Shown here: positions 1-64,000 of the stretch, in pieces | Numbering within the stretch: position 1 is the stretch's first letter | How the letters are laid out: each line of letters opens with the position of its first letter | The notes under the pieces: model-generated | Databases searched by the model: none | The model's input: only the letters and a program-made list of their open reading frames with translations | What the model was told of the DNA's origin: nothing | Made by a program: the position numbers and the translations under genes | Origin: Pseudarthrobacter oxydans | Lineage (GTDB): Bacteria > Actinomycetota > Actinomycetes > Actinomycetales > Micrococcaceae | Assembly (NCBI RefSeq): GCF_030812335.1 | Contig: NZ_JAUSSN010000004.1 | Location: 1-64,000 of the forward strand | Direction: 5' to 3' | DNA length: 64,000 bases

Positions 1-348
1 GTTCCGTCACCGGAAGGCCATTTGGACAGCACCTCAATCGCCAAGACCGCGTCGGGAGCCACCATAACCGCCCGCGGATGGACCGTTGACCCGGGGAATC
101 CCAGCGTGTCCAACCCCGTCCACATCTATGTCACAGCGCCCGATGGTAAAACGCTGGGCTATGCCTTCACCACAAACCAACTACGGGCCGACGTCAACAC
201 CGCCCTCGGTATCACCGGCAACCACGGGTACGCCGCCGCCATACCCGTCACACAACGTGGCACGTATAACGTCTGCTCCTACGGCATCGCCATCTCGCCG
301 CTATCCAACGGCAACCGACTCCTCGGATGCCAAACTAGGGTTTACTGA
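1..348 (+). CDS. C-terminal end of a secreted cell-surface protein (5' truncated by window edge)
   Basis: The frame is open from base 1 to a TGA at 346-348, giving the last 115 residues of a longer protein whose start lies outside the window. The segment is a beta-rich module containing GWTVDP, VHIYV and CSYGI, with two cysteines near the end. It resembles the C-terminal repeat module I know from secreted Arthrobacter proteins, often attached to amidase or hydrolase domains (recalled, not searched). It has no membrane segment. Function is probably surface or wall association, but the catalytic part cannot be seen. Confidence 0.75.
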   Translation, partial: VPSPEGHLDSTSIAKTASGATITARGWTVDPGNPSVSNPVHIYVTAPDGKTLGYAFTTNQLRADVNTALGITGNHGYAAAIPVTQRGTYNVCSYGIAISPLSNGNRLLGCQTRVY

Positions 349-396
349 CCGCGCCGAGGCCGCGGCACCAGCCGGCAGAGAGCCACAGCGAGACTG

Positions 397-430
397 AAAG
401 GGCCGGATCGTCAATGATCCGGCCCTTTCT
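397..430 (+). terminator. Rho-independent terminator of the secreted protein gene
   Basis: A perfect 13-bp stem (397-409 with 416-428) and six-base loop gtcaat, ending in a short T-containing run, lie 49 bases after the stop codon. From here to 645 I see no supportable gene. Confidence 0.85.
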
Positions 431-645
431 GTTGTCCCCGCAGTCATCACGGCAAAACAGTGGCGGGAGGCTGCGACTTCCTGGCGGGGCCGCATCGAGC
501 TCGACCGTCTGGCCGCAGCCGCCAGCTCTCCCACACCTTTCGTTGCGGATGCTGCCGTCTGGCAATTCGGCGCGCAGCCGGGTCACATTGTTGTGACCAG
601 CGGCGCCTTTGCCTTCGGCAGCTCTTTCATCAGCTGGTGCGCCGG

Positions 646-1305
646 CTAGCTCACCGGCGCCAGGGCCGCCGCCAGGGGCAGGGTGCCGTCCCGGAAGTCG
701 ATGGTGCGTCCGGCCGTGGAGGGCAGGCCCAGCACCGCCGCCGCGACGAGGGCCACGTTGGCGCGGGCCGTTTCCCCGCCTCCGGAGCCTTCCGCCGGAT
801 TGACCTCGATCAGGCCGTTGCCGGGCCCGTCAGTGAGCGCTCCCGGGCCCAGGATGGTCCACTCCAGGTCAGTTCCCCGGAGATAGGCGTCCGCGGCGGA
901 CTTGGCCTCGGCGTACGCGAAGAAGCTGTTGTCCTCGGGGACCCCGTGATCGGGCCCGGCGCCGAGGTAGGAGACCATGATGTACCGCCCGACGCCGGCC
1001 TGTGCCGCCGCGTCCATCGACCGGATGGCGGCGTCCCGGTCCACGGCGTAGGTCCGCTCCGGGCTCCCGCCGCCGGCACCGGCGGACCAGACCACGGCGT
1101 CGTGGTCCCGGAGCGCTTCGGCGATCTCCGCCGTCGTCGAGTGCTCAACATCCAGGACCACGGGAGCGGCGCCCGTGGCCGCGACGTCCTCCCGGTGCGC
1201 CGGGTTGCGGATGAACGACGTCACGTCCATACCTTCGGCGGAGAGGATGCGGGAGAGTTCCAGAGCCACTTTGCCGTGGCCGCCAATGATTGCGATTCGC
1301 GTCAT
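646..1305 (-). CDS. NAD(P)-binding atypical SDR (NmrA/NAD(P)H-binding family)
   Basis: 219-residue Rossmann-fold protein. A glycine-rich dinucleotide motif GGHGKVA lies at residues 8-14, right after the first beta strand (TRIAII), as in the NAD(P)H-binding family PF13460. The middle contains MVSYLGAG and FAYAEAKSAAD, matching the usual MVS...K segment of atypical SDRs. I chose the ATG at 1305 because the Rossmann fold begins immediately there; an upstream ATG at 1344 would add 13 non-conserved residues. A hexamer CAGAAT lies six bases before this ATG and could be a -10 for a leaderless mRNA. Substrate unknown; such proteins act as redox sensors or small-molecule reductases. Confidence 0.85.
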   Translation of the reverse strand: MTRIAIIGGHGKVALELSRILSAEGMDVTSFIRNPAHREDVAATGAAPVVLDVEHSTTAEIAEALRDHDAVVWSAGAGGGSPERTYAVDRDAAIRSMDAAAQAGVGRYIMVSYLGAGPDHGVPEDNSFFAYAEAKSAADAYLRGTDLEWTILGPGALTDGPGNGLIEVNPAEGSGGGETARANVALVAAAVLGLPSTAGRTIDFRDGTLPLAAALAPVS

Positions 1306-1466
1306 GGACCCATTCTGTCCCACAACCCCATGTTGCCCTATCACTCTGCGCGGCCAAAAAGCCCGGTTAGGCCCCAGGAGTGACAGCGCAACGGGCCCGG
1401 ATCACCGGTTCCGGGGGGAACGCAAATGAACTGCCGATCAGTGGCCTCTGCTAGTAGACTCATATC

Positions 1467-1540
1467 GGCTCTCCAGTCCCCCCAGCTTGGAGAGCCGGGA
1501 GCCTCCGCGCTTGAGTCTTTGGACTCGCGCGGAGGCTTTC
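1467..1540 (+). ncRNA. Candidate small RNA with C6 hairpin loop and terminator (6C-like)
   Basis: A hairpin with arms ggctctcc (1467-1474) and ggagagcc (1489-1496) carries cccccc in its loop. It is followed at once by a terminator: arms 1501-1510 and 1527-1536, an inner stem gagtc/gactc, then tttcctc. A -10-like TAGACT (1455-1460) sits seven bases before the first hairpin, so transcription would start at its first base. No gene precedes it for 160 bases. The layout recalls the actinobacterial 6C RNA family (hairpins with C-rich loops plus terminator), but only one C-loop hairpin is visible. The rest of 1306-1722 shows no gene. Confidence 0.5.
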
Positions 1541-1722
1541 CTCATATCTGGGGCCATGACGGGCACGCCGGCGGCACTACGCGGCCAGTGGCTAAAGGCC
1601 TTTAGAGATGCCGCCCGCGGAGGCAGTTCTCATCATCCGGACGCGGAAGCGCTGCGTCCAAAGCCCCTATCGACGGCGGCCTCCTGGCACCAAACTGAAG
1701 CTAACGTGGAAGGACGGCCCTG

Positions 1723-2640
1723 ATGAGCGTTCAGGCGGTTCGAGGCTGGCGCACTTGGATGTGGTGCTTGTGGCTGGTCGCGGCGATGATGATGTTGGCG
1801 TTCCTCGACCTGACGGTCTATGGACTGGTGGTGCCCGCCTCAGCGCTGTTGCTGGCCGTGATTTCCGGGCCCGCAGCCTGGCGGCGTCAGGGTATCGATA
1901 AATTGGATCTCGCCGTGGTGGCGACCCTCTATATCTCCGTCGTCGCACTGTTCCGGGTGGCCTTTACCGTATTCACTGTTACGAACGTGTTGGGCCTGTT
2001 TCTGTGTTTTGCTGCAGGGCTCGTCCTGGGCGTCGCCGGCCCCGTCTTCTACACCGTAAGACGCCGGCGGCCACTCTCCGACCTGGGACTGTCGCTCGGC
2101 AACTGGAAGCAGGCCGTAGCCCTGGGAGCGGTTCTGGCGGCCATTCAGTTCGCCATCACGCTCCTCGGGTATCCCCTGCCGGAACCAGCCGGCTGGGTTC
2201 CCTTGCTGGTGATGTCTTTGACGGTGGGAGCCTTTGAAACCGTCTTCTTCCGGGGCTTCGTGCAGACCCGCCTCAGTGCCAGTTTCGGCCGGGCCCCCGG
2301 CATAGCAGTCGCGGCCGCACTGTACGCCGTTTACCACGTCGGGTACGGGATGAGCAGCGAGGGCATGGTCTTCCTTTTTGGGCTCGGCATCGTCTACGCG
2401 GTCGCGTTCGATCTGACCCGTAACGCCCTGGTCCTGTGGCCCTTACTCACTCCATTGGGTTCGTTCTTCAATAACCTCAACACCGGAGACATCGAGCTTC
2501 CCTGGGCCGCCATCCTCGGCTTCGCCGACGTGCTGGGCCTCATGGTGGCATCGATTTGGCTGGGTCACAGGCGCCTGCAGCGCAAGGGACAGCAGGGAGA
2601 GACGAGCACTGGAAGGCGTGGACAGAGACACGCGCCGTGA
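1723..2640 (+). CDS. CPBP family intramembrane protease homologue (CAAX/Abi type)
   Basis: 305-residue polytopic membrane protein with about eight hydrophobic segments. The CPBP signature is recognisable: FETVFFRGFVQTRL (residues 171-184) corresponds to motif EExxxR, with E172 and R177, and YAVYH (201-205) supplies the metal-ligand-like H205 of motif 2. The first glutamate of the EE pair is replaced by Phe171, so activity is uncertain. The C-terminal 35 residues are polar and basic. A purine-rich stretch about ten bases upstream of the ATG serves as ribosome site. Family members cleave within the membrane, or act as immunity or regulatory proteins. No partner gene is adjacent. Confidence 0.8.
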   Translation: MSVQAVRGWRTWMWCLWLVAAMMMLAFLDLTVYGLVVPASALLLAVISGPAAWRRQGIDKLDLAVVATLYISVVALFRVAFTVFTVTNVLGLFLCFAAGLVLGVAGPVFYTVRRRRPLSDLGLSLGNWKQAVALGAVLAAIQFAITLLGYPLPEPAGWVPLLVMSLTVGAFETVFFRGFVQTRLSASFGRAPGIAVAAALYAVYHVGYGMSSEGMVFLFGLGIVYAVAFDLTRNALVLWPLLTPLGSFFNNLNTGDIELPWAAILGFADVLGLMVASIWLGHRRLQRKGQQGETSTGRRGQRHAP

Positions 2641-2683
2641 GCGGTCACTCGCGGGCTCACCCGGCTCCGTAACCAATGTGCTC

Positions 2684-2712
2684 TAGGCAAATGGTGCCAA
2701 TGGGTCTATAAA
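2684..2712 (+). promoter_or_regulatory. Possible promoter of the cupin gene
   Basis: TAGGCA at 2684-2689 and TATAAA at 2707-2712 are separated by 17 bases. They lie about 150 bases before the cupin ATG, and a hairpin ggcaac/gttgcc follows at 2719-2737. This is consensus matching only. Confidence 0.3.
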
Positions 2713-2861
2713 TCATCACGGCAACTGAGTGCGTTGCCGGCCCTCTACCCGGGCGCCGGCAGCTGAAGTTCGCCCGCACCCGAGGGGGCCAACACACCGC
2801 CAGCGCGCCGTTGCCGAAGGGAAATCACAACAGCAGGCAGTGCAGACCATAGGAGGTCAAG

Positions 2862-3224
2862 ATGCCAAGTCTAATTCGTAAAAGCCTCGATTCGCCCGAG
2901 GAGACGCGTCCCTTCGAAGGTGGTAAGGGTCAACTTCAACTCGTCAACCTGGAACAGGGCGGCGTGGGCCGCGCCACGTTCCTGCCCGGATGGCGTTGGT
3001 CCGAGCACGTCAAACCGATCGCCAAAACGGAGAGCTGTCAGGCCTCGCACATGGGATATTTCATCTCCGGTCGAATGAAAGTCGTGATGAACGACGGCGA
3101 AGAAATGGAGTATGGGCCGGGAGACTTCGCCATGATGGCACCCGGGCACGATGCCTGGGTGTTGGGAGACGAACCCTGTGTCGTGATCGACTGGCAGGGA
3201 TTCGTCGACTACGCCAAACCCTGA
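2862..3224 (+). CDS. Small cupin-domain protein
   Basis: 120-residue single-domain cupin. The beta-barrel motifs are readable: HMGYFISGRM (63-72) with a following MNDGEE, then YGPGDFAMMAPGHDAW (84-99). Candidate metal ligands are H49, H63, E80 and H96. The start is well defined by aggaggt about seven bases before the ATG, the best ribosome site in this part of the window. The protein lacks any DNA-binding domain. It stands alone: the upstream gene ends 220 bases earlier and the downstream region is non-coding. A small dioxygenase, isomerase or ligand-binding role is possible; the substrate cannot be inferred. Confidence 0.85.
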   Translation: MPSLIRKSLDSPEETRPFEGGKGQLQLVNLEQGGVGRATFLPGWRWSEHVKPIAKTESCQASHMGYFISGRMKVVMNDGEEMEYGPGDFAMMAPGHDAWVLGDEPCVVIDWQGFVDYAKP

Positions 3225-3230
3225 GCCCAA

Positions 3231-3252
3231 GGATCCCGCACGCCAGGGATCC
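3231..3252 (+). terminator. Hairpin after the cupin gene, possible terminator
   Basis: ggatccc (3231-3237) pairs with gggatcc (3246-3252) around an eight-base loop, six bases after the stop codon. There is no T run, so termination by this element alone is doubtful. Confidence 0.35.
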
Positions 3253-3944
3253 AAAGTACGCCTCGGCCAAGGCCCGGGCTTCTCACCACCCCGGCGGCGA
3301 CACCGATGATCCCCAGGGGCCCCGACCCAGGTATTGCAGGGCCCCGGTCAGCGCCGGCCATCCCCGCCGCATCCCGCGGCGGGGATGAAAGTGGCGCTCC
3401 AACTCTCCTCGCCGCGCGGCCAAGTCCTCCCGGCCGGGAGGCCCCTCAGTGGGCCAGTAGCGGCCCTGGGTGCGGAATTGTTGACTACGGTACGGGAGCA
3501 AGGCGCCGAGAGTCCCTCGTCGCCTGGCAGCGTCACCAAAAGGGCCGCTGGCGCCCTGTTGAACAGTTGAGGGACGAAGAGCCGGCGGGCCTGTTCCAGC
3601 CTTCGGGCAGCTTTGCCCTTTCCCACACGCCGCAAGGTCACAGTTGGGCTCCGAGGCTGAGGCCCTGAGCGCCAATGCTTCTGCCACCGTCCTCCGTGGC
3701 GGTGTGGTCACGGCCGATTACTCCGCGCCGCCGCACTGGTGCTGGCAACCTTCCTCCCGAGCGCGGTCCGTCTGCGGCCCTGAACCGATCACCGTCTCTG
3801 ATCACCGGACATTTACTTGCCAGATACGTCCGTCGCCGCCACCTCAGTTGCAGCCCTAGAGGCCGCCCAATATATCCGTCCCACCCTAAAACAGGGACAG
3901 GTAGCGGAACCGCGCCCCTTCCCTAATGGGCTGCTGAAAAGTTA
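3253..3944. other. Gene-poor stretch, nothing supportable
   Basis: Several overlapping open frames exist on both strands (for example 3283-3711 minus and 3306-3668 plus). They are arginine/proline/glycine-rich, have no ribosome site, no recognisable motif and no coding-like third-base pattern. I see no RNA or repeat structure either. It could be a decayed gene, but no family can be named. Confidence 0.4.
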
Positions 3945-4376
3945 ATGTTGGCCATGGCAAAGAAGAGTGACGATGATCTTGTCCTGGTGGTGGCACTCGG
4001 GTCGCTTCTCGCCCTGGGGGTGTTTATCTATCTCGTCATCTTCGCTCTGGCCCTGATCATCATCGGCCTGCTTGTGTTCCTGGTCTGGCGCATGGTGCTC
4101 CACGCGAAGATGGATCCCAGGGCCAAGCGGCGTCCCGTACCTGCCCCCGGGGCCAAGCGGCGTCCCGTACCTGCCCCCGGGTACAAGCGGAAGTGGACCC
4201 CGGCCAACCATCAGGAGACCCTCCTGGACAAGCGGGCATGGGACCGCGCCTTCGCGGAAACCATGGGCCGGGCCGATCCGCCATACAGGCCGACGCCACC
4301 CCCGCCGCCCCCGAAGCAGATGACGGACGAGGAGATATTTTCCCGGCTCCGGGACCGGCTGCAGAATCTGAAGTAG
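3945..4376 (+). CDS. Small membrane-anchored protein with proline-rich cytoplasmic tail
   Basis: 143 residues (or 140 from the ATG at 3954, MAKKSDDD; neither start has a clear ribosome site). Residues about 13-50 form one long or two closely spaced hydrophobic helices. Then follow a basic stretch, the duplicated segment AKRRPVPAPG, a run of six prolines (TPPPPPPK) and a short amphipathic helix at the end (EEIFSRLRDRLQNLK). I do not recognise the family. The shape (short anchor, basic proline-rich linker, terminal helix) suggests a membrane-tethered adaptor. It lies between two non-coding stretches with no operon partner. Confidence 0.6.
   Translation: MLAMAKKSDDDLVLVVALGSLLALGVFIYLVIFALALIIIGLLVFLVWRMVLHAKMDPRAKRRPVPAPGAKRRPVPAPGYKRKWTPANHQETLLDKRAWDRAFAETMGRADPPYRPTPPPPPPKQMTDEEIFSRLRDRLQNLK
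4121..4180 (+). repeat. Perfect 30-bp tandem duplication inside the small membrane protein gene
   Basis: Bases 4121-4150 are repeated exactly at 4151-4180, in frame, duplicating ten codons (the AKRRPVPAPG segment). A third, partial unit (acaagcgg) follows. Zero differences point to a recent or unstable duplication. Confidence 0.95.
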
Positions 4377-4885
4377 CCCGCCGGCCGGGGGTCTACATTG
4401 AGTAGTACGGCCGCGCTGGGTGTCCGACGTGTAAGGTGTTCCGCCCCGAGGCGTCGGAACCAGCTGCTAAATCGCGCAGCGGGCCGAAGGAGGGGGAAGG
4501 ACTGGCGCGAGCGTGGGAGCCACCGGGGCGGAAGAATGAAATATATGCGGAGAATCGTGAAACGGACGAGCGCGCAGCGGTACTGGATCCGCAAGGGCAC
4601 CAACGAGATAGCGTCCCAGGCCAAGGCACTCCGGGCCACCCGCGGGTCATCTACCTCATGGGCGCCAGCGAAGACTGGCGCAGCTCGCGGGACCTGGCCA
4701 GCCTCTTGAAGATGCCGATCAGTCCGTCCCGTAATTCCTGCACGACGGAAAGAAGCCTTGACCGAAGCACTGGTCGCGCGGTTACGCGCGGCCCTGATCC
4801 TGATTGGCTCCGGGGCATATCACCCCGGAGGGGTCAAGGGTCCTGGAAAGGATCCTTGACGAAGCCGAAGAGGGTTCGACGCGGT
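4377..4885. other. Gene-poor stretch upstream of the repeat cluster
   Basis: Open frames at 4398-4709 and 4436-5011 have no recognisable domain, and the second runs straight through the hairpin repeats. A local hairpin gcgccag/ctggcgc occurs near 4661-4680. I see no supportable gene. Confidence 0.4.
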
Positions 4886-5160
4886 AAATTCCGCTTGTTA
4901 CCCGAGGGGGCGAAGCCCCCCGAGGTACCGAACGGGGCCTTGACGGTTGATTCCGCTTGTTACCCGAGGGAGGCGGAGCCTCCCGAGGTACCGTACCGAA
5001 CGGGGCCTTGACGGTTGATTCCGGTTCTGACCCCGGGGGCTCCAAAGCCCCCGGTTGTCGGTTCCGCTTGGCACCCGCAGCTGAAGGAGCGAAGCGACTG
5101 AAGCTGCGGCCTGGCGGCCTCCGCTTCAACCCGGTACGGTACGGCCCCGTACGGTACCTC
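4886..5160. repeat. Cluster of tandem hairpin repeats
   Basis: Units beginning attccgcttgttacccgagg occur at 4888 and 4950, followed by a related unit near 5018 (gattccggttctgacccc). Each unit carries a hairpin whose arms differ while pairing is kept: gggggc/gccccc (4906-4920), gggaggc/gcctccc (4968-4984) and ccgggggc/gcccccgg (5033-5054). Units one and two share the flank gaggtaccg...aacggggccttgacggttga. A fourth hairpin (gcagct/agctgc) follows near 5078-5107. A near-perfect palindrome of ggtacggtacgg with ccgtacggtacc closes the cluster at about 5133-5158. It is non-coding and next to tRNA genes. Confidence 0.8.
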
Positions 5161-5394
5161 CCCCTACCCCCTCAGGTGGCCATCTGAAGGCCCTCCGTCC
5201 CGCTGGCCGTGGTTGCAAGCCGCCGATGACCCTAAAGCCAGCGCACAGGGGCACTCAAGGCCTCGCGTCCGAGTGCGGGGGTCGGGCGGCAAACCATCCC
5301 AGTAGCAGCCATTTAACAGCCACCTGCCAGAGAAAGTAGGGAATTTCCGGGAATCCCAGAGACAACTCTCGGAAATCGCTCATCTGCTGTCACA

Positions 5395-5430
5395 GAAAAA
5401 CCCCCGGGATCTCAAGGATTCCGGGGGTCT
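5395..5430 (-). terminator. Terminator of the tRNA-Thr/tRNA-Met unit
   Basis: Read on the minus strand, a stem of ccccgg-rich arms (5401-5410 with about 5418-5428) is followed by five T (aaaaa at 5396-5400 on the plus strand), just after the tRNA-Met 3' end. Confidence 0.85.
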
Positions 5431-5434
5431 TATC

Positions 5435-5511
5435 TGGTAGCGGCGGGGAGGCTCGATCTCCCGACCTCACGATTATGAGTCGTGCGCTCTAACCAACTGA
5501 GCTACGCCGCC
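5435..5511 (-). tRNA. tRNA-Met (anticodon CAT, elongator type)
   Basis: 77-nt cloverleaf on the minus strand: acceptor GGCGGCG at the 5' end (5511), anticodon arm CACGA-CTCATAA-TCGTG, T arm GGGAG/CTCCC, and 3' CCA encoded at 5437-5435. The anticodon stem lacks the three G:C pairs typical of initiator tRNA, so this is an elongator Met (or possibly an Ile tRNA with modified CAT). Confidence 0.95.
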
Positions 5512-5573
5512 ATAAATGAGGAAAACCTGCGCTAAGCCGGTCAAAAACCGCCTTGACACAGGCCCTCATTCAG

Positions 5574-5645
5574 AGCCCCCCACCGGAATCGATCCGGTGA
5601 CCTCGTTCTTACCAAGAACGCGCTCTACCACTGAGCTAGGGGGGC
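5574..5645 (-). tRNA. tRNA-Thr (anticodon GGT)
   Basis: Minus-strand cloverleaf with acceptor GCCCCCC/GGGGGGC, D arm, anticodon arm CGTTC-TTGGTAA-GAACG (anticodon GGT, reads ACC/ACT) and T arm CCGGA...TCCGG. CCA is not encoded. It lies 62 bases upstream of tRNA-Met and shares its promoter. Confidence 0.95.
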
Positions 5646-5656
5646 AACGAGTAAAT

Positions 5657-5685
5657 ACTTTACCGGAAGATTCCGCTCCCAACAA
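5657..5685 (-). promoter_or_regulatory. Promoter of the tRNA-Thr/tRNA-Met unit
   Basis: On the minus strand a -35 TTGTTG (5680-5685) and a -10 TAAAGT (5657-5662) are separated by exactly 17 bases. They end 11 bases before the mature 5' end of tRNA-Thr. Confidence 0.7.
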
Positions 5686-5815
5686 ATCGGCGCCGGGGAC
5701 GCCCTGAAAGCGCCAAAACCGGCGGAAATCCGGGCTCACAGGGGCCTGGCGAGGGTCCGCCGGCAGCCCGGCGACCCCGCCGGACGAGCGGATGTGACCA
5801 AGGGAACTTAACGAA

Positions 5816-5845
5816 GAACGGGCCGGCTGTTGGGCCGGCCCGTTC
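5816..5845 (-). terminator. Terminator of the DEAD-box helicase gene
   Basis: Perfect 11-bp stem gaacgggccgg / ccggcccgttc (5816-5826 with 5835-5845) with an eight-base loop, 33 bases beyond the helicase stop. On the minus strand it is followed by ttcgtt. Confidence 0.8.
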
Positions 5846-5878
5846 TCAGGGGTGAATCAGTGCGTTAGCAGCTGACGG

Positions 5879-8023
5879 TTACCACTTGGTGCGCGGCTTG
5901 CGGGCCGCGTCGGAGCCGACGCCACGTTCGTTGCGGTCGCTGAAGGAGCGTCCGCCACGGTCAGCGGAGGTCCGCTCGCCGTCGCTCTTGCGGAATTCGC
6001 GCTTGAAGCCGCCGTTGCCCTTGAAGTTGCCACCACGGTCGCCGCCGCCGGAGAACCCGCCACGGTCGCTGCCGCCGGAGTAACCGCCGCGGCTGCCGCC
6101 CTGGCCGCCACCCTGGTAGCTGCCGCGCTCGCCGGAGGGCTTGCGGCCGTTGTCCAGCTCGAGGTGGATCAGCTCGCCGCCGATCCGGGTGCGGGACAGG
6201 GCCTTCAGCTGGTCGGCGCTCAGGTCCGCCGGAAGCTCCACGAGGGAGTGGTCGGCGCGGATGTCGATGCCGCCGATCTGGGCCGAGGAGATGCCGCCTT
6301 CGTTGGCAATGGCGCCAACGATCGAACCCGGCATGACGCGCTGACGGCGTCCGACGGCGATCCGGTAGGTGGCGTTGCCCTCGGTGAGCGTGCGGGTCGG
6401 GCCGCGGGAGCCGAAGCCGTCCTTGGCGCGCTCGCGCTTCTGGAATTCAGGAGCAGCAGGCAGTTCCTTGACCAGCAGCGGCTGCCCGCCCTGGGCCATC
6501 ACGGCCAGTGCGGCGGCGATTTCCGAGGCCGGAACGTTGTGCTCTTCCTCGTAGGAGGCGATGAGGTCGCGGAACGACGAAACATCCTCGGAGGCGAGGG
6601 TCTCGGTGATCTTCTCCGCGAACTTGCCCAGGCGCAGGGTGTTGACCGACTCGGCGGTGGGCAGGTGCATCTGCTCCACCGGCTGGCGGGTCGCCTTCTC
6701 GATGGACCGCAGCAGGTACTTCTCCCGCGGCGTCATGAACAGGATCGCGTCGCCGGAACGGCCTGCGCGGCCGGTGCGGCCGATGCGGTGCACGTAGGAC
6801 TCTGTGTCGTGCGGGATGTCGTAGTTGACCACGTGGCTGACGCGCTCAACGTCAAGGCCGCGGGCCGCGACGTCGGTGGCGACCAGGATGTCGATCTTGC
6901 CGTCACGCAGGGCCTCGACCGTACGCTCGCGCTGCTGCTGCGGGATGTCGCCGTTGATGGCGGCGGCCTGGAAGCCCCGTGAACGCAGCTTGTCGGCGAG
7001 GTCCTCGGTGGCCATCTTGGTCCGGACGAAGGCGATGACGCCTTCGAACGGCTCGACCTCGAGGATGCGGGTCAGCGCATCGAGCTTGTGCGGGCCCATG
7101 ACCTGCAGGTAGCGCTGGCGGGTGTTGGCGCCCGTGGTGGTCTTGGACTTGACCTGCACCTCGGCCGGGTTGTTCAGGTACTGCTTGGACAGCCGGCGGA
7201 TCTGGCTCGGCATCGTGGCGGAGAACAGGGCAACCTGGCGGCCCGCGGGGGTCTGCTGGAAGATCTGCTCCACGTCTTCGGCGAAGCCCATGCGGAGCAT
7301 CTCGTCAGCCTCGTCCAGTACCAGGTACTGGAGTTCGGACAGGTCGAGGGAACCCTTGGTGATGTGGTCGATCACGCGGCCGGGGGTACCGACAACAACC
7401 TGGGCCCCGCGGCGCAGGCCGTTGAGCTGGGGGCCGTAGGCGGAGCCGCCGTACACCGGCAGGACGGTGAAGTCGTCGATGTGCTTGGCGTAGGAGGTGA
7501 AGGCCTCGGCGACCTGAAGGGCGAGCTCACGGGTCGGAGCGAGCACCAGGGCCTGGGTCTTGCGGGACGGGCCGTTGAGGTCGTGGAGCTCGGCCAGACG
7601 GGACAGCGCCGGTACTGCGAATGCTGCAGTCTTACCGGTGCCGGTCTGGGCCAGGCCCACGACGTCGCGGCCTTCGAGCAGCAGCGGGATGGTTGCTGCC
7701 TGGATCGGGGACGGCTTCTCGTAGCCAACGTCCTGCAGGGCAGCAAGGACGCGGCCGTCGATGCCGAGGTCCACGAACTTGACGCCTTCTTCTTCGGCGT
7801 CTTCTTCCTTCGCGGGGGCAGCCGGGGCTTCGGCCTTCGGTGCTTCGGCGGCAGCCGGAGCGTCGGCCTGCGGTGCGGCTTCGGCAGCAGCCGGAGCGTC
7901 GTTGTTCGCAGGAGCCTCGGTGAATACCGGGGCGGAGCCGGCTGCGGGGGCAGCCGTTTCAGAAGTCTCGACGTCGATGTTGACGGTTTCGGTTTCGACG
8001 GAGTTGTTCTGATTTTCGGGCAT
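5879..8023 (-). CDS. deaD: DEAD-box ATP-dependent RNA helicase, DeaD/CsdA type
   Basis: 714 residues. The order is: acidic, Ala/Pro-rich N-terminal extension (1-80); Q motif (PSPIQ, 104-108); Walker A AQTGTGKT (125-132); PTRELA; TPGR (213-216); DEAD (237-240); SAT; VATDVAARGLDV; HRIGRTGRAG; a DbpA-type RNA-binding domain (about 553-623); and a Gly/Arg/Ser-rich tail of about 90 residues. This is the full architecture of cold-shock helicases that unwind structured RNA in ribosome assembly and mRNA decay. I chose the ATG at 8023 because gagga lies about 11 bases upstream; further ATGs at 8044 and 8110 are in the leader and lack a ribosome site. It is monocistronic, with its own terminator. Confidence 0.95.
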   Translation of the reverse strand: MPENQNNSVETETVNIDVETSETAAPAAGSAPVFTEAPANNDAPAAAEAAPQADAPAAAEAPKAEAPAAPAKEEDAEEEGVKFVDLGIDGRVLAALQDVGYEKPSPIQAATIPLLLEGRDVVGLAQTGTGKTAAFAVPALSRLAELHDLNGPSRKTQALVLAPTRELALQVAEAFTSYAKHIDDFTVLPVYGGSAYGPQLNGLRRGAQVVVGTPGRVIDHITKGSLDLSELQYLVLDEADEMLRMGFAEDVEQIFQQTPAGRQVALFSATMPSQIRRLSKQYLNNPAEVQVKSKTTTGANTRQRYLQVMGPHKLDALTRILEVEPFEGVIAFVRTKMATEDLADKLRSRGFQAAAINGDIPQQQRERTVEALRDGKIDILVATDVAARGLDVERVSHVVNYDIPHDTESYVHRIGRTGRAGRSGDAILFMTPREKYLLRSIEKATRQPVEQMHLPTAESVNTLRLGKFAEKITETLASEDVSSFRDLIASYEEEHNVPASEIAAALAVMAQGGQPLLVKELPAAPEFQKRERAKDGFGSRGPTRTLTEGNATYRIAVGRRQRVMPGSIVGAIANEGGISSAQIGGIDIRADHSLVELPADLSADQLKALSRTRIGGELIHLELDNGRKPSGERGSYQGGGQGGSRGGYSGGSDRGGFSGGGDRGGNFKGNGGFKREFRKSDGERTSADRGGRSFSDRNERGVGSDAARKPRTKW

Positions 8024-8236
8024 AGGTGAAATATCCTCATCCATAGGGGCCAAGCGGCACAACCCGAGGTGAGCGGAGCCGCAGTACGCGTGACCGAAAT
8101 CGCCGGGCATACTTTGACCGGCCGGTCACATAGAAGCCCGGCGCTTTCGCAATCCCGTGGCAGGACTTCCCGCTGCATCTCTTGGCTGCTATCCCAGCAG
8201 TCTGTACAGCGTTTTCTTTAGCCGGCTCTCCCTATG
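8024..8236 (-). other. Leader region of the helicase gene
   Basis: About 210 bases between the helicase start and the next terminator hold no gene. A long 5' UTR would fit cold-shock helicases, but I could not define a convincing promoter or conserved leader structure here. Confidence 0.35.
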
Positions 8237-8263
8237 AAAATGCCCGCATCTCAATGCGCGGGC
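8237..8263 (-). terminator. Terminator, minus strand, downstream of the MOSC gene
   Basis: Minus-strand stem gcccgc/gcgggc (8258-8263 with 8242-8247), extended by an offset atgc/gcat, followed by attttc. It is about 150 bases past the MOSC stop. Confidence 0.6.
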
Positions 8264-8414
8264 CCCAACACTTACCAGTCTTGCCTCAAGAATTGGGCAG
8301 GAAATAAGGGATTTCCGGAGTGGGGGATAGTTCAATTGTAGGGCATGGATCCGCGCATGGGTAACTCAGGGGCTTACGACGGCGGTGATCCTGCGCACAC
8401 GGGCGCCTGTCCCG

Positions 8415-9068
8415 CTACACCCCGAGGCTGCGCTGAAGCTTCGCGAACTCCCCGTGGTACTCGGGTTGGAGGCGGATCTCGCCGTCGGCGTCGGCGTCCC
8501 GCAGGGCCTCCATGTCCTCGACCGTGGGGTCGCTGAACCACTTGCCGATGGTCACCCCGTGGGTGGGGACGAAGATCCGGTGGATGTGGTCGCCGGCCTG
8601 GATGCTGCCCACCCGCACCACCCGCAGATAGGTCCCCACCCGCCCGGCATCGCCGAACCGCTTGACCCAGTGCGGTTCATGCATCCGGCGCTGGAACGTC
8701 GCGCAGGGGGTGCGGGGCGAGGTCACTTCGACTTCGACGTCGAGTCCGATCTTCCAGCGTTCGCCGATGATTGCGTCGGTGGCGCTGATGCCGGCAATAC
8801 GCAGGTTCTCCCCGAAGATCCCCGGCGGCAGGTCACGGCCGAGCTCCGCGGCCCAGTAGTCCGCGTCGTCCTGGGAGTAGGCGTAAAGCGCCTGGTCCTC
8901 GCCGCCGTGGTGGACGCGGCTGGCCTGGACGTCGCCGCGCAGCCCGAGCCTGTGCACCCTGACCGGCCCGGCCACGGGACGCTTGTCGATCGCTGTGACG
9001 CCCACGGTTCCGGGGTCGTCCAGCAACTGGTGTACGCGGCAGACGGCGAGCACAGAAGCGGTGTCCAT
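8415..9068 (-). CDS. MOSC-domain protein, YiiM-like
   Basis: 217 residues. The MOSC core is clear: LRGDVQASRVHHGGEDQALYAY (43-64), GIFGENLR (83-90), then TPCATF with C122. In MOSC proteins this conserved cysteine is proposed to handle the molybdenum cofactor sulfur. The C-terminal 60 residues match the helical extension of YiiM proteins, which reduce N-hydroxylated compounds using molybdenum cofactor. Start at 9068 (MDTASVL); the longer open frame upstream is arginine-rich and overlaps the promoter region. It is divergent from the acyl-CoA dehydrogenase gene. Confidence 0.88.
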   Translation of the reverse strand: MDTASVLAVCRVHQLLDDPGTVGVTAIDKRPVAGPVRVHRLGLRGDVQASRVHHGGEDQALYAYSQDDADYWAAELGRDLPPGIFGENLRIAGISATDAIIGERWKIGLDVEVEVTSPRTPCATFQRRMHEPHWVKRFGDAGRVGTYLRVVRVGSIQAGDHIHRIFVPTHGVTIGKWFSDPTVEDMEALRDADADGEIRLQPEYHGEFAKLQRSLGV

Positions 9069-9330
9069 GGCACCAGTGTAGGCCTGGGCCCCCGGGGCCG
9101 CCCACGGGACATGTCCCCCGCACGCCACACAAACCCGCGGCCCGGGACCCCTGCGGCCCCGAAACCGGTCCGGCTCCGGACCCGCGCGACGCTCCAGCCC
9201 AGTTACATTCCGGCGCAGCCCCCGATTCCCCGGCGACACCGGCGTGTTGGCCGGGATCCGGGCCCGTGTCCGGAAGTAACTGGGCGGGAAGGCCGGGCCG
9301 GCGGCCGCGCCGAGACCGTAGGATGCTGAA

Positions 9331-10539
9331 ATGAGCACCGAGGCTGGTTTTCCCTCTGGATCTGACGTTTCCGACGTGTCCGACATCCTGGCAATCGATT
9401 CCCTGCTGAGCGCCGGCGAACTGGCCCTCCGGGAGCGGGTCCGCGATTTCACCGAGCAGCGGATCCGTCCCGGCATCGCCGGCTGGTACGAGGACGGCGT
9501 CTTCCCGCTGGAGCTGGCCCCCGAACTGGGGGAACTCGGTGTCCTCGGGATGCATCTGGAGGGCTACGGCTGCCCGGGCCGCTCCGCCGTTGAATACGGC
9601 CTGGCGGCGATGGAACTGGAGGCCGGCGATTCCGGGATCCGGACCTTCGTCTCCGTGCAGGGCTCGCTGGCCATGACAGCCATCCACAAGTGGGGCTCCG
9701 AGGAGCAGAAGCAGGAGTGGCTCCCCCGGATGGCCGCCGGCGAAATAATCGGCAGCTTCGCGCTGACCGAGCCCACCGCCGGCTCGGACCCGGCCTCCAT
9801 GCAGACCTTCGCCCGCCGCGACGGCTCGGGCGACGACGCCGGCTGGATCCTGGACGGCACCAAACGCTGGATCGGGCTCGCCTCGGTGGCCGACGTGCTG
9901 GTGGTCTGGGCCATGACCGACGACGGTGTCCGCGGCTTCCTGGTCCCCGCCCGCACCCCCGGGGTCACCGCGACAACGATCGGACAGAAGCTCTCGATGC
10001 GCGCCTCGATCCAGTGTGATGTCGCGTTCGACGGCGTCCGGCTGGCTCCGGAGGCCCTGCTTCCGGCAGCCCGCGGGCTGCGTGGGCCGTTCAGCTGCCT
10101 GAACGAGGCCCGCTACGGGATCGCGTGGGGAGCGATGGGCGCGGCCCGGGACTCCTACGAGGCCGCGCTGAAGTATTCGCAGGAGCGGCTGCAGTTCGGC
10201 AAGCCCCTCGCCGGCTACCAGCTGACCCAGGAGAAGCTCGTGAACATGCTGCTCGAGATCCAGAAAGGCACACTCGTGGCGCTGCAGCTGGGACGGCTCA
10301 AGGATGCCGGGAAACTGCGGCCCGAGCAGATCTCGCTGGGCAAACTGAACAACGTTCGTGAGGCGATCGCGATCGCCCGCGAGGCCCGGACCATCCTGGG
10401 CGGGAACGGGATCACCCTGGACTACTCCCCGCTCCGGCACGCCGCCAACCTGGAGTCCGTGCGCACCTACGAGGGCACCGACGAGGTGCACACCCTGGTC
10501 CTGGGCCAGCACATCACCGGGCTGGCCGCCTTCCGCTAG
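9331..10539 (+). CDS. gcdH: Acyl-CoA dehydrogenase, glutaryl-CoA dehydrogenase type
   Basis: 402-residue FAD flavoprotein of full family length. The FAD/substrate signature FALTEPTAGSDP lies near 148-159. DSGIRTFVSVQGSL matches the GCDH segment whose arginine binds the glutaryl carboxylate. The catalytic base is E381 in RTYEGTDEVH. These points favour glutaryl-CoA dehydrogenase (glutaryl-CoA to crotonyl-CoA, lysine/tryptophan breakdown) over a general short-chain enzyme. A TAGGAT hexamer at 9319-9324 ends six bases before the ATG, with no ribosome site, so the mRNA is probably leaderless. It converges with the SDR gene (ten bases apart). Confidence 0.9.
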   Translation: MSTEAGFPSGSDVSDVSDILAIDSLLSAGELALRERVRDFTEQRIRPGIAGWYEDGVFPLELAPELGELGVLGMHLEGYGCPGRSAVEYGLAAMELEAGDSGIRTFVSVQGSLAMTAIHKWGSEEQKQEWLPRMAAGEIIGSFALTEPTAGSDPASMQTFARRDGSGDDAGWILDGTKRWIGLASVADVLVVWAMTDDGVRGFLVPARTPGVTATTIGQKLSMRASIQCDVAFDGVRLAPEALLPAARGLRGPFSCLNEARYGIAWGAMGAARDSYEAALKYSQERLQFGKPLAGYQLTQEKLVNMLLEIQKGTLVALQLGRLKDAGKLRPEQISLGKLNNVREAIAIAREARTILGGNGITLDYSPLRHAANLESVRTYEGTDEVHTLVLGQHITGLAAFR

Positions 10540-10548
10540 CCCGGGCGG

Positions 10549-11370
10549 TCAGGCGGAGAAGCCGCCGTCGGCCTTGACCAGCTGGCCGGACACCCAGCGC
10601 CCGTCGGGTGAGAGCAGGAACGCTACCGTCCCGGCCACATCCGCCGGGGTGCCGAGCCGGCCGCCGGGCTGGCGCCGGGCCAGTTCTTCGCGCAGCGTCC
10701 GGTCCATCCAGCCGGTGTCCACCGGGCCGGGATTGAGCACGTTGGCGCTGATTCCCATTGGTCCGAGTTCCCGCGCGGCCGCGGTCACGATCCGGTCCAG
10801 CGCGCCCTTGGATGCGCCATAGGGCAGGTTGAAGGCGGTGTGGTCGCTGGTCAGGGCCACGATGGCGCCGCCCTCGGGCGGGGCCTGCCGGGCAAACGCC
10901 GCGATCAGCTGCCAGCTGGCGCGGGTGTTGACGGCGAAATGCCGCTCGAAGCTTTCCAGGGACGTGTCCAGGATGCCGGAGTCCACGGATTCAGCGTGGC
11001 TGAGCACCATCCCCTGCAGCGGCCCAGCCTCAGCCGCGACGGCCGCCATCAGCCCGTCCACGGCCTGCGGGTCCTGGAAATCTGCCGGCAGCGCGACGAC
11101 GGCGGCGCCGGCGGTCCGGAGTTCCGCGGTGAGCCGTCCGACGTCGTCAGGCTGGACGCCCCACGGCATCCGGGCGTCGTAGTCCTGCCAGTAAGTCAGC
11201 ACGAGGTCCCAGCCGTCGGCCGCCAGCCGGCGCGCGATGCCCGCACCGATTCCCGCCAGCCGGCCGACGCCGGTCACCAGGACAGTTTTGCGGTGCGCCG
11301 GGGGCGCCGGAGGCCGGTGTTCGGGAGGCTGGGGCGCGGCAGGCGGCACAGCGGGCGGGGTGGCATCCAT
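10549..11370 (-). CDS. Short-chain dehydrogenase/reductase
   Basis: 273 residues with a proline-rich 27-residue N-terminal extension. The cofactor motif is TGVGRLAGIG (33-42). The catalytic residues are S174 (LTSDHT), Y183 and K187 (YGASK), and NPGPVDTGWM closes the substrate loop. The usual NNAG after strand 4 is replaced by SHAE (123-126), a departure seen in a few SDR subgroups. Substrate unknown. The promoter side contains four 15-bp tandem repeats. It is convergent with the acyl-CoA dehydrogenase. Confidence 0.88.
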   Translation of the reverse strand: MDATPPAVPPAAPQPPEHRPPAPPAHRKTVLVTGVGRLAGIGAGIARRLAADGWDLVLTYWQDYDARMPWGVQPDDVGRLTAELRTAGAAVVALPADFQDPQAVDGLMAAVAAEAGPLQGMVLSHAESVDSGILDTSLESFERHFAVNTRASWQLIAAFARQAPPEGGAIVALTSDHTAFNLPYGASKGALDRIVTAAARELGPMGISANVLNPGPVDTGWMDRTLREELARRQPGGRLGTPADVAGTVAFLLSPDGRWVSGQLVKADGGFSA

Positions 11371-11383
11371 GCGGACCAGCCTA

Positions 11384-11443
11384 GCGGCAGGTTTTCCCGC
11401 GGCAGGTTTTCCCGCGGCAGGTTTTCCCGCGGCAGGTTTCCTG
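11384..11443. repeat. Four tandem copies of a 15-bp repeat
   Basis: gcggcaggttttccc is repeated at 11384, 11399 and 11414, with a diverged fourth copy at 11429. The array sits 13 bases upstream of the SDR start codon on the minus strand, in its promoter area. Confidence 0.9.
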
Positions 11444-11530
11444 CGGACGGCGCCCCGCGTCAGGCTTCCCTGGACGGGGCCAACCCCGGACCCATTCCCG
11501 CGGATCCGGCCCCTTGGTTGCCGCGGCCGG

Positions 11531-12898
11531 TTAGGCCGGGACGGGCGCGGGCTTCTTGGCGGCGGTGTCCTTGCGGATGGTCGCGCTGATGACGGCGGCG
11601 ATCGTGCACATCGCGGCGGCGCCGAACCAGGCGTAGGTGTAGTGTCCGGTGGCGTCCCGGACGGCGCCGGCGGCCAGAGCCGCGGCGGCCGCCCCGAGCT
11701 GGTGGGCGGCGAAGACCCAGCCGAACACGACGCTGCCGTCCGCGCCGAAGACCTCGCGGCAGATGGCGGCGGTCGGCGGCACGGTGGCGACCCAGTCCAG
11801 CCCGTAGATCACCACGAACACGATCATGCTGGGCTGGACGGTCGCGCTCAGCAGCAGCGGCAGGACCAGCAGGCCAATGCCGCGGAACTGGTAGTAGACC
11901 GCGAGCAGGATCCGGGGATTGAAGCGGTCGGTGAGCCAGCCGGAGGCGATCGTCCCCACGATGTCGAAGATCCCGACGACGGCCAGCAGGCCCGCCGCCG
12001 TCGTCGTCGACATCCCGTGATCGTGGGCGGAGGGGATGAAATGCGTGCCGATCAGGCCGTTGGTGGTCGCGCCGCAGATCGCGAACCCGGCGGCGAGCGC
12101 CCAGAACGTCCGCACCCTGCTGGCCCGCTTGAGCACCTGCAGCGCACGGACCGCGGCATTCCGGCTCGGTTCCTCGGCTCCGGCGGCGCCCGCGGGGCCC
12201 GGTCCTGCGGTGCCGGCGGCGCCCGGCCCGGCGCCCGGCCCGGCGGCGGGCACGGTCCCCGCGTCGGCACCGTAGGGCAGCACCCCGGCCTCGGCCGGTG
12301 AGTTCTTCAGGAACTTCAGCACCAGCGGCACCACGGCCAGGGCGCCGGCGGCGATCAGCAGCGACGCCTGCCGCCACCCCGCATCCTGGGCGAGGGCGGC
12401 GATGAACGGCAGGAAGACCAGCTGTCCCGCGGCACTGCCGGCGGTGAGGATGCCGATCACCAGGCCGCGGCTCTTGACGAACCAGGTGTTGGCGATGGTC
12501 GCCGCGAAGACCAGCGCCATGGACCCGGTCCCGAGCCCGATCAGCAGCCCCCAGGTCAGCAGGATCTGCCAGGACTCGTTGACCAGCACGGTCAGGGCGC
12601 TGCCGGCCCCGATCAGCACCAGCGCCACGGACGTGACAATGCGGACGCCGAAGCGTTCCATCAGGGCCGCGGCGAAGGGGGCGGTGAGGCCGAAGAGCAC
12701 CAGGTTGATGCTGACCGCGGCCGAGAGCACCGTGGTGGACCAGCCGAATTCGCTCTGCAGCGGCACCATCAGCACCCCCGGCGCGGCACGGAAGCCCGCG
12801 GCGCCGACGAGTGCGAGGAAGGCGACCGCGGCGACGATCCAGGCGGGGTGGATCCGCCGTTTGGGCGCGGGCAACAGAGTGGTTTCGGGGGCGCTCAT
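11531..12898 (-). CDS. MFS transporter (oxalate/formate antiporter-like or monocarboxylate type)
   Basis: 455 residues and twelve predicted membrane segments. The central cytoplasmic loop after TM6 carries a low-complexity Ala/Gly/Pro insert (about 30 residues). The ATG at 12898 overlaps the HxlR stop by four bases (ATGA), so both genes are translated together and the HxlR protein very likely controls the exporter. An extended upstream frame reaching 13105 only overlaps the regulator gene. Substrate unknown. Confidence 0.85.
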   Translation of the reverse strand: MSAPETTLLPAPKRRIHPAWIVAAVAFLALVGAAGFRAAPGVLMVPLQSEFGWSTTVLSAAVSINLVLFGLTAPFAAALMERFGVRIVTSVALVLIGAGSALTVLVNESWQILLTWGLLIGLGTGSMALVFAATIANTWFVKSRGLVIGILTAGSAAGQLVFLPFIAALAQDAGWRQASLLIAAGALAVVPLVLKFLKNSPAEAGVLPYGADAGTVPAAGPGAGPGAAGTAGPGPAGAAGAEEPSRNAAVRALQVLKRASRVRTFWALAAGFAICGATTNGLIGTHFIPSAHDHGMSTTTAAGLLAVVGIFDIVGTIASGWLTDRFNPRILLAVYYQFRGIGLLVLPLLLSATVQPSMIVFVVIYGLDWVATVPPTAAICREVFGADGSVVFGWVFAAHQLGAAAAALAAGAVRDATGHYTYAWFGAAAMCTIAAVISATIRKDTAAKKPAPVPA

Positions 12899-13467
12899 GC
12901 GGCGGGTCCGTTCAGGTGGGCGGCGGCGTCGGACGGGACCGGGACCGGGAGTGTAGTACCGGCCGGGGTCGGGGGCGCAGCCGGCGCGGCGGCGAGGATC
13001 ACAGGTTCCGGGGTCCGGCTCAGGCTGTGCCAGCTCGTGTTGCGGGCCGTGAGCCGCTCCCCGCATACGGTGCAGCTGTCCGCGGAGGTCGTGCGCGATC
13101 CGCAACCGGTGTGGATCACGAACATGTGGGCCCGCTCGGACGGCGCCGGCAGATGCTTTTCGGCCCAGAGCACGACGGCGTTCAGCACCGGCAGGGCGTC
13201 CTCCCCCATCGCGGTAAGCACGTACTCCTGGCGGGTGCGGCCGCCGTCGTCGTACGGCTGCCGGCTGAGCAGCCCGGCGTCGACGAGTGCCGTGAGGCGT
13301 TTGGTGAGGACGGAATCCGCGGCCCCGAGCCGGGACTTGATGGCGTCGAAGCGGCCGTTGCCGAAGAAGACCTCACGCAGGACGAGCATGCCCCACGGGT
13401 CGCCGAGGATGTCCAGGCCGCGGGCCATGCTGCAGCTCCGTTGGGACCAGTCAGATCGAAGTGCCAT
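12895..13467 (-). CDS. HxlR-family transcriptional regulator
   Basis: 190 residues. Residues 9-105 are a MarR-like winged helix with the HxlR signature: CSMARGLDILGDPWGMLVLRE, then FDAIKSRLG and LTKRLTALVDAGLL. The C-terminal extension holds H119, C122, C132 and C135 (CTVC), a possible metal-binding knuckle found in longer HxlR members, followed by an Ala/Pro-rich tail. It is the first gene of a two-gene unit with the MFS transporter. Likely role: sensing a toxic small molecule or electrophile and controlling its export (inference). Confidence 0.88.
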   Translation of the reverse strand: MALRSDWSQRSCSMARGLDILGDPWGMLVLREVFFGNGRFDAIKSRLGAADSVLTKRLTALVDAGLLSRQPYDDGGRTRQEYVLTAMGEDALPVLNAVVLWAEKHLPAPSERAHMFVIHTGCGSRTTSADSCTVCGERLTARNTSWHSLSRTPEPVILAAAPAAPPTPAGTTLPVPVPSDAAAHLNGPAA

Positions 13468-13549
13468 GCCGACAAAGCTAGCTGACTATCTTCAAGAAAG
13501 CTAGAGGGATCTCTACCGGCTGGCCGGCGGGGCCGGCGGGACGGGCGGG

Positions 13550-14842
13550 CTAGGGTCGAATGCTGATCCCCGGGCGGAGCGCGGCGCGGGAGGGCCGGTA
13601 GGCCAGCGCCCAGAACACCAGCATGGCGATCCCGCAGAGCACACCGAGGCTCGCCACGATCAGCTGCCATTGGGTCTGCGGGTCCTTGCCCCATTCGGCC
13701 GCCCCGGCCATGACGGACAGATACTTGGGCGTCAGGTAGAAGGCCAGGGCCGAGAACGCGACGGTTATCCAGCCGGCGAGGCGCATCCGGCCGTTCCGGG
13801 ACGGCACCCGGTGGATCGCGAAGCCCATGCAGGGCAGCGCCACGGCCATCCACACCCAGTGGTGGGACCAGGACACCGGGCTGATCAGGAGCATCAGTAC
13901 CGCGGTGGCCGAGACCGCGACGAAGTTCTCGTCCGCGTCCACGGCCCAGGCGATCACGAGCGCGGCCACGGCGGCCAGGGCCAGGGAGAGCACCAGCCAC
14001 AGCATGCTGGTCAGGCCGGAGTCCGGGAGTCCCAGGTGCAGCAGCAGGCCCTTGACCGAGAGGTTGTCCACGTAGGCCGGCCCGCCGATCCGTCCGGTGT
14101 CCGGCAGGATCTTGGTCCAGAAGGTGTGCGAGGCCGTGGGCAGGATGGCCCAGGCAAGGCCGATCGAGCCGAAGAAGCCGGCTGCCATCCAGCCGAGCGC
14201 CTTGAAGTCGCGGCGGACCAGGAAATACAGCCCGAACGCCAGCGGGGTCAGCTTGATCCCGGCCGCGACGCCGATCAGCAGCCCCGCAGGCCAGCGGATC
14301 TCCCCGGCCCGGGCTTTGCCGTAGAGCGCGAAGTCGGCGAGGATCAGGCCCATCAGGATGATGTTGATCTGGCCGAAGTCGAAGGTGTCCCGCCACGGGC
14401 CCAGGAGCAGGATCGCGGCCGTGCCGGCCAGGGCCACGGCCCGGAAGCGCCAGTCGGCGAACGCGTTCCGCCAGCCGCCGAGCCGGAAGTAGTGCCGCGC
14501 GAGCCAGGCGGACACGGTCGCGGCCCCCAGCAGCGCCGTGCTGATGAACACGAGGCCGCCGCCGTCCTGGCCCAGAGTCGCCATCGCCGCGAACAGCAGC
14601 GCCGCGAACGGCGGGTAGGTGAACGGCAGCCCGTCCCGCGGCGCGTAGAGCTCGTTGACGCCGGTCTCCCCGGTCTGCAGCACCCGGCTGCCGCCGTAGA
14701 AGTACACCTCGAAGTCGTTCATCAGCGGGATGTAGGACGAGTACAGCACCACCAGGGCGAGGACGACGGCGAGCGCGCCGGCCGCCGTCGCGAGCCAGCC
14801 GCGCATGGTGGAGGGCGTGGCCCTGATGGTGGTGGTGGTCAC
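13550..14842 (-). CDS. GT87 family membrane mannosyltransferase (DUF2029)
   Basis: 430 residues with about ten membrane helices. The first extracytoplasmic loop contains NDFEVYFYGG (42-51), with D43 as the expected catalytic aspartate, followed by TYPPFAAL. This is typical of alpha-1,2-mannosyltransferases that use polyprenyl-phosphate mannose for cell-envelope glycans. Start is GTG at 14842, only six bases after the cystathionine gamma-synthase stop, so it is probably co-transcribed with that gene, an odd functional pairing. Confidence 0.88.
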   Translation of the reverse strand: MTTTTIRATPSTMRGWLATAAGALAVVLALVVLYSSYIPLMNDFEVYFYGGSRVLQTGETGVNELYAPRDGLPFTYPPFAALLFAAMATLGQDGGGLVFISTALLGAATVSAWLARHYFRLGGWRNAFADWRFRAVALAGTAAILLLGPWRDTFDFGQINIILMGLILADFALYGKARAGEIRWPAGLLIGVAAGIKLTPLAFGLYFLVRRDFKALGWMAAGFFGSIGLAWAILPTASHTFWTKILPDTGRIGGPAYVDNLSVKGLLLHLGLPDSGLTSMLWLVLSLALAAVAALVIAWAVDADENFVAVSATAVLMLLISPVSWSHHWVWMAVALPCMGFAIHRVPSRNGRMRLAGWITVAFSALAFYLTPKYLSVMAGAAEWGKDPQTQWQLIVASLGVLCGIAMLVFWALAYRPSRAALRPGISIRP

Positions 14843-14848
14843 GGGTGC

Positions 14849-16066
14849 TTAGCTGCCTGACTCGCCGGCGCCGGAGCCGAGCTGAGCGAAGGCCTGCTCG
14901 AGGTCGGCGATCAGGTCCTCGACGTCCTCGATGCCGCAGGAGAGCCGGATCAGGTTGACCGGGACGGCGAGTTCGGTGCCCTTGACCGAGGCGTGCGTCA
15001 TTTCCGAGGGGTAGTTCATCAGCGATTCGATCCCGCCGAGCGACTCGGCCAGGGTGAACACGGAGGTGGACTCGGCCACCTTGCGTGCCGCCGCCTCGCC
15101 GCCCTTGAACTGTACGGAGATCATGCCGCCGAACTTCTTCATCTGCTTTTTGGCGAGCTCGTGCCCGGGGTGGGAGGGCAGGCCCGGGTACAGCACGGCC
15201 TCGACCTCGGGGCGCTGCAGCAGCCATTCGGCCACGGCCTGCGCGTTGTCGCTGTGCCGGTCCATGCGGACGCCGAGGGTCTTGAGGCCGCGGGTGGTCA
15301 GGAAGGCGTCCATCGGGCCGGAGATGGCGCCGACGGCGAACTGCACGAAGCCGATCTTCTCGGCCAGCTCCGCGTCGTTGACGATGATGGCGCCGCCGAC
15401 GACGTCGGAGTGCCCGCCGATGTACTTGGTGGTGGAGTGCACCACGATGTCGGCGCCGAGGGCCAGCGGGGTCTGCAGGTACGGCGAGGCGAAGGTGTTG
15501 TCCACCACGAGGAGGGCGCCGGCGTCGTGCGCCAGCTTGGCGAGGGCCGCGATGTCGGTGATCTTCATCATCGGGTTCGACGGCGTCTCCACCCACACGA
15601 GGCGGGTCTTGCCCCCGTTTGAACCACCCGCCGCCACGGCCGTCGCGACGGCCTCAAGGTTGGACATGTCCACCGGGGTGTTGCCGATGCCCCACTCCCC
15701 CAGCACCCGGGCGATCAGCCGGTAGGTGCCGCCGTAGGCGTCATTGCCGAGCACGATGTGGTCCCCCGGGCGGGTGAGCGCGCGGATCATCGAGTCCTCG
15801 GCGGCGAGGCCGGAGCTGAAGGAGAACGCGGCGGTCCCGCCCTCAAGGGCGGCGAGCTGTTCCTGCAGCGAGTCGCGGGTGGGGTTGGTGCCCCGGCCGT
15901 ATTCGTAGCCGGCCCGCAGCACGCCGATCGCTTCCTGGGCGTAGGTGGTGGAGAAGTGCACGGGCGGCACGACGGCGCCGGTGCGCGGCTCGAACTCCTG
16001 GCCGGCGTGCACGGCGCGGGTGTTGAAGCCGGTGGTGGGTGCGGCGGAGCTTTCTGGCAAAGACAT
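14849..16066 (-). CDS. metB: Cystathionine gamma-synthase / gamma-lyase family PLP enzyme
   Basis: 405 residues, full length for the Cys/Met metabolism PLP family. The motifs are YGRGTNPTRD (56-65), FSSGLAAEDS (83-92), DNTFASPYLQTP (189-200) and the PLP lysine K214 in HSTTKYIGGHSD. aaagga lies about seven bases upstream of the ATG. It is 91 bases downstream of cystathionine beta-synthase on the same strand. In actinobacteria this pairing (as with Mycobacterium Rv1077/Rv1079) interconverts homocysteine and cysteine via cystathionine. Synthase and lyase activities cannot be separated by motif alone. Confidence 0.92.
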   Translation of the reverse strand: MSLPESSAAPTTGFNTRAVHAGQEFEPRTGAVVPPVHFSTTYAQEAIGVLRAGYEYGRGTNPTRDSLQEQLAALEGGTAAFSFSSGLAAEDSMIRALTRPGDHIVLGNDAYGGTYRLIARVLGEWGIGNTPVDMSNLEAVATAVAAGGSNGGKTRLVWVETPSNPMMKITDIAALAKLAHDAGALLVVDNTFASPYLQTPLALGADIVVHSTTKYIGGHSDVVGGAIIVNDAELAEKIGFVQFAVGAISGPMDAFLTTRGLKTLGVRMDRHSDNAQAVAEWLLQRPEVEAVLYPGLPSHPGHELAKKQMKKFGGMISVQFKGGEAAARKVAESTSVFTLAESLGGIESLMNYPSEMTHASVKGTELAVPVNLIRLSCGIEDVEDLIADLEQAFAQLGSGAGESGS

Positions 16067-16157
16067 GTGCGTTCCTTTCGGCCGGCGGCCGGCGCCCCCG
16101 GAAGGGCGGTCCGGCTGCCGGGTCAGTTGCTGAGGTCAGTTGCGGGCGTCAGTGGCT

Positions 16158-17543
16158 TCAGTTGCTCAGGTAGGCGAGGAGGTCGTGGCGGGTCAGGATC
16201 CCCACCGGAGCTCCGACGAACGTCACCATGAGGGTGTCCGCGTCGGAGAGGAGTTCGCGGGCCGTCTGGATCGATTCGAGCGATCCGATCACCGGCAGCC
16301 GGGCCTCCATGTGTTCGGAGATCTTGTCCGAGAGTTTGGCCTCGCCGCGGAACAGCTTGGCGGTCAGGGTGCGCTCGTCGACGGCGCCGAGGACCTCGCC
16401 CATCACCACGGGCGGTTCCTGGGAGAGCACCGGGATGTGGGAGACGCCGAACTCGTTCATGATGTTGATGACGTCGCGGACGCTCTCGTTCGGGTGGATG
16501 TGCACCAGGTCCGGCAGCTCCCCGGTCTTGGCCTTGAGGATCTCGCCCACGGAGGCGTCGTCGCCGCTGGCCAGGAAGCCGTAGGAGCGCATCCACTGGT
16601 CGTTGAAGATCTTGGCCAGGTAGCCGCGGCCGGAGTCCGGCAGGATCACGACGACGACGGCGTCGTCCGGCAGGTCCTTGGCGACCCGCAGGGCGGCGAC
16701 GACGGCCATGCCGGAGGACCCGCCCACGAGCAGGCCTTCCTCGCGGGCCAGCCGCCGCGTCATCTCGAAGGAGTCTGCGTCACTGACGGCGATGACGTCG
16801 TCCGGGACGGACTTGTCGTAGTTGGCGGGCCACATGTCCTCGCCGACACCCTCGACGAAGTACGGCCGGCCGGTGCCGCCGGAGTAGACCGAACCTGCCG
16901 GGTCCGCGCCGATGATCTTGACCACGCCGCCGTCGGCCTCCGCGCGGTGGGCGGAGACCTCCTTGAGGAACCGGCCGGTGCCGGTGATGGTGCCGCCGGT
17001 GCCGGCGCCGATCACGCAGTGTGTGATCCGGCCGTCCGTGTCGCGCCAGATTTCCGGGCCGGTGGTTTCGTAGTGGCTGGCCGGGGCGGCCGGGTTGGAG
17101 AACTGGTCGGGCTTGTAGGCGCCGGGGATCTCGGTGACGAGCCGGTCCGAGACGCCGTAGTAGCTCTGCGGGCTGTCGGGCGGGACGGCGGTGGGCGTCA
17201 CCACGACCTCGGCGCCGTAGGCCTGGAGCACGGCGCGCTTGTCCTCGCCGACCTTGTCCGGCACCACGAAGATGCAGCGGTAGCCCTTCTGCTGGGCCAC
17301 GAGGGCCAGGCCGACGCCGGTGTTGCCGGAGGTGGGTTCCACGATGGTGCCGCCGGGCAGGAGCTTGCCGGTGCGTTCGGCCTCCTCGATCATCTTCACC
17401 GCGATGCGGTCCTTGATGGAACCGCCGGGGTTCAGGTATTCCAGCTTCACCAGGACCGTGGCCCCGATGCCGTCGGTGACGTGGTGCAGTTTGACGAGCG
17501 GCGTATTGCCGATGAGGTCCAGAACGGACTGGGCGTACTTCAT
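16158..17543 (-). CDS. cbs: Cystathionine beta-synthase with C-terminal CBS pair
   Basis: 461 residues. The N-terminal fold-type II PLP domain contains GNTPLVKL (12-19), PGGSIKDR with PLP lysine K44, EPTSGNTG (69-76), GTGGTITGTGR and GGSSG. The last 125 residues are two CBS motifs, the regulatory module that binds adenosyl ligands. There is no heme domain, as expected in bacteria. I chose the ATG at 17543 (MKYAQSVLDLIGNTP); the longer frame upstream is arginine-rich. A TAACTT (17551-17556) seven bases before the ATG suggests a leaderless mRNA. It is first in a unit with metB and the GT87 gene. Confidence 0.95.
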   Translation of the reverse strand: MKYAQSVLDLIGNTPLVKLHHVTDGIGATVLVKLEYLNPGGSIKDRIAVKMIEEAERTGKLLPGGTIVEPTSGNTGVGLALVAQQKGYRCIFVVPDKVGEDKRAVLQAYGAEVVVTPTAVPPDSPQSYYGVSDRLVTEIPGAYKPDQFSNPAAPASHYETTGPEIWRDTDGRITHCVIGAGTGGTITGTGRFLKEVSAHRAEADGGVVKIIGADPAGSVYSGGTGRPYFVEGVGEDMWPANYDKSVPDDVIAVSDADSFEMTRRLAREEGLLVGGSSGMAVVAALRVAKDLPDDAVVVVILPDSGRGYLAKIFNDQWMRSYGFLASGDDASVGEILKAKTGELPDLVHIHPNESVRDVINIMNEFGVSHIPVLSQEPPVVMGEVLGAVDERTLTAKLFRGEAKLSDKISEHMEARLPVIGSLESIQTARELLSDADTLMVTFVGAPVGILTRHDLLAYLSN

Positions 17544-17673
17544 AGGTACAAAGTTACCGTCTCCGGCCGCATGGGGCGGTCCCGGGCGCGGCGGGGCGGC
17601 CCGGAGGCGGTCGTGGCCCTCCGGTTCAGCACGGGGATCCACTGAGGCCGGCGGGCCGGCGGGCCCGCGTGCC

Positions 17674-18105
17674 TTAGGCGCCGATGTCGTTCGCCGCGGT
17701 CGTCCCTGCGGCGGCGCCTCCCTCCGGCGCAGCGTTCTGCCACAGGCCGATGATGTTGCCTTCGGTGTCCCGGAAATAGGCGGCCCAGCCCATGGTGCCG
17801 ACCTCCTGCCGCGGCTGGACAGTGCTGCCGCCCAGGGCGTTGATCTTCTCCAGCGCGGCGTCGATGTCCTCCACGTCCACCGTGACAACGGGGGAGGTGA
17901 GTTCGCCCTCGCGGCGGAACATGCCGCCGTTGATGGAGCCCGGTACGGAGGGCATGCCCGTCTCATCCGTCGGCGTCGTCATGAGCATGGCGTAACTCAT
18001 CTCCGGCATGGCATCGATTCTCCAGCCGAACGCCGACCTGTAGAACTCCCGCGCGCGGTTCTCGTCGTCCGCGGGGATCTCGAAATGTACTACTCCACCA
18101 GCCAT
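17674..18105 (-). CDS. VOC (glyoxalase/bleomycin-resistance) family protein
   Basis: 143 residues, two beta-alpha-beta-beta-beta modules. HFEIPADDENRAREFYRSAFGW opens module one, and TVDVEDIDAALEKINALGG with FRDTEGNIIGLWQ makes module two. aaggag lies eight bases before the ATG at 18105, which fixes the start against a longer frame. Candidate metal ligands are H7 and the E of DTEGN. Monocistronic; substrate unknown. Confidence 0.85.
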   Translation of the reverse strand: MAGGVVHFEIPADDENRAREFYRSAFGWRIDAMPEMSYAMLMTTPTDETGMPSVPGSINGGMFRREGELTSPVVTVDVEDIDAALEKINALGGSTVQPRQEVGTMGWAAYFRDTEGNIIGLWQNAAPEGGAAAGTTAANDIGA

Positions 18106-18280
18106 CACGCTCTCCTTAGAATAGGGATTTGGGCCAAATGCGAGGCGCGGGCGCCCACGCCACAGCCGGAGTCTAGTACCGCTCAACCCCGGGGCTAAGG
18201 GCCGTCCGGCCCATGCTTTCCGTGGGCAGGTGGTGGGGGCAGCGGCGGCCGCTGTCAGGCGTTCGTGGAATCATGGTCGG

Positions 18281-19273
18281 ATGACCATTGCAGACGTCCC
18301 CGCCGGCGTAGCCGCCGCGGCGGACGCCTCCCTGCGCTGGCTCCCGGGCGGCCCCTTCGACCTGATGCAGACCATCGGGACGCTGCTGCGGGGCCACGGC
18401 GACCCGTCCATCCGCACGGCCGCGGACGGCCTCTGGATGGCGTTCACCACGCCGTCGGGTCCGGCCACGCTCCGGCTGACGGTGGCTTATCCGTCGGACT
18501 GCCCGCCGGCGGGTCCCGCCGTCGAGATCCAGGCCTGGGGGCCGGGTGCGGCCGATGCCGCCGCGTCCGCGCCGCGGATGCTGGGCCGCGACGACGACTG
18601 GTCCGCCTTCGATGAGCCCGCGTTCCACGCCACGCTCCCCCGGATGGTGGTTGAGGCCCGACGCCGGAACCCCGCCGTCCGGCTGCCCGCCACCGGCCGC
18701 CTGGTCGATTCCCTCGTGCCCACGATCCTGGAGCAGAAGGTCACCGTGATCGAGGCCCGGCGCGGCTACCGCTACCTGATGTACCGCTTCGGCACCCAGG
18801 CCCCCGGCGCCGGCAGCGTTGCGCCGGCGAACCTGCTGGTGCAGCCCACGCCCGAACAGTGGCTGCGCATCCCGTCCTGGGAATGGCACAAGGCCGGAGT
18901 GGGCCCGCAGCGCTCAGCGACCGTCATGCGCGCGCTGCGCTCCGCCGCCGCGCTGGAACGGCTGGCGGCGCTCCCGGCCGCGGAGGCCTCCGCGAAGCTG
19001 CAGACCATCCCCGGCATCGGTGTGTGGACCGCGGCCGAAGTCATGCAGCGCACGCACGGCTGCCCGGACTCGATTGCGGTGGGCGACTACCACCTGGCGG
19101 CGTATGTGGGGGCGGCGCTGACCGGGCGCCGGACCGACGACGCCGGGATGCTCCGGCTACTGGCCCCGTGGGCCGGGCACCGGCAGCGCGTGGTCCGGAT
19201 GATCGGCCTCAGCGGCTTCCGCAAACCCACCTTCGGCCCGCGGATGACCATCCAGGACCACCGCGGCCACTAG
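18281..19273 (+). CDS. DNA-3-methyladenine glycosylase family protein (AlkA-like HhH-GPD)
   Basis: 330 residues. The C-terminal half is an HhH-GPD fold: the helix-hairpin-helix LQTIPGIGVWTAAEVMQRT (240-258) is followed by the catalytic aspartate D269 in VGDYHLA. The N-terminal half is beta-rich, as in AlkA, and there is no iron-sulfur cysteine loop. Such enzymes remove alkylated bases to start base-excision repair. The ATG at 18281 begins the conserved part. AATCAT at 18269-18274 may be a -10 giving a leaderless message. It stands alone between divergent and convergent neighbours. Confidence 0.88.
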   Translation: MTIADVPAGVAAAADASLRWLPGGPFDLMQTIGTLLRGHGDPSIRTAADGLWMAFTTPSGPATLRLTVAYPSDCPPAGPAVEIQAWGPGAADAAASAPRMLGRDDDWSAFDEPAFHATLPRMVVEARRRNPAVRLPATGRLVDSLVPTILEQKVTVIEARRGYRYLMYRFGTQAPGAGSVAPANLLVQPTPEQWLRIPSWEWHKAGVGPQRSATVMRALRSAAALERLAALPAAEASAKLQTIPGIGVWTAAEVMQRTHGCPDSIAVGDYHLAAYVGAALTGRRTDDAGMLRLLAPWAGHRQRVVRMIGLSGFRKPTFGPRMTIQDHRGH

Positions 19274-19304
19274 CATCTGGCGGTTTCCAGCCATCGTCGC
19301 AGCA

Positions 19305-20210
19305 TCAATTTCCGTTGATGAGGTTAGTGGTTGCCGAGTCGTTGGCTTTGAACCCGGCGTTGTGCGTGTCTGCCCAGTTGGCCAGCAGCTGCAGCCCGTC
19401 GTGGGACGCGGATCCTGGTTCCGCGGAGAACACCAGCATCTGCAGGGTGCGGTCGGACGCGAGGTCCAGCGCGAGGTAGCTCAGGTCGAGGTCGCCAACG
19501 ACAGGGTGGTGGATGCTCTTGATGCCGGTCCGGTGTTCGCGGACGTCGTGCGCTCCCCAGAGTTTCCGGAAGAGGTCACTGCGGGTTGAAAGTTCCCCGA
19601 CGAGGTCGCTGAGCTGGCGGTCGTAGGGGGCACGGCCAGCTTCGGCCCGGAGGAGTGCGACAATCTGGCGGGTGTTGGCTTCCCAGTCCTGGTAAAACGA
19701 CTGTGCCCTGGCATCCAGGAAGACAAAGCGCGCGGCGTTCACCGGCTGGAGGGATCCGTCGAACATCTCCGAGAACAGGGCCCTCCCGAGACGGTTGGTG
19801 GCGACTGCGTCAAGCCGGCCGTTCTGCACGAACACCGGGACGGTCGACATTGCGTCGATGGTCTGCTGCAGGCTGGAGCTGACCTGCGTTTTGCGGGTCG
19901 GGCGCCCGCGCCCTGGATGGGCTCCGGCATTGGCTGAGCGGATGAGCTCGTAGAGATACGAGCGTTCGGCCTCGTCCAGCTGGAGGGCCCGGCTGACGCC
20001 TTCGACCACCGCCTCCGACACCCCCTTGGCGTTGCCGCGTTCCAGGCGTTTGTAGTATTCGGAGCTCATGCCGGCCAGGAGGGCAACTTCTTCTCGTCGC
20101 AGGCCGGGAACGCGGCGCCGTCCGCCGTAGTCCGGCAGCCCGGCTTGTTCCAGGTCGAGCTTGGCCCGGCGGGAGATGAGGAACTTGCTGAGGTCGTCCT
20201 GGGAGTCCAT
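19305..20210 (-). CDS. XRE/MmyB-type transcriptional regulator
   Basis: 301 residues. An N-terminal helix-turn-helix (about 30-60: VPGLRREEVALLAGMSSEYY) is followed by a C-terminal MmyB-like ligand-binding domain (about 105-285), which in this family is thought to bind a fatty-acid-like ligand. It is divergent from the SDR at 20358 with 147 bases between, the usual arrangement of these actinobacterial regulators with the SDR they control. TACCTT (20218-20223) lies seven bases before the ATG and no ribosome site is present, so it is probably leaderless. Confidence 0.9.
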   Translation of the reverse strand: MDSQDDLSKFLISRRAKLDLEQAGLPDYGGRRRVPGLRREEVALLAGMSSEYYKRLERGNAKGVSEAVVEGVSRALQLDEAERSYLYELIRSANAGAHPGRGRPTRKTQVSSSLQQTIDAMSTVPVFVQNGRLDAVATNRLGRALFSEMFDGSLQPVNAARFVFLDARAQSFYQDWEANTRQIVALLRAEAGRAPYDRQLSDLVGELSTRSDLFRKLWGAHDVREHRTGIKSIHHPVVGDLDLSYLALDLASDRTLQMLVFSAEPGSASHDGLQLLANWADTHNAGFKANDSATTNLINGN

Positions 20211-20244
20211 GAAATCGAAGGTACTCCACCCCGCGCCCGGTAGC

Positions 20245-20263
20245 GGGTCCCTGTCAGGGAACC
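20245..20263. promoter_or_regulatory. Candidate operator between the MmyB-type regulator and the SDR
   Basis: Imperfect inverted repeat ggtccctg / cagggaacc centred on one T, between the divergent genes and just upstream of the putative regulator promoter. Position and symmetry fit autoregulation; the consensus for this family is not known to me. Confidence 0.35.
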
Positions 20264-20357
20264 TCTAGATAGGGTCTCGCTAGCCCCCGCGCCGGCCGGT
20301 TGACTTGAAACATCAGCCGCCCCGAACGGGCGGCTTGGACTCGAGAAAGGCATCATC

Positions 20358-21197
20358 ATGACCAACGTTTGGTTCATAACCGGAGCCGCCCGCGGCATGG
20401 GCGTCGACCTGGCCAGGGCCGCCCTCGACGCCGGCCACCGCGTCGTCGGCACCGCCCGCGACGCCCCCAAGGTCACCGCGGCTCTCGGAGAACACGAAAA
20501 CCTTCTCGCCCTGTCCCTGGACATCACCGACGCCGCAGCCGCGGCGGCCGCCGCGGAAGCCGCCGTCGGACGCTTTGGAAGCATTGACGTTCTCGTCAAC
20601 AACGCCGGCAACTTTTACGCCGGATACTTCGAGGAGATCAGCGACGAGCATTTCCGCAGGCAGATGGAGACCAACTTCTTCGGCCCGCTGAACGTCACCC
20701 GCGCGATCCTGCCGGTAATGCGCAAGCAGCGCGGCGGACACGTCATCACCATCACCTCTGCCGCCGGCATCATCGGCCAGGAGTTCTGCGCCGCCTACGC
20801 CGCATCGAAGTTCGCCCTCGAAGGCTGGATGGAGTCCCTCCAGTACGACATCCAGCCCTACGGCATCCACACCACCATCGTCGAACCCGGCTTCTTCCGC
20901 ACCGAACTCCTGGTCGAGGGCGCGTCTTCCATTTGGCCCGAACTGTCCATCGACGACTACGCCGAGCGCACCGCCCGGACGATCGCCGCCTGGAAGAGCA
21001 TGAACGGCCAGCAGGGCGGAGACCCCGCCAAGCTCGGCGCAGCCCTTGTCACGATCGCCGCCCTGGAGACCCCGCCGCTGCGTTTCGTCGCCGGAGCGGA
21101 TGTCGTCACCGGCGTCGAGCGTAAGGCCCAGCTTCTGCTGGACCAGGTTGATGCCCACCGCGAGCTGTCCTCGACCATGGCCATCGAAAACGCTTAG
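20358..21197 (+). CDS. Short-chain dehydrogenase under MmyB-type control
   Basis: 279 residues, classical SDR: TGAARGMG (8-15), NNAGNFYAGYF, an active-site serine in ITITSAAG, YAASK with catalytic Tyr and Lys, and EPGFFRTEL. gaaagg lies about eight bases upstream of the ATG. It is typical of the SDRs found next to MmyB-type regulators; substrate not established, probably a small carbonyl compound. The lipoprotein gene follows after three bases and is likely in the same transcript. Confidence 0.9.
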   Translation: MTNVWFITGAARGMGVDLARAALDAGHRVVGTARDAPKVTAALGEHENLLALSLDITDAAAAAAAAEAAVGRFGSIDVLVNNAGNFYAGYFEEISDEHFRRQMETNFFGPLNVTRAILPVMRKQRGGHVITITSAAGIIGQEFCAAYAASKFALEGWMESLQYDIQPYGIHTTIVEPGFFRTELLVEGASSIWPELSIDDYAERTARTIAAWKSMNGQQGGDPAKLGAALVTIAALETPPLRFVAGADVVTGVERKAQLLLDQVDAHRELSSTMAIENA

Positions 21198-21200
21198 GAA

Positions 21201-21437
21201 ATGATGAAGAAATCCCCGTCCCTCATCGCCCTCGTCTCCACGGCCGCGATCGCCCTCGCCGCATGCTCCGCACCCGCGACCACCGCCACATCCCCGACCG
21301 CGGCAACTACCCCGTCCACCGCAGCCGCAACCGCGTCGTCGGCCCCGGCCGGGGCCCCGGCTGAGGCCCCGGCTGAGGCCCCGGGTGAGGGGACGGCTGA
21401 GGGAACGCCGATCACCACACCGCCGGTGGTGTGGTGA
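21201..21437 (+). CDS. Small lipoprotein, possibly truncated by an in-frame TGA
   Basis: 78 residues: signal peptide with lipobox IALAAC (cysteine about residue 22), then Ala/Thr/Pro/Glu low-complexity sequence with repeated PAEA units. Translation ends at TGA 21435-21437. The same frame then continues with 23 ordinary codons (EITSDLGVFETLPDTVD and on) to TAA at 21507-21509, which looks like the tail of a folded domain rather than noise. The gene may therefore be a remnant of a longer lipoprotein with an internal deletion and a nonsense change. It follows the SDR by three bases. Confidence 0.6.
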   Translation: MMKKSPSLIALVSTAAIALAACSAPATTATSPTAATTPSTAAATASSAPAGAPAEAPAEAPGEGTAEGTPITTPPVVW

Positions 21438-21554
21438 GAGATCACCTCGGACCTGGGTGTGTTCGAGACCCTCCCCGACACCGTCGACATGCTCGTGGAG
21501 CTCGGCTAACACCCCTGTGGACGGCCCTGCCGGTTGGGTATAGCGTGGCGGCAT

Positions 21555-21577
21555 GGCGCCCGGCAGCCCCGGGCGCC
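21555..21577 (+). promoter_or_regulatory. GC-rich hairpin in the leader of the ABC-2 exporter
   Basis: Perfect 9-bp stem ggcgcccgg (21555-21563) / ccgggcgcc (21569-21577), ending 25 bases before the GTG start. A TATAGC at 21539-21544 could be the -10. It may affect translation or act as a weak attenuator. Confidence 0.4.
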
Positions 21578-21602
21578 CGGGCCTCACCTTCCCGGAGTAC
21601 CA

Positions 21603-22571
21603 GTGATCCACACCCATAAGCTCACGAAAAACTTCGTCGTCAAGAAGGACACCGTCGAGGCGGTCAAGGGCATCGACCTTGACGTGGCCCCCGGCGAACT
21701 CGTGGCCTTCCTCGGCCCGAACGGCGCGGGAAAGTCCACCACGCTTCGTATGCTGACAACCCTGCTGAAGCCGACGTCCGGCACCGCCAGAGTGGCGGGC
21801 CTGGACCTCGCAACGGATCCTGCCGGCGTGCGGGCCAGGATCGGCTACATCGGACAGGGCAACGGCGGCGGCCACAGCTTCCGGGTCATCGACGAGATGG
21901 TCATGCAGGGCCGCTTCTACGGCATGAACAGCGCCGACGCGCTGGCCCGTGCCGATGAGCTGCTCAAGTCCCTGGACCTCACCGAGCTCGCGAAACGCAC
22001 CGTCATCAAGCTCTCCGGCGGCCAGCGGCGGCGGATGGACGTGGCCCTGGGGCTGATGCATTCACCCCGGCTGTTGTTCCTCGACGAACCGTCCACCGGC
22101 ATGGACCCGCAGAACAGGGCCAATCTCTGGGAGCACATCATGCGCATGCGTGCCGAGCACGGAACCACCATCGTGCTGACCACCCATTACATGGATGAGG
22201 CGGATGCCATGTCCGAGCGGGTGGTCGTGATCGACCACGGCACCATCATCGCCGACGACACTCCCGCACGGCTCAAGGCGGATCTGGCCGGAGACCTGCT
22301 GGCCGTGGAAGTGGCCGCGGGGTCGGCAGCCGCGGTGCGGGGACTGCTGGAGCGGACCGCCGCGGACGGCGGACTCGACGAATCCGAGGTCGACGGCGTA
22401 GTCCGGTTCCGACTGCGGCTCACGCACGGCTCCCGGCTGGCCCCGGACCTGCTGCGGCAAATGCACGACGCCGGAGCACCCGCGCTGTCCCTGGAACTGA
22501 AGCCGCCGACCCTCGATGACGTGTTCCTCGAACTGACCGGGCGCAGCCTGCGGGAAGGGGCGAAGGTCTGA
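21603..22571 (+). CDS. ABC-2 exporter ATPase, DrrA-like
   Basis: 322 residues. Walker A GPNGAGKS (38-45), signature LSGGQ (137-141), Walker B LLFLDEP (157-163), and H-loop in LTTHYMDEADAM. The Q-loop region YIGQGNGGGHS is glycine-rich. The C-terminal 90 residues match the DrrA-type extension (LELKPPTLDDVFLELTG). Start is GTG at 21603, preceded by ggag at good spacing; the longer frame upstream is not conserved-looking. The stop overlaps the permease start by one base (TGATG), giving translational coupling. Likely drug or lipid export. Confidence 0.92.
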   Translation: MIHTHKLTKNFVVKKDTVEAVKGIDLDVAPGELVAFLGPNGAGKSTTLRMLTTLLKPTSGTARVAGLDLATDPAGVRARIGYIGQGNGGGHSFRVIDEMVMQGRFYGMNSADALARADELLKSLDLTELAKRTVIKLSGGQRRRMDVALGLMHSPRLLFLDEPSTGMDPQNRANLWEHIMRMRAEHGTTIVLTTHYMDEADAMSERVVVIDHGTIIADDTPARLKADLAGDLLAVEVAAGSAAAVRGLLERTAADGGLDESEVDGVVRFRLRLTHGSRLAPDLLRQMHDAGAPALSLELKPPTLDDVFLELTGRSLREGAKV

Positions 22572-23383
22572 TGCCCGGGACCGGCCCGCGGCCCGACGCC
22601 GATGTGAAGCAGCCCGGGACTATGCAGCTCCTGCGGGACATCTGGTACGTCTTCCTGCGCGAGATGCTGCTTCCGCTGCGGGACCCCTTTTCGCTGGTCT
22701 TTTCCCTGCTCCAGCCGCTGATCTTTCTCGCCCTCTTCGGACCTCTTCTCGGATCCGCTGTGGGGGCACCGGCCTTCGGGGGCCAGTCGACGCTGCAGTG
22801 GTTCCTGCCCGGCGTCGTGGTCATGATCGCTCTGTTCGGCACGTCCATGACCGGCTCCAACCTGCAGTACGAGCTCATGACCGGTTCCTACGAACGGATC
22901 CTGGCCACACCGCTGTCCCGTTCCTCGCTGATGATCGGCCGGGCGCTCAAGGAGTGGGCGCCGCTGGTGGTGCAGGGCCTCCTGATCGCCCTGGTGTGCG
23001 TCCCCTTCGGATTCGTCTTCTACCCGCTTCACGTGCTGTTCGGGCTGGTCATCCTGGGAATTTTCGGCATCGGACTCGGAGCGCTGTCCTATTCACTGGC
23101 CCTGGTCTCGCAGAGCAAGGAGTGGATATTCTGGGCCGTCCAGCAGACCCTCCTGTTTCCGCTCATGATCCTGTCCGGCATTATGCTGCCCATCGAGGCC
23201 GGGCCGGACTGGATGCAGGCGGCCAGCCTGTTCAATCCCCTGACGTACCTTGTAAACGCCGAGCGCGAACTCTTCGCCGGGGCGGTGGGCGTGGACACGC
23301 TGCTCGGGTTGGCCGCCGCCGGCGTGACAGCCGCCGTCGGGCTTGCCGTGGGCATCCGGACCGTCCACCGGAACACGCACTAG
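22571..23383 (+). CDS. ABC-2 type transporter permease, DrrB-like
   Basis: 270 residues with six membrane segments starting at about residue 45. YERILATPLSRSSLMIGR is the conserved coupling region of DrrB-type permeases, followed by LNPLTYLVN-like FNPLTYLVNAERE. It forms the channel for the ATPase encoded just upstream (overlapping TGATG). Its stop codon overlaps the stop of the convergent acyl-CoA synthetase. Confidence 0.9.
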   Translation: MPGTGPRPDADVKQPGTMQLLRDIWYVFLREMLLPLRDPFSLVFSLLQPLIFLALFGPLLGSAVGAPAFGGQSTLQWFLPGVVVMIALFGTSMTGSNLQYELMTGSYERILATPLSRSSLMIGRALKEWAPLVVQGLLIALVCVPFGFVFYPLHVLFGLVILGIFGIGLGALSYSLALVSQSKEWIFWAVQQTLLFPLMILSGIMLPIEAGPDWMQAASLFNPLTYLVNAERELFAGAVGVDTLLGLAAAGVTAAVGLAVGIRTVHRNTH

Positions 23384-25056
23384 AGGCCCAGCCGGGCCAC
23401 CGCTTCCTGCCGCATGTCCACCTTGCGGATCTTGCCGGAAACCGTCATCGGGAAGTCCTCGCGCACGTCCACGTACCGCGGGATCTTGTAGTGCGCCAGC
23501 TTGCCGCGGCAGAACTCGGCCAGGCTGCCGGCATCCAGCGGGGCGGCACCCGGTTTGAGGATGACGCAGGCCATCAGCTCCTCGCCGTACTTGGCGTCCG
23601 GCACGCCGATCACCTGCACGTCCTGGATGTCCGGGTGGGTGTACAGGAACTCCTCGATCTCGCGGGGATAGACGTTCTCGCCGCCCCGGATCACCATGTC
23701 CTTGATCCGGCCCTCGATAACGATGTAGCCGTCCTCGTCCATCCGGGCCAGGTCCCCGGTGTGCATCCAGCCGTCGGCGTCGATCGCCTCGGCGGTCTTG
23801 TCCGGCTGGTTCCAGTAGCCCTTCATGACGGAGTATCCGCGGGTGCACAGTTCGCCGATCTCGCCGCGCTGCATCACGTCACCGGTCATCGGGTCCACCA
23901 CCTGGCTCTCCAGCTGCGGCATGGTCCGGCCCACGCTCTGGGTGCGCTGCGCCATCGTGTCCACACTGCGGGTCATGGTGGACACCGGCGAGGTCTCGGT
24001 CATGCCGTAGCAGATGACCACATCGGTCATGTTCATCTCCGCGATGACGCGGTTCATCACCTCGATGGGACACAGCGAGCCCGCCATCACCCCGGTGCGC
24101 AGGGTGGAGAGGTCGTAGGAGGAAAAGTCCGGCAGCGCGAGTTCGGCGATGAACATCGTGGGCACGCCGTACAGCGACGTCCCGCCGAAGTCCTGCACGG
24201 CCTCCAAGGCGGCGGCGGGCGTGAACCCCCGGCCCGGGATGATGGTGGCGCAGCCGTGACTGAGAGCGGCCAGGTTTCCGATCACCATGCCGAAGCAGTG
24301 GTAGAACGGCACCGGCAGCACCACCCGGTCGTGCTCGGTGTACCCCATCAGCTCGCCGATCGAGTAGCCGTTGTTCAGGATGTTGTGGTGCGAGAGCGTG
24401 GCCCCCTTGGGGAACCCGGTGGTCCCGGAGGTGTACTGCAGGTTGATCGCGTCGTAGGGGTCCAGCTCGGCCATGCGCGCCTTCAGCGCGGCGTGCGCGA
24501 CGTCGTCGGCCCGCTTGAGCAGCTCCGCGAAGGTGCGCTCCGCCGGGGTTTCGGGGACGCCGGCGATGAGGCCGGGCAGGCCGGCGTCGGGCAGGAACAC
24601 GAGTTCGCGCAGCTCCGGGCATTCGGCAAGCGCCTGCCGGGCCATGACGGTGTAGTCGCTGTTGCGGTCCGATGGCGCCGCGACCAGCATCCGCATGCCG
24701 TTCTGCTTGACCACGAATTCCAGCTCGTGGCTGCGGTACGCGGGATTGACGTTGACCAGGATCGCCCCGACCTTGGCCGTCGCGTACTGCAGGATGGTCC
24801 ACTCGGCGCAGTTCGGGCTCCAGATGCCGATCCGGTCCCCCTTGGCCACGCCCAGGGCCAGCAGCGCGCGTGCTACGCGGTCGACGTCGTCGTTCAGCTT
24901 GGTGTAGCTCCAGCGCCGGGCCTCTTCCCCCGGCACCGCCGCGGCCTCGATCAGGGCGTCATGGTAGGGGAACCGGGCCACGACCCGTTCGAAATTGTCG
25001 CCGATGGTTTCCTCGAGCAGCGGGACGTCAGTGTCCCCGGCTGTGTATGCAAGCAT
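23380..25056 (-). CDS. AMP-binding acyl-CoA synthetase (AcsF2/FadD-like)
   Basis: 558 residues, adenylate-forming enzyme. P-loop YTSGTTGFPKG (208-218), YGMTETSP (A5), GWMHTGDLARMDEDGY (A7), GRIKDMVIRGGENVYPREIE (A8) and catalytic K542 in VSGKIRK (A10). It activates a carboxylate to acyl-AMP and transfers it to CoA. The pattern best fits medium/long-chain acyl-CoA synthetases of the AcsF2 group. It stands alone on the minus strand with convergent ABC genes. Confidence 0.92.
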   Translation of the reverse strand: MLAYTAGDTDVPLLEETIGDNFERVVARFPYHDALIEAAAVPGEEARRWSYTKLNDDVDRVARALLALGVAKGDRIGIWSPNCAEWTILQYATAKVGAILVNVNPAYRSHELEFVVKQNGMRMLVAAPSDRNSDYTVMARQALAECPELRELVFLPDAGLPGLIAGVPETPAERTFAELLKRADDVAHAALKARMAELDPYDAINLQYTSGTTGFPKGATLSHHNILNNGYSIGELMGYTEHDRVVLPVPFYHCFGMVIGNLAALSHGCATIIPGRGFTPAAALEAVQDFGGTSLYGVPTMFIAELALPDFSSYDLSTLRTGVMAGSLCPIEVMNRVIAEMNMTDVVICYGMTETSPVSTMTRSVDTMAQRTQSVGRTMPQLESQVVDPMTGDVMQRGEIGELCTRGYSVMKGYWNQPDKTAEAIDADGWMHTGDLARMDEDGYIVIEGRIKDMVIRGGENVYPREIEEFLYTHPDIQDVQVIGVPDAKYGEELMACVILKPGAAPLDAGSLAEFCRGKLAHYKIPRYVDVREDFPMTVSGKIRKVDMRQEAVARLGL

Positions 25057-25157
25057 GATGTGACGCTACCAACACTCGGCCCCCAAAAGAAGAGTAAAGC
25101 TTGGATGTCCTACGAAATCTTCGGGACACATGGCCCCCGCCCGGTATTGTAAAAACC

Positions 25158-25436
25158 ATGAGCGCACCCATTGACCTTCAGGCCATCTTCATCCCCAACG
25201 ACGGCGAGTTCTTCCGTGTGAAGCTCGCGCTGGAGATCGCGATTGACGAGGTGGTCAACGAGCCCGGCTGCATCCGCTACGAGCTCACCGAGGCCAGCGA
25301 GGACAAACTGGTCCTGACCGAGCGGTGGGCCTCGCAGGAGGACCTGGACAAGCACTCCAAAGGCACCGCGGTCCAGGACCTCAACGAATCCCTCAGCGCC
25401 CTGCTGGCCGAGCCGGTCAAACTCGTAAAGCTCTAG
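25158..25436 (+). CDS. Antibiotic biosynthesis monooxygenase-like (ABM, YgiN type) protein
   Basis: 92-residue alpha/beta ferredoxin-like protein: DLQAIFIPND, EPGCIRYELTEA, LTERWASQEDLDKH, typical of the dimeric ABM/quinol monooxygenase family, which works without cofactor. The ATG at 25158 is preceded by TATTGT (25145-25150), seven bases upstream, and GGGACA (25123-25128) 16 bases before that, with no ribosome site, so leaderless transcription is likely. It converges on thioredoxin across a long palindrome. Confidence 0.85.
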   Translation: MSAPIDLQAIFIPNDGEFFRVKLALEIAIDEVVNEPGCIRYELTEASEDKLVLTERWASQEDLDKHSKGTAVQDLNESLSALLAEPVKLVKL

Positions 25437-25462
25437 CCGGACCCGGAACCACGACGGAACAA

Positions 25463-25529
25463 AGCAACGCGGGGTCGCTCCGCGCCCCTAAATCCGAAGA
25501 TTATGGGCGCGGAGTGACCCCGCGTTGCT
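25463..25529. repeat. Long intergenic palindrome, copy 1
   Basis: 25-base arms (25463-25487 and 25505-25529) with a single G-T wobble and a 17-base loop. The outer arm is agcaacgcggggtc, the inner arm gctccgcgccc. It lies between convergent genes and could end transcription from both sides. Related copies are at 30324 and 62730. Confidence 0.95.
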
Positions 25530-25569
25530 GTTTGCCGGTGAGTTGCTGTTTCCCGGAGAGCGGTGGCGC

Positions 25570-25983
25570 TTAGGCCTCCGGGATCTGGCTGCCGTCCTGC
25601 TTGCCGGACGCGGCGGCGGCCTCGGCCTGGGACCGGGCCACGTGCGCGTGGACTTCCTCCATGTCGAGGGCCTTGACGGCGTCCACGACCTGCTCCAGCT
25701 GCTGGGCATTCAGCGCGCCCGGCTGGGAGAACACGAGCACCTTCTCGCGGAACGCCATCAGCGTCGGGATGGACGTAATGCCGGCCTCGGCCGCGAGCTG
25801 CTGCTCGGCCTCGGTGTCCACCTTGGAGAAGACGACGTCCTGGTGCTTCTCGGACACTGCGGCGTATGTGGGGCCGAACTGCTTGCACGGGCCGCACCAT
25901 TCGGCCCAGAAATCAACGAGGACAATGTCATTGTCCTCGACGGTAGATGCGAACTGTTCACCTGTAATGTCTACGGTAGCCAT
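25570..25983 (-). CDS. trxA: Thioredoxin with charged C-terminal extension
   Basis: 137 residues. The thioredoxin fold carries the active site WCGPC (29-33), FSKVDTEAEQQLAAEAGITSIPT and the cis-proline of SIPT. The last 25-30 residues (SQAEAAAASGKQDG...) extend beyond the usual 105-110 residues. It reduces protein disulfides in the cytoplasm. There is no ribosome site; promoter spacing places the transcription start at the ATG. Confidence 0.95.
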   Translation of the reverse strand: MATVDITGEQFASTVEDNDIVLVDFWAEWCGPCKQFGPTYAAVSEKHQDVVFSKVDTEAEQQLAAEAGITSIPTLMAFREKVLVFSQPGALNAQQLEQVVDAVKALDMEEVHAHVARSQAEAAAASGKQDGSQIPEA

Positions 25984-25989
25984 GGGTCA

Positions 25990-26018
25990 ACGGTACGCGA
26001 GCAGCCCCGGCTTGTCCC
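25990..26018 (-). promoter_or_regulatory. Leaderless promoter of thioredoxin
   Basis: On the minus strand GGGACA (26013-26018), a 17-base spacer and TACCGT (25990-25995), then six bases to the ATG at 25983. The same GGGACA element precedes the ABM gene on the other side. Confidence 0.55.
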
Positions 26019-26130
26019 CTGCATTTCGCTGTTGGCACATCCATGTGACGGCCCTCCCCCGCCCCGTGCCATCCGGCCCGGGGCCCTAGGACCCTAGCCT
26101 CCACGGCGGCCGCGGCCTACCATCGGCGCC

Positions 26131-27126
26131 ATGCCCCCGGACCCGGATAACGCCGCCAGCCAGGCCATCACGGTCGATTCCCTGGTCAAGAAGTTCGGCA
26201 GTCGTGAAGTCCTGCACGGCGTCAGCTTCGGCATCGAGAAGGGCTCCGTCTTTGGCGTGATCGGGCCCAACGGTGCCGGCAAGACGACCGTCATGCGGTG
26301 CCTGCTGGACATCATCCGGCCGAACGCCGGCACGTTGACGGTGCTGGGCCAGAACCCCCGGACCGCGGGCCCGGCGCTCCGGCGCCGGATTGGTTACCTG
26401 CCCGGCGAACTGTTCCTGGAGGGGCGGATCACCGGCCGCAGGCTGCTGTCCCATTACGCCGACATCAGCGGCCCCGTCCGCCCGGGCCGGGTCGATGCCC
26501 TGGCCGAACGGCTGGGCCTGGATCTGGACCGCCACACCCGCAAGCTCTCCAAGGGCAACAAGCAGAAGCTGGGGCTCGTCCAGGCCTTTATGCATGATCC
26601 CGAGCTCCTCGTGCTGGACGAGCCGACGAGCGGGCTGGACCCTCTGGTCCAGCAGGAATTCCTCACCATGGTCCGCGAGGCCCAGGCCAACGGGCAGACG
26701 GTGTTCCTCAGTTCCCATGTGCTCAGCGAAGTCCAGCAGGCCGCCGACCAGGTCGCGATTCTCCGCGACGGCCGCATTATTACCGTCGCCACCGTGGACA
26801 GCCTCCGGGAAGGCGCGGTCCGGCACGTGCGGTTCACCGCCGCCGGGATTTCGGCGGCCGACGCCGGCGCGCTGCTGGCCGGGGTGCCCGGGATCGGGCA
26901 CCTCGAGGTGCTCCCGGCGGGCGACGGCGTCGGGCTGTCCGCCACGCTGGGCGGCGCGATCCAGCCGCTGCTCCGGGTCCTGGCCACCCTCCAGCTCACC
27001 GACCTCGTGCTGGAGGAGCCGGACCTCGAGGAATCCGTCCTGGAGCTCTACGGCACCATCCGCGGCAACGGCAATGGCGGCACGAACCGCGGGGGACGCC
27101 GCAGCCGGAAAGGACACGGCGCATGA
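26131..27126 (+). CDS. ABC-2 exporter ATPase
   Basis: 331 residues. Walker A GPNGAGKT (45-52), Q-loop region GYLPGE, an atypical signature LSKGN in place of LSGGQ, Walker B LLVLDEPTSGLDP, and switch histidine in SSHVLSEV. The C-terminal 100 residues form an extension with a basic tail. TACCAT (26118-26123) lies seven bases before the ATG and no ribosome site is seen, so it is probably leaderless. The stop overlaps the permease start (ATGA). Partner of the next gene; substrate unknown. Confidence 0.9.
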   Translation: MPPDPDNAASQAITVDSLVKKFGSREVLHGVSFGIEKGSVFGVIGPNGAGKTTVMRCLLDIIRPNAGTLTVLGQNPRTAGPALRRRIGYLPGELFLEGRITGRRLLSHYADISGPVRPGRVDALAERLGLDLDRHTRKLSKGNKQKLGLVQAFMHDPELLVLDEPTSGLDPLVQQEFLTMVREAQANGQTVFLSSHVLSEVQQAADQVAILRDGRIITVATVDSLREGAVRHVRFTAAGISAADAGALLAGVPGIGHLEVLPAGDGVGLSATLGGAIQPLLRVLATLQLTDLVLEEPDLEESVLELYGTIRGNGNGGTNRGGRRSRKGHGA

Positions 27127-27929
27127 GCAAGCCGCTGCCGCTGTTCACACGGGCGTTTGTGGACTCCTGGCGTTCCACGCTCGGGTGGGCGGCAGGGCTC
27201 GCCGCCACGATCTTCATCTACCTGCCGCTCTATCCCTCCGTCGGCGGAAGCCCGGAGATGCAGGCCGTGATGGATGCCTTCCCGCCGGAGATGATCAAGG
27301 CCCTCAACTACGACCAGATCACCTCGGGACCGGGCTACACCCAGGCCACCATGTTCGGGCTGATCGGCTTCCTGCTGATGACCATCGCCGCAGTGGCGTG
27401 GGGGGCTGCGGCGGTCGGCGGGGACGAGGAATCGGGCCAGCTGGAACTCACCCTGGCGCACGGCGTGACCCGGACGCAGGTGGTCCTGGAGCGGGCCTTG
27501 GCCATGCTGCTGCGCGTGCTGCTGCTCGTGGCCCTGGTATTCGTGCTGATCCGGCTGCTGACCGATTCAGCACAGCTGAACATCCGGCCGGAAAACCTTT
27601 TCGGCGCCTCGGTGCTGTTCGCAGGGCTGACCATGCTCTCGGGCAGCACGGCGCTGTTCGCCGGCGCCGTGACGGGGCGGAAGACCTACGGGCTGGCTGC
27701 CGGCGCCGGCGTCGGCGTCCTGGGCTATGTGTTCAACGCCGTGGGCCGGCAAAGCGGGGATGTCGACTGGCTCCTGAACCTCTCGCCCTACAGCTGGGCG
27801 TACGGCAACAACCCGCTGGCCAACGGGGCGGACTGGGCGGCCGGCGGCTGGCTGTGGGGCATTTCCGCCGTTCTCGTGGCGCTCAGCGCCGCAGCGCTGA
27901 GCCGGCGCGACGTCGGAACCTACGGCTAG
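27123..27929 (+). CDS. ABC-2 type transporter permease
   Basis: 268 residues, about six membrane helices (near 20-40, 75-97, 120-143, 155-178, 185-205, 240-262). DEESGQLELTLAHGVTRTQ is the cytoplasmic coupling segment typical of bacterial ABC-2 permeases of this kind. Overlaps the ATPase by four bases. Confidence 0.88.
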   Translation: MSKPLPLFTRAFVDSWRSTLGWAAGLAATIFIYLPLYPSVGGSPEMQAVMDAFPPEMIKALNYDQITSGPGYTQATMFGLIGFLLMTIAAVAWGAAAVGGDEESGQLELTLAHGVTRTQVVLERALAMLLRVLLLVALVFVLIRLLTDSAQLNIRPENLFGASVLFAGLTMLSGSTALFAGAVTGRKTYGLAAGAGVGVLGYVFNAVGRQSGDVDWLLNLSPYSWAYGNNPLANGADWAAGGWLWGISAVLVALSAAALSRRDVGTYG

Positions 27930-27950
27930 ACCGCTCAGGCCCAGACCGAC

Positions 27951-28496
27951 TCAGGCCCAGACGTGCGGCGCCGGGCGCCGCGCGCCGGGGAGGGCATTGG
28001 TTTCGCGCCATTCGTGGATCCATTCGGGCAGTACCAGGTCCGCCGGCGGCGCTCCGCACTCACGGAGGATGTCCTCCTGGCTGACCGGCTTGCCCTTGCA
28101 GACCAGGCGGGTGGCGATGAAGGCACGGGCATATATTTCCCCGTCCACCACCATGCGCTGCTCGAAGTAGATGGCTTTCTCGTCCAGGCCGATGATCTTC
28201 GTTTCGATCGTGTACCGCTGCCACAGCTGCAGCGACCGGCGGAAGGCGATGGTCTCCCCCGCCGCCACCGGGCTCCATCCCCGGCGGCGCATGGTCTTCC
28301 AGGTTCCGCTGCGGGCCATCAGGTCGAACCGGCCGAGGTCCATCAGCGAGAAATACATGCCGTTGTTGACATGCATCGCGATGTCGATGTCGGTCGGCAG
28401 GACCTTCAGCGGCAGCGACGACGTGTCCCAGATGCTCAGCGGGGAGCGGCGGGCGGACGTGAAGAGCAGGACAAGCGTGCGAAGGAGCAGATGCAT
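27951..28496 (-). CDS. Acyl-CoA thioesterase-like hotdog-fold protein
   Basis: 181 residues. DIDIAMHVNNGMYFSLMDLGRF is the hotdog signature of 4-hydroxybenzoyl-CoA thioesterase-like proteins, following a hydrophobic N-terminal 15 residues that may associate with the membrane (as in THEM6-like members). I chose the ATG at 28496; TAACAT (28504-28509) lies seven bases upstream, suggesting a leaderless message. It is ten bases from the peptidase gene upstream on the same strand. Confidence 0.82.
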   Translation of the reverse strand: MHLLLRTLVLLFTSARRSPLSIWDTSSLPLKVLPTDIDIAMHVNNGMYFSLMDLGRFDLMARSGTWKTMRRRGWSPVAAGETIAFRRSLQLWQRYTIETKIIGLDEKAIYFEQRMVVDGEIYARAFIATRLVCKGKPVSQEDILRECGAPPADLVLPEWIHEWRETNALPGARRPAPHVWA

Positions 28497-28506
28497 GGGG
28501 ACTATG

Positions 28507-29247
28507 TTACCCGCGAGTAATAACGCTGCCAAGGACCGAGACCGTGGCTTTGGGTCCGGGACCGCGGACCAGCCAGCAGTTGTTGGTCCCGATCACCCGC
28601 TGCTCCCCCGGGTCCGCATGCGGCAGCACCAGCGCCGTGTTCTCGTCGACAGCCACCGCTCTGTCCACCAAGCCATGCACGACGGCGGCGACCGCACGGC
28701 CCAGCGTACCGGCCTGCGCGGCGTGGACGTCGACGGCGAAAGAGACAAGGCCCAGACCCGCGCGCAGCTCCACCTCCCCGAGCCCCTCGGACGCTTCCTC
28801 GGGGCACACCTCGACGCCGCGGATCCGGTAGCCGCCGACAATCGCCCGCTCCGGCGCAATCATGGCTCCGGCGGAGAAGCCCAGATACGAGGCGCCCGCG
28901 GCCACTGCCTGGCGGATGGCGGGCGCGGCAGTCTGCAGGCCCTCGGCGTAGACGGGGGTGGGGCCGCCGCCGACGACGATCGCGTCGACGCCGTCGAACG
29001 CCCGGGGGTCCACGTGTCCGTGGCGGCGGAGCAGGACCGTGGTCACCTCACTCGGCGTCCGGCGGTGCAGGGGATCCAGGTAGGCGGGGAGGAAGTATTC
29101 GGCGCTGCCTTCGTGGTCAACGAGCACCATGGCGATCCGCGGCGGCCGGCTGCCGCCGGTGCGGCGCCGGGCCTCCGCGGTGAACTGGTCGAAGATCACG
29201 GGAGTCGACACGGTGTCCGGGCCGCCGCCGACCAGAAAAATGCTCAT
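28507..29247 (-). CDS. S51 (peptidase E/cyanophycinase-like) protein
   Basis: 246 residues, class I glutamine-amidotransferase-like fold. VDAIVVGGGPTPVY (87-100) and the nucleophile elbow LGFSAGAMI with S125 fit family S51, which cleaves beta-aspartyl or Asp-X dipeptides. The serine replaces the cysteine of true amidotransferases. TACTTT (29254-29259) six bases before the ATG suggests leaderless transcription. Divergent from the GNAT gene. Confidence 0.85.
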   Translation of the reverse strand: MSIFLVGGGPDTVSTPVIFDQFTAEARRRTGGSRPPRIAMVLVDHEGSAEYFLPAYLDPLHRRTPSEVTTVLLRRHGHVDPRAFDGVDAIVVGGGPTPVYAEGLQTAAPAIRQAVAAGASYLGFSAGAMIAPERAIVGGYRIRGVEVCPEEASEGLGEVELRAGLGLVSFAVDVHAAQAGTLGRAVAAVVHGLVDRAVAVDENTALVLPHADPGEQRVIGTNNCWLVRGPGPKATVSVLGSVITRG

Positions 29248-29308
29248 GGCTTCAAAGTACCCGGATCGCTGCCAAGGGTGGGGCAGAAATGCGTATTACG
29301 CTGTGCGG

Positions 29309-29851
29309 ATGACACCAGAGCTGACCGTCCGGGCCGCCGTCCTGGACGACGCCGCCGGCATTGCGCGCGTGCACCTCCAGGCCTGGCGCGAGAGTTACGC
29401 CCATCTGCTGCCGGCCGGGACTCTGGCGGGGCTGCGGCAGGGCCCGCGGGAGGAGCGCTGGCGCGCCATCATCGCCGCCGCCACCTCGGACACCTGGGTG
29501 GCCCGCGCAGGGACGGACATCATCGGCTGGGCGAGCGCGGGGGCCGGCCGCGACGACGACGGACCCCGGCCCTGGGAGCTGCAGGGCATCTACGTGCTCG
29601 CCAGCCACTACGGCTCGGGGGCAGGGCAGATGCTGCTGGACGCGGCCGTGGGCGACGCCGGCGCGTACCTCTGGATTGCGGAGGACAATCCCCGGGCCTT
29701 CGCCTTTTACCGGCGCAACGGCTTCGTCCCTGACGGGGCGACCGCCGTGCACGAACTGGCCGGCACGCCGGTCCGGATCCTGCGGATGGTGCGCTGGGGT
29801 GCCCTGCGCAGTGCGCCGGGCAGTGCGCCGAGGCGTCCACGCGGGCGTTAG
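29309..29851 (+). CDS. GNAT family N-acetyltransferase
   Basis: 180 residues. ELTVRAAVLDDAAGIARVHLQAW opens the fold; ELQGIYVLASHYGSGAGQMLLDAA is motif A with the acetyl-CoA-binding loop (YGSGAGQ); AEDNPRAFAFYRRNGF is motif B. Acceptor unknown. Start ATG 29309, with TATTAC nine bases upstream. The last codons lie in a 24-bp tandem duplication shared with the convergent VOC gene. Confidence 0.88.
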   Translation: MTPELTVRAAVLDDAAGIARVHLQAWRESYAHLLPAGTLAGLRQGPREERWRAIIAAATSDTWVARAGTDIIGWASAGAGRDDDGPRPWELQGIYVLASHYGSGAGQMLLDAAVGDAGAYLWIAEDNPRAFAFYRRNGFVPDGATAVHELAGTPVRILRMVRWGALRSAPGSAPRRPRGR

Positions 29852-29879
29852 TCCGGGCGTCCACGCGGGCATCAGTCCG
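29832..29879. repeat. 24-bp tandem duplication at a convergent gene junction
   Basis: ggcgtccacgcgggc followed by a three-difference tail is present at 29832-29855 and again at 29856-29879. The GNAT stop codon is in the first copy and the VOC stop codon (minus strand) in the second. Confidence 0.85.
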
Positions 29880-30276
29880 TGGCGATCAGCTCGGCTTCGA
29901 AGCCGTCGGAATTCACCAGATACGCCGCGAAGTGGTCCGGGCCGCCGGCGCGCGGATATTTCTCCGGGAACAGCTCACGCCAGCCGTGCCCGACGGCGGC
30001 CGCGGCGAGCGCGTCGACCTGCTGCCTGGTCCCGGCGCTGAACGCCAAATGGTTGAGCCCGGGAGCCGTCCGGTCATGCGCCCGGCTGCTGAGGGCCGGG
30101 GATTCCTCGACCACGATGTACGTCGGCCCCCGCCGCCAGCTGCACCCGTCCGGCCAGTCCTGGTAGCCCTGGTAGCCCAGCCGGGCCAGGAGCCAGCCCC
30201 ATTCGTCCCTGGCGCGGCCCAGGTGCGGGACCCACAGTTCAACGTGGTGCAGGGCCCCGAGCGATTCATCAGTCAC
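29872..30276 (-). CDS. VOC family protein
   Basis: 134 residues. LHHVELWVPHLGRARDEWGWLL and LNHLAFSAGTRQQVDALAAAA are the two VOC modules, ending in GPDHFAAYLVNSDGFEAEL with metal-ligand positions H11, H76 and E near the end. It starts with GTG at 30276. Small-molecule lyase, dioxygenase or binding protein; the partner is not evident. Confidence 0.82.
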   Translation of the reverse strand: MTDESLGALHHVELWVPHLGRARDEWGWLLARLGYQGYQDWPDGCSWRRGPTYIVVEESPALSSRAHDRTAPGLNHLAFSAGTRQQVDALAAAAVGHGWRELFPEKYPRAGGPDHFAAYLVNSDGFEAELIATD

Positions 30277-30323
30277 CCAGAGAGTCTCGCACGCCCGGGT
30301 TCCGCCGTGTTCGGAGCCAACAG

Positions 30324-30386
30324 CAACGCGGGGTCACTCCGCGCCCATTCCGGGGCGCGCGACGGGCGCGGAGTGACCCCGCCTTG
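30324..30386. repeat. Long intergenic palindrome, copy 2
   Basis: Arms 30324-30346 and 30364-30386, with caacgcggggtcactccgcgccc on the left and its complement on the right with one mismatch near the outer end; the loop is 17 bases. Same outer and inner arms as copy 1 at 25463. Confidence 0.95.
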
Positions 30387-30438
30387 GGTTGTCTCGGTAA
30401 CTGGCGCTCGAGTGTCCGGCGCCTCAGCATCCGGCGCC

Positions 30439-30981
30439 TCAGAACAGGATGCGCTGGAAGAGGATGTGGTCCCGCCAGCCCCCGGCAATGTTGAGATAGG
30501 CCGGTGCCATGCCGATTTCCGTGAAGCCCGAGCGTTTGAGGATCTTCTGTGAGGCGGCGTTGTGCTCGAGGGTGGCGGCCTGCAGCCGGTGCAGGCCCAG
30601 CTCGTCCCGCGCCGCGTCGACGGCGAAGGCGACCGCCGCGGAGCCGATCCCGCGCCCGGTGTAGTCCTTGTCCACCCAGTACCCGAGGTGGGCGCTGAGG
30701 AACGGCCCGCGCACGATGCCGCTGAGTGTCATCACGCCCACAATCTTTTCCCCGTCCGTCAGCACCCACGGAACGTCGGATCCCGCGATGAACAGGGCCA
30801 GCTTGGACTGGACGCTCATCATCTGGCCGTCAACGGTGAAGAACTCCTCGGCCCGCAGCGGCTCCCAGGGCGCCAGGTGTTCGCGGTTGCGCAGGTAGGC
30901 GGCGCACATGGGTTCCGCGTCAGAGGCTCGCAACACGCGGATCCCGACGCCGCCCTCGAGCGCCCTGCTGGTCCCTGTCAT
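30439..30981 (-). CDS. GNAT acetyltransferase, RimJ/RimL-like
   Basis: 180 residues. IRVLRASDAEPMCAAYLRNREHLAPWEP is the N-terminal signature of ribosomal-protein-alanine acetyltransferases. LGYWVDKDYTGRGIGSAAVAFAV binds acetyl-CoA (GRGIGSA), and ATLEHNAASQKILKRSGF is motif B. It probably acetylates the N-terminus of a protein such as a ribosomal protein. The ATG at 30981 was chosen over 31068 because the conserved part begins soon after it. Confidence 0.85.
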   Translation of the reverse strand: MTGTSRALEGGVGIRVLRASDAEPMCAAYLRNREHLAPWEPLRAEEFFTVDGQMMSVQSKLALFIAGSDVPWVLTDGEKIVGVMTLSGIVRGPFLSAHLGYWVDKDYTGRGIGSAAVAFAVDAARDELGLHRLQAATLEHNAASQKILKRSGFTEIGMAPAYLNIAGGWRDHILFQRILF

Positions 30982-31229
30982 CCGAGGCTCAGTCCGGGGC
31001 CAGCCAGCAGGGCTGGCGCGGGTGCTCCGGCGGGGCCGGAAGATCGTCGAAGAAGGACATGATCTCATCCTTGCACCGCCGTCAACCCGGCGCGGAGTTC
31101 AGTGTTCCGGATGGAGGATGGCCCGGCGCGGTGCGTGGCGCCGTCGAAGGTTGACAGGACCAAGGGCAATGGGCACGATCAAGGCATGTCTTGAGAAGTC
31201 CGGCTGTCAGCGCTTCCTGAGAGGACGTC

Positions 31230-33977
31230 ATGACCGACGACAAGATGCCGCCCGGGGCACCTCAGCGTGTGACGGCTGAACATGCCCGGCTGGCCGAGGC
31301 CACGGGCGCGGCCGAGGATGTCCTGTACGAGGCGAATCCCTGGTACGAATGGGGGCCGTACCTGTCGGAGCGGGCCTGGGGCACGGTTCGGGAGGACTAC
31401 AGCGACAACGGCGACGCGTGGGAGTATTTCCCGCACGATCACGCCCGGTCCCGTGCCTTCCGGTGGAACGAGGACGGCATGGCGGGGCTGTCCGATATCC
31501 ACCATGACCTGTGCCTGGGGCTGGCGCTGTGGAACGGGGCCGATCCGATCCTGAAAGAGCGGATGTTCGGGCTGACTGGTCCCCAGGGCAACCACGGGGA
31601 GGACGTCAAGGAGTACTGGTGGTACCCGGATGCGTTGCCCAGCCATGCATGGCTGCGGTGGCGGTATCACTATCCGCAGGCAGCGTTTCCGTATCAGCAA
31701 CTGATCGATGAGAACGCCCGTCGTTCCCGGGACGAACCCGAGTTCGAGTTGCTGGATACCGGGGTTTTCGAAGGGGGCCGGTACTGGTCCGTGGATGTCG
31801 CGTACGCGAAGGCCTCACCGACCGAGGTGCTTGCCCGGATCACCATCGAGAACCATGCGCCCGAGGAAGCGGTGCTTTCGGTTCTGCCCACCCTGTGGTT
31901 CCGCAACACGTGGCGGGTTTCGGGCGGTGAGGCGCCGTCGTTGTACCTGGACGGGGACGGGGTCGCCGTCCAGCACCCGCGGCTGTCCGGCTACCGGCTC
32001 GATGCCGCTCCCACCAAGGAGGGCGTGCTGCCGCAGGCCCTGTTCTGCGACAACGAGACAAACACGGTCCGACTGTTCGGGGCGGCTCCGGGGACCGCCT
32101 ATCCGAAGGACGGCATCAACGACCACGTGGTCTCCGGCGCGGACACCGTGAATCCTCAGCATCAGGGGACGAAGGCAGCCTGGTGGTATCAGGTGGCTGT
32201 TCCGGGCGGGGGTCGGGTCGAGCTGCGGCTGCGGCTGCACCGGCCGGCCCCGGACCAGGCCGTCCCCCGTGCCAGGTGGTTCGACTCTTACTTCGACGAC
32301 ATCATGGCCGACCGGGAACGGGAAGCGGACGAGTTCTATGCCGCGATTGCCCCCGCTGAGATCGGTGCCGAGCCGATGCGGGTGATGCGCCAGTCCTGCG
32401 CGGGGCTCGTCTGGAGCAAGCAGATGTACCCGTACCGGGTCAACCGGTGGTTGGATGGCGACCCCGCTGCACCACCGCCGCCGGCCGGGCATCGCAGCGG
32501 CCGGAACACGGGGTGGCGGCACCTGGACTCGTTCGACGTGCTTGCCATGCCCGACCCGTGGGAGTACCCGTGGTTCGCGGCCTGGGATCTGGCGTTTCAC
32601 GCCGTCACCTGGGCGCACTTGGATCCAGCGTTCGCCAAATACCAGCTCTTGGTGCTCCTTCGGGAGTGGTTCCAGCATCCCAACGGCGCGATCCCGGCTT
32701 ATGAGTGGAGCTTCGACGACGTCAATCCGCCGGTGCATGCGCTGGCCGCCATCCGGGTGTTCGTTATCGACGGCGGCACCGACCTGGAGTTCCTCGAACG
32801 GGTGTTCCACAAGCTGCTGCTGAATTTCACCTGGTGGCTCAACCGGCAGGACCCCGACGGGAACAACCTCTTCGGGGGTGGCTTTTTGGGTTTGGACAAC
32901 ATCAGCCCCATCGACCGCTCGCACCTCCCGCCCGGCTTCAGGCTGGACCAGGCCGACGGCACCGCCTGGATGGCGTACTACTCCGTGGCTATGCTCACCC
33001 TGGCCACCAAACTCGCCGAACACAATGACGTCTATGAGGACATGGTCGTGAAATTCCTGGAACAGACGGTGCTGATCATGGACGCGCTGGAGGATTCAGG
33101 CTGCTATGACACCGAAGACGGCTTCTTCTACGACCGGCTCACCGACCCCGCCGGGATCACCGTCCCGATCAAGGTGCAGACCCTCGTCGGGCTGATTCCG
33201 GCACTGCCCGCAGTGGCGGTCCCCACCCAGAACACGGAGCGGATCCGCCGGCTGCGGAAGCGGTTCGCCAGCCGGTTGGAACAGACCGATCGGCACCAGA
33301 TCCTCGACTGGCGGGTCCGGGGCACCGGGAGCTCCCGGCGGACGCTGCTGTCGGTCGTCCCGATGGACCAACTCGCCCGGCTGTTCGCCACCCTGTTCGA
33401 CGAGGAGGCCTTCCTGTCTCCCCACGGCCTGCGATCGATCTCTAAGCGCCACAACACCCCCTACACCGTTCCGGGAATGCCCGCCGCGGCCATCCAGTAC
33501 GAACCCGCCGAGTCGAGGACCGCGATGTACGGCGGCAATTCCAACTGGCGGGGGCCGGTGTGGATTCCTGTCAACTACCTCGTCATCCGGTCCCTGCTGC
33601 AGTACGACGAGTTCTTCGGTCCCGACTTCACCGTCGAATACCCCACCCGGTCCGGTCACCACCTGACCCTGCGGGAGATTGCCGGTGACCTTGCCGACCG
33701 GCTGGTGAGCATCTGGCTCCCTGGGCCGGACGGACGCAGACCGGTGTATGGTGGCGTCGACCTGCTGCAGAACGATCCCGCATGGAAGGACTACCTGCTG
33801 TTCTTCGAGTACTTTCACGGCGACAACGGGGCCGGACTGGGTGCCATGCACCAGACCGGGTGGACCGCTCTGGTAGCGGACCTCCTCCTCGACCCACCCC
33901 GCCATAGCTACCGGATGGTGTTCCGGGAGAACCCGGACCCGACCACCACGACAGCACCGCCGGAAAGGGAACCGTGA
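31230..33977 (+). CDS. GH63-like glucosidase (MGH1-like (alpha/alpha)6 barrel)
   Basis: 915 residues. The N-terminal two fifths are a beta-sandwich-type region with MFGLTGPQGNHGEDVKEYWWY (112-132), a segment typical of bacterial GH63 enzymes. The C-terminal part is an (alpha/alpha)6 barrel with PWFAAWDLAFHAVTWAHLDP; D453 is in the position of the catalytic acid of GH63. The end has NSNWRGPVWIPVN and EYFHGDNGAGLGA with the second acidic residue. These enzymes remove glucose from alpha-glucosides. gagagga precedes the ATG. Followed after four bases by the GH13 gene. Confidence 0.88.
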   Translation: MTDDKMPPGAPQRVTAEHARLAEATGAAEDVLYEANPWYEWGPYLSERAWGTVREDYSDNGDAWEYFPHDHARSRAFRWNEDGMAGLSDIHHDLCLGLALWNGADPILKERMFGLTGPQGNHGEDVKEYWWYPDALPSHAWLRWRYHYPQAAFPYQQLIDENARRSRDEPEFELLDTGVFEGGRYWSVDVAYAKASPTEVLARITIENHAPEEAVLSVLPTLWFRNTWRVSGGEAPSLYLDGDGVAVQHPRLSGYRLDAAPTKEGVLPQALFCDNETNTVRLFGAAPGTAYPKDGINDHVVSGADTVNPQHQGTKAAWWYQVAVPGGGRVELRLRLHRPAPDQAVPRARWFDSYFDDIMADREREADEFYAAIAPAEIGAEPMRVMRQSCAGLVWSKQMYPYRVNRWLDGDPAAPPPPAGHRSGRNTGWRHLDSFDVLAMPDPWEYPWFAAWDLAFHAVTWAHLDPAFAKYQLLVLLREWFQHPNGAIPAYEWSFDDVNPPVHALAAIRVFVIDGGTDLEFLERVFHKLLLNFTWWLNRQDPDGNNLFGGGFLGLDNISPIDRSHLPPGFRLDQADGTAWMAYYSVAMLTLATKLAEHNDVYEDMVVKFLEQTVLIMDALEDSGCYDTEDGFFYDRLTDPAGITVPIKVQTLVGLIPALPAVAVPTQNTERIRRLRKRFASRLEQTDRHQILDWRVRGTGSSRRTLLSVVPMDQLARLFATLFDEEAFLSPHGLRSISKRHNTPYTVPGMPAAAIQYEPAESRTAMYGGNSNWRGPVWIPVNYLVIRSLLQYDEFFGPDFTVEYPTRSGHHLTLREIAGDLADRLVSIWLPGPDGRRPVYGGVDLLQNDPAWKDYLLFFEYFHGDNGAGLGAMHQTGWTALVADLLLDPPRHSYRMVFRENPDPTTTTAPPEREP

Positions 33978-33981
33978 ACCC

Positions 33982-35571
33982 ATGCCAAACGAGACTGAGT
34001 GGCCCGGCCCGGGCGGGAGAGCCATGAACGGCGGGAGCGCCGTGACGGGCGAGGTAATGCCGGCCTGGCCCCCTGGCCTGGCGCCACCGGTGGCCCACCC
34101 CTTTATCTACGAGATCAACACCTGGGCATGGCTCGAATCGATCAGCGTCGCAGAAGGCAACCGAATCGATCTTGGCTCCGCCCCGGGGCGGCACTGGGAC
34201 GAGATTGCCGGTCTGGGTTTCGATTCGGTGTGGTTGATGGGGGTCTGGCGGCGCAGCCCGGCCGGAGTCGGGATCGCACTGGAAAACCCGGCACTGCGGT
34301 CCGATTTCCAGGCCGCTCTTCCCGATTGGCGTGCCGAGGATGTCGTCGGGTCGCCCTACTGCGTCCGGGACTATGTGGTTGATGACCGCCTGGGTGGACC
34401 TGCCGGGCTTTCCGCCGCCCGGGAGGCGCTGGCGGTGCGAGGTGTCCGGCTGATCCTGGACTTCGTGCCCAACCATGTCGCACCGGATCATCCGTGGACG
34501 ACGGGGAACCCCGAGCTCTTCGTCCCGGGAACCGCCGCGGATCGGGACCTGGATCCGGCGTCCTTCGTCGAGGTAGGCGGCCGGGTGTTCGCCAACGGGC
34601 GGGACCCCTACTTCCCGGCGTGGCCGGATGTCGTGCAGCTCAACGCCTTCGACCCGGCCCTGCGATCGGCGGTGGTGGAGACGGTGAGATCGATCGCCGA
34701 TCAGTGCGACGGGGTGCGTTGCGACATGGCGATGTTGGTCATGAACGACATTTTCGCCCGCACCTGGGGTGCCCGGGTCGGGCCCGCACCGAGCACCGAG
34801 TACTGGCCGACGGTGATCACCGCCGTTCGTGAAACCCACCCCGGTTTCGTATTCCTCGCCGAAGCCTACTGGGATCTGGAGTGGTCCCTCATGCAGCAAG
34901 GCTTCGACTACTGCTACGACAAGCTTCTGTACGACCGCCTTCTCGGTGGTAGCGCCGAACAGGTGCGGCTACACCTGCGGGCAGAGCACACGTATCAGAA
35001 CGCCCTCGTTCGCTTCGTGGAGAATCACGACGAGCCACGGGCCGCAACGGTGTTCGGAGCCGGCCGAATACAGGCTGCGGCGGTGACGGCACTGACCCAG
35101 ACAGGGGCACGGCTCATTCACCACGGCCAGCTGCAGGGGTGGAGGGTACGCCTTCCGGTGTTCCTCGGTCGTTTCCCCACGGAGCCGGTCGATGACCAGC
35201 TCGCGGCGTTCTACCGCCGGCTCTTGGCGGCTGTCTCCGACCCGACCTTTCGGGACGGGCACTGGCAATTGTGTGAACGATCCGGGTGGCCGGGCGACAA
35301 CAGCTTCGAAAACCTCGTCGTCTGGGCCTGGGAGGGTGCCACTCGGTGGCTGATCGTCGTGAATCTGAGCGACGCGCCCGCAGCAGGTCACCTGAGGGCA
35401 CCGTGGCCGGACCTGCGTGGTCACCGCTGGCAGCTGACCGACCCGACCCGGGACATGAGTTTCGACCGCGCCGGAGATGATCTCGTCGACGGGATGTTCG
35501 TCGCACTTGACGCATGGCAGTGGCATTTGCTCCGCCTCGACCGAATGCCAGAAGGCGCCGACCGAGGCTGA
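33982..35571 (+). CDS. GH13 alpha-amylase family enzyme
   Basis: 529 residues. The conserved GH13 regions are in order: DFVPNHV (160-166), GVRCDMAML with nucleophile D248, FLAEAYWD with acid/base E294, and FVENHDEPR with D350. A short C-terminal beta domain follows. There is no signal peptide, so it acts in the cytoplasm. Coupled to the GH63 gene, the pair probably processes an alpha-glucan or alpha-glucoside (glycogen fragments, trehalose or compatible-solute glucosides). A second ATG at 34024 has a better ribosome site (gggaga), so the first 14 residues are uncertain. Confidence 0.9.
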   Translation: MPNETEWPGPGGRAMNGGSAVTGEVMPAWPPGLAPPVAHPFIYEINTWAWLESISVAEGNRIDLGSAPGRHWDEIAGLGFDSVWLMGVWRRSPAGVGIALENPALRSDFQAALPDWRAEDVVGSPYCVRDYVVDDRLGGPAGLSAAREALAVRGVRLILDFVPNHVAPDHPWTTGNPELFVPGTAADRDLDPASFVEVGGRVFANGRDPYFPAWPDVVQLNAFDPALRSAVVETVRSIADQCDGVRCDMAMLVMNDIFARTWGARVGPAPSTEYWPTVITAVRETHPGFVFLAEAYWDLEWSLMQQGFDYCYDKLLYDRLLGGSAEQVRLHLRAEHTYQNALVRFVENHDEPRAATVFGAGRIQAAAVTALTQTGARLIHHGQLQGWRVRLPVFLGRFPTEPVDDQLAAFYRRLLAAVSDPTFRDGHWQLCERSGWPGDNSFENLVVWAWEGATRWLIVVNLSDAPAAGHLRAPWPDLRGHRWQLTDPTRDMSFDRAGDDLVDGMFVALDAWQWHLLRLDRMPEGADRG

Positions 35572-35605
35572 CGGGGCGCCGCGCGGATCCTTGCCGGGAA
35601 GCACG

Positions 35606-36334
35606 TCAGTCTTCGTCTTCGTCGTCGTCGTCATCCTCGCTCGAATCGGTCCCCCGGACAATCACGCTGGCGACGCCGTGCAGATCCATCAGGGGAAGAA
35701 CCAGGTTGCGCAGCGGGTGGCGGCCGAAGAACCGCACTTCCATCGAGACCATCGGCTTTTGCTCATCGCCGGTCCTACGGGTGCGCAGGATCGAGGAACT
35801 GAACCCCATGGTGGTGGCGATTTCGAGGATCTGCCGCAACACGCCCTGGCCATCGACGTAATCGATGTGCATGACGCGGTTTCTGTCCACGGAGGGAATC
35901 CTGCGGACCGCCGGGGCAATCACGAACAGCGTGAGGAGGTGGAAGATCGTCAGCACGACGCCCAGGGAGACCATGCCGGCTCCGCAGGCCATGCCCACGG
36001 CGGCAGAGACCCAGATGGTGGCGGCCGTGGTCAGGCCGCGGACCACGTCCCGGCCCTTGAAGATGACGCCGGCGCCCAGGAAGCCGATGCCGCTGACGAT
36101 CTGGGCCGCGATGCGGGACGGGTCCACGACGGTGCCGGGCTCCGTCACAAAGGCGAAGCCGTATGCGGACACGAGGGTGAAGGCGCACGAACCGAGCCCC
36201 ACCAGCACGTGGGTCCGGTAGCCCGCGCTCTTCTGCCGGACCTGGCGTTCGATGCCGATCAGCGAACACAGGACGAACGTCGCGGCCAGCAGACCGGCTT
36301 CCACCAGGCTTGTGTCGGTGAAGAATGCGAACAT
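35606..36334 (-). CDS. MgtC/SapB family membrane protein
   Basis: 242 residues. Four to five N-terminal membrane helices contain CSLIGIERQVRQKSAGYRTHVLVGLGS, the MgtC signature, and QIVSGIGFLGAGVIFKG. The C-terminal soluble part (about 155-225) is ACT-like, as in longer MgtC members. The last 15 residues are almost all Asp/Glu. MgtC proteins affect Mg2+ homeostasis and acid or phosphate stress, some by acting on ATP synthase. aaggaa is well placed before the ATG. The upstream gene on the same strand ends 82 bases away. Confidence 0.9.
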   Translation of the reverse strand: MFAFFTDTSLVEAGLLAATFVLCSLIGIERQVRQKSAGYRTHVLVGLGSCAFTLVSAYGFAFVTEPGTVVDPSRIAAQIVSGIGFLGAGVIFKGRDVVRGLTTAATIWVSAAVGMACGAGMVSLGVVLTIFHLLTLFVIAPAVRRIPSVDRNRVMHIDYVDGQGVLRQILEIATTMGFSSSILRTRRTGDEQKPMVSMEVRFFGRHPLRNLVLPLMDLHGVASVIVRGTDSSEDDDDDEDED

Positions 36335-36416
36335 GCCACCCCCTTCCTTGGCCCGTTAACCTGCGCCGGACCGGCCCGGATCACTCACCCTATTGCTGAC
36401 TCTAGCAAGGCGGCCG

Positions 36417-36809
36417 TCAGCCGTCGTGGGGCTTTTCTTCGGACCCGTCGTCCCGCTCGTCGTCCGGTTCGTCGTCGGGCTTTTCGTCGGACCCATCGTC
36501 CGGTTCGTCGTCGGGGCCGTCGTCGGGCCCGTCGTCGGGCCCGTCGTCGGGGACATCGACGCTGTACGGCGCCCGGGGTGCCCGGGAGTACAGCTCATCG
36601 AGGCGTTCGTTCAGTGCGTGGGCGAGGATGTCCCGCTGAAGGGCCGGCAGCGCAATGGCGCCGTGAATGTACGCCTCAACCTCGAACTGCCCGGCGTGGC
36701 CACCGAGGGTGAAGTACCGCAGCCACAGCTCTTCAATGCTGACGTCGGCATGGCGCAGCGATTCGGCAAATCGCTGCCGCTGTTCGCTCTCCTCGTCGCC
36801 CAAGGCCAT
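36417..36809 (-). CDS. Small acidic protein with DDGP repeat tail
   Basis: 130 residues. The first 80 residues form a helical domain (EEQRQRFAESLRHADVSIEELWLRYF-like pattern, then YIHGAIALPALQRDILAHALNERLDEL). The last 50 residues are Asp/Glu/Pro repeats (DDGP, DDEP, DDGS) encoded by a 12-bp repeat. Family not recognised. It sits 15 bases after the GAF/ANTAR gene and ahead of mgtC on the same strand, so it may be part of that unit. Confidence 0.7.
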   Translation of the reverse strand: MALGDEESEQRQRFAESLRHADVSIEELWLRYFTLGGHAGQFEVEAYIHGAIALPALQRDILAHALNERLDELYSRAPRAPYSVDVPDDGPDDGPDDGPDDEPDDGSDEKPDDEPDDERDDGSEEKPHDG

Positions 36810-36824
36810 GCCGTCGTCCTGCGC

Positions 36825-37547
36825 TTAATTTTCGAAGGTCCTGGCCGCAGCCAGCAGTTCCGCCGCGACCAGCGCCAGGGGCTTCCCTGTCTGCCGCGAC
36901 AGCATCATCAAATCCCTGAATGCGTCGTCATCATTGGTGCCGTTCCGGGCCATCAGCAGGCCCTTGGCCATGCTGATGGTGTCCCGCTGCGCGAGCGATT
37001 CCTGCAGGCGGTCGCTCAGCGTCCGGGCAGCCTCGCGGGCGTGCGAGTGGATGACAAAGAGCGTCGCCTGTTCGGCAAAGAGTTCGGCCAACCGGACCGT
37101 GCCGTTGCCGGCGAACTGTCCGCCGTCGGAATAGACCTTGACGGCTCCCAGGGCGAGACCGCCGGACAGCAGGGGGCAGCTTACCGAGGACGAAATTCCC
37201 AGGGACGCAGCGGCGGGAGCCCAGCGCTTCCAGCGCCGGTCGGAGGCCAGATCCTCGACCAGGACCGTTTCCCCGCTCGCCCAGGCCGTGATGCACGGGC
37301 CTTCCCCCAGCTCGTACTGAAGTGCATCGGCTTCCGCCACGACGGCGTCGGAGGCGGCAGTCGTCTGCCGCAGGCCCGAATCGTTGATCAGGGAGACTCC
37401 GGCGCCGATCGCGCCGGGAATCGCCGCAGTGGCGGCGTCGGTGATCAGCCGGAGGGCGTGGGCCACCGTCTGTTCGGTCAGCAGCAGCTTGGTGGCTCGG
37501 GCGAAAACAGCGGTGATCTCGTCAGCCAGCGGCAGTTCCACGCTCAT
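36825..37547 (-). CDS. GAF and ANTAR domain RNA-binding antiterminator
   Basis: 240 residues. The GAF domain (about 25-165) contains LQYELGEGPCITAWASGETVLVEDLASDRRW, typical of actinobacterial GAF-ANTAR proteins. The ANTAR domain (about 175-235) has SLAQRDTISMAKGLLMARNGTNDDDAFRDLMMLSRQ. ANTAR proteins bind paired hairpins in mRNA and prevent termination when activated. gaggtgaag precedes the ATG at 37547. Divergent from another GAF-ANTAR gene. Confidence 0.92.
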   Translation of the reverse strand: MSVELPLADEITAVFARATKLLLTEQTVAHALRLITDAATAAIPGAIGAGVSLINDSGLRQTTAASDAVVAEADALQYELGEGPCITAWASGETVLVEDLASDRRWKRWAPAAASLGISSSVSCPLLSGGLALGAVKVYSDGGQFAGNGTVRLAELFAEQATLFVIHSHAREAARTLSDRLQESLAQRDTISMAKGLLMARNGTNDDDAFRDLMMLSRQTGKPLALVAAELLAAARTFEN

Positions 37548-37760
37548 CTTCACCTCAGAATTCCATACCGGCGCCACGCCAGCCGGCGAGTTTCGCCGCA
37601 GGAGTCAAGCATACGGCGGCTGGCCGGGGGCGCCTATATTCACCGCCCCCCGCACGGCGTAGTGTCGTTAGTAGTTATTTGGGTTGCGGGCGATCAAGAG
37701 TCCGCCACCGCTGAGCCGGCTCGTCACATACGTTCAGGCGTTCGTAGGATTGAGGCCGGC

Positions 37761-38486
37761 ATGGTTTCCGGTACCGGCGCATCTCCAACCCCTGAGCAAC
37801 TGCAGGATCTCCTGCTGGAAAGTCCGGGATTCACTGAATTTCTTCTGGGTTTGACCACCGTCTCCGCGACGCTCCTCGGCGGACCGGAGCCCATGCTGTG
37901 TGCCATCACGGTGGAACGGAACGGTTCCCCGGCCACGGTCGCCAGCAGCGGCGAGGAAGCGAAACGGCTGGACGAGAAGCAGTACACGTTCGACGACGGC
38001 CCTTGCCTGACGGCGCTGCGGCAAGGAATCACCGTCCTGGTTCCTGACGTGGCGGCTGACGACCGCTGGGCGCACTACGCCTCGACGGTGTCCGGCGAGG
38101 GCATCCGGTCGGTGCTGGCCGTGCCGATCGCCACGGATCCGGGTTCAGCGGCGGCCCTGAACTGCTATGCCCGCACGAGCGGCGTTTTTGACAGCGAGAC
38201 GGTCGCGGAGGTGGAGCGCCACGCCGCCTCCATCTCCCGGATCTTACGGCTGGCCCTCAAAGTCCACCCTCCGGAGATTTACCCGGAGAATCTCCGGTCC
38301 GCCTTGAAGTCCCGCGCCATCATTGACGCCGCCGTCGCCCTCATCATGATTCAGAACAGGTGCAGCAGGGAGCAGTCCATGGAGCTGCTTCATCTGGCCG
38401 CCAGGGCAACGGACACGAAGCTCCACACCATTGCCACGGACATCCTGCAGGGCGCTTCGCTACCCTCAGCGGATCCTCCGGAATAG
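37761..38486 (+). CDS. GAF and ANTAR domain protein
   Basis: 241 residues. GAF domain with KQYTFDDGPCLTALRQGITVLVPDVAADDRW; ANTAR domain LRSALKSRAIIDAAVALIMIQNRCSREQSMELLHLAARATDTKLHTIATDIL (about 175-230). The ATG at 37761 starts the conserved part; a long open frame upstream runs antisense to other genes and is not coding. TAGGAT (37745-37750) ten bases upstream may be the -10. First of three co-directional genes with the next ANTAR protein and the DUF1810 gene. Confidence 0.9.
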   Translation: MVSGTGASPTPEQLQDLLLESPGFTEFLLGLTTVSATLLGGPEPMLCAITVERNGSPATVASSGEEAKRLDEKQYTFDDGPCLTALRQGITVLVPDVAADDRWAHYASTVSGEGIRSVLAVPIATDPGSAAALNCYARTSGVFDSETVAEVERHAASISRILRLALKVHPPEIYPENLRSALKSRAIIDAAVALIMIQNRCSREQSMELLHLAARATDTKLHTIATDILQGASLPSADPPE

Positions 38487-38541
38487 GATGGGAGAAGGCC
38501 GCCGTTTTCTCAGCGTGCGGCTTGGAATTGGGGGGCAACAA

Positions 38542-39183
38542 ATGCGTGAGGACCGTGCCGTATCGTCTACGGCGCACAGCATCAGAGGCGGCGTCAGCGG
38601 CGGCGCCAGCACACTGCTGGGCCTTTTGCTGCAGAGCACCCGGGCGGGGTCCGGCGTCGACGATTTCCTGGCCGATCTGGCCAGCCTGGCGGCGGCGGAA
38701 CTCTCGCACCCGGGCACCGAGGTGTCCTGCGGGATTACCGTCCACCGGCGGAAACAGGCCTCCATCGATGCTGGCAGCACCGGCGAGGGGTCCGCCAGCA
38801 CGCTTCGGGTCCCGCTTGTGCTCGACGGCGACAGCTCCGCCGTCGTCAACTTCCACTCGCCGCGGACCGAGGCATTCTCCAGCGAAGATGTCGAGCACGC
38901 ACATCTGTTTGCCGTCCAAGCGTCCCGGGCCCTGCTGCTCGCCTTGCGGATCTCGCAGCTCAGCGACTCCCGTGATGACCTTGCCGCCGCCATGCAGTCG
39001 AGGACCATCATCGACATAGCGATCGGGGCGATCATGGCCCAGAACCGCTGCGGGCGCGAAGCCGCCTTCAAGATCCTTCGTAATACCTCCAACAATAGGA
39101 ACATGAAGATCCGCGACGTCGCGGCCGCCGTCGTGGCCTCCATCGCCGGCGATACCGACATGACGGCACGGTTCGAGGAATGA
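38542..39183 (+). CDS. GAF-like and ANTAR domain protein
   Basis: 213 residues. A GAF-like N-terminal domain (LLGLLLQSTRAGSGVDDFLADLASLAA... VSCGITVHRR) is followed by an ANTAR domain with MQSRTIIDIAIGAIMAQNRCGREAAFKILRNTSNNRNMKIRDVAAAVV. gggggg lies six bases before the ATG at 38542. Its end overlaps the DUF1810 start by four bases. Confidence 0.88.
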   Translation: MREDRAVSSTAHSIRGGVSGGASTLLGLLLQSTRAGSGVDDFLADLASLAAAELSHPGTEVSCGITVHRRKQASIDAGSTGEGSASTLRVPLVLDGDSSAVVNFHSPRTEAFSSEDVEHAHLFAVQASRALLLALRISQLSDSRDDLAAAMQSRTIIDIAIGAIMAQNRCGREAAFKILRNTSNNRNMKIRDVAAAVVASIAGDTDMTARFEE

Positions 39184-39644
39184 CGTCACCCGGAACCGGG
39201 GAGGACGCTGCGGCGGATCCCTTCGATCTCGAACGGTTCGTTACAGCCCAGGACGCGGGCGGCACGTACGGGCACGCCCTCGACGAACTCCGGGCGGGAT
39301 CCAAGCGCAGCCACTGGATGTGGTTTGTGTTCCCGCAGATCGCCGGGCTCGGGCAGAGCCCGACGGCCCGGAAGTATGCCGTGACCTCGCTCGATGAAGC
39401 GAAGGCTTATCTGGGCCACCCCGTGTTGGGTCCGCGGCTGGCCGAATGCGCCGGTGCCGTGGCCGGTCTCGAAGGGCGCACCGCGAGGCAGATCTTCGGC
39501 GGCACCGACGAACGGAAGCTGCACTCCTCGATGACCCTCTTCCTGCGGGCGGACCCCGGGCAGGGCGTTTTCCAGGAGGTCCTGGCGAAGTACTTCGACG
39601 GTCTGCCCGACTCCGCCACCGACCGGCTCCTCGGCGGGGATTAG
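39180..39644 (+). CDS. DUF1810 family protein
   Basis: 154 residues: FDLERFVTAQDAGGTYGHALDELRAGSKRSHWMWFVFPQ is the family signature, followed by GLGQSPTARKYAVTSLDEAKAYLGHPVLGPRL. Helical soluble protein with no established molecular function. Translationally coupled (ATGA) to the ANTAR gene before it. Confidence 0.88.
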   Translation: MTSPGTGEDAAADPFDLERFVTAQDAGGTYGHALDELRAGSKRSHWMWFVFPQIAGLGQSPTARKYAVTSLDEAKAYLGHPVLGPRLAECAGAVAGLEGRTARQIFGGTDERKLHSSMTLFLRADPGQGVFQEVLAKYFDGLPDSATDRLLGGD

Positions 39645-39657
39645 GGCGCCGCGTCCC

Positions 39658-40017
39658 GTGATCAGCATTGGCTCGATCGTCATCCGTGTCGATGATCTCC
39701 AGCGCCAGCTGGACTTCTGGACTGCCGCCCTGGACTACGTGCCGCGGCGGCCTCCCGAAGAGGACTTCGTCGTCCTTGAGCCGCGGAACGGGGGCGGCCC
39801 GAACGTCTCCCTGGACCGCGTCCCGTCGACGGTCCAGGTCCCGCCCCGAATCCACCTCGACCTCTATTCGGAACAGCAGGAGCGCGACGTCGACCGGCTC
39901 CTGCGGCTCGGCGCGAGCCGTGTGGAATGGAGCAAACGTCCGGCCGACGCGGACTACGTCATTCTGGCCGATCCCGAGGGCAACCGCTTCTGCGTGGTGG
40001 ATACGGCCGGACGGTAG
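39658..40017 (+). CDS. VOC family protein
   Basis: 119 residues from a GTG at 39658. GSIVIRVDDLQRQLDFWTAALDY and HLDLYSEQQERDVDRLLRLGASRVEW are the two modules; YVILADPEGNRFCVVDT ends with the acidic ligand in DPEGN. It lies 13 bases after the DUF1810 stop and may be in the same transcript. Function unknown. Confidence 0.82.
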   Translation: MISIGSIVIRVDDLQRQLDFWTAALDYVPRRPPEEDFVVLEPRNGGGPNVSLDRVPSTVQVPPRIHLDLYSEQQERDVDRLLRLGASRVEWSKRPADADYVILADPEGNRFCVVDTAGR

Positions 40018-40038
40018 CACCGCCAGTGCCGGACCGCG

Positions 40039-40353
40039 TCACGACAGCGGAGGTAGCGCGCCGTAGGACTTCGGGATCGCGTAGGGGTTGACCGGCCGGT
40101 CCTCGTCCAGGGCGGACGGCTCCCTGGTGGCGTAGGTCCGCGCGGTCTTCAAGTCGCGCGAGCGGCGGTACAGTCCGGCCCCGAGCAATCCGAGTCCACC
40201 TGCCAGTAGCGCCAGCCCCAGGATAAACAGACCGGTCGCCCCCGCATCGGCACTGCCGGTGGCCACTTGGAAAAGCGGTGCCGGCAGGACAAAAATGGCC
40301 GCAGCCAAGGCAAGGCTGCCCGCCACGATTAGCCGTGATCCGTTGGACTTCAT
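40039..40353 (-). CDS. Small two-helix membrane protein
   Basis: 104 residues. Two hydrophobic segments (about 8-30 and 40-62) flank a short loop, followed by a basic stop-transfer (RRSRDLKTAR) and a polar tail with prolines. ggaggggg lies about five bases before the ATG at 40353. I do not recognise the family. Confidence 0.7.
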   Translation of the reverse strand: MKSNGSRLIVAGSLALAAAIFVLPAPLFQVATGSADAGATGLFILGLALLAGGLGLLGAGLYRRSRDLKTARTYATREPSALDEDRPVNPYAIPKSYGALPPLS

Positions 40354-40519
40354 GGTTCCCCCTCCATTATGTGTCGCTGGTTTCAGTAAAGCCGGTCCGC
40401 GGCCGATCCGGAAGGGCATCCGAATTCCCCCGGCATTCCCCCGGTTCGTCAAGAAGTGTATCGACGCGAGGCGGGATGGGGAGGAGGATTAAAAGGCAGT
40501 CACGATGAGGAGGTCAGTG

Positions 40520-40714
40520 ATGTGCTATCAGTACAACAGGGAGTTCCGGCGGGACATCAAGAAGGACGAAGCAAAGGAACCAGAAGAAACAACTGTGCGC
40601 CCGGAGCCCCGGGTGGAATCGCCTGGTTTCAAGTTCTGGGCTTTCCCCCGCCGCAGCAGGGAATTCACCGTCGAGGAGCCGGCCACGACTGACCGGACCC
40701 GCGAGAAGGTCTAA
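40520..40714 (+). CDS. Small basic/acidic hypothetical protein
   Basis: 64 residues starting MCYQYNREFRRDIKKDEAKE. aggagg lies seven bases before the ATG at 40520, a very good ribosome site and the main support. The upstream in-frame ATG at 40505 would overlap that site. Highly charged, no membrane segment, one cysteine near the start. Family unknown. A weak GC hairpin (ggaaggc/gccttcc) follows at about 40725-40752. Confidence 0.6.
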   Translation: MCYQYNREFRRDIKKDEAKEPEETTVRPEPRVESPGFKFWAFPRRSREFTVEEPATTDRTREKV

Positions 40715-40832
40715 CCGGAAACCAAGGAAGGCTCCTCCCCGAGGGGCCTTCCCCTCCGTCACGACCCGCCGGGCGGGCGTTCCGGGGAACGTGCGGGAGA
40801 CTGGAAGTCCCCAATACGAAGGCAGGACCGCA

Positions 40833-41099
40833 TTGATCAATCTCCAGCAGGACGCCGAAGGCTTCATCCGCATGAAGAGGCACTTCCCCGGCAGCACCGT
40901 CATTGCCGTCACTTTCAATGATGGCTCCACGGAGGAGTTCACCGGCCAGCGTCTCAACACCCTCTACGACGAGGCCCTAGCCGTGTACCGGGCAGAGAAC
41001 CACCTGGACGCGAAGGGATACTCCCGGGCGCCGAAAAGGACCGTCCAGCCCGCCAACGCGATCGAGTTCGTGGCGGTGCACCCCGGGATGGCAAAGTAG
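40833..41099 (+). CDS. Hypothetical protein, about 88 residues
   Basis: Coding-like frame with sequence INLQQDAEGFIRMKRHFPG then VIAVTFNDGSTEEFTGQRL. I propose a TTG start at 40833, after ggcagga; a GTG at 40791 would add 14 residues. The alpha/beta pattern suggests a small soluble domain. No family recognised. It ends 52 bases before the ArsR gene. Confidence 0.55.
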   Translation: MINLQQDAEGFIRMKRHFPGSTVIAVTFNDGSTEEFTGQRLNTLYDEALAVYRAENHLDAKGYSRAPKRTVQPANAIEFVAVHPGMAK

Positions 41100-41114
41100 C
41101 CCACCGATGACCCG

Positions 41115-41162
41115 TTGACACCGCGGAACGGGCGGACTATTCTACAACCAAATGGTTGTAGA
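41115..41162 (+). promoter_or_regulatory. Promoter and overlapping operator of the ArsR/SRPBCC unit
   Basis: A consensus -35 TTGACA (41115-41120), a 17-base spacer and -10 TATTCT (41138-41143). The 22-bp palindrome tctacaacca-aa-tggttgtaga (41141-41162) overlaps the -10, the transcription start and the ATG at 41152. A repressor bound there would block initiation directly. Confidence 0.8.
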
Positions 41163-41484
41163 TCAGCTTCGAGACGCAGACCTTGACCGCCTGTTCCAGG
41201 CGTTCGCCGATGCCACCCGCCGGGACATCGTCACCCGCGTGACGGCCGGAGAATATTCGGTATCAGGGCTGGCGGAGCACTACGCCATGAGTTTCGCCGC
41301 CGTACAGAAGCACGTGGCGGTATTGGAGCGCGCCTCCCTCGTGACGAAGGAACGGCGCGGACGGGAGCAGATCGTGCGGGCCCACCACGATGGCCTACAA
41401 CGCGCCCGACGGCTGCTCGATGAGTACGAAACGATCTGGCGGCAGCGGGCTGACCGGATCGCAGACATTCTCGCAGAGGGATAG
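41152..41484 (+). CDS. ArsR-family transcriptional repressor
   Basis: 110-residue winged helix: LFQAFADATRRDIVTRVTAGEYSVSGLAEHYAMSFAAVQKHVAVLERASLVTKERRGREQ. There is no cysteine pair for metal sensing, fitting the ArsR subgroup that is paired with SRPBCC (AHSA1) proteins. The message appears leaderless: -10 TATTCT ends eight bases before the ATG. The start codon lies inside a perfect palindrome, so the protein probably represses its own promoter. 15 bases upstream of the SRPBCC gene. Confidence 0.92.
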   Translation: MVVDQLRDADLDRLFQAFADATRRDIVTRVTAGEYSVSGLAEHYAMSFAAVQKHVAVLERASLVTKERRGREQIVRAHHDGLQRARRLLDEYETIWRQRADRIADILAEG

Positions 41485-41499
41485 TAAGGGAGTTCCGTC

Positions 41500-41997
41500 A
41501 TGACCGTTATCAGTTCGCAGAAGAATGCCGAAGCCCTGAGCTTCACCGTCGTCGCCGAGTTCAATGCCGGCGTCGAGCGTGTCTGGCAGGTCTGGGAAGA
41601 CCCGCGCAAGCTGGAACGCTGGTGGGGCCCGCCCACCTGGCCCGCGACCTTCGACAGCCACGACTTCGTGCCCGGCGGAAAGGCCAGCTATTACATGACC
41701 GGGCCCGAGGGCGAGAAGGGCCGGGGATGGTGGCGGTTCACCGCCATCGAGGCTCCGCACCGCCTGGAGTTCGACGACGGCTTCGCCGACGAGAACGGCG
41801 ATCCGGACCTCTCGATGGGCACCAGCCACGCCGTCATGGAACTTGAGGCAATCGACAACCGCACGCGGATGACCATTGTGTCGACCTTTGACTCCGCGGA
41901 GGCGCTGGAGAAGGTTCTCGCCATGGGCATGGAAGAGGGCATGATGCAGGCCCTCGCCCAGATCGACGCCATCCTCGCCGAGACCAAAGTCAGCTGA
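41500..41997 (+). CDS. SRPBCC (AHSA1-like) family protein
   Basis: 165 residues, START-like hydrophobic-pocket fold: VVAEFNAGVERVWQVWEDPRKLERWWGPP is the family opening, and MELEAIDNRTRMTIVSTFDSAEALEKVLAMGMEEG the closing part. It follows the ArsR gene with aaggga before the ATG. The pair is common; ligand unknown. Confidence 0.9.
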   Translation: MTVISSQKNAEALSFTVVAEFNAGVERVWQVWEDPRKLERWWGPPTWPATFDSHDFVPGGKASYYMTGPEGEKGRGWWRFTAIEAPHRLEFDDGFADENGDPDLSMGTSHAVMELEAIDNRTRMTIVSTFDSAEALEKVLAMGMEEGMMQALAQIDAILAETKVS

Positions 41998-42037
41998 CCG
42001 GAGCCGGTCCGCGGCAAGTAATGAAACCCGCACGGGA

Positions 42038-42080
42038 ACACCCCCGCAGCCGCCTGCCCGGCAGCTGCGGGGGTGTTTTT
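42038..42080 (+). terminator. Terminator of the ArsR/SRPBCC unit
   Basis: Perfect 12-bp stem acacccccgcag (42038-42049) / ctgcgggggtgt (42065-42076) followed by tttt (a five-T run including the last stem base). Strong Rho-independent terminator. Confidence 0.93.
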
Positions 42081-42105
42081 GTCGGGTGGAGCGGGCCGGC
42101 CGGAC

Positions 42106-42438
42106 TTAGCCGCCGAGAATCTTCGCCTTCTGCACCCCGAACTCCTGTTCCGTGAGAATCCCCTGCTCCTTCAGCGCAGCGAGCTCTTTGAGCTGCTGGA
42201 TCGCGTCGTTGGAGATTCCGCCGGCGGCAGGCGGAGGCGGTTGCTGCTGGTAAACAGGTTCCTGGTAGGCAGCCTGCTGCTGGCCCATCTGCGCGTCGTA
42301 CGCCTCCTGCTGCTTCGCAGCGGTCGCGGCGTCCTTTTCCGCGAACTTCGAAGCCTGCCTGCGCTGGACGCGGCCGCTGACCGCCGATGCCGTCCCGGCG
42401 ACTACCGCCGTCCGGGCAATACCCCCAAGAAGTCCCAT
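42106..42438 (-). CDS. SHOCT-domain protein
   Basis: 110 residues. An Ala/Gly-rich hydrophobic N-terminus (about 1-20), a Gln-rich linker (QQQPPPPAAGG), and a C-terminal SHOCT motif (IQQLKELAALKEQGILTEQEF and on). SHOCT is a short oligomerisation or membrane-association module. gagagg precedes the ATG at 42438. Role unknown. Confidence 0.85.
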   Translation of the reverse strand: MGLLGGIARTAVVAGTASAVSGRVQRRQASKFAEKDAATAAKQQEAYDAQMGQQQAAYQEPVYQQQPPPPAAGGISNDAIQQLKELAALKEQGILTEQEFGVQKAKILGG

Positions 42439-42477
42439 AATTCTTCTCCTCTCACATCTCTTTGTCTGCGTTAGTTC

Positions 42478-42948
42478 TTATGCGCCCGCGACCGGCGGCG
42501 CGGCGTCGACGGACTCAAGGGCCTCGAGCGCTGCCATCACGTCCGGTGCGGGGATCCGCGTGCTCGCGACGAGCTCGCCGCCGCTGTCGCGCACCGCCGC
42601 TACGAAGGGTGCAGCCCAGATGTTCTCGTAGACAATCAGCGCGGCGAGGGACCCTGGCAGAATCGCGCTTGCTGCTTCGGCGATTTCCTCCTCGCCGAGC
42701 AGCCCGGACTGCGCGCCGTCGAAGTAGGAGAACGACTCCGCGGGGCCGCCAGGGTCGGTGAGTTCGAGCACCTCGACCGTGCCGTCATCGTTCTTCATGA
42801 CGACGAGGAGATCGAAGAGCCGGATCACACCCTGCTCCACGAGCCTTACGAGCTCTTCACTCGCCCGTCCGGTCAGTCCTGCCATGGGGAACTCGAGGAG
42901 CACAAAGTCGACCGGCCCGTGGGCCTCAGTCTCCGGTGTGGTTGTCAC
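42478..42948 (-). CDS. DUF6325 family protein
   Basis: 156 residues: VDFVLLEFPMAGLTGRASEELVRLVEQGVIRLFDLLVVMKND is the family core, followed by SFSYFDGAQSGLLGEEEIAEAASAI and a C-terminal alpha/beta segment. Start is GTG at 42948, preceded by ggagga. Often found next to SHOCT proteins, as here (40 bases apart). Function unknown, perhaps envelope stress related. Confidence 0.82.
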   Translation of the reverse strand: MTTTPETEAHGPVDFVLLEFPMAGLTGRASEELVRLVEQGVIRLFDLLVVMKNDDGTVEVLELTDPGGPAESFSYFDGAQSGLLGEEEIAEAASAILPGSLAALIVYENIWAAPFVAAVRDSGGELVASTRIPAPDVMAALEALESVDAAPPVAGA

Positions 42949-43255
42949 TGGCTTTCCTCCGTTCTGATTGGAGCGCCCTGTCCGGCACGCTCGTCTAAGT
43001 GTGAACGTCGCCTGCCGGGGCGTCACCACCCGCATCGGGTGATCCCGGGGGCGAGCCGGCGGCCGGTCCAGCGGTGGACCGGACTCTGGTGGCTCGCATC
43101 CCTTTGAAGCTTCCCGGCTCCTACAGAATCACTACAGCGCGCGCGGCGGGGTGGCCGCATCATCCCTTTCGGGTGAGCCCGACCGAACGGGCTGCACACC
43201 CGCAGCGAGGCACAAGTGCGGTACGTTTCTCGGACACGACGACGGCCGGAGAGAC

Positions 43256-43819
43256 GTGGGGGAACAATTGGGAACAACGGACTACAACTCGCAGAACCAG
43301 CGGGCCGGTCGTTCCGGCGGAGCTGCTAGGTGGTCGCCGGTGGTGACCACGCACCGGTCGGCGTACGCTCATCCGCTTGCCGTTCTTTGCTGGCTCGGGG
43401 TTGGTGCGTCCCTTGGCCCCTTGCTGTTGGTCGGGGAGACGAGGGACGGCGTCGAAGCCGCACCGTGGCACTTCCTGGCATCGTGGCTCATCTACTGCAC
43501 GCTGTGGCGGCCGTGCATCCGCACCCTGACGGACGGTTATGAACTGGTCAATCCTCTGCGCAACCACCGGATCCCTTACCCGGCCGTCTACGACGTCCGG
43601 GTGCACTACCCCGTTGCGATCAGGGCAGAAGGCCGACGGTTCGGCAGCTGGACCACACCGACGAGAACGGGCCGCGACGCCGTCGTCACCGCCTGGCACG
43701 AGGGGCGTGCTGCGGCCCTGCCCGGCCCGGCAACGGGGGTGGTCTCCACCTGGGACCGCCCGGCTCTCATCACCGGTGCCGTCGCCGGCCTCTGGGCGGC
43801 CGGGACCATTCTGGTCTGA
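43256..43819 (+). CDS. PH-like domain membrane protein
   Basis: 187 residues from GTG 43256 (ggaga upstream). Two membrane helices in the first part (about 35-55 and 65-85: AVLCWLGVGASLGPLLLVG, WHFLASWLIYCTLW), then a PH-like stretch TDGYELVNPLRNHRIPYPAVYDVRVHYPVAIRAEGRRFGSWT and a last helix (about 165-185). This resembles actinobacterial PH-domain membrane proteins. No partner evident. Confidence 0.75.
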   Translation: MGEQLGTTDYNSQNQRAGRSGGAARWSPVVTTHRSAYAHPLAVLCWLGVGASLGPLLLVGETRDGVEAAPWHFLASWLIYCTLWRPCIRTLTDGYELVNPLRNHRIPYPAVYDVRVHYPVAIRAEGRRFGSWTTPTRTGRDAVVTAWHEGRAAALPGPATGVVSTWDRPALITGAVAGLWAAGTILV

Positions 43820-44004
43820 AGCGGGACCGCCCTTTCACCTCGTCATCTGCTGACCTGTCGGTGCGGGGAGGACGACGCATCTCTGCACCCTGCGATGGGC
43901 TGTAAGCTCATTCGAGGTTGAGCGCCCACCGTGGCTTCGGGATGACCCGTCTATTCTGACGAGTAGGTCCGTGGCGGGTTTTCTCCCTCAAAGTTGGAGG
44001 AAGT

Positions 44005-45219
44005 ATGACAAGCACGGAACACCCATCCCCCAGCAGCCTCCGGGGTCCGAATGCCCCGGAATGGGCGCGGCTGGAGGACCTGTCCAGGACCCGACTGCTG
44101 GACACACCTTCCGAGGAGCGCTTCGACCGGATCACGCGTTTGGCGCAGAGCCTGTTCGGGGTCAGCGCAGCCAGTGTGTCGCTGATCGCCGAGAACCGCC
44201 AGTACCTGAAATCGTTCGTAGGTCCGCTGTCCCGCGAATCGGACCGGGGCGATGCGTTCTGCGCCGAGACGCTCAAGTCCTCCGAAACCTTGATCGTGGA
44301 GAACGCCCTCACCGACGATCGTTTCCGCCACAACCCGCTCGTGACGGGCGACCCCCACATTCAGTTCTATGCCGGCCACCCCCTCACCGGACCGGGCGGC
44401 ACCCATGTCGGAACGTTCTGCATCATCGACCAGTCGCCCCGGTCCTTCGGTGCGGAACAGCGAAAGATCCTGGAGGATCTGACCCAGATCATCCAGCGTG
44501 AGATGAACCTGTCCTGGGACATCGACCAAGGAGCCCGCACCCAACGTGCGCTCCTGCCGGTCACTCCCCCGGCCCCTGCCGGCTACTCGCTGGGAGTCTG
44601 CTTCTATCCCGCCTTCGGGCTCAGCGGGGACTTCTACGACCTCGGCACCACAGGGGCCGGGCACTTCCGCATGACCGTCGGCGATGCCATGGGCAAGGGC
44701 GTCGGTCCCGGGCTCGTGGCGGGGGCGGCGCGTTCCGCCTTCGCCGACGCCGGCTGGGACGCGGACCCGTCCCGCCTCCTCCGGGACGCAGCGGACCGCC
44801 TGGACGGGACCCTGGCCCGCGCCGGGTCCTTCGCTTCGGTCTTCCACGCCGTGATCGACCCGGCAACCGGCACCGGCCTCTATGCTGACGCCGGACAGGG
44901 CTTGACCCACATCCTCCGGGCCGACAGCACCGTCGAGCGCCTGCCGCCCACAGGCCCGCCGTTGGGGCTGGTCCCCGGCGCGACCTGGACGCAGCGCCCC
45001 TTCGCGCTCTCCCCCGGAGACGCGGTCCTGATTCCGACCGACGGCCTCCTCGACCTCCACGGCGGCGACCTCGGCCTGCTCTCCACCGCCATGACCGATT
45101 GCCGGACGCAGGACAACGCGGACACGGCCGTCAAGAGATTGTGCGACCGGCGGGGAAAATCCGTGGTCCTCGACGACATCACGGCCGTCCTCTTCCAGCG
45201 CGGGCCGGGCCGAAGCTAA
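44005..45219 (+). CDS. GAF-domain SpoIIE-type serine phosphatase
   Basis: 404 residues, soluble. The GAF domain (about 20-165) contains ARLEDLSRTRLLDTPSEERFDRITRLA. The PP2C/SpoIIE domain (about 190-400) has the metal-binding LSGDFYDL and GDAMGKGVGPGLVA, then DAGQGLTHIL and PTDGLLDLHGG. Such phosphatases dephosphorylate STAS anti-anti-sigma proteins. A STAS gene and a matching kinase gene lie 3.5 kb downstream on the same strand. ggaggaag precedes the ATG. Confidence 0.92.
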   Translation: MTSTEHPSPSSLRGPNAPEWARLEDLSRTRLLDTPSEERFDRITRLAQSLFGVSAASVSLIAENRQYLKSFVGPLSRESDRGDAFCAETLKSSETLIVENALTDDRFRHNPLVTGDPHIQFYAGHPLTGPGGTHVGTFCIIDQSPRSFGAEQRKILEDLTQIIQREMNLSWDIDQGARTQRALLPVTPPAPAGYSLGVCFYPAFGLSGDFYDLGTTGAGHFRMTVGDAMGKGVGPGLVAGAARSAFADAGWDADPSRLLRDAADRLDGTLARAGSFASVFHAVIDPATGTGLYADAGQGLTHILRADSTVERLPPTGPPLGLVPGATWTQRPFALSPGDAVLIPTDGLLDLHGGDLGLLSTAMTDCRTQDNADTAVKRLCDRRGKSVVLDDITAVLFQRGPGRS

Positions 45220-45312
45220 GCTCCGACGCCGCTCCGGGCCCGCTCCGGCACCGCTCCGGGGCGGGCCGGCGTTCCGCCGGAAATTTCACCCCAAAAAGCG
45301 TCGGTAGGATTC

Positions 45313-46698
45313 ATGGGGACAAGCTGGGGAAGTCTAGGCATAGGGGAGTCAGTGGCGGCAACGGCAACACGGGAAGCCGTCGTGACGGGTGTGGACGAGC
45401 AACCATGGCTGCGGCAGCAGTTGCCGTTCACCTGGACGGGTGTGGACGAACTGTCGCCGCTGCGGAAACAGCTGCCGTTCGTGCTGTTCTTTATCGTCGC
45501 CGCGGCCATGAGCAGTTCGATCGCGACCCTGACGGTGAGCGACTGGACGGCACTGGCAGCCGGGGCCGTGCTGACGGCGGCAGCCACCGGTCTGGCCGCC
45601 CTGGCGACGAAACCGGAACTGGCCCGCTTCGCCATCATCGTGCCTTGCCTGGATTTCCTGGCGGCCGGAGCACTGCGGCACGGCACGGGGGAAAGCCACT
45701 CCATCTATGCCTCGATTGTCCTGCTGCCGGTCCTCTGGCTCGCCGCCATGCAGGGCCGCCGCCACGTGGCCTACGCGGCTGTGGGCGCAACGGTTGCCAT
45801 CATGGTCCCGTTCGCGCTCGGGTCGAGCATCGACGCGAACCCCAACGAGCTCTTCCGCGGGCTGTACAGCACGATGATCTTCGTCCTAGGAGCCCTCGTG
45901 GTCAACGAACTGGCGCGGCGGGCACGACGCCGTCTCCACACAGCGCGCGAGCAGGCGGCTGCGGCCACTGCCGAACTCAGCCGGGCCGCCCAGATCCAGC
46001 GCTTCCTGCTGCCGAAGAACGCCGCTCCCCTCCCCGGCTACCAGACCGCCGGGGCCTGCATCCCCTCCACCGCCGTGGGAGGGGACTTCTTTGACTGGTA
46101 CCTCATCGAAGAGGGGCTAGGGTTCACCCTCGGCGACGTCATGGGCAAGGGAGCCGGCGCCGGCATGATCGCCGCCACTACGCGGGCTGTCATCCGCAGC
46201 GCGCGAAACAGCGGCGACCCCGCGACCGCCCTGACCCTCACGCAGGACTGCCTCGCCACCGACCTCAGCCAGGCGGGCTCCTTCGCGACCCTCTTCCACG
46301 CCCGGCTCCGGGCCTCCGACGGGCGGATCCTGTTCGCGGACGCCGGCCACGGCCTGACCCTGGTGGTCCGGGCCGCGGGCACCTGGGAGAGGCTCGCCTC
46401 GGACAACTTCCCGGTCGGTCTGCTCCCCGACACCCGCTGGGAATCCCTGGAAACACGGCTGGGGCCCGGGGACATGATCGTCAGCTTCAGCGACGGCGTC
46501 CTGGACCTCTATGACGGAACACTCGCCGCGGTTGACGAGATCGGCAGACTCGCCGTCGGCGTGGGGTCCGCGGAAGAGCTCGTCGACGCCGTGCGCCGGC
46601 GGGCACAGGGCACCGCCAACCCCGATGACGTCACCATCCTGGCCGTCCGGCGGGATGACCTGAGCGGCCTGGGCCCTCACGCCGGAGAGACCCGATGA
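45313..46698 (+). CDS. Membrane-bound SpoIIE-type serine phosphatase
   Basis: 461 residues. After an N-terminal segment with a 17-residue tandem duplication come six to seven membrane helices (about 55-205), then a short helical linker (RRRLHTAREQAAAATAELSRAAQIQRFLLP) and a SpoIIE phosphatase domain (about 240-455) with VGGDFFDW, LGDVMGKGAGAGM, FADAGHGLTLVV and SFSDGVLDLYDG. The linker resembles those that carry signals in this family. The stop overlaps the glycosyltransferase start (ATGA), so the two are coupled. Likely sensor of a membrane or extracellular cue that acts on the STAS protein. Confidence 0.92.
   Translation: MGTSWGSLGIGESVAATATREAVVTGVDEQPWLRQQLPFTWTGVDELSPLRKQLPFVLFFIVAAAMSSSIATLTVSDWTALAAGAVLTAAATGLAALATKPELARFAIIVPCLDFLAAGALRHGTGESHSIYASIVLLPVLWLAAMQGRRHVAYAAVGATVAIMVPFALGSSIDANPNELFRGLYSTMIFVLGALVVNELARRARRRLHTAREQAAAATAELSRAAQIQRFLLPKNAAPLPGYQTAGACIPSTAVGGDFFDWYLIEEGLGFTLGDVMGKGAGAGMIAATTRAVIRSARNSGDPATALTLTQDCLATDLSQAGSFATLFHARLRASDGRILFADAGHGLTLVVRAAGTWERLASDNFPVGLLPDTRWESLETRLGPGDMIVSFSDGVLDLYDGTLAAVDEIGRLAVGVGSAEELVDAVRRRAQGTANPDDVTILAVRRDDLSGLGPHAGETR
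45384..45485 (+). repeat. 51-bp in-frame tandem duplication in the phosphatase gene
   Basis: 45384-45434 and 45435-45485 are diverged copies (both open gacgggtgtggacga and end with ttgccgttc/ctgccgttc). They encode TGVDEQPWLRQQLPF and TGVDELSPLRKQLPF just before the first membrane helix. Confidence 0.9.
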
Positions 46699-48692
46699 GG
46701 CCCTTCTGGGTCCGGCTCGTCGTCGTCCTGACGGTACTGACCGGGGTCAACTACATTGCCTGGCGCTGGCTGGCGTCGCTCAATTGGGACGCCTGGTGGA
46801 TCGCCGTGCCGCTCGTCATCGCCGAGACTTACAGCCTGATCGACGTGATGCTCTTCGGGATGACGGTCTGGCGGCTCAAAACCCGCACACCGCCGTCGCC
46901 GGCGCCCGCGGACGCCACCGTTGACGTGTTCATTACGACGTACAACGAGCCGCTGGACCTGGTGATGACGACGGCGCTGGCCGCCCAGAAAATCCGGCAT
47001 CCGCACAGCACCTGGATCCTGGACGACGGTGACCGGCCCAAACTCCGGGACCTGGCTGCCGCGCACGGGCTGGGATACGTCACGCGGAGCGCGGCGTGGA
47101 GCGGGATGCCCCGGCACGCCAAGGCCGGGAACCTGAACAACGCGCTGATGATGACCTCAGGCGAGTTCCTGCTCATCCTGGATGCGGACCAGATCCCCGA
47201 GCCGGACATTCTGGACAACACGCTGGGCTACTTCAACAACCGCAGGGTCGCCCTCGTCCAGACGCCCCAGTACTTCAGCAACGTCCCGGCCGACGACCCG
47301 CTGGGCAGCCAGGCGCCGTTGTTCTACGGCCCCATCCAGCAGGGCAAGGACGGCTGGAATGCCGCCTTCTTCTGCGGCTCCAACGCGGTCCTCCGGCGCG
47401 AGGCCCTGATGCAGCTGGGGCTGGTCGGCTACGTCAAGGAAACGGAAAAGAGCATCCGGCGCGCCCTCAGCGCCTCCCAGGCCGCGATCCGCAAGGCCCG
47501 CAAGGCGGCCTCCAGCGAATCGCCGCTGCTGCAGCAGACCCTCGACGAGGTCGAAGCGGCCACCCAGGAGGCCCGCCGCCGGCTCGACGCCGGGGAGTCG
47601 CTCAGCGAGATCACCTACCGGGCGCGGCGGCGGGTGGACCAGGCGGTCCAGTCGCTGGTGCTGGCCGATGTGTCCGCCCTGCAGGCCGACCTGGAGGAGA
47701 TCGCCGCGATGTCCCCGGTGGAGGTCGGCGACGCGGGCGTGCCGGTGGTGACCGACGACGCGGTGCAGCGGATGGCGGCCCGTGACTGGTCCCCGCTCGG
47801 GGCGATCGAGTCCGTCCAGGCGGTGCTGGACGCGTTGTCGGTGGAACGGACCGACGAGGCCCAGCCGGTCATGCCGCTGGCCACCATCTCCGTGACAGAG
47901 GACATGGCCACGGCCATGCGGCTCCACGCCATGGGCTGGCAGAGCGTGTACCACCACGAGGTCCTGGCGTACGGGCTGGCACCGGAGGACATCGGCACCA
48001 TGCTGACCCAGCGGCTCCGCTGGGCCCAGGGCACCATGCAGGTCTTCCTGCGGGAAAACCCGCTGGTCCAGCGCGGGCTCAAGTTCGGCCAGCGGCTGAT
48101 GTACTTCGCGACCATGTGGACCTACCTCAGCGGCTTCGCCGCCGTCGTCTACTTCGCCGCACCGATCGTCTATCTGCTCTTCGGCATCCTGCCCGTGACC
48201 AGCCTCAGCACGGACTTCTTCGTCAGATTCATCCCGTTCATGGTGGTGAACCAGCTCCTGTTTGCCATTGCCGGGAAGGGCATCCCCACCTGGCGCGGGC
48301 AGCAGTACAGCCTCGCTTTGTTCCCGACCTGGATCAAGGCGTGCACGACGGCGGCCCGGAACGTCTGGCTGGGACGGCCCCTCGGCTTCGCCGTCACCCC
48401 CAAGGACCGGCAGTCCGGCGGGCCGCGGTGGAGCCTGATCCGCCCCCAGATCGCCGTGTCCGTCCTGCTGGTCGTTGCGGCGGTGGTCGGGATTGGCCGG
48501 CTCGTTGCCGGAATGTCCGAACCGGTCGGCACCCTCGTCAACGTACTCTGGGTGGTGTTTGACCTCGTCGTCATGAGCATCCTGGTCCGGGCCGTCCTGT
48601 ACCGCGGGTACCCGGCCGGCGATTCCGACGATGAGACCGACAGCAGCACCGAGTCATCCAAAGAAAGGGCCATCCGTGGACCTGAGCTATGA
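46695..48692 (+). CDS. BcsA-like processive family 2 glycosyltransferase with catalytic-domain insertion
   Basis: 665 residues. Two N-terminal helices (about 5-25, 35-57) precede a GT-A domain with DVFITTYNE (77-85), DDGDRP (110-115), DAD (163-165), FFCGSNAVLRR (225-235), TED (401-403) and QRLRW (439-443), the full set of cellulose/hyaluronan synthase motifs. C-terminal helices start near 455. Between the acceptor-site motif and TED, where BcsA has 15-20 residues, there are about 150 extra, mostly helical Ala/Arg/Glu-rich (about 247-397). There is no PilZ domain. It overlaps the phosphatase upstream (ATGA) and the STAS gene downstream (17 bases). Product: an unidentified beta-linked polysaccharide exported through the membrane. 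Confidence 0.9.
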   Translation: MRPFWVRLVVVLTVLTGVNYIAWRWLASLNWDAWWIAVPLVIAETYSLIDVMLFGMTVWRLKTRTPPSPAPADATVDVFITTYNEPLDLVMTTALAAQKIRHPHSTWILDDGDRPKLRDLAAAHGLGYVTRSAAWSGMPRHAKAGNLNNALMMTSGEFLLILDADQIPEPDILDNTLGYFNNRRVALVQTPQYFSNVPADDPLGSQAPLFYGPIQQGKDGWNAAFFCGSNAVLRREALMQLGLVGYVKETEKSIRRALSASQAAIRKARKAASSESPLLQQTLDEVEAATQEARRRLDAGESLSEITYRARRRVDQAVQSLVLADVSALQADLEEIAAMSPVEVGDAGVPVVTDDAVQRMAARDWSPLGAIESVQAVLDALSVERTDEAQPVMPLATISVTEDMATAMRLHAMGWQSVYHHEVLAYGLAPEDIGTMLTQRLRWAQGTMQVFLRENPLVQRGLKFGQRLMYFATMWTYLSGFAAVVYFAAPIVYLLFGILPVTSLSTDFFVRFIPFMVVNQLLFAIAGKGIPTWRGQQYSLALFPTWIKACTTAARNVWLGRPLGFAVTPKDRQSGGPRWSLIRPQIAVSVLLVVAAVVGIGRLVAGMSEPVGTLVNVLWVVFDLVVMSILVRAVLYRGYPAGDSDDETDSSTESSKERAIRGPEL

Positions 48693-49008
48693 AGTAAAAG
48701 ACAGCTACGCCGAGATAACTGCCGCCGGCCGGCTCAACATGGTCTCTGCGCCGAAACTGCGGGAACTGGTGGCGGAAGTTGTCGCGGCGGGTACTTCCCG
48801 GATCGTGATCAACCTGCAGGAGACGGCCTTCATGGATTCCTCCGGCCTCGGAGCCCTCATCGGATGCCTCAAGGCCGCACGGCAGGCTGGCGGCGACCTC
48901 CGGATCGCGGCAGTCCAGCCCCAGGTCCAGATGGTCCTGGGCCTGACCAGCATGGACAAGGTCCTCACGTCTTACCCCTCCGCGGCCGAAGCTTTCGGCG
49001 ATGACTGA
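48676..49008 (+). CDS. STAS-domain anti-anti-sigma factor (SpoIIAA/RsbV-like)
   Basis: 110 residues. SRIVINLQETAFMDSSGLGALIG (41-63) is the anti-anti-sigma signature; the DSSG motif (54-57) carries the phosphorylatable serine. The proposed start is GTG at 48676 with aaaggg seven bases before it, inside the end of the glycosyltransferase gene. It overlaps the ATPase gene by eight bases. Known role of the family: the unphosphorylated form binds the kinase/anti-sigma protein and frees its other partner. Confidence 0.93.
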   Translation: MDLSYEVKDSYAEITAAGRLNMVSAPKLRELVAEVVAAGTSRIVINLQETAFMDSSGLGALIGCLKAARQAGGDLRIAAVQPQVQMVLGLTSMDKVLTSYPSAAEAFGDD

Positions 49009-49429
49009 CGTCCTCGCCCGGCGGACGCTGCGCCAGGCGGCACTTCCGGAAGCCATCGAGGCCGTGCACACCGAGCTGGACGGGCTGTGGGAGGATGCTT
49101 CATTCGTCCCGGACATGGACCGGATGACCTTCGCCACGGCCGTCATCGAAGCTGCCAGCAACGTGGTGCAGCATGCGGTTCCCGAATCCACGGCCCCGGT
49201 GGAACTCGGGGTCGACATCAGCGTCACGCCCCTCAGGCTGGAGGCCCGGGTCAGCGCCTTCGGCGCAGCGCACCCCGACCCCATCGACACCGACCCTGCC
49301 ATGCCCGACGGCGAGGCGGAATCCGGGCGCGGCCTCGCCCTGATCCGCGCCCTTGTCACCACCGTGACGTTCAAGCGCCAGGACGGGACGAACACCTGGA
49401 TCCTGTCAAAATCCCCGCTGAATGACTGA
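49001..49429 (+). CDS. RsbW/SpoIIAB-like anti-sigma ATPase (serine kinase)
   Basis: 142 residues, GHKL fold: N-box AVIEAASNVVQHA (E50, N54, H58), then a late glycine box ESGRGLALIRALV. This is the kinase that phosphorylates STAS proteins and traps a sigma factor or other target. It overlaps the STAS gene by eight bases. No sigma factor gene is found in the window, so its other partner is elsewhere, or is the glycosyltransferase itself (inference). Confidence 0.92.
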   Translation: MTDVLARRTLRQAALPEAIEAVHTELDGLWEDASFVPDMDRMTFATAVIEAASNVVQHAVPESTAPVELGVDISVTPLRLEARVSAFGAAHPDPIDTDPAMPDGEAESGRGLALIRALVTTVTFKRQDGTNTWILSKSPLND

Positions 49430-49581
49430 GTGGAATCCTTGGGCAATCCTCGGGATGTCCTGCGTCTATTTGGTCACCTGAGCGGGCTGGCTGTAGCGGA
49501 CACTGGAAGTTACGGCTTCCGGTGGGGGCCGGGTACCGTCACGACGCCCCGCCGCACCCGGCGCCCGGCCGAGGAGTTCCA

Positions 49582-50802
49582 TTGAAGCCGATAAGAAGCC
49601 TGGCGTGCGTTCTCGCCCTCGTGGTCCTGAGCCTGACGCTGGCAGCGGTCCCCGCGCAGGCCGCGGCCGCGAACATCAGCCTCAGCCCGGTCCAGGGCCC
49701 GGCGGGAACCACGGTCACCGTCACGGGCACCGGGTTCCCGAAAAAGAGCTCCGGAACCCTTAGCGCCGGCACCAGCTCCGCCGCGTTCAAGGTGAGCGCC
49801 TCCGGATACTTCACGGCCGCCGTCGTCATCCCGCAGACGACCCAGCCGATCCTGGACGTCCAGGCCACCGCCGGGACCGTCAGCGCCTCGGCGGCCTTCA
49901 CCGTCGTCGCCGCCCCTGCACCGCCGCCGCCTCCGGCCATCAGCAGCTCGCCGCTGCGCTTCGGTATCGGCACCCCGGGCGGACCGCTGGCCGCGGCGGA
50001 ACTGGACCAGGCCGCGTCCCTCGCCGGCGAGGTGCCGTCCGTCATTCTGTCCTACAAGGACTTCAACCAGGCCCCGCCCGTTCCGGAGCTCGACGCCGCC
50101 CGCAGCCGCGGCGCCACGACCCTGCTGACGTGGGAGCCCTGGGCCTGGGGCGGCGGAACCGAGCAGCCCGCCTATGCCCTTGACCGCATCACCGCCGGAG
50201 ACTTCGACCCCTACCTGCGGCAGTGGGGCGCGGCCCTGGCGTCTTGGGGGCACCCGGTGATGCTGCGCTTCGGCCATGAGATGAACGGCAACTGGTACCC
50301 GTGGGCCGAGGGCATCAACGGCAACGGACCCGGTGACTACGCCGCGGCCTGGCGGCACGTGCACGACGTCGTCGCCGGCACGGGCGCCACCAACATCACC
50401 TGGGTCTGGAACCCTAACGTCCCCTACTGGGGGTCAACACCGCTCGACGGCCTGTATCCCGGCACCGGGTACGTGGATGCGGTGGCGCTCGACGGGTACA
50501 ACTGGGGCACGTCTGCGGCCTGGAGCAGCTGGATCGCCCCGGCGGAGCTCTTCGGCCCGGGGCTCGCCGAGCTAAGGCGGCTCGCCCCCGGCAAGCAGGT
50601 GCTCATCGCGGAAACGTCGTCCGCGGAACAAGGCGGATCCAAAGCGGACTGGAACACGGCGCTGATCAGCTACCTCGCGGCGCAGGCCGACGTCACGGCC
50701 GTGGTCTGGTTCCACTTCAACAAGGAAACCGACTGGCGCATCAACAGCAGCACTTCCTCCGCCACGGCGCTGGCGGCTGCCCTGGCCGCGCGCCCCCAGT
50801 AG
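49582..50802 (+). CDS. Secreted GH26-type glycanase
   Basis: 406 residues from a TTG at 49582 (gaggag eight bases upstream). Signal peptide (1-27, ending AQA-AA), a beta-sandwich IPT/TIG-like domain (about 30-108), a Pro-rich linker (APPPPPP), then a (beta/alpha)8 domain with acid/base E233 in RFGHEMNGNWYPW and nucleophile E344 in LIAETSSAE, the GH26 pattern. GH26 enzymes cut beta-mannan or mixed beta-glucans. It lies 150 bases after the partner-switching operon; a secreted glycanase beside a synthase gene is the usual pairing for trimming or releasing the polymer. Confidence 0.9.
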   Translation: MKPIRSLACVLALVVLSLTLAAVPAQAAAANISLSPVQGPAGTTVTVTGTGFPKKSSGTLSAGTSSAAFKVSASGYFTAAVVIPQTTQPILDVQATAGTVSASAAFTVVAAPAPPPPPAISSSPLRFGIGTPGGPLAAAELDQAASLAGEVPSVILSYKDFNQAPPVPELDAARSRGATTLLTWEPWAWGGGTEQPAYALDRITAGDFDPYLRQWGAALASWGHPVMLRFGHEMNGNWYPWAEGINGNGPGDYAAAWRHVHDVVAGTGATNITWVWNPNVPYWGSTPLDGLYPGTGYVDAVALDGYNWGTSAAWSSWIAPAELFGPGLAELRRLAPGKQVLIAETSSAEQGGSKADWNTALISYLAAQADVTAVVWFHFNKETDWRINSSTSSATALAAALAARPQ

Positions 50803-50865
50803 CCGGAGGCCGCCGGATGCGGCCGGGTGCCGTGTCCGGACGCTGCCGCGCCATAGGATCCCTGT

Positions 50866-51545
50866 ATGACATCCAATAGAGGGCTCGCAATCTTCAGGTT
50901 CTGGTTTGCCCTTCTGGGATTCCTGGCCGTGGTATTCCAGCTGACCCACCTGCTCGCGAATGTACCCGGAGCCACTGCCGGGAATTACTTCAGCTACTTC
51001 ACCATCGAATCAAACATCATCGCGTTCGTGACTCTGGCAGTCGGCGGCCTCTACGCATGGAAAGGCGAAAGCCCGCGCTGGCTGGAGCTCCTGCGCGGGG
51101 CCGCAACCATCTACATGACCATCACCGGGATCGTCTACAACCTCCTGCTGAGCAACATCGACGTCAATACCCCGATCCCGTGGATCAACGTCGTCCTGCA
51201 CTTCACGATCCCCACGATCATGGTCATCGACTGGCTGGTTGACCTGCCCAAAAGCCGGATTCCGGTCCGCACCTCGCTGATCTGGCTCGCGTTCCCCCTC
51301 CTGTACCTGGTCTACAGCCTGGTCCGCGGTCCCATCGCCAGCTGGTATCCGTACCCGTTCCTCGACCCCGGATCAGCGGTTACGGAACCGTGGCCGTCAT
51401 GTCGCTCGCGATCGCTGCCGGGGCCTTCGTTTTCGCCCTCATTGCGGCGCTCTCCACGCGGCTGCAGATCGCGCCGACGTCCGACCGCCCCGCCGGCGGG
51501 GCCGCGGCGGCAGCCCTGGAGCCTGAAGGCAGCACGCTCGGCTGA
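50866..51545 (+). pseudogene. Pr6Pr-type membrane protein gene with a frameshift
   Basis: Codons 1-168 give a polytopic protein (about five helices) ending PYPFLDP, typical of the Pr6Pr family. At 51370-51371 the frame is lost: one base appears missing (ccccgg). Shifting frame restores ISGYGTVAVMSLAIAAGAFVFALIAALS, the expected last helix, and a TGA at 51543-51545, for about 226 residues, the normal length. The uncorrected frame runs on as arginine/proline-rich nonsense through the tRNA. It is either a sequencing error or a recent inactivating deletion. TAGGAT (50854-50859) six bases before the ATG suggests leaderless transcription. Confidence 0.85.
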
Positions 51546-51635
51546 GCCCGGCTGTGAGCGGGCAAAACGAACACACTGGCCGCTGACGCTCGTCGCGGCG
51601 GGACGCGTTTTCCCCAGGACAAAAAAGGGCAAAGA

Positions 51636-51671
51636 AAAAGCCTCCGGAACCTGTTGGTTCCGGAGGCTTTT
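51636..51671. terminator. Bidirectional terminator between the Pr6Pr gene and tRNA-Tyr
   Basis: Arms aaaagcctccggaacc and ggttccggaggctttt pair perfectly (51636-51651 with 51656-51671) around tgtt, with A and T runs on each side, so it can stop transcription from both strands. Confidence 0.9.
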
Positions 51672-51678
51672 CCAAGGG

Positions 51679-51760
51679 TGGCAGATGAGGGATTCGAACC
51701 CCCGTAGGCGTTGCCAGCTGATTTACAGTCAGCCCCCTTTGGCCGCTCGGGTAATCTGCC
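51679..51760 (-). tRNA. tRNA-Tyr (anticodon GTA)
   Basis: 82-nt minus-strand tRNA with acceptor GGCAGAT/ATCTGCC, anticodon arm GCTGA-CTGTAAA-TCAGC, a long variable arm as in bacterial tRNA-Tyr, and T arm with GGTTCGAATCC. CCA not encoded. A terminator follows directly. Confidence 0.95.
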
Positions 51761-51910
51761 GAACTTCAAAAGAAGATCACTCGCGGCCTCCATCGTCAGA
51801 ACGCCTGTTTCCAGTCCGTTCCGCTTCCAGTAACCGCGGGCAAGACAACTTTACAGAACTTCTGCCGAAGAATCGAATCGGCGCTTTGAGGCCCGAAAAA
51901 GCCCGGAAAA

Positions 51911-52165
51911 TCAGGCATCTCCGAGGATGCGGCCGGCGAGTTTGGACTCAAGCCTCGCTGCCTGCTCCTCCGTGATCTGGTTCAGCTGGACGGCACGGGC
52001 CAGATCAGCATGGACGCCGTCCAGCCGGGACGGGGCATCCGCGGCCGGGCTGAAGATGATCGAGGCAGCCAATGTCGCGGCCGCCACCGAGGTCGCGGCG
52101 GTGGCGATACCGCCGGCGGCGGCTGCCGTGGAGCGGACGACGTACCGGACGGCTTTGTTCTGCAT
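51911..52165 (-). CDS. Small membrane protein of unknown function
   Basis: 84 residues (MQNKAVRYVVRSTAAAAGG...). A hydrophobic Ala-rich helix (about 12-40) precedes a polar C-terminus with a helix (LARAVQLNQITEEQAARLESKLAG). aaagg lies about nine bases before the ATG at 52165. Upstream in-frame starts lie in a low-support region. Family not recognised. Confidence 0.65.
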   Translation of the reverse strand: MQNKAVRYVVRSTAAAAGGIATAATSVAAATLAASIIFSPAADAPSRLDGVHADLARAVQLNQITEEQAARLESKLAGRILGDA

Positions 52166-52374
52166 GAGCTGTACCTTTCGAGCGACTCTTCCAACTCCTG
52201 CAACTCTCCCACCCGAAACTTCGTTCCCGCCCTGACTCAGCTTTGAGCGGACTGTGAAGGGGACTGTGAAGACGACAAGCACCGCCGGACTTCACATCAG
52301 GGGCATCCGTACTAGGCTGGATTGCAGATACAACGGCCCCTCACCGGGCACCCCACAACCCCAGGAGGACAGTC

Positions 52375-52866
52375 ATGGCAGGCGAATCCACATTCGACGT
52401 CGTCAGCAAGGTCGACAAGCAGGAAGTCGCCAACGCGCTGCACCAGGCGCAGAAGGAACTGGTCCAGCGCTACGACTTCAAGGGAGTCGGCGCCGAGGTC
52501 GATTTCAGCGACGAGAAGATCCTCATGAAGGCCAACTCCGAAGAGCGTGTCCTCGCGGTCCTGGACGTGCTGCAGTCCAAGCTCATCCGCCGCGGCATTT
52601 CGCTGAAGTCCCTTGAAACGGGCGAGCCCTACCCGTCCGGCAAGGAGTTCCGGCTTGAGGCCACCATCAAGGAGGGCATCGCCCAGGACCTCGCGAAGAA
52701 GATCAACAAGCTCATCCGCGACGAGGCCCCCAAGTCGGTCAAGTCGCAGATCCAGGGCGACGAGCTCCGCGTGACCTCCAAGTCCCGTGACGACCTGCAG
52801 GAGACCATGAACCTGCTGAAGGGCTTCGACGAGGCCGACCTGCAGTTCGTGAACTTCCGCAGCTAG
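52375..52866 (+). CDS. yajQ: YajQ family nucleotide-binding protein
   Basis: 163 residues, full length: STFDVVSKVDKQEVANALHQAQKEL, RYDFKG, EFRLEATIKEGIAQDLAKKINKLIRDE and VKSQIQGDELRVTSKSRDDLQ, the two-domain YajQ fold. Some members bind cyclic di-GMP and act with transcription factors; others bind nucleotides. aggagga precedes the ATG. Monocistronic. Confidence 0.95.
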   Translation: MAGESTFDVVSKVDKQEVANALHQAQKELVQRYDFKGVGAEVDFSDEKILMKANSEERVLAVLDVLQSKLIRRGISLKSLETGEPYPSGKEFRLEATIKEGIAQDLAKKINKLIRDEAPKSVKSQIQGDELRVTSKSRDDLQETMNLLKGFDEADLQFVNFRS

Positions 52867-52878
52867 GGTCTCACCGCG

Positions 52879-52954
52879 GCGCAGGTTTCCTGACGCTGCG
52901 CTATTTTCCTGACGCTGCGGTATTTTCCTGACGCTGCGCAGGTTTCCTGACGTT
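52879..52954. repeat. Four tandem copies of a 19-bp repeat
   Basis: Units gcgcaggtttcctgacgct or gcg[c/g]tattttcctgacgct occur at 52879, 52898, 52917 and 52936. They differ only in a four-base segment and one base of the last copy. 13 bases after the yajQ stop, followed directly by a nested palindrome. Confidence 0.92.
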
Positions 52955-53005
52955 GCGCTGAAGGGCTGGCGCGCCGGTATACCGGTGTCGACAGCCCTTC
53001 AGCGC
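52955..53005. repeat. Nested palindrome after the 19-bp repeats
   Basis: Perfect 13-bp arms gcgctgaagggct / agcccttcagcgc (52955-52967 with 52993-53005). The 25-base loop contains another perfect palindrome, ccggtataccgg (52974-52985). 53006-53172 holds no gene. Confidence 0.92.
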
Positions 53006-53172
53006 GTCACGGGGCCACTTGCGCGTCGGCACCCTCAGATCCAGGGCATCCACTGCGATCGGTCCGCGCTCCGGGGGCACATTGGCGCGGATAGGCCGTC
53101 AGCTGAGGCGCCGCCGTCGAAATCCGGGCTCAAAGTGCCCCCGGACGGATGCGCCCCGGCCCAACCCGCCGG

Positions 53173-54045
53173 CTAGCCGAGCGGCCGGCCCGCCATCCGC
53201 TCCAGCCGGCCGATCCGCTCGCCCATCGGCGGGTGCGTGGAGAACATCTTCGCGACGCCGCCCGCGCGGAACGGATTCGCGATCATCAGGTGCGAGGCGT
53301 TGACCAGCCGCTGGTCCTGTGGCAGCGGGGCGAGCTGCACGCCCTGCTCAATCTTGCGCAGGGCCGAGGCGAGCGCCAGCGGGTCCCCCGTGAGCTTGGA
53401 ACCGTCCTCGTCGGCGTCGAACTCCCTGGTCCGGGAGATGGCCATCTGGATCAGCGAGGCGGCAAACGGGGCCAGCAGCGCCATCGCGATCGCGGCGATG
53501 GGATTGGCGTTGCGCCGGTCCCCGCCGCCGCCGAAAATCAGGAACATCTGCGCCACCGACGTGATCACACCGGCGACGGCGGCGGCCACCGAGGCGGTCA
53601 GGATGTCCCGGTTGTAGACGTGCATCAGCTCGTGGCCCAGCACGCCGCGCAGTTCCCGGGCGTCGAGCATCCGGAGAATGCCCTCGGTGCAGCACACCGC
53701 GGCGTTTTGCGGGTTCCGTCCGGTGGCGAACGCGTTCGGGGCCATCGTCGGCGAGAGGTAGATCCGCGGCATCGGCTGCTGCGCCTGGGCGGAGAGCTCC
53801 CGGACAATCTGGTAGAGCTGGGGCGCCTGGGCCTCCGTCACGGGATAGGCCTGCATGGCCCGGATTGCGAGTTTGTCACTGTTCCAGTAGCCGTAGGCCG
53901 TCGTGGCGACGCCCACCAGCGCCATGATCCAGATCGGCGCTGCGCTGCGCATGCTGGAGGCCATCAGCGCGCCAAGCCCCAGCAGCACCGCCCACAGCAC
54001 ACCGAAAAGGGCCGCGGTCTTCAGTCCGTTGTGATGCTGATGCAC
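53173..54045 (-). CDS. htpX: HtpX-like membrane zinc metalloprotease
   Basis: 290 residues. Two N-terminal membrane helices, LSPTMAPNAFATGRNPQNAAVCCTEGIL, the zinc motif HELMH (138-142) and the downstream glutamate ligand in REFDADEDG, with two more helices between. It degrades damaged membrane proteins. Start is GTG at 54045, with gggagga five bases before, stronger than the longer frame at 54081. Confidence 0.93.
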   Translation of the reverse strand: MHQHHNGLKTAALFGVLWAVLLGLGALMASSMRSAAPIWIMALVGVATTAYGYWNSDKLAIRAMQAYPVTEAQAPQLYQIVRELSAQAQQPMPRIYLSPTMAPNAFATGRNPQNAAVCCTEGILRMLDARELRGVLGHELMHVYNRDILTASVAAAVAGVITSVAQMFLIFGGGGDRRNANPIAAIAMALLAPFAASLIQMAISRTREFDADEDGSKLTGDPLALASALRKIEQGVQLAPLPQDQRLVNASHLMIANPFRAGGVAKMFSTHPPMGERIGRLERMAGRPLG

Positions 54046-54096
54046 GATTCCTCCCGAAGTCGTCCCAATATCGACCCGCACAAGAAAAACGTCCCG

Positions 54097-55368
54097 CTAG
54101 GGCACCGGGTTCCGCGCGTCATACTTCAGGAAGCCACACTGCCAGTGCGCCACGGCCCAGGCCACCGCGATGCACAACAGGCCGCCCAAAAGCAGGACCC
54201 AGCCTTCACTCAAAATTTTAGTCCCACCGCCCGCCAGCATGTCCCCCACCCGGGGTCCGCCGGCCACCACCACAATGAAGACGCCCTGCAGCCGGCCGCG
54301 CAGGTGGTCCGGCGTGGAGGCCTGCAGGATGGTCGTGCGGAAGACGGCGCTGACGGAGTCGGCGATGCCGGCCAGCCCGCAGCACAGGGCCGCGGGCAGC
54401 AGCCACCACGTCACGCCACCGGCGCCGGAGTCCCCGGCAAGGACGACGACGAGGCCGAAGCCTGCAATTGAGGCGCCCCAGCCCATCACGGACCAGACGA
54501 CGGCGGCCCCCTGCCGCCGCACCGCCCCGAGCGGGCCGGAGAAGAGGCCGGCCAGGAACGCGCCGACCGCGGTGGAGGCCAGCAGGATCCCCACCGTGGC
54601 TTCGCCGCCGCCGATCATCACGGCGCCGATCGCGGGCAGCAGCGCCCGGGGCTGCGCGAAGATCATGGCGACGAGGTCGATGATGAAGGTCATCCGCAGG
54701 TTGGGGCGGGTGCCCAGGAAACGGAAGCCCTCGACGACGGAGCGCAGCCCCGCGGGCCGCGCATGCTCCCCCGGCGGCATTGCCGGCAGCTTGAACAGTG
54801 CCCACAAGGCGAAGGCGAAGGTGGCGACGTCGATCGTGTAGGTCCAGGCGAATCCCACGGTGGCTACCAGCAGCCCGGCCAGCAGCGGCCCGGCGGTCAG
54901 CGTGAGGCCAAAACTGATCATGCTCAGCGCATTGGCGGCCGGCAGGAGCTCCTTGCGCACCAGCAGCGGGATAATGGCGCTGCGGGCCGGCTGGTTGATG
55001 GCCTGCGCGCCGCTCTGCACCGCCACCAGGGCGTACAGCACCCAGATGTTCCCCAGCTGCAGCCAGGCCTGCAAGGCCAGGCAGGCGGTGGTCAGCCACA
55101 GTACCGAGGAGGCCAGCAGCGCCACCTTGCGGCGGTCGTGGGCGTCCGCGATCGATCCGCCCAGCAGCCCGCCGAAAACCAGCGGGACGAGGGCAAAAAT
55201 GCTCAGCAGTCCCACGTAGAGGCTGTCCTGGGTGAGCCGGTAGACCTCCAGGCTCACGGCCACGAGGGTCAGCTGGCTTCCCAGGGCGGCGACGGTGGAT
55301 CCCAGCCACAGGCGGCGGAACGCCGGACTCTCGCGCAAGGGCGTGATGTCCGCCAGATATTTCCCCAC
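54097..55368 (-). CDS. MFS transporter, EntS/enterobactin-exporter-like
   Basis: 423 residues, twelve helices. FRRLWLGSTVAALGSQLTLVAVSLEVYRLTQDSLYVGLLS is the opening of the EntS/MFS_3 group, and GGSIADAHDRRKV is the conserved loop 2-3. These proteins export siderophores or drugs. Upstream of HtpX on the same strand, with 50 bases between. Substrate unknown. Confidence 0.88.
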   Translation of the reverse strand: MGKYLADITPLRESPAFRRLWLGSTVAALGSQLTLVAVSLEVYRLTQDSLYVGLLSIFALVPLVFGGLLGGSIADAHDRRKVALLASSVLWLTTACLALQAWLQLGNIWVLYALVAVQSGAQAINQPARSAIIPLLVRKELLPAANALSMISFGLTLTAGPLLAGLLVATVGFAWTYTIDVATFAFALWALFKLPAMPPGEHARPAGLRSVVEGFRFLGTRPNLRMTFIIDLVAMIFAQPRALLPAIGAVMIGGGEATVGILLASTAVGAFLAGLFSGPLGAVRRQGAAVVWSVMGWGASIAGFGLVVVLAGDSGAGGVTWWLLPAALCCGLAGIADSVSAVFRTTILQASTPDHLRGRLQGVFIVVVAGGPRVGDMLAGGGTKILSEGWVLLLGGLLCIAVAWAVAHWQCGFLKYDARNPVP

Positions 55369-55528
55369 CCGGATACTCTAATGGCGCCGGAGCGGCAGGC
55401 CGGCGCACCCGGTGCCCGACGCGCAGTCTGGCCGCCGCCGCCCCTGGAGCCGCCGGCGTCAGCGGCGTCATAGGCGCCCCCGGCGCCGCCGGCGACGCCA
55501 AAGCCGGATAGGCGACATAGGCGCGCCT

Positions 55529-55549
55529 TATTATGATCGACTCATAATA
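55529..55549. promoter_or_regulatory. Candidate Fur/CatR operator ahead of the regulator-catalase unit
   Basis: Perfect inverted repeat tattatga (55529-55536) - tcgac - tcataata (55542-55549), an AT-rich island in GC-rich DNA. It overlaps a likely -10 (CATAAT, 55543-55548). This is the size and composition expected for a Fur/PerR-family site and implies autoregulation by the adjacent gene. Confidence 0.7.
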
Positions 55550-55566
55550 GGTGCTTGAATGGGGGC

Positions 55567-56034
55567 ATGACGGATTCGGCGGGCACCCACGAGGCATGGG
55601 CTGCCGCCCTGCGCGCCCACGGCCGCCGGGTGACCAAACAGCGGCTCGCCGTGCTCACCGCCGTCGAACACCACCCGCACTCCCCGGCCGAGCACATCCT
55701 CGCCGCCGCCCGCCAGGATCTCCCCGAGCTGACCGCGCAGTCCGTCTACGTGGTCCTGGGCGATTTGACCGACCTGCAGATGCTGCGCCGCTTCGAGCCC
55801 CCGCACTCCCCCGCCCTGTACGAAACGCGGGTGGGCGACAACCACCACCACGCCGTCTGCATCAGCTGCGGCCGGGTGGAGGACGTCGAATGCGCCGTCG
55901 GGCATGCGCCGTGCCTGACGCCGAGCTGGGACGAGAACGCCAAGCCGATGACCATCCAGATCGCGGACGTGCTGTACCAGGGCATCTGCCAGGACTGCCA
56001 GCGCACCCAACAACTTCCCTCCGAACGTAAATAA
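55567..56034 (+). CDS. Fur-family regulator (FurA/CatR type)
   Basis: 155 residues. Winged helix GRRVTKQRLAVLTAVEHHPHSPAEHILAAAR, then DNHHHAVCISCGRVEDVEC with H93-H95 and two CxxC pairs (C98/C101 and C141/C144) for structural zinc. Upstream of a catalase by 24 bases, the order of FurA-KatG in mycobacteria and CatR-CatA in Streptomyces. It probably represses both genes and is released by peroxide. Start ATG at 55567; a TTG at 55555 is the alternative. Confidence 0.92.
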   Translation: MTDSAGTHEAWAAALRAHGRRVTKQRLAVLTAVEHHPHSPAEHILAAARQDLPELTAQSVYVVLGDLTDLQMLRRFEPPHSPALYETRVGDNHHHAVCISCGRVEDVECAVGHAPCLTPSWDENAKPMTIQIADVLYQGICQDCQRTQQLPSERK

Positions 56035-56058
56035 GTACAACCAAGAAATAGGAGAACG

Positions 56059-57558
56059 ATGACTCAGAACATCTCTGCGCCCGCCGTGTCCACAACACAG
56101 ACCGGTGCCCCGGTCACATCCGATGCCCACTCGAAATCCGTCGGTGCTGACGGCGCGATCATCCTCACCGATCACTACCTGATCGAGAAGCTCGCGCAGT
56201 TCAACCGCGAGCGTGTGCCGGAGCGCGTCGTGCACGCCAAGGGCGGCGGCGCGTTCGGTACCTTCACGACCACCGAGGACGTCTCGAAGTACACCAAGGC
56301 CGCGCTGTTCCAGCCGGGCACCGAGACCGAGATGCTCATCCGCTTCTCCTCCGTCGCCGGCGAGGCAGGCTCCCCCGACACCTGGCGCGACCCCCGCGGT
56401 TTCGCCGTGAAGTTCTACACCACCGAGGGCAACTACGACCTCGTCGGCAACAACACCCCGGTGTTCTTCATCCGCGACGGCATCAAGTTCCCGGACTTCA
56501 TCCACTCGCAGAAGCGCCTCCCGGGCACCCACCTGCGCGACGCCGACATGCAGTGGGACTTCTGGACCCTCTCCCCCGAGTCCGCGCACCAGGTCACCTG
56601 GCTGATGGGCGACCGCGGCCTCCCGGCCTCCTGGCGTGAAATGCAGGGCTACGGCTCGCACACCTACCAGTGGATCAACGCCGAAGGCCAGCGCTTCTGG
56701 GTCAAGTACCACTTCCGCTCCAACCAGGGCGTCAACTCCATGACCGGAGACGCGGCCGAGGCCCTGGCCGGCGCCGACGGCGACTTCTACATCCGCGACC
56801 TGCAGGAGAACATTGCCGCCGGCAACTTCCCCTCCTGGGACCTGCACGTCCAGGTCATGCCGTACGAGGATGCCAAGACCTACCGCTTCAACCCGTTCGA
56901 CCTCACCAAGGTGTGGCCGCACGCGGACTACCCGCTGATCAAGGTCGGCACCATGGAGCTGAACCGGAACCCGGAGAACTACTTCGCGCAGATCGAGCAG
57001 GCCGCCTTCGCGCCGTCGAACTTCGTGCCGGGCATCGCCGCATCGCCGGACAAGATGCTGCAGGCCCGCATCTTCTCCTACGCCGACGCGCACCGCTACC
57101 GCGTGGGCACCAACCACGCCCAGCTGCCGGTCAACCTGCCCAAGAACCAGGTCAACAACTACAGCCAGGACGGCCAGGGCCGCTACCTCTTCAACGCCCC
57201 GTCCGTTCCGGTCTACGCACCGAACTCCCTCGGCGGCCCGGCTGCCGTGGAGCCGCTGAACCCGGCCGGCGGCTGGGAGAACGACGGCGAGCTCACGCAC
57301 TCCGCGCACTCCCTGCACGCCGAAGACGGCGACTTCGGCCAGGCCGGCACGCTGTACCGCGAAGTGTTCGACGACGGCGCCAAGGCCCGCCTGCTGGACA
57401 CCGTCACCGGTGCCGTCAGCGGCGTCAAGAACGCCGAGATCAAGGAACGCGCCATCCAGTACTGGACCAACGTCGACGCCGAGTTCGGCGCCAAGCTGCG
57501 CGCCAACCTGGGTGCCGGCCAGGTCGAATCCGACGCCGAGGCCGCCAACAAGGTCTGA
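56059..57558 (+). CDS. katA: Monofunctional heme catalase
   Basis: 499 residues, small-subunit type. Distal H59 in [13 protein letters not shown]132 in [13 protein letters not shown], and the proximal heme ligand Y341 in [15 protein letters not shown]. It breaks down H2O2. aggag lies at good distance before the ATG. It follows the Fur-family gene and is ended by a strong terminator. Confidence 0.96.
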
Positions 57559-57581
57559 TCGTCCCGCTCCAGGCATTAAGA

Positions 57582-57630
57582 AAGCACCCCGCCGCGGACC
57601 TGAACCGGTCCCCGTGGCGGGGTGCTTTTT
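57582..57630 (+). terminator. Terminator of the regulator-catalase unit
   Basis: Large hairpin with arms aagcaccccgcc(gcggacc) and (ggtccccgt)ggcggggtgctt, then tttttg. 24 bases after the catalase stop. Confidence 0.93.
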
Positions 57631-57665
57631 GTTGCTGCCGTTAGTGCCGCTACCGGCGTGACCGT

Positions 57666-58541
57666 TTAGGCGACATCCGCGCCCGAGGCGGCTGCCGGCG
57701 TCGGGCCTGCGGACGGTGTTCCCGCCGCGGCCGGTCGGTCGCCCTTTTTGGCGAGCTGGATCTGCTCGTAGACGTGGTGGCGCAGTTCGGTGAAGCGCGG
57801 CAGGGACCGGGTCTCGAGCTGGTCGCGTTCCTCGGGCAGGTCAATGGCGATGTCCTCCTGGATCACCGTCGGGGAGCTGGAGAGGATGATGACCCGCTCG
57901 CCGAGGTACACGGATTCGTCGATGTCGTGGGTAACGAACAGGATCGTGATCCCGAGCTTCTTCCACACGGTGCGGATCAGGTCCTCCAGATCCGCCCGGG
58001 TCTGGGCGTCCACGGCAGCAAACGGCTCATCCATCAGCAGCACCTCGGGCTGGTACGCGATGGCTCGGGCGATTGCGACGCGCTGCTGCATGCCGCCGGA
58101 GAGCTGCCAGGGGTAGGACCGCGGGACGTGGGACAAGCCCACCGCCTCGAGGGCCTCATCCACGAGCCGGTCGCGTTCGGCCCGCGGGACGCCCTGGTTC
58201 TTCAGCGGCAGTTCCACGTTGTCCCGGACCCGCATCCACGGGAAGAGCGAGCGTCCGTATTCCTGGAACACCACGGCCATCTTCTTCGGCGGCCCGGACA
58301 CCCGCTTGCCGCTCAGGAGGACTTCGCCCTCGGTCGGGGCCATCAGCCCGGAGATGCACTTGAGCAGCGTGGTCTTGCCGGACCCGGAGGGCCCCACCAG
58401 GCACGCCAGCTCCCCCGCCCGCAGATCGAAGGTGAGGTTCCGCACGGCCTCCACGTCGCCGCCGTCGGTCTGGTACACCTTCTTCAGCCCGCGCACGGAG
58501 AGCATCGCTTCCGGGGCCGCCTGCGTTGGGTCAGGCTGCAT
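57666..58541 (-). CDS. ABC importer ATPase, SsuB/TauB/NrtD-like
   Basis: 291 residues. Walker A GPSGSGKT (50-57), Q-loop VFQEYGRSLFPW, signature LSGGMQQR, Walker B LLMDEPFAAVDAQTR, H-loop FVTHDIDES. The C-terminal tail is Ala/Pro-rich. Last gene of a four-gene importer unit; overlaps the permease by 11 bases. Confidence 0.93.
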   Translation of the reverse strand: MQPDPTQAAPEAMLSVRGLKKVYQTDGGDVEAVRNLTFDLRAGELACLVGPSGSGKTTLLKCISGLMAPTEGEVLLSGKRVSGPPKKMAVVFQEYGRSLFPWMRVRDNVELPLKNQGVPRAERDRLVDEALEAVGLSHVPRSYPWQLSGGMQQRVAIARAIAYQPEVLLMDEPFAAVDAQTRADLEDLIRTVWKKLGITILFVTHDIDESVYLGERVIILSSSPTVIQEDIAIDLPEERDQLETRSLPRFTELRHHVYEQIQLAKKGDRPAAAGTPSAGPTPAAASGADVA

Positions 58542-59304
58542 TTTCTACCTCTTTCTGGCCGTGGTACCAGCGCAGGATGTTCCGCTCGGCCCACTGGAAG
58601 ATGAATGACATGCCCACACCCAGCAGCCCGAGCACCACAATGCCGGACCACATCTCCGGGATGGAGAAGGACCGCTGGAACTGGACGATGGCGAAGCCCA
58701 GTCCCGAGGACGAGGCAAACATTTCGGAAATGACCATCAGGATCAGCCCGAGCGACATCGACTGGCGCACGCCGGCCATGATCTGCGGGCTGGCGGACGG
58801 CAGCACCAGGTACCGGACGCGGGCCCACCCGTCGACGCCGTAGGTGTGGGCGGAGTCGGAGAGCACCGGGTCGACGGCGCGGACGCCCTCGATCGTGTTC
58901 AGCAGCACCGGCCAGATGCAGCCGGAGATGATGACGACGACTTTCATGGTGTCGGTGATGCCCATGAGCAGCATCAGCACCGGCACCAGGACTGGAGGCG
59001 GGATGGCGCGGAAGAACTCCAGCGTCGGTTCCAGCAGCGCCCGGAGCCATCTGACCGATCCGATCAGGACCCCGCCGACGACGCCGATCACGATGGCCAC
59101 GAGGACGCCCACCGCGAGCCGGCCGATGCTGGGCAGCACATCCGTGAAGATACGCTCGCCGAACCAGACCTCGGCGAAGGTTTCGACCAGGCTGGCCGGG
59201 GTGGGAACGAAGAAGTTCTCCGTCTCCAGGGTGGCGGCCCACCAGATCAGGATCAGGATCACCGGCAGGCCCAGGAGGTAGCCGAGATTCTTCAGGGTTT
59301 TCAT
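58531..59304 (-). CDS. ABC importer permease 2, SsuC-like
   Basis: 257 residues with six membrane helices and the EAA-type loop GVDGWARVRYLVLPSASPQIMAGVRQSMSLGL. Belongs to the nitrate/sulfonate/taurine permease family. Overlaps both neighbours; with permease 1 it should form a heterodimeric channel. Confidence 0.92.
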   Translation of the reverse strand: MKTLKNLGYLLGLPVILILIWWAATLETENFFVPTPASLVETFAEVWFGERIFTDVLPSIGRLAVGVLVAIVIGVVGGVLIGSVRWLRALLEPTLEFFRAIPPPVLVPVLMLLMGITDTMKVVVIISGCIWPVLLNTIEGVRAVDPVLSDSAHTYGVDGWARVRYLVLPSASPQIMAGVRQSMSLGLILMVISEMFASSSGLGFAIVQFQRSFSIPEMWSGIVVLGLLGVGMSFIFQWAERNILRWYHGQKEVENAA

Positions 59305-60143
59305 ACGAACACCTCGGACCGGACCGACGTGTGCCAGGACAGGGTCTTCTTTTCGATGAAGCGCATCAGCATGTTGATCAGCACCCCGATCAGGCCGGTG
59401 GCGAGCACCAGGGCGTACATGCCGGAGATCGCACCGCCGGACTGGGCCAGGGCGATCTCGCGGCCGAGCCCCGGGGATCCGATCACCAGTTCCGCGGTGA
59501 TGGCCAGGACCAGCGCCACCGCCGCGGCGAGCCGCACCCCGGTCATCAGGTAGGGCAGGGTGGTGGGAAAGACGACGTAGCGGATCCGGGCCATCCTGCC
59601 CAGGCCGTACGTCCTGGCCGTGTTGTTGGCGACCATGTCGACGTCGGCCACGCCGTAGAGCACCTGGATCAGGACCTGCCAGAAGGCGGCGTACACGATC
59701 AGCAGCAGCGACGACTCGATCTTCACACCGAACATCAGCACGGCCAGCGGGATCAGCGCGACCGACGGGATCGGGCGCAGGAATTCAATCGTGGAGTTGG
59801 TGGCCTTCCGCAGGAAGTTGCTGGAGCCGATGATGAAGCCGAGCACCACGGCGGCCGCCACGGCCATCAGCAGGCCCAGGAACCACGCCTTCATGGTCTC
59901 GCCCACGGCGACCCAGAAGGCCGTGAGCCCAAAATCGACGATCAGCGCGGCGATGACCTCGCTGGCGGGCGGCAAATAGTTTGGGTCGACGAGGCCGAGC
60001 CGGGGAATGAGTTCCCAGGTGAGCAGGAATCCGAGGATCCCCGCGAGGCCGAGCAGTTGCTTGGTTGGCATCTTGCGGACCTGCCGGTGCTGCCGCTCCA
60101 CGCTGGGAGCGGCAGCACCGGAGGCCAGGGTCTTTGAACTCAC
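59301..60143 (-). CDS. ABC importer permease 1, SsuC-like
   Basis: 280 residues, six helices, EAA loop YGLGRMARIRYVVFPTTLPYLMTGVRLAAAVAL. Overlaps the binding protein gene and permease 2 by four bases each. Confidence 0.92.
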   Translation of the reverse strand: MSSKTLASGAAAPSVERQHRQVRKMPTKQLLGLAGILGFLLTWELIPRLGLVDPNYLPPASEVIAALIVDFGLTAFWVAVGETMKAWFLGLLMAVAAAVVLGFIIGSSNFLRKATNSTIEFLRPIPSVALIPLAVLMFGVKIESSLLLIVYAAFWQVLIQVLYGVADVDMVANNTARTYGLGRMARIRYVVFPTTLPYLMTGVRLAAAVALVLAITAELVIGSPGLGREIALAQSGGAISGMYALVLATGLIGVLINMLMRFIEKKTLSWHTSVRSEVFV

Positions 60144-61120
60144 GGGAGGAGTTCGTCTGCGTTCGGAGCCTTGGTCAGCGTGCCGTACTTGGCGGCGGCG
60201 TCGCCGAGGGTCTTGAACGCGTCCTGGTTGAACTCGACCCGGTACCGCGGCAGCACGATCGCGGCCCGCGCGGCCTCGTCGATCTTGGTGTAGGTGCCCA
60301 CGACGGCGCGGACCTCCTCCGGGTGCTGCTGCGCGTATTCGAGCGACTTGTTCATGGCGCGGGTGAACTTCTGCGTGAGCTCGGCCTTGCCCTGGATGGT
60401 CTCCGCCTTGGTGAAGTAGCCGGCGATGTCCAGCTCCGGGTGCATCTCGACGAAGTTCCAGGAGACCACCTTGCCGCCTTCAGCCACCGCCTTGGACAGG
60501 AAGGGCTCGAGGATCCAGGCCGCCTCCACCTGCTTGTTGGCCAGCGCCGCCGGGGCGTCCGGGAAGGCCACCTCAACGAACTTCACGCTGTTGGGGTCCC
60601 CGCCGTCCTTTTCGATGACGGACTTGATCGTCGTGTCGCCGATGTTGGAGAGGTTGTTCACCGAGACGGTCTTGCCGGCGAGGTCCTTCGCGGACTGGAT
60701 GCTCGACCCGGCCGGCACAACGACGCCGCCGATGTCCTTGCCGATCTCACCGGTGGTGGAGGCACCGTTGGCGACGAACTTCAGGTCAAGGCCCTTGTCC
60801 TTGGCGACCATGACCGAGATCAGGTTGGAGAAGGCGAAGTCGAAGCTGCCGCTGACGATGCCGGGGACGATCGCCGCGCCGCCCGTTGCGGTCTGGATGT
60901 CCAGCTGGAGTCCCTCCTCCTTGAAGAAGCCCTGCTTGTCGCCGAGGTAGATGGGGGCGCAGTCGACGATCGGAATGACACCGACGCTGACCTTGGTCAG
61001 GCTCGAATCTCCGCCGCCGGTGGCAGCGCCGCCTCCCGTGGAACTGGGCGAGCCACTTCCGCAGGCCGACAGTCCCAGAACGGATGCGGCTGCCAGGACG
61101 GCAATAAAACGACGTTTCAT
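60140..61120 (-). CDS. NMT1/SsuA-like solute-binding lipoprotein
   Basis: 326 residues. Signal peptide with lipobox LSAC (cysteine about residue 20), a Gly/Ser linker, then VIPIVDCAPIYLGDKQGFFKEEGLQLDIQTATGG, the family opening, and GSFDFAFSNLIS. Such proteins bind sulfonates, taurine, nitrate or pyrimidine precursors. aggagtgaac directly precedes the ATG at 61120. First gene of the importer unit, with a promoter and operator at 61173-61231. Substrate cannot be read from sequence. Confidence 0.9.
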   Translation of the reverse strand: MKRRFIAVLAAASVLGLSACGSGSPSSTGGGAATGGGDSSLTKVSVGVIPIVDCAPIYLGDKQGFFKEEGLQLDIQTATGGAAIVPGIVSGSFDFAFSNLISVMVAKDKGLDLKFVANGASTTGEIGKDIGGVVVPAGSSIQSAKDLAGKTVSVNNLSNIGDTTIKSVIEKDGGDPNSVKFVEVAFPDAPAALANKQVEAAWILEPFLSKAVAEGGKVVSWNFVEMHPELDIAGYFTKAETIQGKAELTQKFTRAMNKSLEYAQQHPEEVRAVVGTYTKIDEAARAAIVLPRYRVEFNQDAFKTLGDAAAKYGTLTKAPNADELLP

Positions 61121-61172
61121 GTTCACTCCTATGTGCCCATTGGCATGGGAGTGACTAGCCCCCAGCCCCAAA

Positions 61173-61231
61173 TGTTCGCTATTCGAACAGACGTTCAAAT
61201 TAAGTCTGATCTAAACCCCAGGTGAGGTCAA
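61173..61231 (-). promoter_or_regulatory. Promoter and operator of the ABC importer unit
   Basis: Minus-strand -35 TTGACC (61226-61231), 17-base spacer, -10 CAGACT (61203-61208). Just downstream lie three half-sites: tgttcg-ctatt-cgaaca (61173-61189, perfect arms) and tcgaac-agac-gttcaa (61183-61198), sharing the middle cgaac. The first pair has IclR/GntR-like symmetry. The second differs by one base from the actinobacterial LexA box. Confidence 0.65.
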
Positions 61232-61395
61232 CCACATCCGGCTCATTGTTACAGCTCTGAGACGGGTGCGTCCACGGCATGTGAGGGAGCGAGATCCTCG
61301 GTGCCCCACGTTGACCGCGGCGGGGGTGTCCTCGTCTTTCCACATAGGGCTGGCGCCGCTCGCGGCGAGGCGCGCCAGGTCCCTAGGATGCACAC

Positions 61396-62031
61396 ATGAC
61401 CCCATTTTCAGGCATCCCGGACGCCGCCTTCGAGTTCTACGCGGAACTCGAACACAACAACAACCGTGGCTGGTGGCTGGAACACAAATCCACCTACGAC
61501 TCCGCGGTCAAGGAACCCTTGACCGGGCTGCTGGCCGCCCTGGAGCCGGAGTTCGGCGAAGCCAGGCTGTTCCGGCCCAACCGGGACATCCGGTTTTCCC
61601 CGGACAAATCGCCTTACAAAACGGCCCAGGGAGCCCTTGCCGCCGTTGCCGAGGGAACGGGCTTCTACATCCAACTCGACGCCGACGGCCTCCTCATTGG
61701 CGGCGGATACCACACGCACACACCTGCCCAGCTGGCCCGCTTCCGCAGTGCGGTGGACGCCCCCTCCAGCGGAGGAGTCCTGCAGCAGATCGTCGCGCGC
61801 GTCGCGGCGCTGGGCTTCACCGTGGAGGGTGAGACCCTGAAGACGGTTCCGCGCGGGTTCACCAAGGACCATCCCCGCGCGGACCTACTGAAGCACAAGT
61901 CCCTCGCCGCCGGCATGCACGTGGGACGGCCGGACTGGATCTCAACGCCGGGCGCGGCCCGGGAGGTGGCCCGGCGCTGGGAGGAACTGCGGCCGCTGGT
62001 GGAGTGGATCGGGCGCTACGCCGCGCCCTGA
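61396..62031 (+). CDS. DUF2461 family protein
   Basis: 211 residues: FEFYAELEHNNNRGWWLEHKSTYDSAV, RLFRPNRDIRFSPDKSPYKTAQGA and GRPDWISTPG are the family marks (TIGR02453 type). Soluble; no known activity. TAGGAT (61384-61389) six bases before the ATG and no ribosome site, so probably leaderless. Confidence 0.9.
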   Translation: MTPFSGIPDAAFEFYAELEHNNNRGWWLEHKSTYDSAVKEPLTGLLAALEPEFGEARLFRPNRDIRFSPDKSPYKTAQGALAAVAEGTGFYIQLDADGLLIGGGYHTHTPAQLARFRSAVDAPSSGGVLQQIVARVAALGFTVEGETLKTVPRGFTKDHPRADLLKHKSLAAGMHVGRPDWISTPGAAREVARRWEELRPLVEWIGRYAAP

Positions 62032-62088
62032 GCGACGTCGGACGGGGCCGGATGTGCCGGTTCGGATCTGCCGTGTCGGCTGGGCCGG

Positions 62089-62694
62089 TCAGATGTGTTC
62101 GCCGTCGGTGGCGAGCCGCCGGTCCAGGTTGTTGAAGAAAACCAGCAGCATCAGGTCAAAGGCCTGGCTGGCTTCCTCGGGCTGGTTGTTCACGACGAAG
62201 TCGAACTGCAGCCCGTAGAAGGCGGCGGTGAACAGCCGGGCGTCGGTGTCGGCGAACTCCTCGCGGATGCCCTGGAGTATCAGCCAGTCCCGGGCTTTCT
62301 CGTGCAGCATCCTGAAATGTTCCTGCGCCGTTCCGCGGGGTTGATCCGCCACGATGTCCTGCGCCGTCGCCTCGAATTCCAGCCTGGCCAGGTGCCGGTT
62401 GCGCTGCGCCATGGTCCAGCGCCAGGACTCCAGCAGGAACGCCCGCCAGGCGTCCCGGTCGATGTCCCGCACGTCCGCGGCCCGGATGCTGTCCAGCCGG
62501 GACTCAATGGTGCGGATGATCTCGTTCACCAGCTGCTCGCGGTGGCCGAAATGATAGACCAGCACGTAACTGCTGACCCCCAGGCCATCGGCCAGGCTCC
62601 GGAAGGTGAGCTCCGCGAGGGTCTTGTCCATGAGGTAGTCCAGGATGGCGGCCAACAGCTCCGTTTTGCGTTCCGGTCGTGCTGGGCGGGCCAT
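62089..62694 (-). CDS. TetR-family regulator
   Basis: 201 residues. N-terminal HTH: AAILDYLMDKTLAELTFRSLADGLGVSSYVLVYHFGHREQLV (about 15-57). Large ligand domain follows. TATGAT (62701-62706) lies six bases before the ATG at 62694, so leaderless. A longer open frame upstream passes through the palindrome and is not coding. The ligand and target are unknown; the neighbouring APC gene is a possible target. Confidence 0.9.
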   Translation of the reverse strand: MARPARPERKTELLAAILDYLMDKTLAELTFRSLADGLGVSSYVLVYHFGHREQLVNEIIRTIESRLDSIRAADVRDIDRDAWRAFLLESWRWTMAQRNRHLARLEFEATAQDIVADQPRGTAQEHFRMLHEKARDWLILQGIREEFADTDARLFTAAFYGLQFDFVVNNQPEEASQAFDLMLLVFFNNLDRRLATDGEHI

Positions 62695-62729
62695 GGTTCC
62701 ATCATAGGGAGCGGGCCACCCCCAATAAG

Positions 62730-62794
62730 ACAACGCGGGGTCATTTACGGCCCATCCGACGGGTCGGAATGGGCCGTAAATGACCCCGCGTTGT
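62730..62794. repeat. Long intergenic palindrome, copy 3 (different inner arms)
   Basis: Arms 62730-62760 and 62763-62794, nearly perfect (one base missing on the left). The outer part acaacgcggggtca is shared with copies 1 and 2, but the inner part is tttacggcccat instead of ctccgcgccc, with matching change on the other arm. Confidence 0.95.
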
Positions 62795-62858
62795 GGTTGG
62801 CGGCGGGTGAGGATGTCCTCGTTCTCCGCAGCCGGGCTCCTTAGTCGGCGCGGGCTCC

Positions 62859-64000
62859 CTATTTGGCGCCGGCTCCGGCCTTGGCCGTGGCCTTGGCGTC
62901 CGCGACGGCGGCGCTCTTGTCGGCGGGGCCGTTGACAGAAGCCCTGGCCTCGGCGAACTTCTCGTTCAGCCGGGAGTGGCGCTGGCCGTAGGAGAAGTAG
63001 ATGACGACGCCGATCACGAGCCAGACGGCGAAGAAGATCCAGGTCTCCACGGCCAGGTTCGTCATGAGGTACAGGCACAGGACGGCAGAGATGATCGGGA
63101 GCACCTTGCCGAACGGCACCCGGAACGCGGGCTTGAGGTCCGGGCGCTTCTTGCGCAGCACCAGGACGCCGATGCTGACGGTCACGAACGCGGAGAGCGT
63201 GCCGATGTTGATCATTTCCTCGAGCAGGTCCACGTTGGTGAGACCGGCGACCACCGCCACGCCGGCGCCACAGATGATCTGGAGCCGGACCGGCGTCGCA
63301 CGGATGGTGCTGGTCTTGGACAGCGAGCGCGGCAGCAGGCCGTCGCGGCTCATCGCCAGCACCACGCGGGAGAGGCCCATGAGCAGCACCATGATCACTG
63401 TGGTCAGGCCCACGAGGGAGCCGAAGGCGATGACCTTGGCTGCGTCGGTGTTGCCCACCGCCTCGAACGCCGTGGTGAGGGTGGGGTTCTCGGCCTCGGC
63501 CAGCTCGGTGTAGGACACCATGCCGGTCAGCGCCAGGGACACCAGGATGTAGAGCACGGTGACGACGGCGAGGCCGCCGAAGATGCCGCGGGGCAGTGTT
63601 TTCTGGGGGTTCTTGACCTCCTCGGCGGAGGTGGCGACGACGTCGAACCCGATGAAGGCGAAGAAGACCAGCGCGGCGCCGGCGAAGATGCCCAGCGTGC
63701 CGTACTGCGCCGGGGCGGCACCGGTGAGGAAGCCGAAGAAGGACTGCTTCATGACGTCGGCGGCGCCGGTGCCGCCGGTCGGCTCGGAGGCCGGGACGAA
63801 CGGGGCGTAGTTCTCGAACTTCACATAGCTGAAGCCCACCACGATGACAAAGAGCACGACGCCGATCTTGATCAGCGTGAAGATGTTGCCTACGCGGGCG
63901 GACAGCTTCGTCCCCAGCACCAGCAGCACGGTGAACACGGCGACGATCAGGAACGCACCCCAGTACAGGTCCACGCCGCCCAGGGAGATCGACGGCGGGA
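62859..64000 (-). CDS. APC-superfamily amino-acid permease, CAT-like (5' end outside window)
   Basis: At least 380 residues; the frame stays open to the right edge, so about a quarter of a typical 490-residue protein is missing. At least nine membrane helices. FIGFDVVATSAEEVKNPQKTLPRGI is the signature of cationic amino-acid transporter-type APC proteins, and LMGLSRVVLAMSRDGLLP follows. The C-terminal tail is Ala/Lys-rich. Imports or exchanges amino acids; substrate not assigned. Confidence 0.9.
   Translation of the reverse strand, partial: PPSISLGGVDLYWGAFLIVAVFTVLLVLGTKLSARVGNIFTLIKIGVVLFVIVVGFSYVKFENYAPFVPASEPTGGTGAADVMKQSFFGFLTGAAPAQYGTLGIFAGAALVFFAFIGFDVVATSAEEVKNPQKTLPRGIFGGLAVVTVLYILVSLALTGMVSYTELAEAENPTLTTAFEAVGNTDAAKVIAFGSLVGLTTVIMVLLMGLSRVVLAMSRDGLLPRSLSKTSTIRATPVRLQIICGAGVAVVAGLTNVDLLEEMINIGTLSAFVTVSIGVLVLRKKRPDLKPAFRVPFGKVLPIISAVLCLYLMTNLAVETWIFFAVWLVIGVVIYFSYGQRHSRLNEKFAEARASVNGPADKSAAVADAKATAKAGAGAK

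Follow-up and report, generated by a model that had tools for sequence, protein, structure and literature searches.

The operon described here, from the soil bacterium Pseudarthrobacter oxydans, joins a BcsA-like processive synthase (GT2) to a complete partner-switching set, and we put the probability that the synthase itself is the direct client of the switch at about 0.5. In the textbook view, bacterial cellulose-type synthases are controlled by c-di-GMP binding to a C-terminal domain, and the components of partner switches elsewhere usually control transcription. What we find is a synthase family that has no c-di-GMP domain and is tied instead, by genetic linkage, to a partner switch. The idea of a direct client came from a sequence-only reading of the window, that is, the whole 64,000-nucleotide stretch analysed (assembly GCF_030812335.1, contig NZ_JAUSSN010000004.1, positions 1 to 64,000, forward strand; features in Table 1). 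It is strengthened by the gene order, by co-occurrence and by the elimination of sigma and GGDEF outputs in part of the genomes, although we continue to infer it.

Table 1. Features of the operon, in window coordinates
Feature	Position	Strand	Basis
GAF-SpoIIE (PP2C-type) serine phosphatase, sensor input 1	44005..45219	+	Pfam SpoIIE 95.8 bits, GAF 54 bits; SGDFYD, GDAMGKG, DDIT
Membrane-anchored SpoIIE-type phosphatase, sensor input 2	45313..46698	+	Pfam SpoIIE 116.8 bits; membrane segments judged from sequence
BcsA-like processive GT2 synthase without PilZ	46695..48692	+	Pfam Cellulose_synt/GT2; TIGR03030 359 bits
GT2 helical insertion, approximately residues 245-395, directly before the TED motif	47427..47879	+	Alignment to cellulose synthase chain, AlphaFold
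GT2 FAVTPK, BcsA-type gating-loop motif, residues 565-570	48387..48404	+	FxVTxK conserved
STAS (anti-sigma-antagonist-like) protein, DSSGLG phospho-acceptor motif	48676..49008	+	Pfam STAS 64.4 bits; GTG start
RsbW-like HATPase, predicted STAS kinase/binder	49001..49429	+	HATPase_c_2 51.1 bits
Secreted GH26 glycanase with TIG domain, lichenase-like	49582..50802	+	Pfam GH26 41.9 bits, TIG 21.6 bits; signal peptide judged from sequence

The gene set and its overlaps of 4 nt (membrane SpoIIE and GT2), 17 nt (GT2 and STAS) and 8 nt (STAS and ATPase), on which the sequence-only reading was built, were borne out by the gene coordinates and Pfam matches. The GTG start of the STAS gene at 48676 has AAAGAAAGG upstream, and the GH26 gene begins 152 nt downstream of the ATPase gene, with a TTG start behind AGGAG. 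A scan for promoters and terminators marked only minus-strand sites, one resembling a promoter where 0.3 were expected and two resembling terminators where 2.6 were expected.

That this arrangement might be found in a single genome only could be excluded, as several families of actinobacteria share the GT2-STAS-ATPase order: the three genes are contiguous in 75 of the 80 named loci, in 34/39 near-full-length loci from 197 genomes of the same family, and in 19/21 loci from actinobacteria of other families. On model-inferred starts, the STAS and ATPase genes overlap by 8 nt in 74 of the 75 contiguous named loci and by 4 nt in the remaining one, and the GT2 and STAS genes overlap in 71 of the 75; the overlaps among the three genes are more than chance. 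Within the family, the ATPase is present in 36/36 genomes that carry the GT2 and in 5/161 that do not (Fisher p 2e-34, relatedness not corrected for). The outer genes vary, the upstream phosphatase carrying a REC, GAF or membrane N-domain and GH26 occurring in 14/80 named loci (within stretches of at most 8 kb, less on some contigs), and the GH26 and GAF phosphatase genes thus drop out of the constant unit in which they had been placed.

Some of the distribution counts against the synthase being the client. Five family genomes have the ATPase and no GT2, and in three of these, of genus g4, it is accompanied by a phosphatase and a STAS protein. GT2s with a full-length insertion are also found outside the cassette (L093, L101, L113 and L181; the genomes of the first three carry the cassette elsewhere), and a Nostoc relative clustered with similar parts has no insertion. 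Separately, a Rosetta-stone test, in which 7998 candidates of 504-1605 residues were scored, gave two apparent fusions of STAS to a polysaccharide enzyme (P0121 and P0122), which we did not count because their scrambled middles look like frameshift artefacts.

The GT2 contains the D,D,D,QxxRW catalytic motifs of BcsA, and among the GT2s examined these motifs are nearly invariant (LDDG 129/129, TED 129/129, QxxRW 127/129), as is the gating-loop FxVTxK (128/129). Its TIGR03030 score lies below the 699-bit equivalog cut-off, which does not make it a CelA equivalog. The earlier point that the synthase has no PilZ domain stood, in that a Pfam scan of the operon genes found none, but as an argument against c-di-GMP it is insufficient on its own, because BgsA of S. 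meliloti is described as binding c-di-GMP through its C-terminal domain without a PilZ domain (PMC5567048). The tail beyond the last hydrophobic segment, at 0-50 residues (median 17) among these GT2s, leaves no room for a c-di-GMP domain of either the PilZ or the BgsA type.

Directly before TED the synthase carries a helical insertion of approximately 150 residues that is absent from the aligned cellulose synthase chain. The spacing between its anchors (residues 240-408) is 166-177 residues in 49 of the 51 aligned GT2s, and 126 in two paralogues. Modelled alone by AlphaFold, the insertion forms helices with moderate confidence (mean pLDDT 75, pTM 0.63), and nothing in the PDB matches it at E 1e-3. 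Modelling of the full-length GT2 gave a poor result (pLDDT 59, pTM 0.46), which counts against the synthase as client. In a raw sliding-window analysis, co-variation between the insertion and STAS reached 0.46 at residues 251-350, a signal that shrinks against variability-matched columns: the matched comparison gave 0.44 vs 0.34, with the control at least as high in 32/200 draws, and for the insertion and the ATPase 0.40 vs 0.37, with the control at least as high in 78/200 draws.

In the switch itself, a DSSGLG motif, the putative phospho-acceptor serine site of an RsbUVW-type switch, is found in 130/130 collected STAS proteins, and the SpoIIE/PP2C-type phosphatases that such a switch needs are present, with metal motifs that fit simple patterns in 23 to 37 of 37. 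The ATPase N-box ExxxN (Glu and Asn) is kept in 131/131 and the G2 pattern in 130/131. In the window genome, the two SpoIIE phosphatases are the only SpoIIE matches over the cut-off, no short open frame other than that of the STAS protein encodes a STAS, and the ATPase is the only short-frame HATPase_c_2 match; since all of these lie in the operon, the partner-switch circuit is closed within this genome.

A usual GH26 activity is that of a mannanase. We do not prefer this assignment here, because among solved structures Endoglucanase H is far closer (E 4e-45, vs 5.5e-9 for the best mannanase), with both glutamates that we take to be catalytic aligned. The enzyme is lichenase-like and, by its likeness to Endoglucanase H, which we presume to be CtLic26A, is predicted to cleave beta-1,3-1,4-glucan.

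The mechanism that we propose runs as follows. In the off state, the ATPase would phosphorylate STAS, hold it, or both. When the GAF or the membrane phosphatase senses its signal, the STAS serine would be dephosphorylated, and free STAS would bind the synthase from the cytosolic side, probably at the helical insertion next to the active-site motif TED. Docking there would allow the gating loop and active site to work, so that polymer is extruded, and would take the place of the C-terminal domain with which BcsA and BgsA bind c-di-GMP and which is missing here. The polymer would likely be a beta-glucan, perhaps of mixed linkage, trimmed by the secreted GH26. Binding, phosphorylation, the direction of the effect, the docking site and the identity of the polymer are all steps that we infer, and in this fully specified form, as an actinobacterial phosphorylation switch free of sigma and c-di-GMP in which STAS docks on the insertion and directly toggles a processive synthase, we hold the proposal tentatively, at somewhat less than even odds.

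In canonical RsbW logic, dephosphorylated STAS draws the ATPase away from its client, and one could by analogy with SigB imagine that the ATPase holds the synthase until STAS pulls it off. The presence of the ATPase in every GT2-bearing family genome and its invariant N-box fit such a scheme, which we nevertheless regard as unlikely, as the ATPase has diverged further than STAS and the GT2 core (mean pairwise distance over 68 loci 0.60, vs 0.42 for STAS). In addition, the window's genus includes three genomes, G063, G137 and G152, with a second GT2 copy that has a divergent STAS (42 and 38 bits to Pfam STAS for the two that were scanned) and a GH26-like gene behind it; the 13-15 kb examined at these copies contain neither an ATPase nor a SpoIIE match. 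The short-insertion GT2 paralogues L115 and L116 are each followed by such a divergent STAS protein. Contact with the synthase is therefore likely to be made by dephosphorylated STAS, on the grounds of its better conservation, its retention beside these second copies, and the precedent of enzyme-client switches, which in the published accounts of P. aeruginosa HsbA-HsbD (PMC5085249) and SiaC-SiaD (PMC8457831) act through a STAS-type protein that binds the enzyme directly in a phosphorylation-dependent manner.

Ordinary sigma control, in which the ATPase is an anti-sigma factor for a SigB/F/G-type sigma and the synthase is merely co-located or regulated, was weighed in 54 genomes that carry the set, together with GGDEF proteins (E 1e-8). 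The sequence-only reading had stated that no sigma gene is present, which holds for the window (zero sigma-70 region 2 matches at E 1e-3) but not for the genome, where a SigB/F/G-type sigma is encoded at C11:68888-69553 of G000 with no HATPase_c_2 or STAS match nearby, which favours sigma control. Such sigmas are also commoner in GT2 genomes (20/36 vs 35/161, p 1e-4), which counts against the synthase as client. However, no SigB/F/G-type sigma was found in 18/54 genomes with the set, including G164, whose ATPase is 71% identical, and within one genus the two dissociate in both directions, with the set and no sigma in G123 and G164 and the sigma without the set in G009 and G086. An ATPase serving only a SigB/F/G-type sigma is thus quite unlikely; binding to a housekeeping or ECF sigma is possible. 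In 16/54 genomes no GGDEF match was found, and in 10/54 neither a SigB/F/G sigma nor a GGDEF protein, so that in these ten genomes neither known output of a partner switch was found. Because such genomes keep the set, we predict a direct action of the switch on the enzyme, which would likely amount to on/off control of a surface polymer, perhaps a beta-glucan.

A further scheme, that the ATPase of the window and its relatives has ceased to bind ATP and is purely a binder of STAS or synthase, with another kinase or competition alone at work, takes its support from the G1 box. The Asp that contacts adenine in RsbW is Ala in the window ATPase, as an alignment to RsbW, weak at E 0.06, also places it, and across 131 ATPases the residue is Ala in 72, Glu in 31, Asp in 26, Gly in 1 and His in 1, whereas Asp is kept in 17/18 counted ATPases of other families. 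With Ala at this contact, the kinase activity of the window ATPase may be reduced or lost. The scheme is very improbable, as the conserved N-box, G2 pattern, STAS serine and phosphatase metal motifs are hard to explain without phosphorylation. Finally, an S. meliloti-like route, in which STAS would govern a diguanylate cyclase and the synthase would be activated by its c-di-GMP, has as precedent the Bgr switch, described as acting on the cyclase BgrR and on the mixed-linkage glucan that BgsA makes (cited in PMC8457831 and PMC8546604; PMC5567048), and has eight GGDEF matches over the cut-off in the window genome, but is very improbable given the genomes with the set and no GGDEF match and the short GT2 tails.

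Among known systems, the Bacillus RsbU/RsbV/RsbW-SigB switch consists of a SpoIIE phosphatase, a STAS protein with a DSSG serine and a HATPase with an ExxxN box, all of which recur here; the differences are that the operon holds no sigma gene, that SigB/F/G sigmas are missing from part of the set genomes, and that the window ATPase has lost the G1 Asp. BcsA shares the catalytic core and gating loop, and differs in having PilZ, in lacking the insertion and in its equivalog score. Were the synthase confirmed as client, this would demonstrate direct action of a partner switch on a membrane polymerase and offer a means of tuning how much beta-glucan Gram-positive bacteria make. It would also bear on what SypA and HmpV bind: V. 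fischeri SypE-SypA and Nostoc HmpUVW are, as here, partner-switch proteins linked to polysaccharide, of biofilm or hormogonium, and the STAS target is given as unknown in PMC8256260. A full-text search, judged on titles and abstract openings and with most subscription journals outside its coverage, found no paper on this operon. In P. aeruginosa SiaABCD and HsbR-HsbA-HsbD, a STAS or STAS-like protein has an enzyme client, as predicted here, but these clients are described as diguanylate cyclases, whereas we propose a polymerase. The nearest precedent is S. meliloti, where the partner switch BgrSTUWV is reported to act via BgrR and BgsA (Baena 2019 as cited in PMC8457831 and PMC8546604), and partner switching in the control of a beta-glucan, there through a diguanylate cyclase, is thus already known. 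In both systems a STAS partner switch is tied to a BcsA-like beta-glucan synthase, phosphatase, STAS and kinase genes are linked to the synthase gene (kinase and polymer being predicted here), and the polymer class is likely the same. In S. meliloti, however, the switch reaches the synthase by way of a diguanylate cyclase and c-di-GMP, a signal for which BgsA carries the receiving C-terminal domain (PMC5567048), whereas here some genomes have no GGDEF match, the tail of the synthase is too short for such a domain, and the synthase gene sits between those of the phosphatase and STAS.

Gene calls and domain searches bear out the gene anatomy given in the sequence-only reading (table below). The BcsA-like GT2 synthase carries the D,D,D,QxxRW motifs and the FxVTxK gating loop, no PilZ domain was found in it with Pfam, as had been claimed, and its nearest named relatives are from Arthrobacter (93-95% identical). 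Directly after the GH26 gene lies a gene for a Pr6Pr-family membrane protein (window 50866-51975).

Genes of the partner-switch and synthase region in the window
Feature	Position	Strand	Remark
GAF-SpoIIE phosphatase	44005-45219	+	upstream of the tight operon
Membrane SpoIIE phosphatase	45313-46698	+	first gene of the tight operon
BcsA-like GT2	46695-48692	+	overlaps membrane phosphatase gene by 4 nt
STAS protein, GTG start	48676-49008	+	overlaps GT2 gene by 17 nt
RsbW-like ATPase	49001-49429	+	overlaps STAS gene by 8 nt
Secreted GH26 with TIG domain	49582-50802	+	3' of ATPase gene

The order GT2-STAS-ATPase, for which the sequence-only reading had proposed a search, is widely kept. Among 197 family genomes the GT2 (threshold E 1e-60) occurs in 36 and the ATPase (E 1e-4) in 41, which include all 36. 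A same-strand ATPase gene lies just 3' of the GT2 gene in 34 of 39 near-full-length matches, with a STAS gene between them in 34/34; in the exceptions the cassette is nearby in another orientation (G161, contig C56; G171) or on another contig (G116, G130), or the match is an extra GT2 copy lacking the QxxRW-bearing stretch (G006, contig C22). The three genes are likewise contiguous in 75 of the 80 named loci (the best 80 of 541 relatives), the others being L175, cut by a contig end, L181, where STAS and ATPase were not found in the fetched stretch, and L190-L192, where the cassette is nearby in another orientation. Within these 75 loci the STAS-ATPase gene overlap is 8 nt long in 74 and 4 nt in one, GT2 and STAS genes overlap in 71, and in 72 a same-strand phosphatase gene lies 5' of the GT2. 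The input domain of this phosphatase is variable (REC, GAF or membrane). A class-wide scan found the GT2 in 23/394 genomes and 8/137 genera. Two of these genomes belong to the window's genus; the remaining 21 are of other families, where the order is contiguous in 19 of 21 loci (L217 ends at a contig edge, L241 holds GT2 pieces only). The named and unnamed sets overlap, so that their counts are not independent. Three loci of one genus (L108, L109, L110) hold a phosphatase-STAS-ATPase cassette without GT2, with a REC-type phosphatase confirmed in L108 and clpP- and clpX-like genes nearby in L108 and L110.

Within the window's own genome (4.63 Mb), SpoIIE matches over the cut-off come only from the region's two phosphatases (a third match, at 21.7 bits, falls below it), and the operon supplies the sole short-frame STAS and the sole short HATPase_c_2 protein, five other STAS matches lying in frames of 579-684 aa and nine other HATPase_c_2 matches in frames of 319-725 aa. 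The earlier claim that no sigma gene is present holds for the window, where a search for sigma-70 region 2 gave no match, but not for the genome, which has a SigB/F/G-type sigma on contig C11 (210 bits, under the 234-bit cut-off) and a second such gene, apparently broken, with pieces in different frames (G000:C1:610150-610747).

Among the collected relatives, DSSGLG is present in 130/130 STAS proteins and the N-box ExxxN in 131/131 ATPases, counts in which near-duplicate loci were retained and the divergent STAS proteins belonging to second copies left out. The G1 position of the adenine-contact Asp holds Ala in 72, Glu in 31, Asp in 26 and Gly and His in one each, although G2 and the N-box are intact among these ATPases (L080-L240); Asp is kept in 17/18 ATPases from other families. 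Since this residue varies despite the intact DSSGLG and ExxxN motifs, the window strain's ATPase can be called only a putative kinase.

Partner switches are known to act on two kinds of output, sigma factors and diguanylate cyclases. In the family, SigB/F/G matches split cleanly, with a best E <= 2e-54 in 55/197 genomes and >= 3e-40 or none in the others; such a sigma is present in 20 and absent in 16 of the 36 family GT2 genomes, and in other families it is present in 16 and absent in two (G363, G396) of the 18 GT2 genomes tested, a count that leaves out G303, G534 and G578. GGDEF was not found at E 1e-8 in 16 of the 54 genomes with the set, and this protein and the SigB/F/G-type sigma are both absent from 10/54 (G019, G047, G066, G071, G089, G141, G161, G178, G188, G363). 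The gene order is kept in all ten, the GT2 of G178 being split by an in-frame stop. Relatedness or genome size may explain why the sigma is commoner in family genomes with the GT2 than in those without (20/36 vs 35/161, p 1e-4). The C-terminal tail of the GT2, counted from the end of its last hydrophobic segment, measures 0-50 residues (median 17; 129 GT2s, zero marking a contig end), so a PilZ or BgsA-type domain does not fit there. With SigB/F/G-type sigma and GGDEF both missing from some genomes and the tail this short, the simplest remaining client of the switch is, by elimination, the synthase itself; the switch may instead act on housekeeping or ECF sigma factors, or on other enzymes.

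If the synthase is the client, its predicted partner is likely the STAS protein rather than the ATPase: STAS is better conserved (mean distance 0.42 vs 0.60), it is kept by second GT2 copies, and STAS-type proteins make the contact in known enzyme-client switches, as described for HsbA-HsbD (PMC5085249) and SiaC-SiaD (PMC8457831). In a coevolution test with variability-matched control columns, the insertion gave 0.44 vs 0.34 with STAS (control equal or higher in 32/200 draws) and 0.40 vs 0.37 with the ATPase (78/200). The second copies, found in G063 (L116), G137 (L115) and G152 (L261), all of the window's genus and all with a full set as well, are directly followed by a divergent STAS gene (L115:6184-6618, L116:5800-6249, L261:5543-6034) and then by a GH26-like gene. 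These STAS proteins score 21-25 bits with our own model (against Pfam STAS, the two that were scanned reach 42 and 38 bits) and have GASG in place of DSSG. No ATPase or SpoIIE match was seen in the fetched 13-15 kb, and retention of STAS without nearby kinase or phosphatase favours it as the synthase's predicted partner, though it may also be served by a cassette at another site in that genome.

Compared with an aligned cellulose synthase, the GT2 has extra residues at about 245-395, directly before the TED motif. This insertion spans 166-177 residues between anchors in 49/51 aligned GT2s, the exceptions (126 residues) being the second copies in L115 and L116, and the match of L261 has this gap too. 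Within the insertion an RxxSPLxA segment is conserved (S 96%, P 92%, L 90%, A 94%); modelled alone, the insertion is predicted to form long helices (pLDDT 75, pTM 0.63), and it had no PDB match at E 1e-3. A simple rule tying insertion to cassette is contradicted by full-insertion GT2s that stand apart from it (L093, L101, L113, L181). Of the plasmid records that hold a GT2 relative, 530 in all, none matches 80% of the query at a single site. Plasmid pn1 of Nostoc sp. UHCC 0926 (L251) encodes a GT2 of 44-46% identity without the insertion, clustered with a GH26-like protein (E 2e-31 with our own model; Pfam 19.6 bits, just below cut-off), DUF3131 proteins, STAS, a SpoIIE domain, a REC protein and an RsbW-like ATPase, the REC and SpoIIE pieces being separated by a 486-aa opposite-strand ORF without Pfam match. 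This cluster supports a functional link between GT2 and switch genes and, because similar parts occur there without the insertion, the insertion may not be the sole predicted docking site.

As for the polymer, the GH26 is much nearer to Endoglucanase H (E 4e-45), which we take to be the lichenase CtLic26A, than to mannanases (E 5.5e-9), and we infer a mixed-linkage or related beta-glucan. A GH26 lies near the GT2 in 14/80 named loci (best 80 of 541 relatives) and, weak matches counted, in 10/19 loci from other families, where some GH26 proteins carry an OpgC acyltransferase domain. Such GH26-like and OpgC parts are joined beside the GT2 in L093:5320-8118 and L230:8174-11059, and OpgC also stands beside it in L227 and L232. 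Two database proteins considered as STAS fusions with OpgC or GT2 (P0121, P0122) resemble frameshift artefacts that arise from the gene order.

Among known relatives, the R. ilealis synthase RiGT2 makes (1,3;1,4)-beta-glucan and is active without c-di-GMP, yet requires its PilZ-like domain (PMC10374906), and S. meliloti BgsA is described as binding c-di-GMP without PilZ (PMC5567048). SypA and HmpV are STAS proteins linked to polysaccharides, with targets given as unknown in PMC8256260. The S. meliloti Bgr partner switch, which as cited in PMC8457831 and PMC8546604 acts on the diguanylate cyclase BgrR and on the mixed-linkage glucan made by BgsA, is a precedent; partner switching of glucan synthesis is thus already known, whereas here it apparently involves neither a second messenger nor a sigma factor.
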